A DNA stretch of 51,193 nucleotides, from NCBI RefSeq assembly GCF_022808695.1, contig NZ_JAKZKW010000020.1, positions 21,010-72,202 of the forward strand. The letters run 5' to 3'. The DNA is from Fundidesulfovibrio soli. Lineage in GTDB: Bacteria; Desulfobacterota; Desulfovibrionia; Desulfovibrionales; Desulfovibrionaceae. Positions 1 to 51,193 of the stretch are shown here, piece after piece. Position 1 is the stretch's first letter. Every line of letters begins with the position of its first letter. The notes under the pieces are model-generated. The model made no database searches and was not told where the DNA came from. It saw only the letters and a list, made by a program, of their open reading frames with translations. A program made the position numbers and the translations under genes.

Positions 1-113
1 CCCGGCGCCCGCGCCGGTGGGCGGGGGTTGGCCCCCCGGGGGGCCTCGGTGGGGGGGGGCCGGGGGGCCCCCCCCCCCCCGGGACGCGAGGAGGGAAACG
101 GGAAGCGCCGCGC
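1..113. other. G/C homopolymer contig edge
   Basis: The first 80 or so bases are almost entirely G and C, with runs of up to 13 identical bases, and no gene signal. This looks like low-quality sequence at a contig end rather than biology; the other end of the window shows the same thing. The first gene's stop codon lies at 114-116. Confidence 0.6.
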
Positions 114-1544
114 CTAGGCCCGGGCCAGGTTCCAGGGGAAGCCGATGAGCAGGAACGCGCCGAGGTAGACGAGGCCGAACACCAGGCCGAGGATCCAGAA
201 GTCCCTGCCCTTCACGTAGCCGGAGCCGTAGTAGATGGGCGAGGGGCCGGTGCCGTAGGGAGTGATCACGCCCATGATGCCGAGCGTTCCGCAGAGCAGG
301 ATGGAGACCAGCTTGATGTCCAGGCCGGGCACGGCCATGGCCGCGGCCAGCATGACGGGCAGCATGGCGGCCACGTGGGCGGTGACGCTGGCGAACATGT
401 AATGGCTCAGGAAGAACACCAGCACCAGGCCGACCATCGTCGCCGTGGGCGAGAGCCCCACCATGGAGCCGGAGATGCTCTTGGCGAACCAGGCCAGGAA
501 GCCGACCTTGTTCAGGCCGTCGGCCAGGGTGACCAGGGTGGCGAACCAGGCCAGCACGTTCCAGGCCTGCTTGTAGCCGATCACGTCGTCCCAGCTGACC
601 ACCTTGAACACCACCATCAGGCAGATGGCGGCCAGGGCCACGGTGGTGGCCTGCACGTGGTCCTTCAGGAAGATCCAGCTGAGCAGCGCGCCCAGGGCCA
701 GCACGGCCATGAGGATCTCGCGGGCCGTGATGGAGCCGAGCTTGGCAAGCTCGTTGCCCGCCCAGATGGGGGCGTCGTCGGAGGACTTCTTGGTGGGCGG
801 GTAGAGGATGTAGGCCAGCAGCGGGGTGATCGCGAAGAGCACGATGCCCACGGGCAGGAAGCCCATGAACCAGTCGTTCCAGGTGAGCACGACCTTGGTG
901 GTCTTCTCCACCAGGGACTGGGCCAGGATGTTGGGGGCCAGGCTGGTGAGGAACATGGAGGAGGTCACGCAGGTCGTGGCCAGCGCCGTCCACATCAGGT
1001 AGCCGCCCAGGCCGCGCGGGTTGTCCTCCGGGGTGGAGCCGTAGAGCGGCGGGATGTTCTTGATGACCGGGAAGATGGTGCCGCCGCTGCGCGCGGTGTT
1101 GGAGGGCATGAAGGGCGCCAGGATCAGGTCCGCCAGGGCCACCGCGTATCCGAGGCCCAGGGCCTTCTTGCCCATGACCTTGATGAGCGTCAGCGCCAGG
1201 CGCTTGCCCAGGCCGGTTTTTTCGTAGCCCAGGGCGAACATGAACGCGCCGAAGATCAGCCAGACCGTGCCGTCGGAGAAGCCCGAGAGGGCCCACTTGA
1301 TGGCGTCGGCGGCGGTGGCGTCCTTGCCCGCGGTCATGGGCACCAGCTTGAACAGCGCAGCCAGGGTTACGCCCGCCAGGCCAGCCAGGGCCGGGGCGAT
1401 GGGCTCCAGGATGAGCGCGACCACCACGGCCGCGAAGATGGCGAAATACGACCATGCGTTGGGGCTCAATCCGGCGGGAACCGGCAGCGCCCACAACGCC
1501 GCCCCGACGATCAGCGGCGCGAGCGCCTTGATGTTCAGGCTCAT
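114..1544 (-). CDS. DASS-family anion (dicarboxylate-type) symporter
   Basis: This is a 476-residue polytopic inner-membrane protein with about 12 hydrophobic segments, typical of the divalent anion:Na+ symporter (DASS/CitT) family. The family signature is visible as PSNTARSGG in the first half, and a related loop (ITPYGTGPSPIYYGSGY) lies in the second half. I chose the ATG at 1544 because AGGAG precedes it by 8 bases; the open frame runs upstream to 1655, but that part crosses the sigma-54 promoter. Upstream on the same strand lie a sigma-54 promoter and two palindromes, and beyond them the two-component pair that probably controls this gene. The substrate is not readable from sequence; dicarboxylate, tricarboxylate or sulfate are all found in this family. 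Confidence 0.88.
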   Translation of the reverse strand: MSLNIKALAPLIVGAALWALPVPAGLSPNAWSYFAIFAAVVVALILEPIAPALAGLAGVTLAALFKLVPMTAGKDATAADAIKWALSGFSDGTVWLIFGAFMFALGYEKTGLGKRLALTLIKVMGKKALGLGYAVALADLILAPFMPSNTARSGGTIFPVIKNIPPLYGSTPEDNPRGLGGYLMWTALATTCVTSSMFLTSLAPNILAQSLVEKTTKVVLTWNDWFMGFLPVGIVLFAITPLLAYILYPPTKKSSDDAPIWAGNELAKLGSITAREILMAVLALGALLSWIFLKDHVQATTVALAAICLMVVFKVVSWDDVIGYKQAWNVLAWFATLVTLADGLNKVGFLAWFAKSISGSMVGLSPTATMVGLVLVFFLSHYMFASVTAHVAAMLPVMLAAAMAVPGLDIKLVSILLCGTLGIMGVITPYGTGPSPIYYGSGYVKGRDFWILGLVFGLVYLGAFLLIGFPWNLARA

Positions 1545-1638
1545 TTCCACTCCTGTGCTTGAGGTTGCAATGCCCGGACAAACGGCCCGCACGCCAGCCT
1601 TCGGCCTTGCGGGCGGGCCTGATGCGGTCACTCCGATA

Positions 1639-1654
1639 AGCAGGGACAATGCCA
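1639..1654 (-). promoter_or_regulatory. Sigma-54 (-24/-12) promoter of the DASS transporter
   Basis: On the minus strand the sequence reads TGGCATTGTCCCTGCT. The invariant GG and GC are spaced as in the consensus TGGCAC-N5-TTGCW, with two mismatches. The start of transcription would be near 1628, leaving a leader of about 84 bases before the transporter ATG. The adjacent regulator has the sigma-54 contact motif, which makes this assignment coherent. Confidence 0.72.
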
Positions 1655-1730
1655 AAACAGCCCGAAGCAGAATTGTTCTGGAGTGATGAGGTGTTGCGTG
1701 GGTGCTGATAGGCGGGGGAGGCTCAGGCGG

Positions 1731-1748
1731 CCATAACCAAAGTTATGG
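1731..1748. promoter_or_regulatory. Enhancer-type palindrome 1 (UAS)
   Basis: A palindrome of the form CCATAAC-CAAA-GTTATGG, centred about 111 bases upstream of the predicted sigma-54 start site. The same 7-base arms with the same 4-base spacing recur at 1818-1835. I infer a binding site for the NtrC-type regulator encoded at 1869-3317. Confidence 0.65.
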
Positions 1749-1812
1749 CTGGAAATGTGGGTTGAAAAAAATGTTTTTATATCAATTTATTACGAAGGTT
1801 ATTGCCGCATTG

Positions 1813-1840
1813 CGCCCCCATAACCCTGGTTATGGGGGCG
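1813..1840. promoter_or_regulatory. Enhancer-type palindrome 2 (UAS), extended arms
   Basis: The core 1818-1835 is CCATAAC-CCTG-GTTATGG, matching palindrome 1 in both arms. Here the arms extend to 13 perfect bases around a 2-base centre. It lies 87 bp from palindrome 1 and just beyond the regulator's stop codon, so it could also act as the hairpin of a terminator, but no T-run follows on either strand. Confidence 0.62.
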
Positions 1841-1868
1841 TCGCCCCCGGCCGCAGGTGCGCCGGGCC

Positions 1869-3317
1869 TCAGGCCCCGTCGTGGCGGCTGAGCTTCAGGC
1901 GCTTGCTCAGCGCGGGCTGCGAGATGCCCAGCAGCCTCGCGGCCAGGGTCTGGTTGCCGCCGGAGCGCCGCATGGCCTCGTCCACCAGCAGGCGGGCCGC
2001 TTCGGAGAGGCTCGGCAGGTTTTCGAAGGCGGCGAAGGGATTCTCTTCCCCGGCCTGAGCTCCGGCCTGAGCTCCGGCCTGGCCTCCGGACAGCGCCCCG
2101 GCCTCGGGCGCGAGTTGGCCCAGGGCCTTGAGGAAGGGCTCCTGGGGCAGGGCCGCGCCGCTCCGCACGCTCACCGCGTCGTAGACCATGGCCCGAAGCT
2201 CACGCACGTTGCCCGGAAAGGGGTAGGCCGCCAGCCGCCGCGCCAGCTCCGGCGGCAGACCGGGCCTGGGCCGGCCCAGCTCCCGGGAGCACTCGACCAG
2301 GAAGTGGGCCAGCAGGGGTTCGATGTCCTCCTTGCGCTCCCGGAGCGGCGGCACGTGCACGTGGTGGGTGCGCAGGCGGTAGTAGAGGTCGCGCCGGAAG
2401 GTCCCGGCGGCCTCCTTGGCGGCCAGGTCGCAGTGGGTGGCCACCACGATGCGGGCCCGGATGCGCCGGGGCTGGTCGCTGCCCAGGGGGTAGAACTCGC
2501 CCTCCTGGAGCAGGCGCAGCAGCTTCACCTGGGAGGCGATGCTCAGGTCGCCGATCTCGTCCAGGAACAGGGTGCCCTCGGCGGCCTCCTCGATCATGCC
2601 GCGCCTGGGGGCGTCCGCGCCGGTATAGGCCCCGCGCACGTGGCCGAAGAGGGTGTCCGCGAAGACGGCGTCGTCCAGCCCGGCGGCGTTGAGGGCCACC
2701 AGCGGGCCCTTGCGCCCGCTCAGGGCGTGGGCCGCGCGCACCAGATGCTCCTTGCCCACGCCGCTCTCCCCGGTGACGAGCAGGGGCTGGGGGCTGGCGG
2801 CCACGGCCTCCACATAGGCGAAGATGGAGCGCATGGCCCGGCTGCGCGTGACGATCCCGGCGAAGGCCTCGGGGTGGTGCGGCCCGCCGGAGACCAGGCG
2901 GCTGGCCACCTCGCGGTTCTCGTCGCGCAGCTCCAGCATGCGCACGGCTCGCAGCACGCCGCCCACGATGCGCTCCTCCTCGTCGGTCTTCACCAGGTAG
3001 TCGTAGGCGCCGAGCTTCATGCAGCGTATGGCCCCGGCCAGCTGGTCCATGCCGCTGACCACGATGCAGGCGATCTCCGGGTGGCGCTCGGCGATCAGGG
3101 CCAGCAGCTCCTCGCCGCTGAGGCCCGGCATGTTCAGGTCCAGGAGCACCAGGCCCACGCCGCCGCGCTCCAGGATGCCCATCACCTGGGCGCTGTCCTG
3201 GCAGGGGATGGTGTTGGTGATGCCCGCGGCGCTCTCCAGGGTCAGGGCCATGGAGCGCAGCCAGGCGGGTTCGTCGTCCACCAGCAGGATCTTGAAGGAG
3301 GGGGAGGGGGTGTTCAC
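1869..3317 (-). CDS. Sigma-54-dependent response regulator (NtrC/DctD type)
   Basis: A 482-residue enhancer-binding protein. It has a receiver domain with phospho-acceptor Asp60 (LLDLNMPG) and Lys110, then an AAA+ domain with Walker A GESGVGKE (183-190), the sigma-54 contact loop GAYTGA (229-234) and Walker B FLDEIGD (251-257). A C-terminal Fis-type helix-turn-helix (GGNQTLAARLLGISQPALSKR) completes it. An Ala/Gly/Gln linker near residue 410 is encoded by tandem 12-bp repeats (2051-2092). The GTG start at 3317 overlaps the kinase stop as GTGA, so translation is probably coupled, with GGAG upstream. It likely activates the transporter at 114-1544. Confidence 0.93.
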   Translation of the reverse strand: MNTPSPSFKILLVDDEPAWLRSMALTLESAAGITNTIPCQDSAQVMGILERGGVGLVLLDLNMPGLSGEELLALIAERHPEIACIVVSGMDQLAGAIRCMKLGAYDYLVKTDEEERIVGGVLRAVRMLELRDENREVASRLVSGGPHHPEAFAGIVTRSRAMRSIFAYVEAVAASPQPLLVTGESGVGKEHLVRAAHALSGRKGPLVALNAAGLDDAVFADTLFGHVRGAYTGADAPRRGMIEEAAEGTLFLDEIGDLSIASQVKLLRLLQEGEFYPLGSDQPRRIRARIVVATHCDLAAKEAAGTFRRDLYYRLRTHHVHVPPLRERKEDIEPLLAHFLVECSRELGRPRPGLPPELARRLAAYPFPGNVRELRAMVYDAVSVRSGAALPQEPFLKALGQLAPEAGALSGGQAGAQAGAQAGEENPFAAFENLPSLSEAARLLVDEAMRRSGGNQTLAARLLGISQPALSKRLKLSRHDGA

Positions 3318-5092
3318 GGCAGTTGCTCCTCCGGGGCGCCGGGAGGCGCGACCGGCTGCACGGCGGGCAGTGAGAGGATGGCGGCGGTGCCGCGTCCCGG
3401 GCTGGACTGGAACTCCAGCACCCCGCCCATTTCCTTGACGATGCCCGCCGACACGGAGAGGCCCAGGCCCGTTCCGCCCTGGGCGCGCTTGGTGGTGAAG
3501 AAGGGGTCCGTGAGGTGGGGCATGTGCTCGGGGGCGATGCCCACGCCCTCGTCGCGCACGGTGAGCTCCACGCAATCGGAGTCGCGGTTGTAGCGGGTGG
3601 TGAGGGTCACGGCGCGGGCGCGGTCCGGCAGGGCCTGGCAGGCGTTGAGCAGCAGGTTGACCACCACCTGCTCGATGCGCTGGGCGTTGCCCAGCACCGG
3701 GGGCAGGCCCTGGCCCAGGTCCGTGGTGAAGCGGTCCGTGGCCTGGCGGATGGCGCGGTCCAGCAGGCGTACGGCCTTGCCCGCGGCCTGGTTGACGTCC
3801 ACGGGCTCCCTGGCGCGGGCCTCGTCGCTGCGGGAGAAATCCTTGAGGTCGTTGACGATGCGCTTGATGCGCTGGGCGCCCTCGAACATCTCCTCCAGCA
3901 TGACGGGCAGCTCGCGGCGCATGCGCTCGTAGGGGATGCCGCCCAGGCGGAAGTCCCCGTGCCGGGCGTGGTGCTCGTCCAGGATGCGCGCCGTGTCGGC
4001 CTGGACCTTGCGCAGGATGGGGATGTTCAAAAGAATCAGCCCATTGGGATTGTTGATCTCGTGGGCCACGCCCGAAACCAGGATGCCCAGCGCCGCCATC
4101 TTGTCCGCCTGCACCAGCTGCTGCTGGTTGCGGCCCAGCTGGTCCAGGGCGTTGGTCAGGGAGCGGGTGCGTTCGGCCACCTTGCGCCTGAGCGAATGCG
4201 ACCAGAGCACGGTGGCCCCGAGCAGCAGCAGCAGGGGGGCCACCACCGCGCCCACGTAGTAGAGCACGGCCTCCCACTGCACGGGGCGGGCCTCCAGCAC
4301 GCCGAGCCACTTCTGGCGTATCTGCTCGTACTTGCCGGTCTTGTCGAGGATGGCCAGGCCTTCGCTGAAGCGCTCCTTGAGGGCGGTGTTGCCCTTCTTC
4401 ACCGCGTAGCCGTAGCGCACCGTGGCCACGGAGTAGGCGGCCACGTAGAGGTTGTCCAGCTTGTTCTCGCGGATGATGTAGAGCCCGGGGAGCATGGCCG
4501 TGACCGCGTAGTCGCAGTGGCCCGAGGCCACCATGCGCAGGGCGTCGGCCGGCGTGTCGCTGAAGTTCAGCTCGCTTGCGAAGCCCATGCCCGCCAGGGT
4601 GTCGTGCATGATGCCGCCCCGGTGCATGACGATGTTGCGGCCGCGCAGATCCTCCAGGGAGGAAACGGGGGGAAGGTCCTTGCGGGCGAACACGGAGTGC
4701 ACCACGGTGGTGTGGGGCGGGGTGAACTCCACCTCCTGCAGGCGCTCCTCGGAGTAGGACATGCCTTGCAGGATATCCACCTCGCCCCGGGCCAGGGCGG
4801 CGCGCATCTCGGCCCAGGCCCCCAGGCGGAACTCCACGGAGAGCCCCATGACCTCGGCGATGGCCCGGCTGAGGTCCACGTTGTAGCCTGCGGGCTGGCC
4901 GTTCTTGTCCAGGAATTCGTAGGGAGGGTAGTCCCGGTCGCCCCCGATGACGATGGGGCGGCTCACGCCGGGGATCTCCCTGGTCTGCGCAGGGCACGGC
5001 CGGGCGGACGTGAGCAGGGCCAACGCAGCCAGCAGCAGGCAGGCGGCCAGGGCGGGGAGAGGGTTGCGGGCGGGCGTGTGTATTCTGGGCAT
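3314..5092 (-). CDS. Sensor histidine kinase with periplasmic SBP_bac_3 domain
   Basis: A 592-residue sensor kinase. An N-terminal signal/anchor (about 11-35) leads into a periplasmic solute-binding-type domain (about 45-265, starting VIGGDRDYPPYEF) like the amino-acid or dicarboxylate binding family 3. One transmembrane segment (about 276-297) follows. The cytoplasmic part has a HisKA region with His344 in VAHEINNP and a HATPase domain with GGTGLGLSVSAGI. Putting a binding-protein fold directly on the kinase suggests it senses a small solute, plausibly the one moved by the downstream transporter. It is the first gene of the pair with the regulator at 1869-3317. Confidence 0.92.
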   Translation of the reverse strand: MPRIHTPARNPLPALAACLLLAALALLTSARPCPAQTREIPGVSRPIVIGGDRDYPPYEFLDKNGQPAGYNVDLSRAIAEVMGLSVEFRLGAWAEMRAALARGEVDILQGMSYSEERLQEVEFTPPHTTVVHSVFARKDLPPVSSLEDLRGRNIVMHRGGIMHDTLAGMGFASELNFSDTPADALRMVASGHCDYAVTAMLPGLYIIRENKLDNLYVAAYSVATVRYGYAVKKGNTALKERFSEGLAILDKTGKYEQIRQKWLGVLEARPVQWEAVLYYVGAVVAPLLLLLGATVLWSHSLRRKVAERTRSLTNALDQLGRNQQQLVQADKMAALGILVSGVAHEINNPNGLILLNIPILRKVQADTARILDEHHARHGDFRLGGIPYERMRRELPVMLEEMFEGAQRIKRIVNDLKDFSRSDEARAREPVDVNQAAGKAVRLLDRAIRQATDRFTTDLGQGLPPVLGNAQRIEQVVVNLLLNACQALPDRARAVTLTTRYNRDSDCVELTVRDEGVGIAPEHMPHLTDPFFTTKRAQGGTGLGLSVSAGIVKEMGGVLEFQSSPGRGTAAILSLPAVQPVAPPGAPEEQLP

Positions 5093-5271
5093 GGCTCGGG
5101 GCGTTCCGGTGCGCCTTGGGCGGCGATATCAAAGCCCGGGCCGCAAGCCAAGGGGCTCCGGTAGTGCTGGACTCCTGGGCCGAGGCGCGCTATGTGGCCG
5201 CGTTGCGCGCCGCGCCCGCGAGGGCAGTCCTGTGCGCGCCCCATAATCCCTGCATCTCCAAGGTGATCGCC

Positions 5272-6372
5272 ATGTCTCTTTCCATAGGCATCGTCGGGCT
5301 TCCCAACGTGGGCAAGTCCACCCTGTTCAACGCCCTGACCAGGGCCCAGAATGCCCAGGCCGCCAACTATCCCTTCTGCACCATCGAGCCCAACAAGGCC
5401 GTGGCCCCCGTGCCCGACCCCCGCCTGGACGCCCTGGCCCGCATCGCCAACCCCCAGCGCGTGCTGCCCGCCACCGTGGAGTTCACGGACATCGCGGGCC
5501 TGGTCAAGGGCGCGAGCAAGGGCGAGGGCCTGGGCAACAAGTTCCTGGCCAACATCCGCGAGACCCAGGCCATCCTGCACGTGGTGCGCTGCTTCGTGGA
5601 CGACGACGTGGTGCACGTTCACGGCGGCGTGAACCCGCTTGAGGACATCGAGGTCATCGAGACGGAGCTGATCCTGGCGGACGCCCAGGCCCTGGAGAAC
5701 CGCATGGACCGCCTGCGCAAGCAGGCCAGGGCCGGCAAGGAGCACCAGGCCAAGCTGGCCGCGGCCGAGAAGCTGCTGGCCCACCTGATGGAGGGCAACC
5801 CGGCGGCCTCCATGCCCGGGGCGGACGATGGCGCCATGGCCGAGCTCTTCGCGGAGATGGGCCCCATCACGGCCAAACCGGTGATCTACTGCGCAAACGT
5901 CTCCGAGGACGCCCTGGGCGAGGACACCCCCGAGGTGCTGGCCGTGCGCGCCCACGCCGCCAAGACCGGCTCGCCCGTGGTCAAGGTCTCGGCCCGCATG
6001 GAGGAGGAGATGGGCGGCCTGGACGACGAGGAGCGCAAGGAGTTCCTGGAGTCCTACGGGGTTGCCAGCTCCGGCCTCGACCAGGTGATCCGCACCGGCT
6101 ACGGAGTGCTCGGGCTGATCAGCTATTTCACGGTCGGCCCCAAGGAGGTCCGCGCCTGGACCATCCAGGACGGCTGGAAGGCCCCCAAGGCCGCCTCGGC
6201 CATCCACACGGATTTCGAGCGAGGCTTCATCCGGGCGGAGGTCATCTCCTACGCCGACTACGTGGCCCAGGGCTCCGAGGCGGCCTGCCGCTCGGCGGGC
6301 GTGCTGCGCCTGGAAGGCAAGGAGTACGTGGTGCGCGACGGGGACGTGATCCACTTCCTCTTCAACGTGTGA
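5272..6372 (+). CDS. ychF: YchF/OLA1-type P-loop ATPase
   Basis: A 366-residue protein, close to the usual length (363) of this universal ribosome-associated Obg-family ATPase. Motifs seen: G1 GLPNVGKS, switch NYPFCTIEPN, G3 DIAGLVKGASKGEGLG, and a G4 region NVSE in place of NKxD, the change that gives the family ATP preference. The C-terminal TGS domain is complete (AWTIQDGWKAPKAASAIHTD region, ending VIHFLFNV). The ATG at 5272 begins MSLSIGIVGLPNVGKS as in homologues; the frame opens further upstream but without homology. It is divergent from the kinase gene across a 179-bp spacer, and the next gene starts 7 bases downstream. Confidence 0.96.
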   Translation: MSLSIGIVGLPNVGKSTLFNALTRAQNAQAANYPFCTIEPNKAVAPVPDPRLDALARIANPQRVLPATVEFTDIAGLVKGASKGEGLGNKFLANIRETQAILHVVRCFVDDDVVHVHGGVNPLEDIEVIETELILADAQALENRMDRLRKQARAGKEHQAKLAAAEKLLAHLMEGNPAASMPGADDGAMAELFAEMGPITAKPVIYCANVSEDALGEDTPEVLAVRAHAAKTGSPVVKVSARMEEEMGGLDDEERKEFLESYGVASSGLDQVIRTGYGVLGLISYFTVGPKEVRAWTIQDGWKAPKAASAIHTDFERGFIRAEVISYADYVAQGSEAACRSAGVLRLEGKEYVVRDGDVIHFLFNV

Positions 6373-6379
6373 GCAGCGC

Positions 6380-9379
6380 ATGACCGGACCGGACCAGCCC
6401 AAGCCCAATATGTCATCCGGCCGCTGGCCCTGGGATGAGGCCTGTTGCGGCGTCATGGCCTCCTCCCTGGGGGAGGCCGTGGCCGTGCTGGACGCCTCCC
6501 GCCGCGTGCTCATGGTCAACACCGCCTTCGAGGCCCTGCTCGGCGCGGCCGGGTCAGGCTCGGGCACACCCGTGCTCGAACTGTTCCCCCAGGCCTGCCG
6601 CGCGCCCCTCGAAGCCCTGCTGGACGCCTGCACCGAGACCGAACGCTCCAGAGGCGAGCTGGAGCTGCCGGGACCAGGCGGAGCGAGGCGCATCCTGGCC
6701 GCCGCCGCCCACCTGCCCGGAGCGCCCTCCGGCATGACGCTGCTCCTGGTCGACGTCACCGCCCTGGTGACAGAGCGGGAGGAGCGGAACCGGTGCTCGC
6801 TGGACGCGCTCAGAAGCAAGGAGCGCGACAGCCGGGCGCTGCTCGACGCCATCCTGGACTCCATGTTCCTGCTGGACAGCTACGGCGTCATCCTGGACAT
6901 CAACGACCACGGGGCCCGCAAGATGGCCTCCCTGGACGCCGTCTCCGTGATCGGGCGCAACATGGGGGAGTTCATCCCGCAGGACGTGTGCCGCGAGAGG
7001 ATGGCCCGCGTGCGCCGGGTGATCGAAAGCGGCCAGCCCATGCGCTTCGAGGACACCCGCAACTCCCTGATATTCGACAACAACATTCTGCCCGTGCTCG
7101 ACGACTCGGGCACCGTCACCCGGGTGGCAGTCTTCGCCCGCGACATCACCCAGCAGCGCGGCAACATGGCCCACCTGCGCAGGCAGGCCTTCCAGCAGGG
7201 CGTTGTGGCGGAGCTTGGCCTGTTCGCCCTGGCCAGCCAGAGCCTGGACGAACTCATGGACAAGACCTGCAGGCTGGTCTCCACGCTCTTCGGCGTGGAG
7301 CTGACCACCATGCTGGAACTGACACCGGAAGGCGACCTGCTGCTTCGCGCGGGGGTGGGCTGGCGGCCCGGCAGCGTGGGCTCGGCCCGGGTGTCGCTGG
7401 ACGCCTCCCATTCCGGCCTGGCGCTCAAGTCCAGCGCGCCGGTCATCATGGAACACATCGACACCGAATCACGTTTCGCCCCTTCGCAGATCATGCGCGA
7501 GCACGCCGTGGTCAGCGGCATGAGCGTGGCCATCCTGGGTGCGGAGCAGCCCTACGGCACGCTGGGGGTGCATTCCCTCTCCCCCAGGCGCTTCACGGAG
7601 GACGAGGTCCACACCCTGCAATCCGTGGCCAACGTGCTCTCCGAGGCGGTGGCCCGCCTCCAGGCGGAGCAGCGGCTGGAGACCCTGGGCGAGCGCAACG
7701 CGGCCATCCTGCGTTCCGTGGGGCAGGGCATCTTCGGGTTGGACCTGCAGGGGCGCATCAGCTTCGCCAACCCGGCGGTGGAGCGGCTCACCGGCTACAC
7801 CTCCCAGGAGATGCTTGGGAACGAGGCGCACTGGCTGTTCCACCACACCCGCCCCGACGGCTCGGTCTACCCCCTGGAGGACTGCCCCCTGGAGAAGACG
7901 CTGAAGGACGGCAAGCTCCGCCACATCACGGACGAGGTCTACTGGCGCAAGGACGGCTCCAGCTTTCCGGTGGAGTATTTCGCCACGCCCCTGTTCTCGG
8001 GCGACAAGCTCTCGGGCGCGGTGGTGGTCTTCGAGGACATCACAGACCGCGTGCGCGCACAGGAGCGGCTCAGGCGCCAGGCCTTCTTCGACGAGCTTAC
8101 GGGCCTGCCCAACCGGGCCCAGTTCAAGCGCAGGCTGGACGCGGCGCTCACCAGGCCGGACAGCGACCGGGATTTCGCCGTGCTCTTCCTGGACCTTGAT
8201 GATTTCAAGGTGGTCAACGACGGCCTGGGCCACACCCTGGGCGACAGCCTGCTCATGGCCGTGAGCCTGCGACTGCGCAGGACGCTCGGCCCAAAGGGGA
8301 TGCTCGCGCGAATGGGCGGGGACGAGTTCGCCATCCTGCTGGAGGAGGGCGACTGCGCAGGAGCCGCCCTGGACCTGGTGGAGCGCATCCGCCGGGAGCT
8401 TGCCCGGCCCGAGCACCTTCAGGGTTATGAGCTGTTCGTTTCCGCCAGCGTGGGCGTCGTGCTGGGCGAGGGCGGCTACAAAAGCTCGGAGGACGTGCTG
8501 CGCGACGCGGACACCGCCATGTTCAAGGCCAAGTCCCAGGGCAAGGGCGAGAGCTGCATCTTCGACAAGGCCATGCACAGCGAGGTGCGCTCCAGGCTGA
8601 TCCTGGAGAACGACCTGCGCCGCGCCCTGGAGCGCGGGGAGCTTTTCGTGGCCTACCAGCCTTTGGTCTCCCTGCCGGACGGCAGGCCCACGGGGTTCGA
8701 GGCCCTGATGCGCTGGAAGCATCCGGAGCGGGGGCTGGTCAGTCCGGCCGAGTTCATCCCCGTGGCCGAGGCCTCGGGCCTGATCCTCAACCTGGGGGAG
8801 TGGATCCTCTCCGAGGCCTGCACACAGCTGGCCCGCTGGCGGGCCGCCATCCCGGGCGCGCAGGGGCTGAGCGTGAGCGTCAACCTCTCCGGCCGCCAGT
8901 TCATGCAGGCGGACCTCACCGAACGGGTGGGGGCCATCCTGCGGGATTCTGGCCTGCCCAGCGGGGCGGTGAAGCTGGAGATCACTGAAAGCGCGGTCAT
9001 GCAGAACGCGGAGCGCGCCGTGGAGATGCTTGGCGAGCTCAAGAAGCTCGGGCTGCAGATCATGATCGACGACTTCGGGACCGGCTACTCCTCCCTGGCC
9101 TACCTGCGCCGCTTCCCGGTGGACGCCCTCAAGGTGGACCGCTCCTTCGTGCGCAACCTGGACACCGACCGCGACAACCGCCAGATCGTCCGGGCCATCG
9201 TGCAGCTGGCCGCCAGCCTGGAGCTATCCGTGGTGGCCGAGGGCATCGAGCGCCGGGAAGAGCTGGAGACCCTTGGCCACTTGGGCTGCACCATGGGCCA
9301 GGGCTACCTGTTCGCCAGGCCCCTGGGCGCGGGAGCCGCGCAGGAATACCTCAAGGCCGCGCTGGCCCAGCCCGAGTAG
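6380..9379 (+). CDS. PAS-PAS-GAF-PAS-GGDEF-EAL cyclic-di-GMP protein
   Basis: A 999-residue cytoplasmic sensor and c-di-GMP enzyme. The domains in order are: a PAS-like region (about 25-130), PAS (about 155-265), GAF (about 275-430), PAS (about 445-565, ILRSVGQGIFGLDLQG), GGDEF (about 570-735) and EAL (about 745-990). The cyclase motif GGDEF is intact but no RxxD inhibitory site precedes it. The phosphodiesterase residues all appear present: EAL in FEALMRW, NLSGRQF, EITES, DDFGTGYSSL, KVDRSF, AEGIE and GQGYLF. Hydrolysis is therefore the safest predicted activity, with possible dual function. Its TAG stop abuts the palindromic repeat at 9380-9501. Confidence 0.93.
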   Translation: MTGPDQPKPNMSSGRWPWDEACCGVMASSLGEAVAVLDASRRVLMVNTAFEALLGAAGSGSGTPVLELFPQACRAPLEALLDACTETERSRGELELPGPGGARRILAAAAHLPGAPSGMTLLLVDVTALVTEREERNRCSLDALRSKERDSRALLDAILDSMFLLDSYGVILDINDHGARKMASLDAVSVIGRNMGEFIPQDVCRERMARVRRVIESGQPMRFEDTRNSLIFDNNILPVLDDSGTVTRVAVFARDITQQRGNMAHLRRQAFQQGVVAELGLFALASQSLDELMDKTCRLVSTLFGVELTTMLELTPEGDLLLRAGVGWRPGSVGSARVSLDASHSGLALKSSAPVIMEHIDTESRFAPSQIMREHAVVSGMSVAILGAEQPYGTLGVHSLSPRRFTEDEVHTLQSVANVLSEAVARLQAEQRLETLGERNAAILRSVGQGIFGLDLQGRISFANPAVERLTGYTSQEMLGNEAHWLFHHTRPDGSVYPLEDCPLEKTLKDGKLRHITDEVYWRKDGSSFPVEYFATPLFSGDKLSGAVVVFEDITDRVRAQERLRRQAFFDELTGLPNRAQFKRRLDAALTRPDSDRDFAVLFLDLDDFKVVNDGLGHTLGDSLLMAVSLRLRRTLGPKGMLARMGGDEFAILLEEGDCAGAALDLVERIRRELARPEHLQGYELFVSASVGVVLGEGGYKSSEDVLRDADTAMFKAKSQGKGESCIFDKAMHSEVRSRLILENDLRRALERGELFVAYQPLVSLPDGRPTGFEALMRWKHPERGLVSPAEFIPVAEASGLILNLGEWILSEACTQLARWRAAIPGAQGLSVSVNLSGRQFMQADLTERVGAILRDSGLPSGAVKLEITESAVMQNAERAVEMLGELKKLGLQIMIDDFGTGYSSLAYLRRFPVDALKVDRSFVRNLDTDRDNRQIVRAIVQLAASLELSVVAEGIERREELETLGHLGCTMGQGYLFARPLGAGAAQEYLKAALAQPE

Positions 9380-9501
9380 CAGCCTGTTGAAATTTCCCCG
9401 CAGGCTGCGTTGCTCGAAAAAGTCAAACCCTCGCGTATGCCGGATACGCGTCGGTCTTGACTTTTTCTTGCGCCTTGCCCGCGCGTTTTTTGAACAGGCT
9501 G
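9380..9501 (+). repeat. 122-bp palindromic intergenic repeat, copy 1
   Basis: An imperfect long palindrome with ends CAGCCTGTT and AACAGGCTG. It contains nested arms AAAAAGTCAA/TTGACTTTTT and GCGTAT/ATACGC near its centre. It begins immediately after the TAG stop of the GGDEF/EAL gene, giving TAGCAGCCTGTTGAAA, and lies between two convergent genes, where it could serve as a terminator. A second copy with roughly 85% identity by eye is at 39624-39746. Confidence 0.85.
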
Positions 9502-9535
9502 CAAGAATCGACGTTATAGCGTGCAGCGAGGCGAT

Positions 9536-10183
9536 TTATCGCCTGAGGGCCGCCTCGGCCAGGGCGTTGACGCAGGCCGCCGCCAGGGCCGAACCGCCCT
9601 TGCGCCCGGCCAGGGCCACGTAAGGCGCGTCGCCGCGCGCGATGAGCATATCCTTCGATTCCGCAGCGTTGACGAAGCCAACGGGCATGCCCACCACCAG
9701 CGCTGGGGCAAGCCGTCCCTCATCCATCAGCTCCATGAGCCTTAGCAGCGCCGTGGGCGCGTTGCCCACCGCGAAGATCAGCGGCCCCGCCAGCCCGGCG
9801 GCGGCATCCACTGCCATCCTGGCCCGGGTCGTCCCGGCGTCGCGGGCCTTTTGGGCCACGTCCGGGTCCTCCATGAAGCAGACGGTGCGGCAGCCCAGGG
9901 CGTCCATGCGCCGCCGGGGGATGCCCTTGAGGCACATGAAGGTGTCCGTGACAATGGTGGCCCCGGCGCGCAGGGCGGTCACGCCCGCCTCCACGGCTCC
10001 GGGTGAGAAACGCAGGAGGGCGGGCATCTCGAAGTCGGCGGAGGTGTGGATCAGCCTGCGGGCCACTTCCCACTCCAGGCCCGTAAAGGGGCGCGGCTCG
10101 GGAACCTCGGAATCGATGATGGAGAAACTCAGGCGCTCGATCTCTTCGGGAAGCATGGGGGCCTTGATGTCTCGAGTTGTCAT
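9536..10183 (-). CDS. cbiC: Precorrin-8X / cobalt-precorrin-8 methylmutase
   Basis: A 215-residue cytoplasmic enzyme that migrates the C11 methyl group to C12 to give hydrogenobyrinate or cobyrinate in corrin biosynthesis. The family signature with the catalytic histidine is HTSADFEMP (about residues 47-55), and the conserved segments DTFMCLKGI, AVGNAPTAL and VGMPVGFVNAAESK follow. Because sulfate reducers use the anaerobic route, the cobalt-precorrin-8 (CbiC) reaction is more likely than the CobH one. The ATG at 10183 gives the normal family length. It stands alone here, convergent with the GGDEF/EAL gene and divergent from the HDOD gene. Confidence 0.93.
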   Translation of the reverse strand: MTTRDIKAPMLPEEIERLSFSIIDSEVPEPRPFTGLEWEVARRLIHTSADFEMPALLRFSPGAVEAGVTALRAGATIVTDTFMCLKGIPRRRMDALGCRTVCFMEDPDVAQKARDAGTTRARMAVDAAAGLAGPLIFAVGNAPTALLRLMELMDEGRLAPALVVGMPVGFVNAAESKDMLIARGDAPYVALAGRKGGSALAAACVNALAEAALRR

Positions 10184-10305
10184 GGCGCCTGCCTACGCCG
10201 TTTCGGGCCGCACGCCAAGGGTTTGCATCCGACGGGGGTCCATGTATACTCTTTCGGAATGCAAGGATGTACGGCCCTTCAAGCGGGGCGAGACGGAGTT
10301 GTGGC

Positions 10306-11559
10306 ATGTGGGTGAGCGAGCTTCGGCCCGGCCTGACACTGACCCGGCCTGTTCACGACGTGAACGGGAGGCTGCTGATGGGCGAGGGGACCCTCCTCAC
10401 GGAGCGGTTCATATCCGTACTCAAGGCCTGGGGCGTGGCCGAGGTGGCGGTGCGGGGCGAGGAGCTTTCCTGCGCCGTGACGGGCGGCGGTGAGGACCTC
10501 CAGCAAGAGGACGACCCGGGCAACGCCGCCCTGGCCCGCGAGATCGTGTCCCTCAGGCTGGCCAACGACCCCGCGCCCCACCCGTTCCTGGCTGACGTGC
10601 ACCGTCTGGCCGTCACCCGGCTGGAAGCCCGGCTGAACCGGGGCGACAGCTTCCATGTCCCCCCCGGCGTCACCCCCCTGCCGTTGCAGGGGCCTCCCGC
10701 GCAGAATCCGCTGGACCCCAAGGCCCTGGCCGAGTCCAACCCGGTCATCGGAGCCATGCCCGAGGTGCTGGCCCAGCTGGCCCAGGTCATGGACGATCCT
10801 TCCGCCTTCCCCGCCGAACTGGCCGAGATCATCCAGGGCGACCCCGGGCTCTCCGCACGGCTGCTCAAGGTGGTCAACAGCCCGTTCTACGGGTTTTCCC
10901 AGCGCATCGACACCATCTCCCGCGCGGTGACCATCATCGGGGTGCAGCAGCTCTCGGCCCTGGCCCTGGGCATGGCCGTCATGGACCTGTTCAAGAACGT
11001 CTCCCACGATTGCCTCGACGTACGCGGCTTCTGGCGGCATTGCCTGGCCACGGCCTGCGGGGCGCGGGCGCTGGCCTCGGCCGTGGGGCTGCCCAACACG
11101 GAGCGCTACTTCGTGGGCGGCCTGCTGCACGACGTGGGGCTGCTGCTTCTGCTGCTGCGGGAGCCGCGGCGGGAGTGCTCCGCTCTGGAATTGGCGCGAG
11201 GGCAGGGCTGGACGCTCTGCGCCGCGGAACGTCACATCCTGGGGTTGGACCACGCCAAGGCTGGCGCGGCCCTGCTCAAGGTCTGGAAGCTGCCCCCCGG
11301 GCTGGTGCAGGCCGCGGGATACCACCACGAGCCCCTCAGGTGCCCCGACGTGCGCGAGGCCGCCATCGTGCATACGGCGGACTTCCTGGCCGAGGCCCTG
11401 GTGTTCGGCTCCGGCGGACAGACCGTGCTCATGCCGTTCTCGACTGAGGCTTTCGCCAGCCTGGCCGCGCCATCCGGCGTGGCCTGCACCGTGTTCGACC
11501 GGGTGGAAAGCCAGCTGGACCATCTGGAAAGGGTGTTCATGAGCCATGGCCCCCACTAA
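10306..11559 (+). CDS. HDOD-domain signalling protein
   Basis: A 417-residue protein. The N-terminal part (MWVSELRPGLTLTRPVHDVNGRLL) resembles the beta-rich domain often placed before HD-GYP or HDOD modules. The HDOD domain spans about 145-345 (IIQGDPGLSARLLKVVNSPFYG; HDVGLLLLL; GLDHAKAGAALLKVW). HDOD proteins lack HD-GYP catalytic residues and usually act as scaffolds in signalling. I chose the ATG at 10306 (CGGAG upstream) over an in-frame start at 10177 that carries no family sequence. Its last 14 bases overlap the histidine kinase start, so the two are very likely co-translated. Confidence 0.87.
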   Translation: MWVSELRPGLTLTRPVHDVNGRLLMGEGTLLTERFISVLKAWGVAEVAVRGEELSCAVTGGGEDLQQEDDPGNAALAREIVSLRLANDPAPHPFLADVHRLAVTRLEARLNRGDSFHVPPGVTPLPLQGPPAQNPLDPKALAESNPVIGAMPEVLAQLAQVMDDPSAFPAELAEIIQGDPGLSARLLKVVNSPFYGFSQRIDTISRAVTIIGVQQLSALALGMAVMDLFKNVSHDCLDVRGFWRHCLATACGARALASAVGLPNTERYFVGGLLHDVGLLLLLLREPRRECSALELARGQGWTLCAAERHILGLDHAKAGAALLKVWKLPPGLVQAAGYHHEPLRCPDVREAAIVHTADFLAEALVFGSGGQTVLMPFSTEAFASLAAPSGVACTVFDRVESQLDHLERVFMSHGPH

Positions 11560-13141
11560 CGGCACACGAATCCTGGACGCACTCGATGAGGAAGGCCTGG
11601 AGGCTTTCCCGGCTGCCCGGCACCTGGAGGGCACCACGCGTTTCGTGCTGGCCGCCCTGGACCAGGCGGCGGCACTCTCCGATTTTTCCATGAGCATGGC
11701 CCGCCTGGACGGGCCGGAACCCATCCTGCGCCTTTGCCTGGAGCGCATTGCCGGGCTTTTGCCCTTCGACAGCATGGGGCTCATGCTGGTGGACGAGGCC
11801 GACTCCTCGTTCCGGTTCGCCCTGTGCGAACCCGAGGCCGCGTTGCCCGAACTGCAGGCATACGCCGACGCCCGCATCGAGGACGGCTGTTTCGCGTTCG
11901 CCCTGCGCGAGAAGCGGGCCGTGCTCTCCCCCATGTGCTCGGGCGGGTCGCGCAGGCTGCTGCATGTGCTCACCACTGCCTCGCGCACCAGGGGCATGTT
12001 CGTGGCCGAGCTCGGGGAGACGGCCGACGGCATCAGCGAGGTGACCCTCTCCATCCTCTCCATCATCCTGAACAACACCGCCCAGGCCCTGGAGAGCCAC
12101 TACCTCTACCGGCGCATCCAGGACATGAACCAGGCCCTGGAGGAAAAGGTGGCCCGCCTGGCCGCTTCCGAAGGGGAACTGCGCGTCATCCGGGACGACC
12201 AGGAGCGCCTCATCGAGGAGAAAACCTCCGAGATCAAAAACGCCATGGCCCGCCTCAAGGACGAGGTGCGCAGCCGCAAGAAGGCCGAAGCCCTGCTCGA
12301 GGCCCTGAACCAGCGCCTGGAGACCAAGGTGGAGGTGCGCACCAAGGCCCTGTTCCGCAAGGTCGCGGAGATGGAGGCCGCCAACCGGCAACTCAAGCAG
12401 CTGGAGCGCCTCAAATCCGGCTTTCTCTCTTCCGTGTCGCACGAACTGCGCACGCCCCTGACCTCCATCATGGGGTTCGCGAAGCTCATCGAAAAGGATT
12501 TCCAGAAATTCTTCACCCCGGGGCCTGGCGACAACCTGCAGCCCAAGGCCGAGCGCATCCTGCGCAACCTCGACATCGTGGAGAAGGAGTCCGAGCGCCT
12601 GACCCGGCTCATCAACGACGTGCTGGACCTCTCGCGGATCGAGTCCGGCAAGATGCTCTGGCGCGACGAGATCCTGGACGTGATGGACGTCACGGCCGAC
12701 GCGGTCATGGCCGTGGAAGGCCGCCTGGAGAACAGGCCCGACGTCCGGTTGCGTCTGGACCTGCCCCTGAGCCTGCCCGCGGTCTACGCCGACCGCGACC
12801 GCATCCACCAGGTGCTCATCAACCTGCTGGACAACGCCATCAAGTTCACCCAGGAGGGCCACGTGCTCGTGGAGGCCGGGGTGGACGAGCGGGGGATGCT
12901 CGTGGTCTGCGTGGAGGATACCGGCCCCGGCATATCCCCTGAAGAGACCGAGAAGATCTTCGACAAGTTCCATCAGCACGACCGCAAGGACACCCTCAAG
13001 GACAAGCCCAAGGGCACGGGCCTGGGCCTGGCCATCTGCCGCCACATCGTGGAGCACTACGGCGGGCGGATCTGGGTGGAGCCAGGGCAGGACGGAGGCA
13101 GCGTGTTCAGCTTCACGCTGCCCGTGCACCGGCCCAGCTGA
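11546..13141 (+). CDS. GAF-coiled-coil hybrid-less sensor histidine kinase
   Basis: A 531-residue soluble kinase without transmembrane segments. It has a GAF-like N-terminal domain (about 40-195) and a long coiled coil (about 200-290, rich in E/K/L heptads). HisKA follows with SHELRTPL, then HATPase_c with LINLLDNAIKF, VEDTGPGI and KGTGLGLAICRHIVEHYGG. All catalytic boxes are intact. It overlaps the HDOD gene by 14 bases, pointing to a two-gene signalling unit; no response regulator is adjacent, so its phosphotransfer partner is elsewhere. Confidence 0.9.
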   Translation: MAPTNGTRILDALDEEGLEAFPAARHLEGTTRFVLAALDQAAALSDFSMSMARLDGPEPILRLCLERIAGLLPFDSMGLMLVDEADSSFRFALCEPEAALPELQAYADARIEDGCFAFALREKRAVLSPMCSGGSRRLLHVLTTASRTRGMFVAELGETADGISEVTLSILSIILNNTAQALESHYLYRRIQDMNQALEEKVARLAASEGELRVIRDDQERLIEEKTSEIKNAMARLKDEVRSRKKAEALLEALNQRLETKVEVRTKALFRKVAEMEAANRQLKQLERLKSGFLSSVSHELRTPLTSIMGFAKLIEKDFQKFFTPGPGDNLQPKAERILRNLDIVEKESERLTRLINDVLDLSRIESGKMLWRDEILDVMDVTADAVMAVEGRLENRPDVRLRLDLPLSLPAVYADRDRIHQVLINLLDNAIKFTQEGHVLVEAGVDERGMLVVCVEDTGPGISPEETEKIFDKFHQHDRKDTLKDKPKGTGLGLAICRHIVEHYGGRIWVEPGQDGGSVFSFTLPVHRPS

Positions 13142-13416
13142 TCCCGCCCCGGCCGCCCGGCCATCAGCGATACATCTCGCCAATTCAGGACGCGAAACGA
13201 AAAGGGAGCCCAGAGGGCCGAAGGCCCTTTGACCGCCGGAGGCGTTTTGCGGCGGGGGCACCGCCAGGAGGGGAATGCCTCCGGCGGGCAAAGAGGGCGC
13301 CGCCCTCTCCGCACTTTCCCGCAAAAGGGAGTCCTCCCTTTTGAATCCTCTTTCGCTTCGCGTCGTCCGAGGACTACGAATTTTCTTGACCGCTGCGGGG
13401 AGGGCCGCTAAACAGC
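13142..13416. repeat. Hairpin-rich intergenic region with composite repeat copy I
   Basis: No gene is visible. The stretch holds stacked inverted repeats: AGGGCC-GAA-GGCCCT (13213-13227), CCGCCGGAGGC at 13233-13243 with its complement at 13277-13287, GAGGGC-GCC-GCCCTC (13293-13307) and CAAAAGGGAG-TC-CTCCCTTTTG (13322-13343). GAATCC and GCTTCGCG follow the last one. The final two hairpins plus the GCTTCGCG tag form a unit that recurs at 17014-17100 and 30018-30099. Confidence 0.7.
13386..13414 (+). promoter_or_regulatory. Candidate sigma-70 promoter of the benE-sahR-ahcY operon
   Basis: TTGACC at 13386-13391 and TAAACA at 13409-13414 are separated by 17 bases. The predicted start, about 13421, falls inside the ArsR-type palindrome. 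Confidence 0.5.
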
Positions 13417-13436
13417 ATATCAACATATCTTGATAT
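13417..13436. promoter_or_regulatory. ArsR/SahR-type operator
   Basis: The sequence ATATCAACATATCTTGATAT has perfect 7-base arms around 6 bases. It overlaps the predicted transcription start, 12 bases before the transporter ATG. ArsR-family repressors bind AT-rich palindromes of this size, and the operon encodes such a protein (14645-15553), so autoregulation with release by S-adenosylhomocysteine is the likely logic. The binding-protein assignment is inference. Confidence 0.7.
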
Positions 13437-13448
13437 AAAGATTCATAC

Positions 13449-14648
13449 ATGAGCACAGCCGTATACACACCCACCGCTTCGCGGTCCGTCTTCAAGGACG
13501 CCTCCCTCTCGGCGATCACCGCCGGGCTGGTGGCGGTGGCCGTCTCCTTCGGGGGGCCGGCGGCCATCATCTTCCAGGCCGCCTCGGCCGCGAACCTCTC
13601 CCCGGCGCAGCTCTCCAGCTGGATCTGGGCCATCTGCATCGGCTCGGGCGTCACGGGGGTCTGGCTGTCGCTGCGCTATCGCGACCCGGTGGTCACGGCC
13701 TGGTCCACCCCGGGCGTGGCTTTGCTTGCAACGGGCTGGGCGGCCTACCCGTACCCCGAGGCCATCGGGGCCTTCGTGGTGGCCGGGGCGCTGATCACGG
13801 CGGCGGGAGCCAGCGGCGTGTTCCAGACCATGATGGACCGCATCCCCCGGCCCTTGGTATCGGCCATGCTGGCGGGCATCCTGCTGCGCTTCGGCGTGGA
13901 TGTGTTCGGCTACCTGGCCAAGGCCCCGCTGCTGGCGGGTGTCATGGTGGCGGCCTACCTGGCGGCCAAGCGGCTCACCCCGCGCTACGCCATCGTCTGC
14001 ACGCTGCTCTCCGGCTTCGCCGCCGCCTGGGCCCAGGGCGCGCTTGATTTCTCCACGGTGCACGCCACCCTGGCCACGCCCGTGTTCACCCCGCCGGTGT
14101 TCAGCCTGGGCGCGGTGGTGGGCCTGGGCCTGCCCCTGTTCCTGGTGACCATGACCGGCCAGAACGCCACGGGCCTGGGCGTCATGCGCGCCAGCGGCTA
14201 CCACACCCCGGGCAACCCCCTGGTCTGGGTCACGGGTCTTGCCTCCACGCTGTTGGCCCCGTTCGGCTGCCACGGCGTGAACCTGGCTGCCATCACGGCG
14301 GCCATATGCACCGGCCCCGAATCCCACCCGGACCCGGCCCGGCGCTACGTGGCCGCCGTGGTCTGCGGCCTGTGCTACCTGGTGGTGGGCGTGTTCGGGG
14401 CGGCCCTGGTGGGCCTGTTCACGGCCCTGCCCGGGGCGCTCATCGCCGTGGTCTCGGGGCTGGCGCTGTTTGGGGCCATCGCCTCGGGCCTCTCCCAGGC
14501 CATGGAGGACGCCACCCGGCGCGAGGCCGCCCTGGTCACCCTGCTGCTGACCATCTCCGGGGTGAGCTTCTTCGGCATCGGCTCCGCCTTCTGGGGCCTG
14601 ATCGGCGGCCTGCTGGCCGACCGCGTGCTCACCAGGACCCACGCGTGA
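13449..14648 (+). CDS. BenE-family transporter in the SahR operon
   Basis: A 399-residue inner-membrane protein with about 11-12 transmembrane segments, matching the benzoate/H+ symporter (BenE) family (AVSFGGPAAIIFQAA; TMTGQNATGLGVMRASGY; PFGCHGVNLAAITAAICTG). It is the first gene after the ArsR-type operator and its stop overlaps the sahR start as GTGA, so it belongs to the S-adenosylhomocysteine detoxification operon. BenE proteins share the fold of nucleobase transporters. A role in moving adenosine, adenine or a sulfur intermediate is conceivable and fits the context better than benzoate, but the sequence does not show the substrate. Confidence 0.82.
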   Translation: MSTAVYTPTASRSVFKDASLSAITAGLVAVAVSFGGPAAIIFQAASAANLSPAQLSSWIWAICIGSGVTGVWLSLRYRDPVVTAWSTPGVALLATGWAAYPYPEAIGAFVVAGALITAAGASGVFQTMMDRIPRPLVSAMLAGILLRFGVDVFGYLAKAPLLAGVMVAAYLAAKRLTPRYAIVCTLLSGFAAAWAQGALDFSTVHATLATPVFTPPVFSLGAVVGLGLPLFLVTMTGQNATGLGVMRASGYHTPGNPLVWVTGLASTLLAPFGCHGVNLAAITAAICTGPESHPDPARRYVAAVVCGLCYLVVGVFGAALVGLFTALPGALIAVVSGLALFGAIASGLSQAMEDATRREAALVTLLLTISGVSFFGIGSAFWGLIGGLLADRVLTRTHA

Positions 14649-15553
14649 GCGGCTGCCCCTGCCTGGCGGCATTCAAGGCCCTTGCCGACGAGACGCGCTT
14701 GCGCCTGATGCGCCTGCTGACGCGCCACGAGCTCAACGTGGGCGAGATCGTGGCCGTGCTGGGCATGGGCCAGAGCCGGATTTCGCGCCATCTGCGCATC
14801 CTGGTGGAGTCGGGGCTGCTGGCGGCCCGGCGCGACGGGCTGTGGGTGTTCTACGGCGCGCAGCCCTCCACGCTGCTGGACGCCGTGACCCCGCTCATCG
14901 CGGACTGCGGCCCCAAGGAGGACCTCCAGCGTGCAAGCGAAGTGCTGGAGGCCCGCAACCGCGAGACGCGCAGCTTCTTCAACGCCATCGCCTCCGACTG
15001 GCGGGCCATGCGCCGCGAGGTGCTGGGCGACCTGGACCTGGAGGGCCTGATCCTTGAGCGCCTGCCCCTGTGCGGCGTCATCGCGGACCTGGGCTGCGGC
15101 CCTGGCGAGCTGCTGGCCGCGCTCTCGGCCAAGTGCGAGCGCCTTATCGGGGTGGACGCCTCCCCGGCCATGCTGGAGCTGGCCCGGCGCGTCCCGGGCC
15201 TGGAGGCCGCCAGCCTGCGCGTGGGGGAGCTGGAGCACCTGCCCCTGGCCGACGCCGAGGCAGACATAGCGGTGCTGAGCCTGACCCTGCACCATCTTTC
15301 CGACCCCGCCCGCGCCCTGCGCGAGGCGCGCCGCGTTGTGGCCCCTGGCGGGCGGCTCATCGTGGTGGATTATCTCAAGCATGACGCCGAGCTCATGCGG
15401 CAGCGCTACGGCGACCGCTGGCTCGGCTTCGACCCCGCCGAGGTCCGCGCCTGGCTGGAGCAGGCCGGGTTCGCGGCGAACGGCATGGACCGGCACACAA
15501 TAAAACTGGGCCTGGAGCTGGGCATATTCGAAGCCCTGCGGCCCCAAAAGTAA
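14645..15553 (+). CDS. sahR: SahR-type ArsR regulator fused to SAM-methyltransferase domain
   Basis: A 302-residue fusion. An N-terminal ArsR winged helix (about 5-75; recognition region [19 protein letters not shown]) is followed by a class I methyltransferase-like domain with the nucleotide loop [10 protein letters not shown] (148-157), VDASPAML and [22 protein letters not shown]. This architecture next to ahcY matches SahR, the regulator of S-adenosylmethionine/homocysteine recycling described in Proteobacteria, where the methyltransferase fold senses SAH. The GTG at 14645 overlaps the upstream stop (GTGA). A true methyltransferase activity cannot be excluded. Confidence 0.88.
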
Positions 15554-15563
15554 GGAGAACACA

Positions 15564-16988
15564 ATGAGCGTCAAACCCCTGGACCTGACCCTGGCCAACA
15601 TGGTCGCCGACATGTCCCAGGCCGATTGGGGCCGCAAGGAAATGGTCATCGCCGAGAACGAGATGCCCGGCCTGATGGCCGTGCGCGCCAAGTACGGCCC
15701 GCAGAAGCCCCTGAAGGGCCTGAAGGTCGCGGGCAGCCTGCACATGACCATCCAGACCGCCATGCTCATCGAGACCCTCTACGAGCTGGGCGCGGACCTG
15801 CGCTGGGCCAGCTGCAACATCTACTCCACCCAGGACAACGCCGCCGCCGCCATCGCCGAGGCAAAGACCGCCGCGGTGTTCGCCTGGAAGGGCGAGACCC
15901 TGGAGGACTACTGGTGGTGCACGGAGATGGCCCTGACCTGGCCCGACGGCTCCGGCCCCGACCTGATCGTGGACGACGGCGGCGACGCCACCCTGTTCAT
16001 CCACTACGGCGTCAAGGCTGAGAAGGACCCCTCCATCCTGGACAAGCCCTCCGACAACAAGGAGTTCGCCATCATCCAGGAGCGCGTGGCCGCCTCCGTG
16101 AAGGCCGACCCCACCCGCTTCCAGCGCATGGCCGCCAAGATCAAGGGCGTCTCCGAGGAGACCACCACCGGCGTGCACCGCCTCTACCAGATGATGAAGG
16201 ACGGCGAGCTGCTCTTCCCGGCCATCAACGTCAACGACTCGGTGACCAAGTCCAAGTTCGACAACCTTTACGGCTGCCGCGAGTCCCTGGCGGACGGCAT
16301 CAAGCGCGCCACCGACGTGATGGTGGCCGGCAAGGTCGTGGTGGTGGCGGGCTACGGCGACGTGGGCAAGGGCTGCGCCCACTCCATGCGCGGCTTCGGC
16401 GCCCGCGTGATCGTCACCGAGATCGACCCCATCTGCGCGCTCCAGGCCGCCATGGAAGGCTACGAAGTGACCACCATGGACAAGGCCTGCTCCATGGGCG
16501 ACATCTTCGTCACCGCCACGGGCTGCTTCGACGTGATCAACGGCTCGCACATGGAGAAGATGCGCGACGGAGCCATCGTCTGCAACATCGGCCACTTCGA
16601 CTCCGAAATCGCCATGCACTACCTGGAGTCCACCCCCCACTGCAAAAAGGTGGAGATCAAGCCCCTGGTGGACAAGTGGACCATGAAGAACGGCAACTCC
16701 ATCCTGGTGCTGGCCGAAGGCCGCCTGGTGAACCTGGGCTGCGCCACCGGCCACCCCAGCTTCGTCATGTCCAACAGCTTCACCAACCAGGCCCTGGCCC
16801 AGATCGAGCTGGCCCAGAAGGACTACGCGGTGGGCGTGTACACCCTGCCCAAGATCCTGGACGAGGAAGTGGCCCGCCTGCACCTGGAGCGCCTGGGCGC
16901 CCAGCTTGAGCGCTTGACCCCCGAGCAGGCCAAGTACATGGGCATGAGCGCCGACGGCCCGTACAAGCCTGAGCATTACCGCTACTAG
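15564..16988 (+). CDS. ahcY: Adenosylhomocysteinase
   Basis: A 474-residue cytoplasmic enzyme that splits S-adenosylhomocysteine into adenosine and homocysteine using bound NAD+. Clear signatures are [12 protein letters not shown], the NAD loop [42 protein letters not shown] and the C-terminal KPEHYRY. AGGAG sits 6 bases upstream of the ATG. It follows sahR by 10 bases, which places it under the palindromic operator at 13417. Length and motifs are complete. Confidence 0.97.
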
Positions 16989-17289
16989 GCCGAGCATTCG
17001 GCATTTGGATTCCCCGGGGAGGCGCTGCCTCCCCGGACCCCACCGGCAGGGGAGTGACTCCCCTGCACCCCCAATGGCTTCGCGTTCCGGCCCGGGCACA
17101 TCGCGTCCGCATGGAACATTTAGCAGCCCGGGAGGCACAGCCTCCCGGGCTGCTTGTCGCGGGGTCCAGGGGGATCATCCCCCTGGCGGGGTGTGGGGCG
17201 GAGCCCCGCGCCTTCTCTTTCGCCTCCCACAGGTTTACAGCCGGCGTCTCTTTCCCTACAACCAGGACCACAACCCCTAAGGAAAGCAG
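16989..17289. repeat. Intergenic hairpin cluster: composite repeat copy II and GATCATC hairpin copy 1
   Basis: No gene is seen in these 301 bases. Perfect hairpins occur at 17014-17036 (10-base arms), 17046-17066 (GCAGGGGAGT/ACTCCCCTGC), 17122-17154 (15-base arms, loop ACA; probable ahcY terminator) and 17166-17186 (CCAGGGGGAT-C-ATCCCCCTGG). The first two plus GCTTCGCGTTC (17081-17091 region) are copy II of the composite repeat. The last, framed by GGGGTCC and GGCGGGG, recurs at 30281-30337. A purine-rich site (AAGGAAAG) just before 17290 is the next gene's ribosome site. Confidence 0.75.
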
Positions 17290-18015
17290 ATGAAAGAGGC
17301 TGAGTTCGACAAGTTCTCCTCGCGCTACGACGAGATCCACCGCGCCAGCCTCGGCATCGCGGGGGACCGCAAGGAGTACTTCGCGCTCCAGAAGGCCGAG
17401 TCCCTGGCCTCGCTGCTGGCCTCGCTACCCGCCAGGCCCGCAGGCTGGCCCGAGCGCGTGCTGGAGTTCGGCTGCGGCGTGGGCAACAACCTGCCGCACC
17501 TGACGCGCCTCTTCCCCGGCGCGGACGTTTTCGGCTGCGACGTCTCCGCCGCCTCCCTGGAGGAGGCCGCCAAGGTGGCCCCGGGCGTCCAGCTGGGCCA
17601 CGTGCGCGAGCCGGGCGAGCTGCCGCTGCTCGACCCGAGCGGCTTCGACCTCATCCTGGCGGCCAACGTCTTCCATCACATCGCGGTTTCCCATCGTCCG
17701 GCCTGGATGAGCGGCATCTTCGCCGCCCTGGCACCGGGTGGGGTGCTGGCCGTGTTCGAGCACAACCCGCTCAACCCCATGACCCGCCACATGGTGGGAC
17801 AGTGCCCCTTCGACGAGGGCGCGGTGCTGCTTCGCGCCAGCGAGGCCGCCTCCCTGGCGCGCGGGGCCGGGCTTGAGCCGCTGCGGCTGGCCTACACGTT
17901 CCCCTTCCCCTTCCTGCCCGCCCTGGCCCGCCTGGCCGGGCGCTTCCTGAGCCGCACGCCGCTGGGCTTCCAGTACTGCCTGCTGGCGGGCCGCCCGCTT
18001 GAGGAGCACGCATGA
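17290..18015 (+). CDS. Class I SAM-dependent methyltransferase
   Basis: A 241-residue protein with the SAM-binding motif LEFGCGVGNNLPHL (about residues 56-69), an acidic motif II FGCDVSAASLEEA, and LAPGGVLAVFEHNP. AAGGAAAGC precedes the ATG. Its stop overlaps the next gene's start (ATGA), forming a tight three-gene unit with a GtrB-like glycosyltransferase and a GT-C-like membrane enzyme. That context suggests a role in modifying a lipid-linked or surface sugar, for example methyl transfer to a glycan; the substrate is unknown. Confidence 0.85.
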   Translation: MKEAEFDKFSSRYDEIHRASLGIAGDRKEYFALQKAESLASLLASLPARPAGWPERVLEFGCGVGNNLPHLTRLFPGADVFGCDVSAASLEEAAKVAPGVQLGHVREPGELPLLDPSGFDLILAANVFHHIAVSHRPAWMSGIFAALAPGGVLAVFEHNPLNPMTRHMVGQCPFDEGAVLLRASEAASLARGAGLEPLRLAYTFPFPFLPALARLAGRFLSRTPLGFQYCLLAGRPLEEHA

Positions 18016-18962
18016 CCGCCACCGGGAAAAAGCTGTCCGTCGTCGTCCCCTGCTTCAACGAGGAGCCGGGCCTGGCCGAACTGCACCGCCGGGTGGGCGC
18101 GGCCTGCGCCAGCGTGGCGGGCTCCGTGGCGGACTACGAGATCGTGCTGGTGGACGACGGCTCCTCCGACGGCACCTGGAGGGCCATGCAGGCCCTGGCC
18201 GAGCGCGACCCCCGGGTGCTGGGCGTGCGCCTCTCCCGCAATTACGGGCACCAGATCGCCCTGACCGCCGGGCTCAACATCTGCTCGGGGGACCTGATCC
18301 TGATCATCGACGCCGACCTGCAGGACCCGCCCGAGCTGCTGCCCGAAATGCTCGCCAAGGTGGAGGAGGGCTGCGAGGTGGTCTACGGCAGGCGCCGCTC
18401 GCGCTCAGGGGAGACATACTTCAAGAAGGCCACGGCCAAGGCCTTCTACCGCCTGCTGGACCGCATGGTCTCGGTGAACATCCCGCGCGACACGGGCGAC
18501 TTCCGGCTCATCACCCGCAAGGTGCTGGAGGCGCTGAACTCCATGCCGGAGCAGCACCGCTTCATCCGGGGCATGGTCTCCTGGGTGGGGTTCAGGCAGG
18601 CGGCAATCGAGTACGACCGCGACTCACGCTTCGCGGGGGAGACCAAGTACCCCTTCCGCAAGATGCTCAATTTCGCCTTCGACGCCATCACGGCCTTCTC
18701 CGTGGTGCCGCTCAAGATGGCCACGGTGCTGGGCTTCTGCATGGGCGTGGCCAGCCTGCTGGGCATCCTCTACACCGTGATCGGCTGGCTCAGCGGGGGG
18801 ACCGTGCAGGGCTGGACCAGCACCATGCTGGCCGTGCTCTCGGTGGGCAGCGTGCAGCTGATCGCCATCGGCATATTCGGGGAATACATCGGCCGGATGT
18901 ACATGGAGTCCAAGCGCAGACCGCTCTACATCGTCGACACCACCACCAGGGAGCCCCGGTGA
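18012..18962 (+). CDS. GtrB/DPM1-like family 2 glycosyltransferase
   Basis: A 316-residue membrane-anchored enzyme. The GT-A domain has VVVPCFNEE, DDGSSDGT, the metal-binding DADLQDPPE and GDFRLI motifs. Two C-terminal transmembrane segments (about 235-260 and 270-295) are typical of polyprenyl-phosphate sugar transferases (GtrB, ArnC, YfdH types). These make undecaprenyl-phosphate-linked monosaccharides on the cytoplasmic face. The following gene is a plausible consumer of the lipid-linked sugar in the periplasm. No GtrA-type flippase is present in the cluster. Confidence 0.92.
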   Translation: MTATGKKLSVVVPCFNEEPGLAELHRRVGAACASVAGSVADYEIVLVDDGSSDGTWRAMQALAERDPRVLGVRLSRNYGHQIALTAGLNICSGDLILIIDADLQDPPELLPEMLAKVEEGCEVVYGRRRSRSGETYFKKATAKAFYRLLDRMVSVNIPRDTGDFRLITRKVLEALNSMPEQHRFIRGMVSWVGFRQAAIEYDRDSRFAGETKYPFRKMLNFAFDAITAFSVVPLKMATVLGFCMGVASLLGILYTVIGWLSGGTVQGWTSTMLAVLSVGSVQLIAIGIFGEYIGRMYMESKRRPLYIVDTTTREPR

Positions 18963-18987
18963 CTGCCTTCCCGCCCCGGCCCCGCGC

Positions 18988-21081
18988 ATGAACGCAGTTC
19001 TTCCGGAGAGCAGGCCCGGCAAAGCGGGACTTCCGGGCATCCTGTGCTTCGCGGCCGGGGCTGCGGCCTATTTCCCGGCCTCGGGCTGGGCGGCCTTCGG
19101 GCTGCCCGGGCTCTATGTTCTGACGACGGCTCTGCTGCTGGCCGCCGTGTTCCTGCGGGGAGCTGGCGGGGCAACGCCCCCGGCGGGGCTGCTCCTGGCG
19201 CGCTCGGCGCAGGGGCTGCTCTGCGCCCTGGCCGGGGCTGGCGCCGCCTACAACCTCATTGCCTACGCCAACATCGACTTCACCCGCTGCCTGGACACCG
19301 TGAACAGCGGCGCTCAGGTGGTGCGGGTCTGGATGGTGGCCCACGGGCAGAGCCTCTATCCGCCCATCGGCGAATCCCAACTGCTGCTGAGCATCTATCC
19401 CCCGCTCTATTTCTATCTCGCGGGTGCGCTGTGCGCCCTGGGAGCGAACCCGTACCACGCGGCCCTGGCGGTCAACGGTGCGAGCCTGGCGGGCATTCTG
19501 GCCACGATCCTCCTCTGGACGCGCAGGGAGTCCGGCTCCTGGCTGGTGGCCGGCCTGATGGCCCTGGCCTTCTTCTGCCAGCCTTCGCTGTCAGGCTGCG
19601 TGCGTTGGATCAGGTCGGACCTGTTCGCGTGGGCGCTGGCCTTCTGGGGAGCCTACCTGTTCTTCACCGGCAGGGGTGGGCGCGGCCAGGCCGCGCTGGC
19701 CGGGCTGCTGCTGGCCCTGTCCCTCTTCAGCAAGCAGCAGACGCTCTCGCTCCTGACGGGGTGCGTCAGCTTCTTCCTGGTGCGGCCCGGCTGGTTCGGG
19801 CGCTGCCTCGTGCTGGGGCTTTCCGCCGGGGCAGCCGGGGCGGCCATGTTCGGGGCGCTCATGCTGGCCACCCACGGCAGCTACCTGACGCACAGCTTCC
19901 TGTATCCCGCGGCCATGTCCGCCCAGCCGTCGGTGTCGAGCTGGGCCAACGCGCTGCCGCGCATCAGGACGTTCGGCCTGCGCGCGGCCGGGCTGCTGCT
20001 GGCCTTCGCGGCGGCCCTGGGACGGGACGCGCGGCTGCGGCGCGTGAGCCCGGTGGCATGGCTGGCCCTGGTGCAGACCGCCATGCTCCTGCTGCTGCTC
20101 AAGCACTGGGGCGCGGGGGAGAACTACTACTGGGCGCTGCTGGGGCTGCTCTGCGTTCTGGCCGGGGGACTGGCCGGGCGGTGGATGGACTGCCTGCCCA
20201 AGGGCTCGCCCCTGGCCTGGGCGTTGCTGGCGGCGGTGTTCATGGGCGCGCCTGGGCTTGCGGCCATCGAGTTCAACCTGTCGCTGCCCAGGGAATCAAA
20301 CCCCGCGGTGGACGGCATCAACGCCTTCATCGAGAAGGGCGGATACCAGCGCGTGCTGCTCAACACCGAGGCGGGCTGCGCGGTGCTGGGCAAGCCCTGG
20401 CAGCCCAGGGTGACGTTTTTCGACTCCCTGGAGCTGTTCTTCTACGAGAAGGCCAAGCTCTGGAAGTTCCACGACTCGCAGCTGGCGCGCGACATCACGG
20501 CCCGCAAGTACGACGCCGTCATCGCGGGCGGAACCGCCATGGCCCCCCAGTTCTGGTGGTACGTGGCCAACGGGTACGAGAAAGCGGGCCAGGCGGGATA
20601 CTCCACATTCCATACGCCCCTGCCGGGCGCCATCGTGCTGTACCCCAAGCCCAGCAACGACCCGGTCTCCAGCGGCGGGGTGAGCGCTCGCGTATCGGGC
20701 GTGGAGGGCGTCTACGCCCTGGCGGATTTCGGGGCCTACGCCTTCACCAAGCATGAGACGGCCAAGGCCGGGACGGTCACCTTCTCCCTGGAGTCGGACG
20801 GGCCGGTAAATGGGATTCGCGTGGCCTTCGCTTCGCTGGTGATCCACCCCGGGGAGGGCCACAGCCTCGACGTGGAGGTCTCGGAGGACGGCGGCCCGTT
20901 CAGGCAGATATTCAGCTACACTGGCGACGCCAAGAATGACGCCGACAAGGAGCTTCTGGAGGCCCGCCACGAGGCATCCTTCGAGACCAGCTCCCGCAGG
21001 ACGGCCGTGCGCTTCGTGCTGCGCGGCTCCGGCCAGCTCTGGTTCAGCGAACAGTTCCCCCTCTCGTTCATCGTGCGCTGA
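18988..21081 (+). CDS. GT-C-like integral membrane glycosyltransferase with C-terminal periplasmic domain
   Basis: A 697-residue protein with about 12 transmembrane segments in the first 430 residues. A large soluble C-terminal part (about 430-697) ends in a beta-rich stretch (VTFSLESDGPVNGIRVAFAS onward) resembling a jelly-roll carbohydrate-binding or galactose-binding fold. An acidic site in the first periplasmic loop (NIDFTRCLDTVNSG) fits a GT-C catalytic Asp. It starts 26 bases after the GtrB-like gene and ends 10 bases from a convergent gene. Family membership is inferred from topology and context rather than a strong motif. Confidence 0.7.
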   Translation: MNAVLPESRPGKAGLPGILCFAAGAAAYFPASGWAAFGLPGLYVLTTALLLAAVFLRGAGGATPPAGLLLARSAQGLLCALAGAGAAYNLIAYANIDFTRCLDTVNSGAQVVRVWMVAHGQSLYPPIGESQLLLSIYPPLYFYLAGALCALGANPYHAALAVNGASLAGILATILLWTRRESGSWLVAGLMALAFFCQPSLSGCVRWIRSDLFAWALAFWGAYLFFTGRGGRGQAALAGLLLALSLFSKQQTLSLLTGCVSFFLVRPGWFGRCLVLGLSAGAAGAAMFGALMLATHGSYLTHSFLYPAAMSAQPSVSSWANALPRIRTFGLRAAGLLLAFAAALGRDARLRRVSPVAWLALVQTAMLLLLLKHWGAGENYYWALLGLLCVLAGGLAGRWMDCLPKGSPLAWALLAAVFMGAPGLAAIEFNLSLPRESNPAVDGINAFIEKGGYQRVLLNTEAGCAVLGKPWQPRVTFFDSLELFFYEKAKLWKFHDSQLARDITARKYDAVIAGGTAMAPQFWWYVANGYEKAGQAGYSTFHTPLPGAIVLYPKPSNDPVSSGGVSARVSGVEGVYALADFGAYAFTKHETAKAGTVTFSLESDGPVNGIRVAFASLVIHPGEGHSLDVEVSEDGGPFRQIFSYTGDAKNDADKELLEARHEASFETSSRRTAVRFVLRGSGQLWFSEQFPLSFIVR

Positions 21082-21091
21082 GGCGCGGGCC

Positions 21092-22231
21092 TCAGAGCAG
21101 CGAACGGTAAATCTCCTCGATATCCGCAAGCTCGGGCTGGCGCGGGTTCAGGCGCGAGCTTCCGGCGGCCAGGGCGTCCTCGCTCATGGCCGGGATGGCC
21201 TCGGCCGTGACCCCGTAGTCCGAGAGCTTTGCGGGCAGCCCGGTCTCCGCGAACAACTCCTTGAGCGCCCACACCGCGGCCTTGGCCGAAGGCTCGCGGC
21301 AGCCCAGGGCCAGCGCCACCCCTCCCAGCCGCTTCTTGCAGCGCGACAGGTTGTAGGCCGTCACGGCGGGCAGCAGCATGGCGTTGGCCGCGCCGTGCGG
21401 CACGCCGAACATGGCCCCCAGCGGGCGCGACATGGAGTGCACCAGCCCCACCGAGCTGTTGGAGAAGGCCAGCCCGGCCTGGAGCTGGCCCAGCAGCATC
21501 TCCTGCCGGGCCTCCAGGTCCTCCGGGTAATCGAGCGCCACGGGCAGGTTGGCGGCGATGGTGCTCATGGCGGCCAGGGCCAGCGGGTCCGTGAGCAGGT
21601 TGGCCTTCTTGGAGAGATAGGCCTCCACCGCGTGGGTCAGGGCGTCCATGCCCGTGGCCGCCGTCACGTTGCGGGGCATGGAGACGGTGAGCTCCGCGTC
21701 CAGGATGGCCAGGGCGGGCACCAGCATGTTCCCGAAGACGAGGAACTTTTTCCTGGCGGCGGTGTCGGTGATCACGGCCACCCGCGTGACCTCGCTACCC
21801 GTGCCCGCCGTGGTGGGGATGGCCACGATGGGCGGGCCGGAGCGCTCCGGTGCGCTGGCCTCGTAGTCCTGGATGCGGCCCGGGTTGGCCAGCATGAGCG
21901 AGATGGCCTTGCCCGCGTCCAGGGGGCTGCCGCCGCCCAGGGCCACGATCAGGTCGCAGCCGCGCTCACGGGCCAGGGCCACGCCTTTCTCCACCGTCTC
22001 CACGGAAGGGTCCGGCTCCACTTCCGCGAACACCGTCACGTCCAATCCGCCGCCCAGCAGGGCCTGGCGGACCTTCTCCAGGCTGCCGCTCTTGGCCGAC
22101 GAACCCCGCCCGGTGACGATCAGTGCCTTGCGCCCGAGCTTCGCGGCCTCGCCGCCGAGGCAGGAGAGCGAACCGGGGCCGTGGACGATGCGGGGTGGGG
22201 AGAGGAAAAAATTGGGGGTGGGGGTGCTCAT
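21092..22231 (-). CDS. Iron-containing (group III) alcohol dehydrogenase
   Basis: A 379-residue NAD(P)-linked dehydrogenase. Seen motifs: nucleotide loop GGGSPLDAGKAI, PTTAGTGSEVTRVAVI, and the Fe ligands within GMDALTHAVEAYLS and HSMSRPLGAMFGVPHGAANA. In sulfate reducers such enzymes oxidise short-chain alcohols such as ethanol to feed sulfate reduction, or reduce aldehydes. AAGGAG lies upstream of the ATG. The gene stands alone, convergent with the glycosyltransferase gene and divergent from the accessory patch that follows. Confidence 0.94.
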   Translation of the reverse strand: MSTPTPNFFLSPPRIVHGPGSLSCLGGEAAKLGRKALIVTGRGSSAKSGSLEKVRQALLGGGLDVTVFAEVEPDPSVETVEKGVALARERGCDLIVALGGGSPLDAGKAISLMLANPGRIQDYEASAPERSGPPIVAIPTTAGTGSEVTRVAVITDTAARKKFLVFGNMLVPALAILDAELTVSMPRNVTAATGMDALTHAVEAYLSKKANLLTDPLALAAMSTIAANLPVALDYPEDLEARQEMLLGQLQAGLAFSNSSVGLVHSMSRPLGAMFGVPHGAANAMLLPAVTAYNLSRCKKRLGGVALALGCREPSAKAAVWALKELFAETGLPAKLSDYGVTAEAIPAMSEDALAAGSSRLNPRQPELADIEEIYRSLL

Positions 22232-22376
22232 GCCGGGCTCCTTGAATTCGCTCTAGGCGAGGTGCGTGCGGATATTTTAAAAACAAATAGGCATATACGG
22301 CCATGTGGGTGGCGCGGGTGCAACGGATGTGCATACTGCCGGGTCAACCCTGGCGGGATGACCATAAGAAGAAAGT

Positions 22377-22922
22377 ATGAACCAGTTGCCTCGGGTTCGC
22401 AAGGACCACAGCCGCCACACGGCGGGAATCATGCCCACGTATGCCGACGTGCTCTGCGGGCTGTTGGATGAACCGGACATCGGCAGGTTTCTGCTGGAGC
22501 CGGACTTGGCTTCGTGCAGGCATTTGCGCCGCCCCGGCGCTGCAAACTCGATGAAGAATCGCGGGAGGCCGGGAGCACGGGTGGTGCGGGAAGCGCTCTC
22601 GCGGCGGATGGTCGCTTGGCTGGAATGCAACGATCCGTTGTTCGTGCACACGGTCGGCATGTTGTTCGACATGACCGAGAGCTGGCCGAAGAAGGCCGAG
22701 AGAGCATTCTGGCGGGTAGCGGAAGAAGACGTGCTGGAATTTTTGGAAATATATGCCGCGATACGGGAGATCGCGGAAGGAGTGCTTTCCGGCGGCGCCG
22801 TTGAGGAGCCGCATTCAGGTTTTGGCGGGAAGCAGGGCTGTCATGCGGGTGGGGTGGAACGGAACCACTCTTGCGCGCAAGGGGTCGGTACAGCTTACAG
22901 GGGGTGTTATGCGGGAGAATGA
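22377..22922 (+). CDS. Hypothetical protein of the accessory patch
   Basis: An unrecognised 181-residue frame. It is helix-rich in the middle (VVREALSRRMVAWLECNDPLF; AERAFWRVAEEDVLEFLEIYAA) with no signal peptide or transmembrane segment. Codon use is less extreme than the flanking genes, consistent with acquired DNA. It overlaps the next start by 14 bases. The last 35 residues look less protein-like, so the true end may be altered. No function is proposed. Confidence 0.5.
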   Translation: MNQLPRVRKDHSRHTAGIMPTYADVLCGLLDEPDIGRFLLEPDLASCRHLRRPGAANSMKNRGRPGARVVREALSRRMVAWLECNDPLFVHTVGMLFDMTESWPKKAERAFWRVAEEDVLEFLEIYAAIREIAEGVLSGGAVEEPHSGFGGKQGCHAGGVERNHSCAQGVGTAYRGCYAGE

Positions 22923-23754
22923 TTTTGACACCAACGGCGGCATGATGGAAAATCCAGCGCCTGTGATTCCTGTAGCCGATAATCCCGGCGATGTGTCCGG
23001 CGCGGGGGCGGCAGGCACGTATCCTACGGCCGATGACAATCCTGCGGGGCAAGGCGGATCGGCGCCGGGCGCGTTCCAGAGCAGTGCTCCGTCATGGGGG
23101 GCTCCGGCTTTTCCCCAGGCCGTGACCCAGGCCAGGAAGGACAAGCTCGCCGCGATACTGGCTGGAACCTAATCCCGTGGGCCGCAATACCCGGAGCTGA
23201 ACGCCGCACCCTCCGGTGCGCCGGGGATGCACCAGGAGCCGGGCGACGGCCCGCTGATCGGCCCCGACGGCGGTATGGCCGGGCGCGGCATCAAGGCCGC
23301 CGGAGACTGGTACCAGGGCTACATTGGTGAGAACCGTGATTCCATCATGCAGACTATGGAGCATGAGTTGAACAAAACAATCACTCCACAGTTTGTAGAT
23401 GGGGTAAAGGCGTGGTCAACCGGACGCCTAGACGGCATAGCTGGTACAGACGCGAGCGAAAAGCCGGAGTACTTGACCAGCTATCTGGTTGCGCCGCACC
23501 AGGCACTCCAGCTGTTGCCGAGGACGGGAATTCTTGCCAGTGGTTTGAAACCACGCGTTAACCCCGTTGTTCCTTTGGCGATAGGAGTTGCTGAAGCATA
23601 TGATAAGGGGAGCCTTACTGCGAGAGAAGGGTGGACTATGGGGAAGGCGATTTTCGGCGGAGTGAGAGATTTGCCTCCGGAAGCTATAAATTCTCCTGTG
23701 GCACGAGCCGTTCCCGAAGGGGTCTGGTCGAAACAGGATGAGAGCACACGGTAA
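22909..23754 (+). pseudogene. Unknown gene interrupted by an in-frame TAA
   Basis: Two frames in the same register, 22909-23172 (87 residues, Pro/Gly/Ala-rich) and 23173-23754, are separated only by a TAA at 23170-23172. The codons between the stop and the next ATG (23227) read sensibly (SRGPQYPELNAAPSGAPG). I infer a single former protein of about 281 residues with a low-complexity N-terminal part and a folded C-terminal part (YQGYIGENRDSIMQTMEH; YLVAPHQALQLLPRTGIL). Alternatively these are two short real genes. No family was recognised; phage or secreted-effector origin is possible. Confidence 0.45.
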
Positions 23755-23845
23755 CCTCTGAAGATCAATCGAGTGAATGCTCTCAGTTGAATCTAGGCAC
23801 CCTGTGGACTCACGTCCACAGGGTGCACGGAAAAGGAAAGAAGTG

Positions 23846-24859
23846 ATGCGTTCAATTCAACAGTGTATCGTTGTATTGTTGCTAGCAGTTGTTGTTGCAT
23901 CGTGTTCAAGTCAGGAACAGCGCAATCCAGGCATTGATGAAATTGACGCGTTTGTAAACAATAAAAGGGAGTTCTTCTTATTCTCTGGGGAGCTCCAAGC
24001 TGATTTAAAGGCAGACATCAATCGTCTTGAAAAATCAGCAAAAGGCGGGGACCCCCAATCGTTGAAGGGGTGTAAGGTTATAGTTGCGGAAATGTTGCTA
24101 TATTTGCAATGCTTATATATTCAATTGTTGGAAGTGACATTGGATAATATTCTTGTGGAAATGGCGGCTGCCCATGTCGAGTTGAAGCAGCCAAATAATT
24201 TTGCGAAAGATGTCGCTGGTCTTGACGCGATCAAGCAAGAAATGAAGAATGAAATGGAATTGTTGGTCGAAAAAAATACTGTGCCAGACGGCTTTGCTGA
24301 GCTTTTGCACAAACGCTGGAATGACGTTGATGCCCTGTTTAAAAATTTTACTCCAGGCGTGGTAAGTCGGATTGGAAAGAAAAGTGATAAATACTTGATG
24401 AGCCCCGAGGGAGAAACTGTCACGGCCTATATGAATGCGGCAGCAAAATTGTACTCGCTGTCAAAAAATGCTAATAATCAATTTAGAAAAGTTATATTTC
24501 AAGATATGAGGGAAGGAAGCAACTGTTATGATGCCTCGCAAATGGGGCTGTTGTTTCGGGCTAATGCTGTATCTGTAATAATGTCAGGCCAGCGAGTGGC
24601 AAACATCATATTCGCCGCGCGCCATAAGAACCTCCCAGGTATGCAGGATTCGGTGATGGCAACGGGCAAGGATCTCGCTGCGACGCTTCGATACTTTGAA
24701 CAGGTAGACACCTACCTCAGGACGCTGCAGGAGCGGCAGAACTACCTCGGATTCCTCAGCGCAGGCCGGGATTTTCTGGAATCCTACGCTGCCTGGAAGA
24801 AAGCCCTCATGGCGGTTCTGGAGCAGGAGGAGGTCCGTTTGCCCGCGGCTGCCAACTGA
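23846..24859 (+). CDS. Lipoprotein of unknown function, low GC
   Basis: A 337-residue protein with a lipoprotein signal (MRSIQQCIVVLLLAVVVASC; lipobox VASC, lipidated Cys20). The mature part is predicted helical, with long amphipathic stretches and no recognised domain. GGAAAGAAGTG precedes the ATG at 23846. Base composition is clearly more AT-rich than the surrounding chromosome over about 23850-24600, a sign of transfer, and then returns towards local composition near its end. It is convergent with paaK, 19 bases away. Confidence 0.75.
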   Translation: MRSIQQCIVVLLLAVVVASCSSQEQRNPGIDEIDAFVNNKREFFLFSGELQADLKADINRLEKSAKGGDPQSLKGCKVIVAEMLLYLQCLYIQLLEVTLDNILVEMAAAHVELKQPNNFAKDVAGLDAIKQEMKNEMELLVEKNTVPDGFAELLHKRWNDVDALFKNFTPGVVSRIGKKSDKYLMSPEGETVTAYMNAAAKLYSLSKNANNQFRKVIFQDMREGSNCYDASQMGLLFRANAVSVIMSGQRVANIIFAARHKNLPGMQDSVMATGKDLAATLRYFEQVDTYLRTLQERQNYLGFLSAGRDFLESYAAWKKALMAVLEQEEVRLPAAAN

Positions 24860-24878
24860 TCGCCTGTCTTGCCCCACC

Positions 24879-26183
24879 TCACCCCTGCTCACCGCTCTCG
24901 CGGTCGTCCACCACTCGCTTGGTCTTGCCGAAGCTGCGCGGCAGTTCGCCCTGGCCCATCACCTCCACCCAGGCCCGCACCATCACCTGCTTGCGCAGCT
25001 CCTCCGACACGGCGTCGGAGAGGTTCTGGTCGTAGGTGGGGTCGGTCTCGGGGCGGCGCTCCACCTGCAGGAGCATCTGGTCCTTGCCGCCCTTGCGGAA
25101 GAGCTGGATGCGGAACTCGCTGCCAAGCTCCTTGAAGTGTTCGATCACGGCCGCGATCTGGCCAGGGTAGATGTTCACTCCCCGGAAGATGATCATGTCG
25201 TCCGATCGGCCCAGCAGCCGCTCGTGGCGCGGCATGGTCACGCCGCAGGGGCACTCCCCGGGGATGAGGCGGGTCAGGTCGCGCGTGCGGTAGCGGATCA
25301 GGGGGGCGGCCTCCTTGCGCAGCGTGGTGACCACCATCTCGCCGATCTCTCCCGGGGCCACGGGCTTGAGCGTCTCCGGGTCCAGGATTTCGAGGATGTA
25401 GAGGTCCGCCCAGTAGTGGATGCCGTGGTGCGCCGAGCACTCCAGGCCGGTGCCGGGGCCGTACAGCTCGGTCATGCCCACGATGTCGAAGCTCTCCTGG
25501 ACGCCGAGCATCTCGTGGATGCGGGCGCGCATCTTGTCGGAGTGCGTCTCGGCCCCGAAGATGGCCTTCCTGAGCGCGATCTTGTCCTTCAGGCGGCGCT
25601 TGTGCACCTCCTCGGCCATGAGCAGGGCCATGGAGGCGGTGGAGCAGAGCACGGTGGTGCCCATGTCCTCCAGGAGCTGCAGGTGGATCTCCATGTTGCC
25701 GGGGCCGACCGGCACGGCCATGGCCCCGAAGTGTTCGCAGCCCAGCTGGAAGCCCGCCCCGGCGGTCCAGAGACCGTAGCCCACGGCGATCTGCACGCGG
25801 TCCAGCGCGGTGAGCCCGGCCAGCTCGTAGCAGCGGGCGAACATGTGCTTCCAGGTGTCGATGTCGCCCTGGGTGTAGGCCAGCACCTTGCGCTTGCCCG
25901 TGGTGCCGGAGGACGCGTGCACCCGCACCACCTGCTCCTGCGGGACGGAGAGCAGGGGCAGGGGGTAGCCCTGGCGCAGGTCCTCCACGGAGGTGAGGGG
26001 CAGGCCGGAGAGGTCGTCCAGGGTCAGGGCCTGGCCCGGCTGCCATCCGCTGGCGGAGAGCTTCTCGCGGTAGGCGGGGCAGCCCGCGTAGGCGTGGTTC
26101 AGGGTCCAGTTCAGGCCCTCGGTCTGCCGTGCGGCCAATTCGTCCTCGGAGAGATGGGGGATGAAGCGCTGGGGAGTGGACAT
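24879..26183 (-). CDS. paaK: Phenylacetate-CoA ligase family enzyme
   Basis: A 434-residue AMP-forming CoA ligase. The P-loop-like motif is ASSGTTGKRK, with GYGLWTAGAGFQLG, DIVGMTELYGPG and GRSDDMIIFRGVNIYPGQI, the standard PaaK signatures. In anaerobes such enzymes activate phenylacetate, or indole-/hydroxyphenylacetate formed from aromatic amino acids, to CoA thioesters. It lies just downstream of the aromatic operon and an EamA transporter, 9 bases after the latter, with which it is probably transcribed. No indolepyruvate oxidoreductase genes are next to it here. Confidence 0.93.
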   Translation of the reverse strand: MSTPQRFIPHLSEDELAARQTEGLNWTLNHAYAGCPAYREKLSASGWQPGQALTLDDLSGLPLTSVEDLRQGYPLPLLSVPQEQVVRVHASSGTTGKRKVLAYTQGDIDTWKHMFARCYELAGLTALDRVQIAVGYGLWTAGAGFQLGCEHFGAMAVPVGPGNMEIHLQLLEDMGTTVLCSTASMALLMAEEVHKRRLKDKIALRKAIFGAETHSDKMRARIHEMLGVQESFDIVGMTELYGPGTGLECSAHHGIHYWADLYILEILDPETLKPVAPGEIGEMVVTTLRKEAAPLIRYRTRDLTRLIPGECPCGVTMPRHERLLGRSDDMIIFRGVNIYPGQIAAVIEHFKELGSEFRIQLFRKGGKDQMLLQVERRPETDPTYDQNLSDAVSEELRKQVMVRAWVEVMGQGELPRSFGKTKRVVDDRESGEQG

Positions 26184-26192
26184 GGCGGCAGC

Positions 26193-27059
26193 CTACCCCA
26201 AAAACGCGATGAGAAAAACCCCCAGCACCATGAGCGCCGCGCCCGCCAGGCGCTCCCGCACGCTGCCCTCGCGCAGCACCAGCCAGCCCAGCAGCACCGC
26301 GAACACCGCGCTCATGCGCTTCACCGCGATCACGTAGGGCACGATGGTCATGGTCAGGGCCTGCATCTGGCCGATGCAGGTCACGGCTTCAAGCAGACCC
26401 GTTGCAAGCAGGTACCAGGGAGCCTCGAGCACCTGGGCGAAGCCCCGGTGCGTCCTGCGCCAGACCAGGGGCGTGAGCAGCAGCGCCGTGAACCCGAAGG
26501 CGCAGGTGATCCAGAACAGCGGGGAGGAGTTGCGCAGCCCGATCTTGTCGATGTTGGCCGAAACTGACCACAGGAAGGCCACCAGCAGCATGTAGCGCGG
26601 CCCCCTTTCGCGCACGAGGGCCTTGAAGGGCTCGAACACGCCGTGCTTCATGCGGCTCAGGTTCATCACGTAGGAGCCCGCCACCAGGGTGAGGATGCCC
26701 ACCAGGCCCATGACGTCCGGGAACTCGCCAAGCATCAGCGGCGAGGTCAGCAGCAGGAACAGCGGGGTGGCCGTGAGCATGGGGGCCGAGAGGGAGAGGT
26801 CCGACAGCTCCAGGGATTTCACGTAGAAGTGGAAGGTGACCACGGCCAGCGGCCCGGTGCAGGCCAGGGATATCCAGAACACGGGCGTGACCTGGGGGAT
26901 GCCCTCGCGCAGGGCGAAGGGCGCGATGAAGAGCGCGGTGGTCAGGCAGTAGGCCCAGACCACGGCCAGGCCGTCCACGCCCGCAACGCTGCGTTTGAGG
27001 CAGAGATCCTTCACGGCCTGGCAGAAGGCCGCGATCAGCATCAACAGAACCCAGGTCAT
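26193..27059 (-). CDS. EamA/DMT-family transporter
   Basis: A 288-residue inner-membrane protein with ten predicted transmembrane segments in two EamA repeats (about 3-137 and 150-287). The ATG at 27059 (GAGGACC upstream) begins directly with the first membrane segment; the longer frame to 27149 runs through the trp terminator and is not favoured. It sits between the trp operon terminator and paaK. Drug/metabolite exporters of this family often move amino acids or aromatic compounds, but the substrate cannot be read. Confidence 0.85.
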   Translation of the reverse strand: MTWVLLMLIAAFCQAVKDLCLKRSVAGVDGLAVVWAYCLTTALFIAPFALREGIPQVTPVFWISLACTGPLAVVTFHFYVKSLELSDLSLSAPMLTATPLFLLLTSPLMLGEFPDVMGLVGILTLVAGSYVMNLSRMKHGVFEPFKALVRERGPRYMLLVAFLWSVSANIDKIGLRNSSPLFWITCAFGFTALLLTPLVWRRTHRGFAQVLEAPWYLLATGLLEAVTCIGQMQALTMTIVPYVIAVKRMSAVFAVLLGWLVLREGSVRERLAGAALMVLGVFLIAFLG

Positions 27060-27073
27060 GCGTTCGGTCCTCG

Positions 27074-27106
27074 AAAAGAAGGCGCGGCGGGGAGGCCCGC
27101 CGCGCC
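27074..27106 (-). terminator. Rho-independent terminator after trpA
   Basis: On the minus strand an 11-base perfect stem, GGCGCGGCGGG/CCCGCCGCGCC, with loop CCTC is followed by TTCTTTT. It lies 64 bases beyond the trpA stop and marks the end of the aromatic operon. Confidence 0.85.
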
Positions 27107-27169
27107 GAGTGTTTCCTTCATGATCCTCGCCGCAGCCAACGTGCGGCATCCCTTACCCCTTTGCGGGCC

Positions 27170-27931
27170 TCAGCGCCAGCAGCGCATGAACTCCTCCCCG
27201 GAGCCGCCGTCGCGCAGATGCTTGACCAGGGCCGAGCCGATGACCACGGCGTCGATGCGGTCGCCGAAGGGGGCAACCTGCTCGGGGCGCGAGATGCCGA
27301 AGCCCAGGGCGATGGGCAGGTTGAACATGGGGCGCACCTCGTCGAGCTTCTGGAGCACCTCCTCGGGCAGGGATTCGCGCACGCCCGTGGTGCCCAGCAC
27401 CGAGACGAAGTACACGAACCCGCGCGCCGCCTTGGCGTAGGCTTTCAGCCGCTCGGGCGGGGTGTTCAAGCCGATCAGGCAGATGATGTCCACGCCGGAG
27501 CCGGCCAGTATCTCGGCCACGGGCTCGGCCTCCTCCAGGGGAAGGTCCGGGATGATGAGCCCGGAGACCCCGGCGGCCGCGCAGTCCATGGCCAGGCGCT
27601 CCAGCCCGTACTGCAGGAAGGGGTTGTAGTAGCCCATGAGCACCAGCCCGGCCTTGAAGGTGCCTTTGCGGCAGCTCAGCTCATTGAGTATCCAGGCCAG
27701 GGTCACGCCCTGCTCCAGGCAGTCCAGGCTGGCCTGCTCCACGGTGGGGCCGTCGGCCACGGGGTCGGAGAAGGGCACGCCGATCTCGATGACGTCGGCC
27801 CCGCCCGCATCCAGGGAGGCAAGCTCCTTCCAGAAGCGGTCGCGGTCCGGGAACCCGCCCGGCAGGTAGGGGATGACGGCCTTGCGGCCGGAGGCGTTGG
27901 CGGCGCGGATGCGGTCGGTGAGGATGGACAT
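27170..27931 (-). CDS. trpA: Tryptophan synthase alpha subunit
   Basis: A 253-residue TIM-barrel enzyme cleaving indole-3-glycerol phosphate. The catalytic Glu and Asp are in VIEIGVPFSDPVADGP, and GLIIPDLPLEE and GFGISRPEQV (phosphate site) are present. GGAGG lies 7 bases before the ATG at 27931, which I prefer over an upstream in-frame start inside the repeat region. It is the last gene of the operon. It is separated from trpB by 244 bases holding a long hairpin, which is unusual for genes whose products form a complex. Confidence 0.96.
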   Translation of the reverse strand: MSILTDRIRAANASGRKAVIPYLPGGFPDRDRFWKELASLDAGGADVIEIGVPFSDPVADGPTVEQASLDCLEQGVTLAWILNELSCRKGTFKAGLVLMGYYNPFLQYGLERLAMDCAAAGVSGLIIPDLPLEEAEPVAEILAGSGVDIICLIGLNTPPERLKAYAKAARGFVYFVSVLGTTGVRESLPEEVLQKLDEVRPMFNLPIALGFGISRPEQVAPFGDRIDAVVIGSALVKHLRDGGSGEEFMRCWR

Positions 27932-27974
27932 GAGGTTGCCTCCGATTGGCTTCGGTTGATTCTGTTCGTTCGGG

Positions 27975-28077
27975 CCTTCCGCCTCCTCCCCCGGCCCCTG
28001 CACCCCGGGGCACGCCGATATATTTGAAGAATATCGTCGCGCCCCGGGGTGCAGGGGCCGGGAGAGGAGGCGGAAGG
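27975..28077. repeat. Long hairpin A1 with conserved AT-rich centre
   Basis: Arms 27975-28011 and 28041-28077 are complementary at 36 of 37 positions. The 29-base centre contains a nested CGATAT/ATATCG stem around ATTTGAAGA. It fills the trpB-trpA gap. Centre sequence is shared with hairpins at 30160, 35027 and 35253, whereas the arms are not. Confidence 0.9.
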
Positions 28078-28175
28078 CGTCCGGGCGTCACTCTGGGTTG
28101 TGATCGGCCCTGGCGGTCCTTACGGATTGCGCGGGGTGTAGCATGAACGCGGGGCGGCTGAAATACCGCTCCCGG

Positions 28176-29354
28176 TCAGCAGCCCTTCCTGGCCTCGTAC
28201 TCCTCGATGATGCCGATGTCCTTGTCGCCGCGTCCGGAGAGGCAGACCAGCACGTCGCTGCCCTTGGGGATCTCCGCCGCGTTCTCGATGGCCCAGGCCA
28301 CCGCGTGGGAGCTTTCAAGCGCCGGGATGATGCCCTCGGAGCGGCTGAGCGTGTGGAAGGCGCTCAGCGCCTGGCCGTCGTTGACGGTGACGTAGCGGGC
28401 GCGGCCGCAGTCCTGCAGGTGGGCGTGCTCGGGGCCCACGCCGGGGTAGTCCAGGCCGGGGGCGATGGAGTGCGAGGGCTCGATCTGGCCGTCCTCGGTC
28501 TGCAGGAGCATGCTCATGGCCCCGTGCAGCACGCCGGGCGTGCCAAGATTCAGGGGCGCGGAGTGGTGGCAGCCCGGCTCGCCGGTGCCAGCGGCCTCGA
28601 CGCCGATGAGCTGAACGCCCTCGTCGGGGATGAATTCGTTGAAGGCGCCGATGGCGTTGGAGCCGCCGCCCACGCAGGCCACCACATAGTCGGGCAGCTT
28701 GCCCGCTTTCTTGAGCATCTGTGCCCGGGCCTCCCGGCTGATCACGGACTGGAACATGCGCACCAGCGTGGGGAAGGGGTGCGGCCCGGCCGCCGTGCCG
28801 AAGCAGTAGTGGGTGGTGCGCTGGTCCGCGATCCAGCGGCGCAGGGCCGCGTTGATGGCGTCCTTCAGGGTCTTGGTGCCGGACTCGATGGGCACCACCG
28901 TCGCGCCCAGCAGGCCCATGCGCCGTACGTTGTGGGACTGGCGCACAACGTCCGTGGCGCCCATGTAGACTACGCACTCCAGGCCGAGCATGGCCGCCGC
29001 CGTGGCCGTGGCCACGCCGTGCATGCCCGCGCCCGTCTCCGCCAGGAGCACCTTCTTGCCCATGTGCCTGCACAGCAGGCCCTGGCCCAGGGCGTTGTTG
29101 ATCTTGTGCGCGCCGGTGTGGTTCAGGTCCTCGCGCTTGAGCCAGAGGTTGAAGCCCAGTTTCTTGGAGAGGTTGGGGCAGCGGTACAGGGCCGAGGGGC
29201 GGCCCACGTAGTCCTCCAGCATGGCGTTGAATTCTTTCTGGAAAGCCTCGCCGGGCACGATGGTGTTCATGGCCTCCTCGATCTCCAGGAGGGGAGGCAT
29301 GAGCAGCTCCGGCACGAACATGCCGCCGAACGATCCGAAATAACCTTTCTGCAT
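28176..29354 (-). CDS. trpB: Tryptophan synthase beta subunit
   Basis: A 392-residue PLP enzyme condensing indole with serine. The Schiff-base lysine is in NHTGAHKINN, the phosphate loop is GGGSNAIGAF, and the catalytic Glu is in LLAETGAGMHG. Full length for the TrpB1 type that pairs with TrpA. It begins 12 bases after trpF and ends 98 bases before hairpin A1. Confidence 0.97.
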   Translation of the reverse strand: MQKGYFGSFGGMFVPELLMPPLLEIEEAMNTIVPGEAFQKEFNAMLEDYVGRPSALYRCPNLSKKLGFNLWLKREDLNHTGAHKINNALGQGLLCRHMGKKVLLAETGAGMHGVATATAAAMLGLECVVYMGATDVVRQSHNVRRMGLLGATVVPIESGTKTLKDAINAALRRWIADQRTTHYCFGTAAGPHPFPTLVRMFQSVISREARAQMLKKAGKLPDYVVACVGGGSNAIGAFNEFIPDEGVQLIGVEAAGTGEPGCHHSAPLNLGTPGVLHGAMSMLLQTEDGQIEPSHSIAPGLDYPGVGPEHAHLQDCGRARYVTVNDGQALSAFHTLSRSEGIIPALESSHAVAWAIENAAEIPKGSDVLVCLSGRGDKDIGIIEEYEARKGC

Positions 29355-29366
29355 GGGTGGTAGCCT

Positions 29367-29990
29367 CTATTTGCTGCGTGCTGCGATGTCGATGGTTTGC
29401 GAAACCTTGTCCAGGTCCTTGACGCCGGGCGCGGTCTCGACCCCGGAATTGATGTCCAGTCCGGCGGGGCGGGCCAGCTCAAGCGCCTCCTGGGCGTTGA
29501 GCGGGGAAAGGCCGCCCGCCAGCAGCCACGGCCGGGGGACCTTGAGCCCGGCCAGGGCGGAAAAATCCAGGCTTGTGCCGTGGCCCCCGCCCGAGGCGCC
29601 CGCGTCCAGGAGCATCATGGCGCAGGAGTCCGCGAAGCGGGCCAACTCGGCTTCGAGTTCGGCAAGCGAGGCGTGACGCTGGGGCCAGAAGGCCCGAATG
29701 ACGCGCTCCGGGCCGATCTCGCGGCAGAAGGCCTCGTCCTGCCCGGCGTGGAGCTGGGCGAAGTCCAGCCCGGCCTCGTCCATGATGGAGAGGACTTCCG
29801 CGGCGGACTGCTCCACGAACACGCCCACGCGCCTGGCCCGCCCGCGCGCGATGGAGGCCACGTGGCCGGGCGTGACGCATCGGGGGCTCTTGGCGGCGAA
29901 GATGAAGCCCAGGAAGTCCGCGCCCAGGGCGTCTATGGCGGCCACCTGCTCGGGCAGGGTCATGCCGCAAACTTTTATCAGCGGTCTCAC
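29367..29990 (-). CDS. trpF: Phosphoribosylanthranilate isomerase
   Basis: A 207-residue TIM-barrel isomerase. Signature segments are IKVCGMT, VGVFVEQ, GGHGTSLDFSAL, LAGGLSPLN and GLDINSGVE. I set the start at the GTG at 29990, preceded by AAGGA, because the upstream in-frame ATG (30107) would translate the composite repeat. It is preceded by 357 bases of repeat-filled spacer and followed closely by trpB. Confidence 0.93.
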   Translation of the reverse strand: MRPLIKVCGMTLPEQVAAIDALGADFLGFIFAAKSPRCVTPGHVASIARGRARRVGVFVEQSAAEVLSIMDEAGLDFAQLHAGQDEAFCREIGPERVIRAFWPQRHASLAELEAELARFADSCAMMLLDAGASGGGHGTSLDFSALAGLKVPRPWLLAGGLSPLNAQEALELARPAGLDINSGVETAPGVKDLDKVSQTIDIAARSK

Positions 29991-30017
29991 ATTGAATCCT
30001 TTCGTGGAGGGGGTGGC

Positions 30018-30099
30018 CTCCGGCGGCCAGGGGCGCCGCCCCTGGACCCCGCCAAAGGGAGTTCCTCCCTTTGGAATCCCATTCAGCTTCGCGTTCACA
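30018..30099. repeat. Composite hairpin repeat copy III
   Basis: The order is CTCCGGCGGCC, a GC hairpin CCAGGGGC-GCC-GCCCCTGG, GACCCCG, the hairpin CCAAAGGGAG-TTC-CTCCCTTTGG, AATCCC and GCTTCGCGTTC. The same order occurs at 13280-13364 and 17014-17100 with arm bases changed in compensating pairs. Confidence 0.8.
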
Positions 30100-30159
30100 A
30101 GCGGCACTTCGCTGCACTCTCGATGGCCCTGCTTTCAACTTGCCGCGATTGTCCGGTCC

Positions 30160-30250
30160 GTCTCCGCCTGGGGCGTCCGCCGCGCGCCGATGACAGATAT
30201 TATTCAAATATATCGGGCGTCTGCGCGCGGTGGGCGCCCCAGGCGGAGAC
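30160..30250. repeat. Long hairpin A2 with conserved AT-rich centre
   Basis: Arms 30160-30187 and 30223-30250 match at 26 of 28 positions (GTCTCCGCCTGGGGCG at the outer end is perfect). The centre read on the minus strand is CGATATATTTGAATAATATC, the same motif as in A1, A3 and A4 but in the opposite orientation to A1 and A3. Confidence 0.88.
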
Positions 30251-30280
30251 TACAAACCAATAAATTCTTTACCATTGCGG

Positions 30281-30337
30281 GGTCCGGGGGGATCATCCCC
30301 CCGGCGGGGGCCAGGGGGCAGCGCCCCCTTCTTCCGT
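30281..30337. repeat. GATCATC hairpin repeat copy 2
   Basis: GGGGTCC, then CCGGGGGGAT-C-ATCCCCCCGG, then GGCGGGG and a second GC hairpin, ending CCTTCT. Copy 1 at 17161-17215 has the same frame, but an A/T pair in the stem where this copy has G/C. Confidence 0.75.
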
Positions 30338-30347
30338 CGCTCCGGCT

Positions 30348-31115
30348 CTACCTTCTTCCCGTCAGCCCGGCCAGGGCCGCCCCCGGGTCCTCCCCGCTCA
30401 TGAGCGAGGTGCCCACCAGAACGGCGTCGTAGCCCAGCGCGGCCATTCGCTCCACGTCCGCGCGCGTCTTTATCCCGCTGGCGCTGATCCAGATCTGGCC
30501 TTCCTGCTTGCGCGCGGCCAGCCGCTCGGACACGGCGAAATCCGTGGTCAGCTTGTCCAGGTCGCGGTTATTCACCTGGATGATCTCGGGCTCCAGGGGC
30601 TCCACCTTGTCAAGGTCGGCCTCGTCGAACACCTCCACCACACAGGCCAGCCCGAAGGCTTCGGCCAGGCCCAGCATGGCGCGCAGCTCGTCAGCCTCGC
30701 TCATGCGCGCGATGAGCAGCAGGGCCGAGGCAGGGGTGGAGGCCGTGTGGATCACCTGCACGGGGTGCAGGATGAAGTCCTTGCGGAGCAGGGGCAGGCC
30801 CGCACCGGCCATGCGCGTCAGGTACTCCAGGCTGCCCTTGAAGTAGGCCTCCTCCGTGAGCACGGACATGGCCGCGGCCCCGGCCTTCCTGTAGGACTCG
30901 GCCGCCTGCTCGGGCGTGAGGCCCATGTTGATCTCCCCGCGCGAGGGCGAGGCCCGCTTGTATTCGGCGATCACCGCACCGGGGCCGTTCTCCCACAGGG
31001 CGCGGATGAAGTCCGGGCGTTCGCCCTCGAAGGGCGGGGGCATCAAGCCCTCGTCCTCCAGCTTGACGAGGCGCTCGATCTCGGCCTGCTTGGCTTCGCG
31101 GAATCGGTTAAGCAT
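30348..31115 (-). CDS. trpC: Indole-3-glycerol-phosphate synthase
   Basis: A 255-residue TIM-barrel enzyme. Key motifs are AEYKRASPSRG (catalytic Lys), LLRKDFILHP (Lys), EVFDEADL (Glu), VNNRDL and ISASGI. It is a single-function TrpC not fused to TrpF. The start overlaps the trpD stop by 8 bases (ATGCTTAA), so translation is probably coupled. Confidence 0.96.
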   Translation of the reverse strand: MLNRFREAKQAEIERLVKLEDEGLMPPPFEGERPDFIRALWENGPGAVIAEYKRASPSRGEINMGLTPEQAAESYRKAGAAAMSVLTEEAYFKGSLEYLTRMAGAGLPLLRKDFILHPVQVIHTASTPASALLLIARMSEADELRAMLGLAEAFGLACVVEVFDEADLDKVEPLEPEIIQVNNRDLDKLTTDFAVSERLAARKQEGQIWISASGIKTRADVERMAALGYDAVLVGTSLMSGEDPGAALAGLTGRR

Positions 31116-32106
31116 TGGTCAGCTGGCTCCAGAAGCTGGAGGCCGCGCGGGAGGCGATGGCGTCGCGGGCCTTGTCGATGCCCTGCTTGAGCGACAGGCC
31201 GGGCTCCAGCAGGTGCAGGGCGGTGCCCAGGTTCAGGGCCAGCATGTCCTTCATGGCCTGGGGACCGTCGCCCTGGATCAGCTCGATGAGCACGGCCACG
31301 GCTTCGTCCTTGCTGGCCACGGCAACATCGGAGAGCTTGTGGCGCGGGATGCCGTAGTCCTCGGGCTCGATGCGGTCGCGGCGCATCCAGCCGTCGCGCA
31401 CCCAGCAGACCTCAGCCGGGCCGAAGGGCGAAAGCTCGTCGAAGCCGCCCGCGCCGTGCACCACTGCGGCGTTGCGCACGCCCGTGAGCGAGAGCGCCTC
31501 CGCGATGAGCGGCACGAAGGAGGCCGTGGGCACGCCCAGCAGCTGGTGCGTGGGGCGGGCGGGGTTGAGCAGAGGGCCCATGAGGTTGAAGAGGGTGCGC
31601 GCGCCCAACTCCTTACGGATGGGCATGATGCGCTTGAAGGCCGGGTGGAAGTTGGGCGCGAACAGGAACACGAAGTTGCGCTGGGCCAGGGCGTCGGCCA
31701 CGGCGTCGGGCTCAACGGTGAGGCCAACGCCCAGCGACTCCAGCACGTCGGCCGAGCCGCAGGTGGAGGACACGGAGCGGTTGCCGTGCTTGACCACCTT
31801 GTGCCCCAGCGCGGCCAGGTACATGGCCACGGCGGTGGAGCAGTTGAAGGAGCAGGTGTTGTCGCCGCCGGTGCCGCAGGTGTCTATGCGGTCGCCCTCG
31901 AGGCCGGGCACCAGGCGGGCCTCCTCCAGGGCGGCCTTGACGCCGCAGGCGATCTCAAGCCCGGTCTCGCCCTTGGTCTTGAGGCCCATGAGGAACGCGC
32001 CCACGCAGGAGGCGGGCATCTCGCCCTTGTACATGGCGCGGAACGAGGTCAGCGCCTGTTCTTCGGTCAGGTTCTTGCCTATGGCCAGATGTTCGAGGAC
32101 TTCCAT
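31108..32106 (-). CDS. trpD: Anthranilate phosphoribosyltransferase
   Basis: A 332-residue enzyme transferring the phosphoribosyl group from PRPP to anthranilate. DTCGTGGDNTCSFNCST (PRPP loop), KHGNRSVSSTCGSADVLESLG and LFNLMGPLLNPA are all present. AGGAG precedes the ATG at 32106; the frame is open to 32172 but lacks a ribosome site there. It lies 72 bases after the DUF2971 gene and overlaps trpC. Confidence 0.96.
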   Translation of the reverse strand: MEVLEHLAIGKNLTEEQALTSFRAMYKGEMPASCVGAFLMGLKTKGETGLEIACGVKAALEEARLVPGLEGDRIDTCGTGGDNTCSFNCSTAVAMYLAALGHKVVKHGNRSVSSTCGSADVLESLGVGLTVEPDAVADALAQRNFVFLFAPNFHPAFKRIMPIRKELGARTLFNLMGPLLNPARPTHQLLGVPTASFVPLIAEALSLTGVRNAAVVHGAGGFDELSPFGPAEVCWVRDGWMRRDRIEPEDYGIPRHKLSDVAVASKDEAVAVLIELIQGDGPQAMKDMLALNLGTALHLLEPGLSLKQGIDKARDAIASRAASSFWSQLTNA

Positions 32107-32178
32107 CGCGGGCTCCTTCTTCTCTATCGTTTCGGCCGCGTCCGCTGCGGCCGCCTCTTCACGCCGGTTCAACCCGGG

Positions 32179-32913
32179 CTACTTGCTCATCACCGGACAG
32201 TTGAACAGCGTCGACCTGCTGACCCTGTCCGAAAGACCCTCCCGCTTGATGATGGAGAGCGACAGTTCGTACTGCCAGGGCTCGGAGAGGGGCGAGACGT
32301 AGATGCTCTCGATGATGTGCGCCGGTTCCACGTTTATGTGCAGGCCGGCGGCGTCCAGAAGCCTGGGGTTCTGTTCGCCGCTGTCGTTGATGTAGATCAG
32401 CCGGAACTCCTTCTCGTGCTCGAAGGGCCTGCGCTTGAGCAGGGAGAAGTCGTAGATGTCGCTGATCTGGCAGTCGTCCTGGGCCACGTCCTTGTAGAGC
32501 ACCTTGCCCGCGGTGAGGTCGTGGGGCGCAAGCTCGCTCACCAGCGCCCCGAAGGTGGTCTGCACGGCGATGGAGTGGCCGCTGCCGCCGAAGAGCTTCC
32601 ACATGGCCTCGGACTCGTGCTCGCTCACGTGCCAGGAGTTCACGAACACCTTGGAGCGCTCGTTGTTGATGTAGTCGTCGTGGCGCTTCAGGAAACGCTT
32701 CCAGCTCTCCGGGCTCGCCTCGTCCCTGGCGGTGGCGTACATGCCCGGGGGCATCAGACACTCGTAGGGGTCGTGCAGCTTGTCCACGCGGCGGAAGTAC
32801 AGACGCTTCATGAGCAGGAAGTCGAGGAACTTCTCGAACGTCAGGTACTTCCACAGGGTGGTTTCGCTCTCGGCCTTGTCGCCGTTGGAGAGGTTGCGGA
32901 TGGAAAGCGGCAT
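32179..32913 (-). CDS. DUF2971-family protein inserted between trpG and trpD
   Basis: A 244-residue soluble protein with the DUF2971 pattern: WKYLTFEKFLDFLLMKRLYFRRVDKLHDPYEC at the N-terminus and VNSWHVSEHESEAMWKLFGGSGHSIAVQTT in the middle (only parts of these stretches are strictly conserved). The family is of unknown function and is usually found singly or near defence and mobile genes. Here it lies 12 bases after trpG and in the direction of the operon, so it is co-transcribed with tryptophan biosynthesis. No strong ribosome site is seen before the ATG. GC content matches its neighbours, so the insertion is not recent. Confidence 0.8.
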   Translation of the reverse strand: MPLSIRNLSNGDKAESETTLWKYLTFEKFLDFLLMKRLYFRRVDKLHDPYECLMPPGMYATARDEASPESWKRFLKRHDDYINNERSKVFVNSWHVSEHESEAMWKLFGGSGHSIAVQTTFGALVSELAPHDLTAGKVLYKDVAQDDCQISDIYDFSLLKRRPFEHEKEFRLIYINDSGEQNPRLLDAAGLHINVEPAHIIESIYVSPLSEPWQYELSLSIIKREGLSDRVSRSTLFNCPVMSK

Positions 32914-32925
32914 GGCTGCTTCGCG

Positions 32926-33478
32926 CTAGGCGATCTTCTCCGGGAAATTCTTGAGCAGCTTCATGCCGTCCGGCGTGAGCACGCTCTCAGGGTGGAACTG
33001 CACCCCCACCCAGGGGCGATCCTTCCACCTGAGCCCCATGACCTCGTTCTCGTCGGTCCAGGCGGTGATCTCCAGCTTCTCCGGGGCCTTGTGCGCCAGA
33101 ACGAGCAGCGAGTGGTACCGGCAGACCTCCATGGGGTTGGGCACGCCCTCGAAGAGCCCCGTCTCCCGGTGGGTCACCTGGCTGGTCTTGCCGTGCATGA
33201 TCCTGTCCGCCACAACCACGGGCGCGCCCGCGTAGTGCCCCAGGATCTGGTGCCCCAGGCACACGCCAAGCAGCGGCGTCTTCTTGGGCAGGTGCTCCAG
33301 GAACTCCAGGCACAGCCCGGCGTTCTCCGGCCTGCTGGGGCCGGGGGAGATGCAGCAGCGCTCCACCTTGCCGGACTTGGCCAGCTCGATGATCTCCGGG
33401 TCGTCGTTGGTCTTGACCACGGGGGCCAGCCCGAGCTGCTGGAAGTACTGCACCAGATTGAAGGTGAACGAGTCGAAG

Positions 33479-33498
<20 letters not shown>
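32926..33498 (-). CDS. trpG: Anthranilate synthase glutaminase subunit
   Basis: A 190-residue class I glutamine amidotransferase that supplies ammonia to TrpE. The nucleophile Cys is in GVCLGHQILGHYAG and the His/Glu pair is in QFHPES; the N-terminus MFLLVDNFDSFTFNLVQYF is standard. AGGAGG lies upstream of the ATG. The start lies inside the trpE reading frame (20-base overlap), consistent with stoichiometric synthesis of the complex. Confidence 0.96.
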
Positions 33499-34891
<1,393 letters not shown>

Positions 34892-34954
34892 GGCGCGTCC
34901 TTGTCGTAGTCGTTGCGTCGTTTCGTTTTATGTCGTCCAAGCGTGCCGGGGAAG

Positions 34955-34993
34955 GCCTCCGGCGGCCAAAGGGAGTTCCTCCCTTTGGAATCC
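34955..34993. repeat. Composite hairpin repeat, partial copy IV
   Basis: CCTCCGGCGGCC is followed directly by CCAAAGGGAG-TTC-CTCCCTTTGG (sharing the CC) and AATCCC. Compared with copy III it lacks the first GC hairpin and the GCTTCGCG tag, as if internally deleted. Confidence 0.75.
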
Positions 34994-35026
34994 CACGGTA
35001 TGGGATGGTCCTATCGTTTCGAGGCT

Positions 35027-35114
35027 GTGCCCGGCCCTGTCCCGCTCGTTGGTGAAATGCCATATATTTGAAGAAAATGGCCTTTCACCTTCCTCGCGGG
35101 ACAGGGCCGGGCAC
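35027..35114. repeat. Long hairpin A3 with conserved AT-rich centre
   Basis: The outer arms 35027-35045 and 35096-35114 are a perfect 19-base match. The inner arms GGTGAAA/TTTCACC and GCCAT/ATGGC also pair. The centre is CCATATATTTGAAGAAAATGG, close to A1 and A4. Confidence 0.9.
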
Positions 35115-35252
35115 CGGCGCGTCACCGCGTTTTCAATCACCTGCGGTTGGATTCTTTCTGACTCGCATCCAACCGTGCGGGCTGACCACCGCAGTGCCTG
35201 CCGTTCACGACCAGAGCGATCATTGGGCGGCATCCAACCGTGCGGCCTGGGT

Positions 35253-35335
35253 CCGTGGTGCCCCTCCGGCAGCCGCGCCCGGGTCATATTCTTCAAATAT
35301 ATGGCACGGGTGCGGCTGCCGGAGGGGCACCACGG
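35253..35335. repeat. Long hairpin A4 with conserved AT-rich centre
   Basis: Arms 35253-35276 and 35312-35335 are a perfect 24-base match. Inner CCCG/CGGG and CATAT/ATATG pairs follow. On the minus strand the centre is CCATATATTTGAAGAATATG, matching A1 and A3 while the arms are unrelated. Confidence 0.9.
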
Positions 35336-35356
35336 GCCGTTATGAAAAAGAAACCC

Positions 35357-36175
35357 TTATTTCTTCCCCCGCGAAAACCCTTTCGCCCCGCCCGGCCTGC
35401 CGCCCTCCGGCCACCAGCCCTTGGCCCGCTCCACCAGCAGCTCCAGGTCGCCGCCCGCGGCCACGTTCAGGTAGTTCCTGTATGACCGCACGGCCTCCAG
35501 GCTGTAGGGGTTGGCCTCGAACAGCAGCCGGAACAGCCCCGCGTCCTCCAGGATCAGCTTCCTGGCCGACTCCAGCCGCCGCATGAACGACGGCGTCAAA
35601 TAGCGGGCGAACTCCTCGTGGTTGGCCTGGGAGGCCAGGTAGGCCACCGTGGTCACGAAGTTGAGCCCCTGCACGTAGGCCATGGCCCGGTCGTGGTCGT
35701 GGGCGTCGGCGTTGAAGGGCGCGAAGCCCAGCCGGGCCATCAGTTCCGTGGCCTGGCGGCAGGCCTCGTCGCCCCTGCCGGGGCACACGGCCACGCGCAG
35801 CTCCTCCCCTTCGGGGGGCACCGGCCCGAAGAGCGGGTGCGTGCCCACCACCGGCCCCTGGTGCAGGGCCAGCATTTCGTCCAGGGGGCGCACCTTCACG
35901 GAGCAGATGTCCGCCACGATGGTCCCCTTGGGGATCATGGGCACCAGCCGGACCAGCACCTCGGAGAGCGCCTGGGCTGGCACGCACAAGAGCGCCAGGT
36001 CGGAGCGGGGCAGCACGCGCCGCGCTTCGGCCTCGTCCAGGGGCTGGTCCAGTTCGTGGCAGGCCAGGCCTTCCTTGCGGCAGCGGGCCACGATCATGCG
36101 GCCCATCTTGCCCTTGGCCCCCACCACGGTGAGCGTGCGAATGGCTTGCGCGGTGCTCAACGCGTGCGCCCCCAC
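35357..36175 (-). CDS. tyrA: Prephenate dehydrogenase
   Basis: A 272-residue enzyme of the tyrosine branch. A Rossmann-like N-terminus, TLTVVGAKGKMGRMI, is followed by LLCVPAQAL, VADICSVK and GTHPLFGP, the prephenate dehydrogenase pattern; HDHDRAMAYVQGLNFV lies in the helical dimer domain. I use the GTG at 36175, which overlaps aroA by 19 bases; a TTG a few codons later is possible. There is no chorismate mutase or ACT domain, so feedback control must come from expression or another site. Confidence 0.88.
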   Translation of the reverse strand: MGAHALSTAQAIRTLTVVGAKGKMGRMIVARCRKEGLACHELDQPLDEAEARRVLPRSDLALLCVPAQALSEVLVRLVPMIPKGTIVADICSVKVRPLDEMLALHQGPVVGTHPLFGPVPPEGEELRVAVCPGRGDEACRQATELMARLGFAPFNADAHDHDRAMAYVQGLNFVTTVAYLASQANHEEFARYLTPSFMRRLESARKLILEDAGLFRLLFEANPYSLEAVRSYRNYLNVAAGGDLELLVERAKGWWPEGGRPGGAKGFSRGKK

Positions 36176-37470
36176 TGCTCGAAGAACCCGGGGAAGCTCT
36201 TGGCCACGCAGCCGGGGTTGTCCAGGCGCACCTCAACCCCCGCCAGCTCGAAGAGCGACATGCTCATGGCCATGCGGTGGTCGTCGTAGGTGCTGAACTC
36301 GATGGTGCGCCCGGCCGGGGAGGGCCCCGGGGTCACGGTCAGGCCGTCGGCGAAGGTCTCCACCGTGGCCCCGGCCTTGCGCAGCTCCTGGGCGCAGGCG
36401 GCCAACCGGTCGGATTCCTTGATGCGCAGGTGCGCCACGTTGCGGATGGTGGTGCTGCCGGTGGCCCTCGCGGCCACGGCGCAGACCGTGGGCACCAGGT
36501 CCGGGCAGGAGCCCATGTCCAGCTCCACGCCGCGCAGGCCCCGGGGGCTCACGGTGACGCCGGATTCGCCCCAGGCGATGCTTGCGCCCATGCGCTCAAG
36601 GATGTCCAGGATGGCGCGGTCGCCCTGCAGCGAGTCGCGGCGCAGCCCGATCACGCGCACCGGGCGCGGCCCCACGGCTCCGGCAGCGAGGAAGTACGAG
36701 GCGTTGGACCAGTCGGCCTCCACCACGTAGGGCCTAGCGCGGTACTGCCCGGGCCTGACCTCGAAGCGGATGCGCCCCGGGGTCACGCTGGTCACGTCCG
36801 TGAAGGCGGTGGAGACCCACTCGTCGCCTTCCAGGGTCTTGACCTCCACGTCGGCTCCGAAGTCGGCCATGGCCATGAGCGTGAGCGACACGTACGGCCA
36901 GGAGACCACCTTCTCGCCAGCAACGCCCACGGTGAGCGGCCCGGCCGCCAGGGGCGCGGCCAGCAGGATGCCCGAGAGGTACTGGCTGGACTCGTCCAGG
37001 GCGATGGCGGTCTCGCCGCCGGAGAGGCCCTCGGTGCGGATGACGAAGGGCGGGTATCCGGCCTGCCCCTGCCACTCGAAGCGGGGTCCCAGCGGAACCA
37101 GCGCCCCGGTGAGCTGCCCGATGGGCCGGGAGTGCATCCTCCCCTCGCCGTGCACCAGGAACATGCCCCGCCCGGCGGCCAGCACGGCCGTGAGCAGACG
37201 GCAGGTGGTGCCGGACTCGCCCACGTTGCAGTCAGCCGGGGAGAGCGCGCCGCCCTTGGGCTGGCCGCCCACGCCGGTGACGCTCCATCCTTCGGCGGTC
37301 TTCTCGAACCTGGCCCCGGCCGCCTCCAGGCACTGCCGGGTGCGGATAAGGTCGTCGGATTCCAGGGCGTGGCTGACCTGGGATGTCCCCCTGGCCAGGG
37401 CCGCGCAGATCATGGCCCGGTGCGAGACCGACTTGGACGCCGGGGCCTGGATGTCGATTGTGTCAGCCAT
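36157..37470 (-). CDS. aroA: 3-phosphoshikimate 1-carboxyvinyltransferase (EPSP synthase)
   Basis: A 437-residue enzyme joining shikimate 3-phosphate and PEP. Motifs include SKSVSHRAM (Lys and Ser of the active site), DESSQYLSGILLAAPL, LRIKESDRL and YDDHRMAM. The PEP loop reads NVGESGTTCRLLTA rather than the common NAGTAMR form, an atypical variant. GAGGGG lies before the ATG at 37470, two bases after the pheA stop. Confidence 0.94.
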   Translation of the reverse strand: MADTIDIQAPASKSVSHRAMICAALARGTSQVSHALESDDLIRTRQCLEAAGARFEKTAEGWSVTGVGGQPKGGALSPADCNVGESGTTCRLLTAVLAAGRGMFLVHGEGRMHSRPIGQLTGALVPLGPRFEWQGQAGYPPFVIRTEGLSGGETAIALDESSQYLSGILLAAPLAAGPLTVGVAGEKVVSWPYVSLTLMAMADFGADVEVKTLEGDEWVSTAFTDVTSVTPGRIRFEVRPGQYRARPYVVEADWSNASYFLAAGAVGPRPVRVIGLRRDSLQGDRAILDILERMGASIAWGESGVTVSPRGLRGVELDMGSCPDLVPTVCAVAARATGSTTIRNVAHLRIKESDRLAACAQELRKAGATVETFADGLTVTPGPSPAGRTIEFSTYDDHRMAMSMSLFELAGVEVRLDNPGCVAKSFPGFFEQWGRTR

Positions 37471-37472
37471 TG

Positions 37473-38609
37473 TTATCCCCTCTCCACCACGGCGGAGCCG
37501 GAAACGTCCAGGTGCGGGCCCGTGGGGTAGCTGCCCAGGATGCGCAGGGAGTGCAGCTCGTGGCGCAGTTCGGCCACCACGGCCTGGAACTCCTCGCCGC
37601 CCAGGTCGCACTGGAGGTCCGCGAAGAAGACGTATTTCCACTTTTCGCCGCGCAGCGGGCGCGACTCCAGCTTGGTCATGTTGATGCCCTCGCTAGCCAG
37701 GCGGGAGAGCACGGCCGAGAGCGCGCCCGGCTTGTCCGGCAGGGTGAACAGGATGGAGGTCTTGTCGCGGCTGCCGGTTTTGGTTTCGCTTGGCCCGATC
37801 ACCAGGAAGCGGGTCCAGTTGTCGGGCAGGTCCTCGATGCGGGTGGCCAGCACGTTGAGCCCAAGCATCTCGGAGAGCTTCACGTGCCCGATGGCCGCCG
37901 CCTTGGGGTTGTAGACCACGCGCCGGGCCGCCGCCGCCGTGGACTCCGTGGGGATCACCCGGGCCAGGGGCAGGTGGGCCTTGAGCCAGGCCCCGCACTG
38001 GGCCAGGGGCTGCGGGTGGGAGTAGACCTCCTCGATGCGCGAGATGTCCGTGCCCTTGGAGAGCAGGGAGTGGCTGATTTTGCAATACATCTCGGCCTGG
38101 ATGTACACGTCGTGGCGCAGGAACATGTCCAGGCTCTGGCCCACGGTGCCCTGCAGCGAGTTCTCCAGCGGGATCACGCCCAGCTCAGCGTCGCGCAGGC
38201 TCACGGCCTCGAACACCTCGTCGATGCCCGCGCAGGGATGGAAGTCCGCGCTGGCCCCCAGGTAGCTCGACGCCGCGAAGAAGGAGAACGTGCCCTCCGG
38301 CCCCAGGTAGGCCACCTTCTGGGTGCGCTGCAGTCTGCGCGAACTGGAGAGGATCTCGCGGTAGATGGCGCGCAGGTGCTCGTTGGGCAGTGGCCCGGGG
38401 TTGGCGCGGGTCAGCTTCTCCAGCACCTCCTTCTCGCGGAAGGGCTTGAACACGGGCTCGTTGCTGCCCGCCTTGAGCCGCCCCACCTCAAGGGAGTAGG
38501 CCGCGCGCTTGTTGAGCAGTTCCAGGAGCTGCTTGTCCGCCGCGTCGATGGCCTCGCGGATGTGGTCCAGGGGGGCGTCGCGCGCGGGATCGTCCGTCTC
38601 GAGCGTCAT
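37473..38609 (-). CDS. pheA: Bifunctional chorismate mutase / prephenate dehydratase
   Basis: A 378-residue fusion with an AroQ-type chorismate mutase (about 12-95; LDHIREAIDAADKQLLELLNKRAAYSLEVG region), prephenate dehydratase (about 98-280; YLGPEGTFSFFAA, PLENSLQGTVGQSLD, TRFLVIG) and a C-terminal ACT domain. The Phe-binding motifs GALS and ESRP are retained (KPGALSAVL, TKLESRP), so feedback inhibition by phenylalanine is expected. The gene starts one base after the DHQ synthase II stop. Confidence 0.97.
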   Translation of the reverse strand: MTLETDDPARDAPLDHIREAIDAADKQLLELLNKRAAYSLEVGRLKAGSNEPVFKPFREKEVLEKLTRANPGPLPNEHLRAIYREILSSSRRLQRTQKVAYLGPEGTFSFFAASSYLGASADFHPCAGIDEVFEAVSLRDAELGVIPLENSLQGTVGQSLDMFLRHDVYIQAEMYCKISHSLLSKGTDISRIEEVYSHPQPLAQCGAWLKAHLPLARVIPTESTAAAARRVVYNPKAAAIGHVKLSEMLGLNVLATRIEDLPDNWTRFLVIGPSETKTGSRDKTSILFTLPDKPGALSAVLSRLASEGINMTKLESRPLRGEKWKYVFFADLQCDLGGEEFQAVVAELRHELHSLRILGSYPTGPHLDVSGSAVVERG

Positions 38610-38610
38610 C

Positions 38611-39582
38611 CTAGCCCTCCTTGATCTCTTCGCAGATGCGCATGCCGAAGTGGCGTCCCGCCTGGTCCGTGCTGCAGAGGATCTCGTCGCCCTCCTTGAG
38701 GCTGACCACGCTCACGGGCTCGCCGCCGGGGCGGGTGAGCCGGATGGTCTCGGCGTTCTGCAGGAACACGGTGCCCTCGGCGTCGCCGCAGCGGGCCGTG
38801 ATCTGGAGCATGGGCCGCACCTCCACCTTGACCCGGCCGATGGTGGCCAGGGAGGTGGCGCCGTCCGCGCCCACCACCAGCACCTCGTCCCCGGAGGAGA
38901 GCTCCTCCAGGTAGTTGGTCTTGTCGCCGGGCATGATGGCGTAGGCGTGCACGGCCCCGGCGTTCACGCGGAAGGGCCGCGCGGCCACGTAGGGGTTGGA
39001 CTCGGTCTCGGCGTGCACCAGGAAGGTGAAGGCGCTGGAGTTGCCGATGAGCATGCCCTGGCCCTTCTTGAACATGCTCATGGTGTCCACGCAGACCCGG
39101 TGGCCGAGCCCCGCGGGCTTGATGGCCGTGACCACGGCCTTGGCCAGGCGGGCGCAGCCCTGGGAGAGCTTGACGTCGGCCACGATCTTCTTGAGCTCCG
39201 TGGCCGCCTCGGGCAGCACCACCACCACGTCCACGCCGCGCTCCAGGATGCCGGCGGCCAGGCGCGCCTGGTCCGCGCTGGCGACCTCCACGCCCAGGCC
39301 CTCGGACTGGGCCAGGATGTTCTCCACGGGGATGATCTCCCAGCCGAGCTTGAGCACGGACTTGCCGCCGGACTTGAGCGCGGCGATGGCCGTGTCCTCG
39401 TCGGCCTTGGAGTTGAGCGTCACGTAGATGACGTCCTCGGGGGTGAGCACCTCCACGCGGCCCAGGGCGCGCACGTCGTCGGCGTGGGCGGCGTCGGTCA
39501 CGATGGCGTCAACGCCGGACTCCAGGGCCAGGGTGACCAGGGTCTTGTCGAAAGGCAGAGCGGAAAACCAAACGGATTTCAT
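38611..39582 (-). CDS. 3-dehydroquinate synthase II (AroB')
   Basis: A 323-residue enzyme of the archaeal-type route. It oxidatively deaminates and cyclises 2-amino-3,7-dideoxy-D-threo-hept-6-ulosonate to 3-dehydroquinate, using NAD+, and is unrelated to classical AroB. Recognisable segments are VWFSALPFDKTLVT, GHRVCVDTMSMFKKGQGMLIG and NAGAVHAYAIMPGDKTNYLEEL. GGAGA lies before the ATG. Together with the preceding gene it replaces DAHP synthase plus AroB, as known for Desulfovibrio. A 164-bp gap with a palindromic repeat separates it from that gene. Confidence 0.94.
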   Translation of the reverse strand: MKSVWFSALPFDKTLVTLALESGVDAIVTDAAHADDVRALGRVEVLTPEDVIYVTLNSKADEDTAIAALKSGGKSVLKLGWEIIPVENILAQSEGLGVEVASADQARLAAGILERGVDVVVVLPEAATELKKIVADVKLSQGCARLAKAVVTAIKPAGLGHRVCVDTMSMFKKGQGMLIGNSSAFTFLVHAETESNPYVAARPFRVNAGAVHAYAIMPGDKTNYLEELSSGDEVLVVGADGATSLATIGRVKVEVRPMLQITARCGDAEGTVFLQNAETIRLTRPGGEPVSVVSLKEGDEILCSTDQAGRHFGMRICEEIKEG

Positions 39583-39623
39583 TAATTTCGTCTCCTAGCA
39601 GCCCGTAGCTGAATCGATGTATT

Positions 39624-39746
39624 CAGCCTGTTCAAAAAGCTCGCTGGCAAGGCGCAAGAAAAAGTCAAGGCCGAAGCGTATCAGGCATACGTGAGGGTTT
39701 GACTTTTTTGAAGCAGCGCAGCCAGCGGGAATTTTTCAACAGGCTG
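39624..39746 (-). repeat. 122-bp palindromic intergenic repeat, copy 2
   Basis: Read on the minus strand this is the same element as 9380-9501. It starts TAGCAGCCTGTTGAAA, with the TAG being the stop codon of ADTH synthase, contains AAAAGTCAAACCCTC and TTGACTTTTTCTTGCGCC, and ends AACAGGCTG. It lies within the aromatic operon rather than at its end. Confidence 0.87.
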
Positions 39747-40544
39747 CTAGTCCTTAAGGAGTTCCATGGCCTGTTCCACTTCCCAGTTCAGGTGCACCAC
39801 GCCGTGCAGGGCCTGCACCAGGCGCGCGGGCTGGGCGTACTGGAAGATGTTGCGGCCGATGGACAGGCCGGAGCCGCCCGCCTGCACGGAGTCGTGGGCC
39901 ATGGTCACCAGGTCGCGCACGTCGGAGAGCTTGGGGCCGCCCGCGATGACCACCGGGATGCAGCAGGCGTCGCAGACCTGGGCGAAGGTCTCCACGTCGC
40001 CGGTGTAGGGCACCTTGACCACGTCCGCGCCCAGCTCCAGGCCGACGCGGGCGCAGTGGGCCACCACGCCGGGGTCGTACTCGTTCTTCACCTTGGGGCC
40101 GCGCGCGTAGACCATGGCCAGCACCGGCACGCCCCACTCGGAGGCGGAAGAGCTGATGTGCCCGAAGTCCTCCAGCATGTGGCGCTCGGTCTCGTCGCCC
40201 AGGTTGATGTGCAGGGACACGGCGTCCGCGCCGAGCTTCAGCGCGTCCTCCACGGTGCCCACCAGGGTCTTGGCGTTGGGGAAGGGGGAGATGGTGGTGG
40301 AGGCGGAAAGATGGATGATCAGGCCGACGTCGCGGCCGCGCCCGCGGTGGGAGCAGCGCACCAGGCCTTTGTGCATCAGGACCGCGTTGGCGCCGCCCTC
40401 GGCCACCTGGTTGATGGTCTCGCGCATGTCGATGAGACCCTCGATGGGGCCCACGGTGACGCCGTGGTCCATGGGGACGATGATGGTGCGGTTGTTGTTA
40501 CGGTTGAAGATGCGTTCCAGACGTACGGCTTTTCCGATGAGCAT
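39747..40544 (-). CDS. 2-amino-3,7-dideoxy-D-threo-hept-6-ulosonate synthase
   Basis: A 265-residue class I aldolase of the FbaB/LacD-like family, first enzyme of the alternative shikimate route. Motifs are [19 protein letters not shown] (Tyr) and the Schiff-base Lys in [14 protein letters not shown], followed by [10 protein letters not shown] (phosphate site). It is length-typical. The ATG at 40544 follows GGAGG and AAGGAC. It is the first structural gene after the aromatic attenuator, so its expression would respond to all three aromatic amino acids. Confidence 0.93.
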
Positions 40545-40600
40545 TGTCCTTTCCCTCCGGTTTTGCACCGATCTCCGCCTTCACCCGGCGGACTCTGGAT

Positions 40601-40636
40601 AAAACAAAAGGGCCGCCGGCTTTTTGCCAGCGGCCC
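40601..40636 (-). terminator. Attenuator terminator of the aromatic operon (segments 3:4)
   Basis: On the minus strand GGGCCGCTGGC, AAAAA, GCCGGCGGCCC form an 11-position stem with one mismatch, followed by TTTTGTTTT. It lies between the leader peptide stop and the first structural gene. The competing antiterminator pairs the 5' half (40626-40634) with 40683-40690. Confidence 0.9.
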
Positions 40637-40660
40637 TCGGTGTGGTGTGGTTGACTTGCG

Positions 40661-40750
40661 TTACCGTGCACCTCTCCCCGAACCGCTGGCGCGGCTAAAC
40701 CAAAAGTAAAACCAGTTAAAGAAGCCAGCGGCAAAGTTGGGGGTCTGCAT
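40661..40750 (-). CDS. Aromatic leader peptide (Phe/Tyr/Trp attenuation)
   Basis: A 29-residue peptide with the run FFNWFYFWF at residues 10-18: eight aromatic residues out of nine, in total six Phe, two Trp and one Tyr. The stop TAA lies 25 bases before the attenuator stem. The GCCGCTGGC segment just before the aromatic codons (40724-40732) is identical to the 5' half of the terminator. GCCAGCGG (40683-40690), straddling the end of the peptide gene, can pair with either. This is the classic arrangement in which a ribosome stalled on aromatic codons frees the antiterminator. The ATG at 40750 lacks a good ribosome site. Confidence 0.88.
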   Translation of the reverse strand: MQTPNFAAGFFNWFYFWFSRASGSGRGAR

Positions 40751-40758
40751 GGGCGATA

Positions 40759-40788
40759 TGGGTACGCCCCCCCGGCGAAAGTTGTCAA
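40759..40788 (-). promoter_or_regulatory. Candidate sigma-70 promoter of the aromatic operon
   Basis: The minus strand has a perfect TTGACA (40783-40788), an 18-base spacer and TACCCA (40759-40764) as a weak -10. The predicted start near 40752 would place the leader ATG two or so bases from the 5' end. A 6-base-arm palindrome TTTGCG/CGCAAA (40795-40812) sits just upstream of the -35 and might bind a regulator. Confidence 0.5.
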
Positions 40789-40839
40789 GCGGGTTTTGCG
40801 AAAAAACGCAAACACAAGGATGCCGCTGCGTTGGCCCGG

Positions 40840-41361
40840 CTAGATGTTCTGCCGCTCCCGCCGGGCGGATGTGCAGGCCCCGTCCTCCAGGGCCTTGGCC
40901 CCGCCGGGGGTGAGCCACTGGTCGAAGGCAGGCTCCCCGGCCTCGGCGCGCCAGCAGGCCTGCACGCTTCCGTCCTTGAGGCTCACGTAGATGGTGGCGT
41001 TGAACCCCAGGCAGTCGTGCGGCTTGCAGGCCGTGATCACTATGGCGTCCTGCTGCTTCTCGATGGGCGAGACCACCACGTCGTTGATCCTGTTGCCCCA
41101 GCCCCGCACCAGCTGGGCGAAGCGGCGCGGGCCGAGGGTGGCCACGAGCAGGGGCTTCAGGCGCGGGTCGCTTAAGATGCGGGAATCGGGGTATTTCCCC
41201 ACCAGAGACCCCAGGAAGGCCGCCGTATCGGGCGGCAGGGCGCTTTCAGCGGCCCTGGCCTGGGGAGCAAGGCCGCCCAAGGCCAGTAGGGCCAGCGCCA
41301 GCAGCACCAGAAGAAAATGGCCAACGCCCGGCCTGATGGAGAACCTGCGGCTAGGGATCAT
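40840..41361 (-). CDS. Ivy-like periplasmic lysozyme inhibitor
   Basis: A 173-residue exported protein with a signal peptide (about 1-37; LLVLLALALLALGG then PQARAAES). The mature domain carries CKPHDC at residues 112-117, the loop by which Ivy proteins plug the active site of C-type lysozyme, and a later ACW. GGAGG precedes the ATG at 41361. It follows a VanX-like peptidase gene on the same strand, 232 bases away, so both act on or protect the cell wall. The overall similarity beyond the motif region is weak by eye. Confidence 0.75.
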   Translation of the reverse strand: MIPSRRFSIRPGVGHFLLVLLALALLALGGLAPQARAAESALPPDTAAFLGSLVGKYPDSRILSDPRLKPLLVATLGPRRFAQLVRGWGNRINDVVVSPIEKQQDAIVITACKPHDCLGFNATIYVSLKDGSVQACWRAEAGEPAFDQWLTPGGAKALEDGACTSARRERQNI

Positions 41362-41593
41362 GGAAACCTCCTGGCTGCGTCGAAGCCGGAAAAACGTCGT
41401 AGCGGCCCCGTCATCCCGACGAGACAGACGGTCCGTGCCGTCGTCCCCGGCCCTGGCCCGCACCGGCCAGCCGTTGGAGCCGCGCCGCTTCTCGGGCGAT
41501 ACCCGCGAACACCGTCTTTGAGGGCGCGGGACCTACCAACAAAAATTGGTTCTGGTTTTGGAAGGCATGCCCATGCCTGTCAAAACCGCCGCC

Positions 41594-42358
41594 TTACGGG
41601 TTCCCGGCCGTCACCGGGAAGTCGAAATAGGTCTTGGGGAACGGTTCGTCCTTCAGGGTGAAGTGCCACCACTCGTAATCGTAGGGCGAGAAGCCGTGCT
41701 TCACCATCAGTTCGCGCAGCCTGAGCCTGTTGGCCTTGGCCCCGGCGGGCACGTCGCCGGTCAGGGGGTGGGATTTCTCGTCCATGCAGTCGTAGCCTGT
41801 GCCCATGTCGATGCCGCCGTCGTTGTAGCGCTGGCCGTAGGGCGCGGTGCAGGGCGTGAGCGGCTGGCCCGGCGTGTAGGCCCCGGGTGAAGGGACGGGC
41901 AGGGGGGTGATGGTCAGGTCCACGGTGGAGCCGCGTGAATGGCCGGACTTCTCGGCCACGTAGCCCAGCTTGAAGAAATCCTTCTTGTCCACGTTGGGGT
42001 AGAACTCGCCCTTGGTCTTCTGGTCCGCGGGCAGCTTGCTCCAGGCCACGAAGTCCTCCACGGCGCGCTGCGGGCGGTAGCAGTCGTACACGAGCACGCC
42101 CTGGCCGGTGGCGGCCAGTTCGTCGGCCACGGCCTTGAGAGCGTCGGCGGCCCTCTTGCTCAGGATGCACTCCGGGGCCTCGTAGCCGGCCACGGGACGG
42201 CCGAGAAAGTTGTGGGAGCCGTGGTATCGGATGTCCTGCGGGATGCCGGGGGCCACGGCGCGCAGGCGCACGAAGCCTTCGGGCAGGGCGTCGTCGCGGG
42301 CGGAGAGCGCCGGGACAAGAAGCAGCACGATAAGCACGGCCAGGGAGCGGGCGCGCAT
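41594..42358 (-). CDS. VanX/DdpX-type D-Ala-D-Ala dipeptidase
   Basis: A 254-residue exported zinc peptidase. The signal peptide is about 1-20. Zinc ligands are His140 and Asp147 in GHSRGSTVDLT (H-x6-D) and His232 in EWWHF, with catalytic Glu229 (E-x2-H); Arg in YDCYRPQRAV also matches the family. GGAGG lies before the ATG. A periplasmic location points to cell-wall dipeptide turnover rather than vancomycin resistance, as no vanH/vanA genes are nearby. Confidence 0.9.
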   Translation of the reverse strand: MRARSLAVLIVLLLVPALSARDDALPEGFVRLRAVAPGIPQDIRYHGSHNFLGRPVAGYEAPECILSKRAADALKAVADELAATGQGVLVYDCYRPQRAVEDFVAWSKLPADQKTKGEFYPNVDKKDFFKLGYVAEKSGHSRGSTVDLTITPLPVPSPGAYTPGQPLTPCTAPYGQRYNDGGIDMGTGYDCMDEKSHPLTGDVPAGAKANRLRLRELMVKHGFSPYDYEWWHFTLKDEPFPKTYFDFPVTAGNP

Positions 42359-42396
42359 AAGGACCTCCAGCGGAGCGGAGTGGGGGCTGAGGCAGA

Positions 42397-42795
42397 TTAA
42401 ACGATGAGGCCGAGCTTGCGCAACTCGTCAATGAGCTGGTCCGGGTCCACGGGCTTGGTCAGATAGCTGAGCGCCCCGCCCTGGAAGAAGGCGCGCTTGA
42501 TGTCCTGGCTGCCGCCCGAGCCGGAGATCATCAGCACCGTGGACTCCTCGGCGGGGGTGAGGCCCGCGTCGCGCTCCATGCCGCGGATCTTGCGCAGGGT
42601 CTGGTGGCCGTCCATGCCGGGCATCTGCACGTCGAGCAGCACGGCGTCGAAGGCGCGGGAAGTGTGCATGGACTTGCGGAACAGCTCGAGCCCCAGCTCG
42701 CCGGATTCGGCCGAGGCGGTATCCGCATAGGATGAAAGGACCTCTTGCAGGTAGAGGCGGTTGACCGGGTCGTCGTCGATGATGAGTGCGCGCAT
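42397..42795 (-). CDS. Single-domain response regulator (CheY-like)
   Basis: A 132-residue receiver domain with no output domain. Acidic pair IIDDD, phospho-acceptor Asp in LLDVQMPGMDG, Ser in MISGSGG and Lys in LTKPVD are all present. GGAG lies upstream of the ATG at 42795; the longer frame to 42840 is not supported. It follows the PP2C phosphatase and Cys-rich genes, suggesting a signalling cluster, but no histidine kinase is adjacent. Confidence 0.9.
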   Translation of the reverse strand: MRALIIDDDPVNRLYLQEVLSSYADTASAESGELGLELFRKSMHTSRAFDAVLLDVQMPGMDGHQTLRKIRGMERDAGLTPAEESTVLMISGSGGSQDIKRAFFQGGALSYLTKPVDPDQLIDELRKLGLIV

Positions 42796-42856
42796 TGGGT
42801 GGTTGCTCCGGGCGGGGTGCACATACCCCGAGCCCGGCAATGTGTCAAAGCCGGGC

Positions 42857-43102
42857 TTAACCGAAGGGGTTCTCCGGCTCCTTTTTGGCTCCCGAGGCCA
42901 TGAAGCCCATGGCCTGGGCCTTCTTGGCGGTGGCCACGGGCGCGCAGGCCAGCCCGCAGAACCCTGCGCTCTCGTCGCCCTCCTGGGCCTCGGCGAAGCG
43001 CCACATCATGCACTGTGCGCCCTGGCAGAAGCGCATCTTGCCGTCCGGGGTGGCCAGCAGGGGGCAGACCTTGAAACGGGCTTCCTTCTCGGGGAGGATC
43101 AT
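42857..43102 (-). CDS. Small Cys-rich protein coupled to PP2C phosphatase
   Basis: An 81-residue protein with five cysteines: VCPLLA, FCQGAQCMMWRF and FCGLACAP. The QCMMWR segment resembles a motif seen in many small bacterial and phage proteins of unknown role. Spacing suggests metal or Fe-S binding. Its ATG overlaps the phosphatase stop (ATGA), so it is translationally coupled. Function unknown; a redox-responsive partner is one possibility. Confidence 0.8.
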   Translation of the reverse strand: MILPEKEARFKVCPLLATPDGKMRFCQGAQCMMWRFAEAQEGDESAGFCGLACAPVATAKKAQAMGFMASGAKKEPENPFG

Positions 43103-45096
43103 GCGGTTCGCTCCGATTTGAGTGGTTTGATGACCAGCAGGGTCACGTCGTCGGCGGAGGGCACGTCGCCCTGGAAGGCGCGCAGCTCCTCCAGCACGGC
43201 CTCCATGATCGCGGCCGCAGGGAGGGAGGCGTTGGCGCGCATGACCTCGCGCACGCGCTGCTTGCCGAACATGGTTCCGTCAGGCCCGCGCGCCTCCCAG
43301 ATGCCGTCGGAGCCGATGAGCAGCACGTCGCCCGGGTCGGGCCAGGCCTGCTCGGATTGGGTGAAGGTGAGCTTCTCCAGTACGCCCAGGGGTACGCCCT
43401 GACCGTGCAGTTCGTCGAAGACGTCCTCCCCGGCCCTGTAGAGGATGGCCGGGTCGTGCCCCGCGCGTACCCAGACCATGCGCCGGGAGCGCGCGTCGAG
43501 CTCGATGTAGAACATGGTCATGAACCGGCCGCTGCCGTAGGTGTCCTGGGCGAGCAGGGCGGAGACGTCCGTGACGGTCTGGGCCGCGTTGCCCGGCTGG
43601 CGGACCCGCATGCGCACCAGAGCCCGCGCCGTGGCCATGAGCAGGGCCGCGTCCAGGCCGTGGCCGGAGACGTCGCCCACCAAAGCCGCGGTGAGTCCGG
43701 GCATCCCGTGCGCCCGGGGGATGACGTCGTAGGAGTCTCCGCCGGTGTCCTCGCAGGGGATGGAGCGGGCGGCCATGTCCAGCCCGGCCACGCGGGGCAG
43801 GGTGCCGGGCAGCAGCAGGCGCTGCACCTCCCTGGCCAGGGCCATGGATTGCTTGAGCCGGGTGTGTTCCTCCAGGTGGGGGATCATCTTGTTGAAACTC
43901 TCGCCCAGGGCGGTGATCTCCCCGCCGCCTCCGGGCTCAACGCGCACGCTGAAGTCGCCGTGGGCGACCTTCTCCCAGGCCTTGGCCAGGGCCATGATGG
44001 GCCGGGTGAATACCCGGGCCGCGAACCAGGACGCGGCCACCACGGCCAGCAGGGCGGCCAGCAGGATGAACAGGGTCAGGTGCAGCTGCTCGCTGAAGCT
44101 GGTCTGGATGAACTCCGAGGCGCGCTTCGCCTCGGCGGCGGCGTCGCTCTTGGGCGCCACGAGCACCAGGGCCGTATTCTTGACCCCGGTGGGAGCGTAG
44201 GCCCAGAGGTAGTCCTTGCCGTCGATCTCGGCCTGGCGCACGCCGCTCTCCCCGCGCTTGAGGTCGGTCCTGATCAGGGACATGTCGATGGGGTCGTCCG
44301 GCGTGAGCCAGCGCGGGGCGGAGAGCCCGAGCATCCCCTGGCCGTGGCCCATGCCGTGCATCATGCCCTGGCCGGCCGGCCGGCCGGGCTCCTCGGGGGC
44401 GGGGTCGGACTCGCCGATGACGGAGAATCCCTTGCCCGACGTGTCAGGAGGGTCATAATCCACCAGGAAGGTCTTGGAGCGCTCCGAGATGGAGCGTACG
44501 TGCTCCCGGCTGAACCCGCCGATGGAGAAGGGCGCCGTGAGCGCCGTGACGCCCACCACGCGGCCCGAGGCGTCCCTGATGGCCGTGGAGAGGGTGATGC
44601 CCACGCGCCGCGTGCCCGGGTCGATGACGGGGGCGGTCCAGATGATGCCTTGCCCGGTCAGGGCCTGGCGGTACCAGACCGTCTGGCGGCCGTCGAAGGA
44701 GTGGGGCATGCGCGCGCTCTCGCTGGAGACCACTATCCGGCCGTCCTCCAGCACGGTGATCTGGCCGCGCAGCGGGGTGTCCCCCGGAGGGGTGAAATTG
44801 CGGTAGGCCTCGGCCAGGTCCGAGTTGCGGTTGGCCGCCAGGGCGTCCTCCACGGCCCTGGCCTGGAGGCGCAGGGTCTGCTGCAGAAGTTGGCCCTCCT
44901 TCTGCCAGAGATGGGCGTGGTCCTGCACGAGCAGCAGCATCTGCTCCTTGGCTTTGGCCACCAGCAGGCCCGCGGCGTTGGTGGTCAGCTGGTCGGCCAA
45001 GGTCTGCATTGCCACCCGCCCGTTGAGGCGAAGGAGCAGCATGGGCACCACGGTCAGCGCCAGCAGCAGCAGGAAAAGCCTGACCCGCACGCTCAT
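43099..45096 (-). CDS. Membrane PP2C/SpoIIE-type serine phosphatase with cache sensor and HAMP
   Basis: A 665-residue protein. One transmembrane helix (about 5-23) is followed by a large periplasmic dCache-like domain (about 25-340), a second helix (about 348-370), HAMP (about 371-425) and a SpoIIE/RsbU-type PP2C domain (about 440-660; CEDTGGDSYDVI, LVGDVSGHGLDAALLMA, GSDGIWEARGPDG, ADDVTLLVIK), with the metal-binding acidic residues intact. The sensor contains a Met/His/Gly-rich insertion (GQGMMHGMGHGQGML). Both ends overlap neighbours as ATGA. Confidence 0.93.
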   Translation of the reverse strand: MSVRVRLFLLLLALTVVPMLLLRLNGRVAMQTLADQLTTNAAGLLVAKAKEQMLLLVQDHAHLWQKEGQLLQQTLRLQARAVEDALAANRNSDLAEAYRNFTPPGDTPLRGQITVLEDGRIVVSSESARMPHSFDGRQTVWYRQALTGQGIIWTAPVIDPGTRRVGITLSTAIRDASGRVVGVTALTAPFSIGGFSREHVRSISERSKTFLVDYDPPDTSGKGFSVIGESDPAPEEPGRPAGQGMMHGMGHGQGMLGLSAPRWLTPDDPIDMSLIRTDLKRGESGVRQAEIDGKDYLWAYAPTGVKNTALVLVAPKSDAAAEAKRASEFIQTSFSEQLHLTLFILLAALLAVVAASWFAARVFTRPIMALAKAWEKVAHGDFSVRVEPGGGGEITALGESFNKMIPHLEEHTRLKQSMALAREVQRLLLPGTLPRVAGLDMAARSIPCEDTGGDSYDVIPRAHGMPGLTAALVGDVSGHGLDAALLMATARALVRMRVRQPGNAAQTVTDVSALLAQDTYGSGRFMTMFYIELDARSRRMVWVRAGHDPAILYRAGEDVFDELHGQGVPLGVLEKLTFTQSEQAWPDPGDVLLIGSDGIWEARGPDGTMFGKQRVREVMRANASLPAAAIMEAVLEELRAFQGDVPSADDVTLLVIKPLKSERTA

Positions 45097-47282
45097 GTTT
45101 CAAGCTCCAGGTAATCGGAGAGGATGACCTTGAGGCCGAAGCCGGGGAAGTTCACCCGGCACTTGCCGCCGTCCAGGCGGGCCACGATCTTGCCCCGGCC
45201 GAAGATTTTGTGGCGGCAGAAGCCCAGGGGGCCGTCCGAGGAGGAGGCGAAGGGCGACGGCCCGGATGCCCCGCCCGGGTTGGCCATGGGAGCCTGCGCC
45301 GGGGCCAGCGTGGGCGCGGGATGCCCGGACGGGCGGTGGCTCATGGGGGCCAGGGATTCGACCCTGGCCGAGGCGTCGGCCAGCCCGCCGGAGAAGGTCT
45401 CGCGTTTCTCGCTGTACAGCTCGCGCGGCAGCTCCCGGATGAACAGGCTGGGCATGGCCGGCTGGGAGCCGCCCCCGCCCCGGTTGAACACGGTGCCGGG
45501 CACGAACAGGCTCAGCTCGTCCTTGGCGCGGGTGCAGGCCACGTAGAGCAGGCGGCGCTCCTCCTCCAGGTCCTCCGGGCGGGCCAGGGCGTGGCGGGAG
45601 GGGAAGCGGTCGTCCACCAGGTCGATGAGGATCACGGCGGGCCACTCCAGGCCCTTGGCCGAGTGCACGGTGGAGAGCACCACGGCGTCTTCCCGCACGC
45701 CCTTGCGCTCCTCCTCGGGGTTCTCCAGGGCCAGGTCGGCCAGGAAGGGCTCCAGGTGGGCGTAGTTCCGGGCGATCTGGCCCAGCTGCTCCAGGCCGTG
45801 CAGGCGGCGCGGGTAGTCCTCGGGGTGCAGGTGCATGAGCGTGGGCGTGTAGAAGGCCACGGCGCGCTCCAGCATGGCCTCGGGGCCGCCGGGCTCGGCG
45901 CGCAGGTCCTCCAGGAAGGCGAACAGGGCGTGCAGGCCGGGGTTTTTCTTGCGGTGGCTCTCGATCACGCCGCCCTCGCCGTCGCGCACGGCGGCGGCCA
46001 GCTTGAGGGCCGTCTTCTCGCCCACCTTGTCCACCAGGGTCAGTACGCGCTTCCAGGCCACCACGTCGCGGGGGTTGTGGGTCACGCGCAGGAAGGCCAC
46101 CGCGTCCTTGACGTGGGCCGCCTCGGAGAAGCGCAGCCCGCCGAATTTCTGGAAGGCGATGCCCTCCTTGTTCAACCCGATTTCCAGCGAGTAGGACTGG
46201 TACCCCGCGCGGAAGAGCACCGCGATCTCGCAGGGCATGTAGCGGCGTTTCAGCTCACGGATCTTCTCCACCACCAGGCGGGCCTGGGTCTGGTCGGAGT
46301 AGGCCTTGATGAGTTCGGGGCGCGGCCCGTCCAGGCGTTCGGAGAAGAGGTTCTTGTCGAAGCGGTCCTTGGCCTGGCGCAGCACGGCGTTGGTCAGGTC
46401 CAGGATGGGCTGGGTGGAGCGGTAGTTCTGCTCCAGGCGGATCAGCTTCGTGCCCTCGTAGATGCGCGGGAAGCTCAGGATGTTCTCCACGTTGGCGCCC
46501 CGGAAGGCGTAGATGGACTGGGCGTCGTCGCCCACGGCCATCACGTTGCCCGCGTCGCCCGCCAGCAGGCGCACCAGCCGGGCCTGCACCAGGTTGGTGT
46601 CCTGGTATTCGTCCACCATGATGTAGCGGTGGCGGCGGCGCATGGCCTCGAGCATCTCCGGGTTCTCCAGGAGCACCCGCTCCAGGGTGAAGAGCATGTC
46701 GTCGTAGTCCAGCAGGCCGTGGCTCTGCTTGTACTCCTGGTAGACGTCGCCCACCTCCTCCAGCGTGGCGGCGTGGGGCAGGAGCTGGTAGGCCTCGCGG
46801 GAGAGCACGTCGTGGACGGTCAGCTCCTTGTTGCGGGCCTTGCTCAGAAGCTCCAGCACGAAGCCCTTCTTGGGGAAGCTCTTGTCGCCCTTGCCCGCGC
46901 CCAGCTGGCCCAGCACCTGGCCCATGACGTCCTCGGCGTCGGAGCGGTCCATGACGCTCACCCCGCCCGCGCCCGCCAGCTGCGGGTAGCGCCTGAGCGT
47001 GGAGAAGCAGAAGGAGTGGAAGGTGCCGCCCTGCACCCCGCCCAGGGCCATGCCCAGGAGGCGCTCGGCGCGGTGCAGCATCTCCGTGGCCGCCTTGCGC
47101 GTGAAGGTGAGCAGCAGGATGGAGGAGGGCTCCACGCCGAGCTCCACCAGGCGGGCCAGGCGGTGCACCAGGGTGCGCGTCTTGCCCGAGCCCGCACCGG
47201 CGATGACAAGCACAGGGCCTTCGGTGGCCAGCACCGCTTCGAGCTGGGCCGGGTTCAGTTGGCTGGCGAAGTCTATGGCCAC
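45093..47282 (-). CDS. UvrD/PcrA-type SF1 DNA helicase
   Basis: A 729-residue helicase with all SF1A motifs: AGAGSGKTRTLVHR, LLLTFTRKAATEM, VDEYQDTN, DDAQSIYAFRGA, LEQNYRST, VSTVHSAKGLEW and CTRAKDEL. The C-terminus (HKIFGRGKIVARLDGGKCRVNFPG region) is the Tudor-like fold that binds RNA polymerase in PcrA. The GTG at 47282 overlaps the upstream gene by 10 bases and starts VAIDFASQLNPAQLEAV as in homologues; a longer frame is antisense noise. It is unusual to find it fused into an operon with a signalling phosphatase. Confidence 0.93.
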   Translation of the reverse strand: MAIDFASQLNPAQLEAVLATEGPVLVIAGAGSGKTRTLVHRLARLVELGVEPSSILLLTFTRKAATEMLHRAERLLGMALGGVQGGTFHSFCFSTLRRYPQLAGAGGVSVMDRSDAEDVMGQVLGQLGAGKGDKSFPKKGFVLELLSKARNKELTVHDVLSREAYQLLPHAATLEEVGDVYQEYKQSHGLLDYDDMLFTLERVLLENPEMLEAMRRRHRYIMVDEYQDTNLVQARLVRLLAGDAGNVMAVGDDAQSIYAFRGANVENILSFPRIYEGTKLIRLEQNYRSTQPILDLTNAVLRQAKDRFDKNLFSERLDGPRPELIKAYSDQTQARLVVEKIRELKRRYMPCEIAVLFRAGYQSYSLEIGLNKEGIAFQKFGGLRFSEAAHVKDAVAFLRVTHNPRDVVAWKRVLTLVDKVGEKTALKLAAAVRDGEGGVIESHRKKNPGLHALFAFLEDLRAEPGGPEAMLERAVAFYTPTLMHLHPEDYPRRLHGLEQLGQIARNYAHLEPFLADLALENPEEERKGVREDAVVLSTVHSAKGLEWPAVILIDLVDDRFPSRHALARPEDLEEERRLLYVACTRAKDELSLFVPGTVFNRGGGGSQPAMPSLFIRELPRELYSEKRETFSGGLADASARVESLAPMSHRPSGHPAPTLAPAQAPMANPGGASGPSPFASSSDGPLGFCRHKIFGRGKIVARLDGGKCRVNFPGFGLKVILSDYLELET

Positions 47283-48589
47283 CGGCGGGCCTCTGGGGTC
47301 AGGCCGAAGTGGGCGAACAGCTCGCGCCCGGCGTCGCTGACGGTCTCGGGCGCGGAGCCCGCCGAATCGTAGAAGAAGGCGTCGCCCGGGGTGTGGCAGC
47401 CGAAGCGGCCGTAGAGCCCGGTGAGCTCGGTGCGGTTGAACTTGCCCGTGAGCGAGATGCCGGGAACGGGCTCGCAGATCAGGTCCGGCGCGCGGGAGAC
47501 GAAGGGGCCGGAGTAGATCTCGTGGGCCTCGTGCACGGCGGCCAGGGCGGGCTTGCCGTCCACGCGCAGCTCCATGAGCGCGGCCTTGAGCTCCCCGCGC
47601 AGTTTGTCCGCGATGTACTGGTGGAACACGCCGCGCGCGAAGCGTTCCTTGACGTTGATGTAGATGCGGCCCGGGTCCAGGGCGAAGGCGGCGGACTCGT
47701 GGGGCGCGATGGCCTGGCTGTCGAATTCGCTTGCGCCCAGCCCCTTGAGCTTGAGCAGGCCCTGCTGCATGAGCCAGACGTTGAGGTCCAGCTCGGTGGA
47801 ACATTCGGTGAAGCCGTGGTCCGCCAGCACGACCAGGCGCTTGGGCTCGGGCAGGGCGTTGTAGAGCTCCAGCACGAAGCCGATGAGTTCGTCCCACTCG
47901 GCGAGCAGCTCCATGAAGGCCCCGTGCAGGGCGTGCTCCGGGTTGGCCACGGCCGGATAGAAAAAGTGGAAGATGCGGTCCGTCTCGGTGAGCACCAGCA
48001 TGAAGGCGTCCCAGGCCAGGTCGGGCCAGAACAGGTCCAGGGCCTTGCGCCGGGAGCGCAGCGTGGACCGCAGCTGGGCCAGCAGATAGTCCGGGTCGGA
48101 GACGCCGCGCGTGGTGTCGGCCTCCAGCACGTAGCCCTCGCCCTCCAGGATGGAGGCCAGGAAGGGCGGATGCACCGCGCGGGCCAGGTCGTGCGCCACG
48201 AAGCCCGCCACCAGCATGCCGGGCATGGGCCGGGCCGGGTAGGCCCCGGGCAGGTTGATCACCTTGGATGTGCGGTGCTGCGCGCCCAGGCGCTCGAAGA
48301 GCGTGGGGGCCTGGATGGCGGAGGAGTCCGTGAGCGAGAGCGTGTACGTGGCCGGATCGATGCGGCTGAAGCCGAACACGCCGTGCCCGCCCGGGTTCAA
48401 CCCCGTGACCACCGAGGCCCAGTTGACCGGGGACAGCTCGGGAAGCTCTGCCCGTATTGGGTGGGCATTGGGCGAGAGCGCAAGCGTCGCCAGATTGGGG
48501 AGCTTGCCGCCGGAACACAGCGAGCGCGCCAGGGAAAGAGGCAGGCCGTCCAGGCCCAACACCACCAGCCGGTTGCGTGAGTGTGACAT
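47273..48589 (-). CDS. AlkP-superfamily phosphodiesterase/hydrolase
   Basis: A 438-residue enzyme of the type I phosphodiesterase/nucleotide pyrophosphatase group. The metal-binding start is VVLGLDGLPL; the nucleophile region is SPVNWASVVTGLNPGGHG; LTETDRIFHFFYP and VLADHGFTE carry further ligands. There is no signal peptide, so it is cytosolic. I chose the ATG at 48589 (MSHSRNRLVVLG); another in-frame ATG lies 12 bases upstream. It heads the minus-strand operon leading into the helicase. Natural substrate unknown. Confidence 0.85.
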   Translation of the reverse strand: MSHSRNRLVVLGLDGLPLSLARSLCSGGKLPNLATLALSPNAHPIRAELPELSPVNWASVVTGLNPGGHGVFGFSRIDPATYTLSLTDSSAIQAPTLFERLGAQHRTSKVINLPGAYPARPMPGMLVAGFVAHDLARAVHPPFLASILEGEGYVLEADTTRGVSDPDYLLAQLRSTLRSRRKALDLFWPDLAWDAFMLVLTETDRIFHFFYPAVANPEHALHGAFMELLAEWDELIGFVLELYNALPEPKRLVVLADHGFTECSTELDLNVWLMQQGLLKLKGLGASEFDSQAIAPHESAAFALDPGRIYINVKERFARGVFHQYIADKLRGELKAALMELRVDGKPALAAVHEAHEIYSGPFVSRAPDLICEPVPGISLTGKFNRTELTGLYGRFGCHTPGDAFFYDSAGSAPETVSDAGRELFAHFGLTPEARRWP

Positions 48590-48634
48590 GGGCGAACCCA
48601 TATCAGCAGGAGCCCCCGGGGCCAAGACCCGTGA

Positions 48635-48663
48635 TTGACGGCACGGTTACGGGCGGCTAGAAA
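48635..48663 (+). promoter_or_regulatory. Promoter of tRNA-Leu
   Basis: TTGACG (48635-48640), a 17-base spacer and TAGAAA (48658-48663) precede the tRNA by 16 bases. Confidence 0.7.
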
Positions 48664-48679
48664 CAGCTTCCCTCACGAT

Positions 48680-48766
48680 GCCCGAGTGGTGGAATTGGTA
48701 GACACAAGGGACTTAAAATCCCTCGGAGGCAACTCCTTGTCGGTTCGAGCCCGACCTCGGGTACCA
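48680..48766 (+). tRNA. tRNA-Leu (anticodon UAA)
   Basis: An 87-base class II tRNA. The acceptor stem GCCCGAG pairs with CTCGGGT, the anticodon loop is CTTAAAA (UAA anticodon) in a GGGA/TCCC stem, and a long variable arm and GGTTCGAGCC T-arm follow. CCA is encoded (48764-48766). tRNA-Leu genes are common integration sites, and the region beyond its 3' end is full of mobile-element remains. Confidence 0.97.
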
Positions 48767-48964
48767 AATTATATCAGCATATTATGATGGCTTTGCATTG
48801 ACTCAACGGCCTGTAATTGGCCGAGGGTGTCGTTTTTGTCCCCCATCTGTCCCCCGGTTTCGGAGTATGTGGGGTGAGGTCGGATGAAAGTTGAAGTGTT
48901 CTCACACTCCTCGGACAGGAGTGTAAGATGGAGCCGAGGAAGACGGAAGGATCAGTTCCAAGGG
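48767..48964. other. Region after tRNA-Leu; candidate attachment-site flank
   Basis: AT-richer than the chromosome to the left, with no gene. It holds CGGCC-TGTAATT-GGCCG (48807-48823) and two tandem TGTCCCCC blocks at about 48837-48855, a pattern that could be an integrase arm site or IS end. No tyrosine integrase gene is present in the window. Confidence 0.4.
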
Positions 48965-49084
48965 CATGGGGAATCGTCACTTGGCTAAGTTCGAGGCGAA
49001 GGTGGCAAAGGAGCCTTGAAGGGTGAAGAAACGCTGGTCCAGTTGGCCGTGGGCTTTGATGTTCACCCGTCAGTCCTCCCACTC
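48965..49084 (+). pseudogene. IS3-family OrfA fragment, frameshifted
   Basis: Two consecutive frames together give the conserved N-terminus of an IS3-type OrfA: AKFEAKVAKE, then after a frameshift near 49010, LKGEETLVQLAVGFDVHP. The rest of OrfA and all of its OrfB are missing. It meets the opposite-strand IS fragment at about 49085. Confidence 0.65.
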
Positions 49085-49290
49085 CAGCAATGCCTGGCTG
49101 CGACGAAATCCGTGCTGGCAGTATTCGCCGGCAATGTGGATTATAACCAACCACAACAGCTCTTCATCTCTCACTGTGCGGTGACGGAATCGCTGCGTCG
49201 TACGCGGTTGCTCCAACAGCCGGTACTTTGCGCTCCGACACGTTGAGAGCTAAACGTACGTGAGCCACGCATTGCCGACGTCTTGAACAG
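49060..49290 (-). pseudogene. IS3-family OrfB N-terminal fragment, degenerate
   Basis: Read on the minus strand with frameshifts, it gives VSERKYRLLEQPRTTQRF, VRDEELLWLVI and GEYCQHGFRRSQALL. These match the start of IS407/ISSod-type OrfB (SERR..R..GQPRSTQRY ... YGYRRI). The catalytic DDE domain is absent. It directly follows the OrfA at 49292-49570 in transcription order. Confidence 0.65.
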
Positions 49291-49291
49291 C

Positions 49292-49570
49292 CTAGAAGGT
49301 TCCCCTTGCCGCATCCTGGAGAATCAGCTTGCCCAGATTCAGATCCGCTGCGGCCTTCTTCAGTCGCGAATTCTCCCGCTCCAACGCCTCGAGCTTTTTT
49401 GCCTAGTCGACCTTCAGTCCGCTATACCCGTTACAGCAGCGGTAGAACGTCTGATCGTAGCCTCCAATAGTCCGGCATGCCTCGGGCACTGTCTTGCCTT
49501 TAGCCAAGAACATTTCGGCTTCGCGCTGCTTTGCGACGATCTGCTCAGACGCCTGTACCTTCCTGCTCAT
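49292..49570 (-). pseudogene. IS3-family OrfA with in-frame TAG
   Basis: A nearly full-length OrfA of the IS407 type: start MSRKVQASEQIVAKQREAEM, GKTVPEACRTIGGYDQTFYR, GLKVD, then a TAG (49403-49405) where relatives have Gln, and on through AKKLEALERENSRLKKAAADL to a normal end. GAGGACAAGG precedes the ATG. The HTH and leucine-zipper parts are readable, but the element is dead without OrfB. Confidence 0.82.
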
Positions 49571-49748
49571 ACCTTGTCCTCCCTGGCTCAGGGACTAATA
49601 CAATCCCTGGCACAAGTTCAGGGGGTAGGTCAAAGGCACCAACTCTTCACGCCGTCATTTGACTTATTCTCATCGTTGCGGCTTATATTGGGCTATCATA
49701 ACGCGGCTGACTTGAGAAGACGACGCCGTAACGAGGGGGAATAGAGCC
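49571..49748. other. Spacer between IS remnant and HTH gene
   Basis: Promoter-like AT-rich sequence with no gene seen; GAGGGGGAA before 49749 is the likely ribosome site of the next gene. Confidence 0.4.
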
Positions 49749-50024
49749 ATGGATCACACTGAAGTCGTGAATGAGATTGTCGCGGACTTGCCCGCATACG
49801 TCAGGAGGAGTGAGATCAGGAGGCTTACGGGTGGCCTGTTCTCGGGACGGACTCTTGCGAATGAAGACTGCTTGGGCACAGGACCGAGAGGGCGCGTTCT
49901 GATTGGTCGGGCCATCTGTTACCCGAGGGAAGAATTCGCCCATTGGCTGCGTGGGAAGGTCCGCCCGCCGCACCGGAACCATACCACTAGGCTCCGATTG
50001 GCTACTGCCGAGAATCCCAAGTAG
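49749..50024 (+). CDS. Small HTH (AlpA/excisionase-like) protein of a mobile element
   Basis: A 91-residue basic protein. YVRRSEIRRLTGGLFSGRTLANEDCLGTGP followed by GRAICYPREEFAHWL is the winged-helix pattern of AlpA/Xis-type proteins found on plasmids and integrative elements, where the C-terminal tail binds or positions DNA. A G-rich ribosome site precedes the ATG. It lies next to a rep-like fragment and iterons, consistent with a plasmid- or ICE-derived module. Confidence 0.65.
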   Translation: MDHTEVVNEIVADLPAYVRRSEIRRLTGGLFSGRTLANEDCLGTGPRGRVLIGRAICYPREEFAHWLRGKVRPPHRNHTTRLRLATAENPK

Positions 50025-50041
50025 AGTGCTGATTATTCGTG

Positions 50042-50064
50042 TGGGGAAGTCGAAGCTTCCCCAC
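50042..50064. terminator. Hairpin after the HTH gene
   Basis: GTGGGGAAG-TCGAAG-CTTCCCCAC (9-base perfect arms) 17 bases beyond the HTH gene stop; no T-run, so it may instead be a regulatory structure. Confidence 0.4.
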
Positions 50065-50073
50065 GCGAACAAC

Positions 50074-50090
50074 CTGCAATCGGATTGCAG
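50074..50090. promoter_or_regulatory. Palindrome CTGCAATC-G-GATTGCAG, possible operator
   Basis: A perfect 8-base-arm palindrome followed by ATTT. A related site GCAATCGATTGC followed by AGATC occurs at 50734-50745, so the pair brackets the rep-like frame and the iterons. Confidence 0.5.
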
Positions 50091-50154
50091 ATTTGCACAC
50101 TCTGAAAACCCAAGCCCATGCGCGAATGCCATCAAGGGAAGCATCGCCAAGTCC

Positions 50155-50388
50155 ATGTATTGGTTCATCGTCTCCCATCGTGACAAAAAGTGGACTGGTC
50201 ACTACGCGATCCTGGCAGATTCCCTGAACGTCGACAGGGAGCAGCCCCATTTCACCATCCGCAAGTATCTGAAGGAGGCCATCAAGGAGCTCCAGGAGCT
50301 CGGGATGCTGGCCCAGAGCAGCAAGTTCATCTCCAAGGACATCGTGAATCTGCAGATGACTGACGAGCTGCAGGCACGAGAGGTTTGA
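50155..50388 (+). pseudogene. Replication-initiator-like C-terminal fragment
   Basis: A 77-residue frame (MYWFIVSHRDKKWTGHYAIL, then REQPHFTIRKYLKEAIKELQELGMLAQ). It resembles the C-terminal winged helix of plasmid replication initiators, in which a Tyr-Trp helix precedes a beta-hairpin and a YLKxALxEL helix. The frame stays open upstream to a GTG at 50026, but that part crosses a hairpin and a palindrome and is probably not coding. Its TGA stop lies inside the first iteron. It is too short for a functional Rep, so I treat it as a truncated gene; another HTH protein is possible. Confidence 0.45.
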
Positions 50389-50636
50389 ATCATGGCACGA
50401 GAGGTTTGAATCATGCTCGGAGAGGTTTGAGTCATGTTTTGATCCAGGTGAGGGCATGGTGGAAGACGAGAAGGGCCATAGAGGTGAGGCATTCAGGCGA
50501 GAAATGAGGCTGAGAGGTTTGAATCATGCGGGAGAGGCTTGAATCATGGCCATGAGAGATTTGGACCATGGACACGCGAGGTTTGAATCATGAAGGCGAG
50601 AGGTATGAGTCATGACCTGGTGAGGAATGAGTCATG
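50378..50636. repeat. Array of nine 17-bp iterons
   Basis: The consensus is GAGAGGTTTGAATCATG. Copies start at 50378, 50399, 50420, then 50512, 50532, 50554, 50576, 50598 and 50620. Steps are 21, 21, (92), 20, 22, 22, 22, 22, that is about two helical turns. Copies 1, 2 and 4 are identical, and the last two are the most diverged. All are in the same orientation. Position right after a rep-like frame suggests a plasmid-type replication origin or Rep-binding control site. Confidence 0.85.
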
Positions 50637-51193
50637 CGCCAGCCCAGGAACCCAGACAGGTCAACGGCTTCCGGGCGCCTAAAGGGCTTGAAAAGGACTT
50701 GAAAGGGCTAAGGGCTTTATGAAGCCCGGACCCGCAATCGATTGCAGATCCCAGAAACAGAGAAAGGCCAGGAGGGGAGTCCTGGCCTTTCTCTGTCTCA
50801 ATACCCAACAACCCAGCTTTGGTTTGGCTAGAAACCTATCCCCATCAACTGGGTATACCAAATTGAACCTGAGGTTAAGACTGGGCTGATACCACGGGTT
50901 GAGCAATCCGGACATACCCCCCTGTGCCAATCATGCAGACATGCCCTGTGCCAACTGTGCCGACCCTCCCGTGTGACAAACGGGCACTTTTAAGAGAACA
51001 GCCAAGAAGGAAGACAGGAAGCAAAGTCAGGGAAAGAAGTAGACAGAAAGGAAGATACAGGCGCGAGCTTTCGCACGCGCACTCGCTTACGCTCTTCAAA
51101 CAGCCGCCGAGCCTTGGAGACCAATAGGGAAGAGAACAGCCGAACAGCCGATTGGAAGAGAAGACCCACCCCCCCCCCGGTGCCGCGCACCCC
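50637..51193. other. Non-coding right end of the window
   Basis: No convincing gene. It contains a strong hairpin (50758-50795), two related blocks GACATACCCCCCTGTGCCAA (50911-50930) and GACATGCCCTGTGCCAA (50938-50954), several AACAGCCG units near 51130-51145, and a C-run at the very end typical of a contig edge. Composition is closer to 50-55% GC than the rest of the chromosome. Confidence 0.5.
50758..50795. terminator. Perfect 16-base-arm hairpin
   Basis: CAGAGAAAGGCCAGGA, loop GGGGAG, TCCTGGCCTTTCTCTG. T-rich in the 3' arm with TCT following; plausible bidirectional terminator beyond the iteron array. Confidence 0.65.

What the first reader, a model, noticed from the sequence alone, without database searches (positions are those of the whole stretch)
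27975..35335. Four long hairpins with locus-specific arms but one conserved AT-rich centre, all inside the aromatic operon
At 27975-28077, 30160-30250, 35027-35114 and 35253-35335 the sequence forms near-perfect stems of 37, 28, 19 and 24 outer pairs. Arm sequences are unrelated between loci, yet within each locus both arms match almost completely. The centres share TATATTTGAA, within C-G/C-ATATATTTGAA-G/T-AA-T/A-AT, and occur in both orientations. Conserved loop plus freely changing but self-complementary arms means that pairing itself is maintained or that arms are regenerated by a copying mechanism (inverted duplication around a seed palindrome, or gene conversion between arms). They could act as mRNA processing/stability or termination points that set different expression of operon segments, or be a mobile or self-expanding palindrome family. 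I know of no named element with this form.
Basis: seen in the sequence. Interest (0 to 1): 0.78.

Follow-up and report, generated by a model that had tools for sequence, protein, structure and literature searches.

The report
Genus-wide hairpin repeat with conserved loop
The four hairpins are copies of a scattered DNA repeat found in the seven genomes examined from this bacterial genus and in none of the other relatives searched: its tip sequence hardly changes while its two long arms change together and stay complementary, which makes it a natural test case for how cells keep DNA palindromes matched.

Summary
The four hairpins belong to a scattered family: a 9-nt loop ATNNGAAGA (mostly ATTTGAAGA) on a short apical stem, usually an internal loop, then a long stem (typical unit 41+9+41 bp in the window's species and F. 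agrisoli). Matches occur in all 7 held genomes of the genus and in none of the other relatives searched. Pairing is strongly co-conserved: 566 double-changed paired cells against 163 in shuffles (43). Between two species sharing sites, 36 pairs changed on both sides and stayed paired (28). These changes are not enriched for transitions (29), and at two sites the centre is inverted inside colinear flanks (65); both fit replication template switching. Copies lie between genes, rarely divergent ones (1 of 65 gaps against 41 of 117; 33). No Y1/RAYT transposase was found (20); stem length and tag do not fit REPs. Best reading: a new REP/ERIC-like interspersed palindrome, spread by an unknown enzyme, arms kept matched by template switching, loop constrained. 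An effect on mRNA is plausible but untested. Template switching is known; eight literature searches did not turn up this family.

The parts
27974..28078 (+). Hairpin 1, between trpB and trpA; 48-bp arms, loop ATTTGAAGA at 28022-28030 on + (the genes run on -)
   Evidence: same site in G001 (L042:11190) with compensated changes; a hairpin with the other closing form in the trpB-trpA gap of G002; no motif in that gap in G003-G006 (80)
28022..28030 (+). Conserved 9-nt loop of hairpin 1
30160..30250 (-). Hairpin 2, between trpC and trpF; 41-bp arms, loop ATTTGAATA at 30201-30209 on -; absent from the syntenic place in G001 together with about 350 bp of intergenic sequence
30201..30209 (-). Loop of hairpin 2 (one-base variant ATTTGAATA)
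35020..35121 (+). Hairpin 3, upstream of trpE; inner 15-bp stem on loop ATTTGAAGA (35066-35074, +), mismatched middle, outer block of about 19-26 bp
   Evidence: same site in G001 (L042:3244; 24, 28)
35250..35338 (-). Hairpin 4, loop 224 bp from that of hairpin 3 and in inverted orientation; 40-bp arms, loop ATTTGAAGA at 35290-35298 on -
   Evidence: same site in G001 (L042:3014; 24, 28)
35116..35132 (+). Stretch after hairpin 3 resembling the family's 3' tail (GGCGCGGTTCACCGCG)
   Evidence: read by eye against the tails; weak

Best explanation
An interspersed, non-coding palindromic repeat of one genus (named Fundidesulfovibrio from the identity of G001), of the same general sort as REP and ERIC elements. 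Shown: a conserved apical loop (ATNNGAAGA) on a short apical stem; a long lower stem (typical unit 91 bp in two species); variable arms that stay complementary; placement between genes and away from divergent promoters; matches in all 7 genus genomes; presence/absence differences at shared sites, some looking like loss of the hairpin alone. Inferred: copies were spread by an enzyme not yet identified; arms are kept matched mainly because DNA polymerase switches template between arms during replication, which copies one arm onto the other and at times inverts the centre; the loop is kept because something (a mobilising enzyme or a host factor) reads it. When transcribed, the element would be a very stable hairpin at a gene's 3' end or between cistrons; an ERIC-like effect on mRNA stability is possible but untested.
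For: Covariation: 88.5% of 2210 cells paired against 60.5% shuffled, 566 double-changed cells against 163, 0 of 500 shuffles as high; slid controls 37-44% paired. Shared sites in G000 and G001: 36 double Watson-Crick to Watson-Crick changes against 3 other double changes and 63 single changes (15 sites). In the 10 sites that I classed as true orthologues 11 were observed; permuted mean 0.9, maximum 3 in 2000, with a third of coincidences taken as paired (all coincidences: mean 2.7, maximum 9). Double changes: 22 transversion-type, 15 transition-type; single changes 28 and 27 (14 sites), so no excess of the G-U route. Centre inverted inside colinear outer arms at L024/L045 and L084/L217, the footprint described for template switching (PMC8604942 abstract and introduction; PMC8794818 passages). 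Loop: 1 of 144 positions changed in 16 shared hairpins against 316 of 2028 flank positions (biased, see against). Context: 1 of 65 element gaps divergent, 41 of 117 other gaps, Fisher p 2e-8. Distribution. Motif control: of 73 genome stretches outside F. agrisoli and 16 viral stretches with the 19-nt core, 2 and 0 had a stem score of 8 or more (highest 10), against up to 36 in F. agrisoli.
Against: Loop-proximal mismatches (C.T at position 4 in 29 of 71, C.A at position 6 in 19 of 71) persist, which plain arm homogenisation should erase unless copying spares the tip or selection keeps them. On the loop strand A.C mismatches outnumber G.T (112 to 24 in 64 elements), also per gene context though weakly in convergent gaps (12 to 9); template switching does not predict this; an RNA read from the other strand or strand-biased deamination might. 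Loop conservation is inflated: most loci of both species were fetched by the motif (up to 3 mismatches in 17). Among sites located by flanks, three kept a hairpin: L083/L216 loop intact; L003/L220 nonamer intact but one base lost beside it; L084/L217 one change. At three sites (L004/L072, L039/L078, L090/L069) the arms are not each other's nearest relatives despite flanks 84-95% identical, so whole elements or arms are also replaced. The context test pools syntenic copies of two species, so its p value is too small. No enzyme, transcript or target-site rule was found, and the trpB-trpA hairpin is not kept across the genus.
Confidence: 0.6

Rival explanations
1. Selection alone: the element acts as an RNA hairpin (mRNA 3'-end protection or processing) and pairs are restored one base at a time by selection.
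For: Strong covariation; intergenic, non-divergent placement; loop little changed; in co-directional gaps the strand opposite the loop is the transcript in 29 of 43, though 15 of 22 in G000 alone, p 0.13; the A.C excess on the loop strand equals a G.U excess on the opposite strand. ERIC elements in Yersinia are reported to affect mRNA stability (PMC2229807, passages).
Against: Double changes are not enriched for transitions (29); the A.C excess does not reverse where the loop strand is the transcript (10 to 3); centre inversions (65) and absences (39, 80) are tolerated.
Confidence: 0.25
2. Active single-strand hairpin transposon: arms and loop are conserved only because an ssDNA transposase or recombinase needs the folded hairpin.
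For: Y1 transposases read loops and stem irregularities (PMC8266576, passages); stretches with the hairpin 92-95% identical at different places in G002; presence/absence of a unit of about 147 bp with GGCG at both ends at L092/L219.
Against: No PF01797 match in 7 genus genomes, while the control rang in 5 of 14 known genomes; GTAG in only 9 of 70 feet; old copies at shared sites still covary, which transposition alone does not require.
Confidence: 0.2
3. Local inverted duplication round a seed palindrome made each hairpin at its site.
For: Arms look locus-specific at first sight (1-3).
Against: Shared arm consensus over 54 copies; shared 3' tail in many copies; hairpin-less sister sites lack both arms.
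Confidence: 0.03
4. Assembly or library artefact (foldback reads).
For: Contig ends and N runs cluster at the hairpins: 6 of 9 N runs lie within 150 bp of a loop, a zone of 5.5% of the bases; G/C homopolymer debris beside some copies.
Against: Hairpins at shared sites with compensated differences in separate assemblies; loop shared across the genus.
Confidence: 0.02

Closest known systems
REP elements and REPINs (GTAG and CGTC super-families, RAYT/TnpAREP)
   Same: Intergenic palindromes in tens to hundreds of copies, with species-specific variants.
   Different: Published stems are 5-13 bp (PMC3733652 passages) against a median of 41 bp here; no GTAG or CGTC tag in most copies; no Y1 transposase family found; here the loop is the best conserved part and the arms drift.
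ERIC/IRU and YPAL of enterobacteria, RPE of Rickettsia
   Same: Palindromic elements of about 105-168 bp, mostly between genes, whose transcripts form long stem-loops; mobilising transposases are hypothesised without experimental support; ERIC is reported to affect mRNA stability (all PMC2229807 passages).
   Different: Described from other taxa; ERIC is tabulated there with 7-bp terminal repeats and TA ends. I ran no sequence comparison with ERIC; the Rfam search of the window gave only a tRNA.
Template-switch (quasipalindrome) mutation at inverted repeats
   Same: Arm homogenisation, compensated changes and spacer inversion (PMC8604942 abstract and introduction; PMC8794818 passages).
   Different: That is a mutation process acting on inverted repeats in general; here it would act on a dispersed family whose loop is also conserved.
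Mitochondrial double-hairpin elements (recalled; search gave nothing relevant)
   Same: Mobile palindromes with covarying stems, as I recall.
   Different: Mitochondrial and of different size and sequence; from memory only.

Membership tests
REP (GTAG/CGTC) | Short stem, 5-13 bp (GTAG) or 8-9 bp (CGTC) | tested here: not met
   Median stem 41 bp over 71 full hairpins, one of which (L095) is a chance match; published range from PMC3733652 passages
REP (GTAG/CGTC) | GTAG or CGTC tag at one foot | tested here: not met
   GTAG 9, CGTC 4 (GGAG 7, TGAG 5) of 70 5' feet
REP (GTAG/CGTC) | RAYT (Y1 transposase) in the genome (GTAG families) | tested here: not met
   0 of 7 genus genomes at E 0.001 for PF01797; control rang in 5 of 14
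REP/ERIC-like interspersed palindrome (broad kind) | Many intergenic palindromic copies, avoiding genes and divergent promoters | tested here: met
   0 of 68 overlap a called gene (home-made caller); divergent 1 of 65 gaps against 41 of 117
ERIC | 127-bp consensus sequence with TA ends | not tested
   No ERIC sequence was fetched or compared; unit size differs (91-bp hairpin, about 147 bp with tail at L092)
MITE | Terminal inverted repeats with target-site duplication | tested here: inconclusive
   Arms are terminal inverted repeats; of 8 sites aligned one (L092/L219) shows GGCG at both ends, compatible with duplication or with slippage deletion
Intrinsic terminator | T run directly after the stem | tested here: not met
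   No run of 4 or more T within 10 nt after any of the four hairpins on the coding (-) strand (read); the scan allows loops of 3-8 only, so it could not have reported these
Template switching | Compensated arm changes beyond independent mutation | tested here: met
   11 against a permuted mean of 0.9 (10 sites); selection would also give this
Template switching | Spacer (centre) inversion between relatives | tested here: met
   L024/L045: band 7-12 matches 12 of 12 inverted against 8 colinear, bands beyond 30 colinear; L084/L217 weaker
Template switching | Observed single-step mutational event | not testable with these tools
   Needs mutation-accumulation or population data

The most novel reading that the evidence does not exclude
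A loop-addressed mobile palindrome: an unknown enzyme or host protein of Fundidesulfovibrio recognises the ATNNGAAGA tip of a folded strand, while the arms carry no sequence information and need only be complementary, being continually re-copied from each other. That would be a class of bacterial interspersed element whose identity lies in the loop, unlike REPs.
Probability: 0.22. Interest if true: 0.8.

Novelty: new variant of a known kind. Interest (0 to 1): 0.57.

Why it matters
How long stems stay paired while their sequence changes is an open question: stepwise selection or one-step copying. Dozens of same-design hairpins, many at sites shared by sister species, with compensated changes, centre inversions and absences visible, make the two directly comparable. 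It also adds a genus-specific repeat with a strongly conserved tip and no known mobilising enzyme, and helps explain why short-read assemblies of these genomes break at these places.

Tried and rejected
Rfam on the window: one tRNA only. Y1 transposase in the genus: none (20); no other transposase or reverse-transcriptase family was searched. Shared gene between paired elements (L012, L039, L004, L040): different genes each time, so no carrier transposon was seen (31). Clean target-site rule: of 8 sites aligned, L083 and L084 are occupied in both species, L017 is internally deleted in G001, L035 lacks the hairpin but keeps the tail, L092 lacks the whole unit, and L022, L081 and L086 differ over longer stretches. 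Fifteen G000 sites were probed by flanks; besides those eight, L003 was found occupied (50, 51), and L027, L031, L033, L037 and two sites of L040 were not resolved (split contigs, one flank only, or rearranged). The trpB-trpA hairpin as a conserved regulatory position: present in G000, G001 and G002; trpB lies next to trpA in G003-G006 too, but no ATNNGAAGA stands between them. In one search I had read the wrong side of three of these loci; one search corrects it, and I left the odds as they were. Orientation to transcription: weak in G000 alone (15 to 7, p 0.13). Inversion was looked for in 25 pairs (22, plus L083, L084, L003): two found; L036/L066 also differ in orientation but their orthology is doubtful, and contig-end pairs L009/L041 and L015/L047 cannot be judged. 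Literature: searches turned up no description of this family; that is all I can say about print.

Rows dropped: L095 (chance match); hairpins at contig ends (18 G000, 12 G001) from pair statistics. Of 22 aligned orthologue candidates the pair counts used 15 (L001/L053, with an indel, over 20 positions only) or 14 (without L001). L024/L045 (inverted), L030/L059, L036/L066, L088/L062, L089/L075, L008/L051 and L039:2585/L076 were left out for inversion, truncation, indels or doubtful orthology. L084 was left out of alignment A1.
Full report
What was checked. The window lies in a 4.0-Mb genome of 41 contigs (G000). The genus name of the window rests on this kinship. By Pfam domain the genes round the hairpins are trpE, trpG, trpD, trpC, trpF, trpB, trpA, aroA and a prephenate-dehydrogenase-domain protein, plus one 244-aa protein without a Pfam match, all on the minus strand.

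The family. The 17-nt core ATATATTTGAAGAATAT with up to 3 mismatches occurs 77 times in G000, 60 in G001 and 8 in G002, against 1 each for the reversed control. Fetched loci gave 71 contig-internal hairpins with a stem of 12 or more (one, L095, is a chance match). The median stem is 41 bp, many at exactly 40-41, so the unit is 41+9+41. The loop is ATTTGAAGA in most and ATCGGAAGA in some. Closing forms include GATAT/ATATC, GACAT/ATGTC or ATATC, GATGT/ACATC and CTGT/ACATC. Inner positions 6-8 are often unpaired, below an apical stem of about five positions. On the 3' side of the loop strand many copies carry a tail like GGCGCGGTTCACCGCG, longer in the CTGT subfamily.

Genus-wide. A covariance model from 54 copies found matches in 7 of 39 genomes searched, all in the genus: 98 in G000 and 90 in G001 (palindromes score on both strands, so these are not copy numbers), 15 in G002, and 1, 2, 3 and 1 in G003-G006; 0 in the other 32. 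G002, G003, G005 and G006 carry another closing, CCG-ATTTGAAGA-CGA, with 10, 36, 2 and 12 exact places of the 16-nt pattern; 4 of 348 genomes of the order have it. Of the 15 such places in G003, G005 and G006 folded (6, 2 and 7), one (L276, first place) is a truncated copy, one (L259) is cut by a contig end, and the others fold into long hairpins. The first form, with any bases at the two variable loop positions, is in 3 of 288 family genomes. G004 shows loops ATGTGAAGA and ATTTGAAGA on hairpins, the second a weak match. So the loop is shared across the genus while closing pairs and arms differ by species. The model scores the G003 form poorly and the patterns were exact, so remoter relatives could be missed. 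As a control, of 93 stretches of public genomes with the 19-nt core, 20 are F. agrisoli; in the other 73 the best stem score is 10, with two at 8 or more; in 16 viral stretches the best is 6.

Pairing. On alignment A1, 88.5% of 2210 cells pair against 60.5% in shuffles and 37-44% when slid; 39 of 42 pairs show changes on both sides; 566 double-changed cells against 163. A gap-free recount agrees. Between G000 and G001, 15 sites with similar flanks gave 36 double Watson-Crick to Watson-Crick changes, 3 other double changes and 63 single changes. In the 10 sites that I classed as true orthologues (L028/L074 ranks second, the hairpin at 35066 was too short to rank), 11 double changes stand against a permuted mean of 0.9, or 2.7 if every coincidence counts. 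Transversion-type doubles (22) are about as common relative to transition-type (15) as among singles (28 to 27), so there is no sign of the usual G-U stepping stone.

Turnover. At GATAT- and GACAT-type sites the syntenic copy is the nearest relative (arm difference 0.05-0.23), so arms drift at about the flank rate. At three CTGT-type sites it is not (0.34-0.41, ranks 9 to 29: L004/L072, L039/L078, L090/L069) although the 200-nt flanks are 84-95% identical, which means replacement or exchange between copies. Changed or absent elements: L035/L213 keeps the tail but lacks the hairpin, with GGAG at the junction; L092/L219 lacks about 147 bp with GGCG at both ends; L017/L210 has lost its centre. 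Whether such cases are losses or gains is inferred, not shown. In G000, of 15 places with the CTGT tail (up to 3 mismatches), six have a core hairpin on the tail's side, one (C1:402756) has a hairpin with loop ATTAGAAGA, six have no model match nearby, and two (C1:503520, C9:76075) look like remnants in the alignments (39, 40). At two of 25 pairs examined the centre is inverted within colinear outer arms.

Loop. Sixteen shared hairpins show 1 change in 144 loop positions, 13 in 160 apical-stem positions and 316 in 2028 flank positions. This is biased, since most loci were found through the motif with up to 3 of 17 mismatches. Of the flank-located sites that kept a hairpin, L083/L216 has the loop intact, L003/L220 has the nonamer intact with one base lost beside it, and L084/L217 has one change. 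Conservation across the genus is the stronger argument, but it too was found by motif.

Context. None of 68 elements overlaps a called gene (the caller is a simple codon-usage script). Gaps of 120 bp or more with an element: 40 co-directional, 24 convergent, 1 divergent; without: 62, 14, 41 (Fisher p 2e-8 for divergent, too small because syntenic copies of two species are pooled). In co-directional gaps the strand opposite the loop is the transcript in 29 of 43, or 15 of 22 in G000 alone (p 0.13). A.C mismatches on the loop strand exceed G.T in 64 elements: 60 to 5 in positions 1-10 and 52 to 19 in positions 11-41; by context 25 to 6, 10 to 3 and, in convergent gaps, 12 to 9. I have no settled explanation. 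The trpB-trpA gap holds a hairpin in G000, G001 and G002 but no motif in G003-G006, so the position is not fixed in the genus.

Mechanism. Template switching between arms of an inverted repeat homogenises arms and inverts spacers (PMC8604942, abstract and introduction read; PMC8794818, passages read). The compensated changes without transition excess and the two centre inversions fit it; the retained loop-proximal mismatches and the loop need something more, most simply recognition of the tip. Spread is inferred from copy number and from stretches with the hairpin 92-95% identical at different places in G002 (L239, L240, L245). The enzyme is unknown; the REP transposase family was not found and no other enzyme family was searched. 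RNA function is plausible by analogy with ERIC (PMC2229807, passages read) and untested.

Membership. It is not a REP by stem length, tag or transposase and not a canonical intrinsic terminator by the absence of T runs at the four window copies. It belongs to the broad kind of bacterial interspersed palindromes, as a variant in which the loop rather than the stem carries the conserved sequence.

Noticed in passing
G000 contig ends (contig lengths): By my count from the listed places, at least 28 of the 82 ends of the 41 contigs lie within about 60 bp of a core motif: the short-read assembly breaks at these hairpins. G001 shows the same tendency.
   Followed up: partly
window:1-130 and L255: Runs of G and C next to a 10-N gap at the window's left edge look like sequencing or scaffolding debris; 6 of 9 N runs in the fetched loci and window lie within 150 bp of a hairpin loop.
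   Followed up: partly
window:34960-34997, 30050-30085 and many flanks: A second repeat, GGGATTCCAAAGGGAGGAACTCCCTTTGGCCGCCGGAGGC and variants (either strand), often sits next to the CTGT-type hairpins.
   Followed up: no
64 aligned elements: A.C mismatches on the loop strand outnumber G.T 112 to 24; the excess does not reverse with neighbouring gene direction.
   Followed up: partly
L276:1500: A truncated G006 copy with the loop and 5' arm but no matching 3' arm.
   Followed up: no
window:32179-32913: A 244-aa protein without a Pfam match between trpD and trpG.
   Followed up: no
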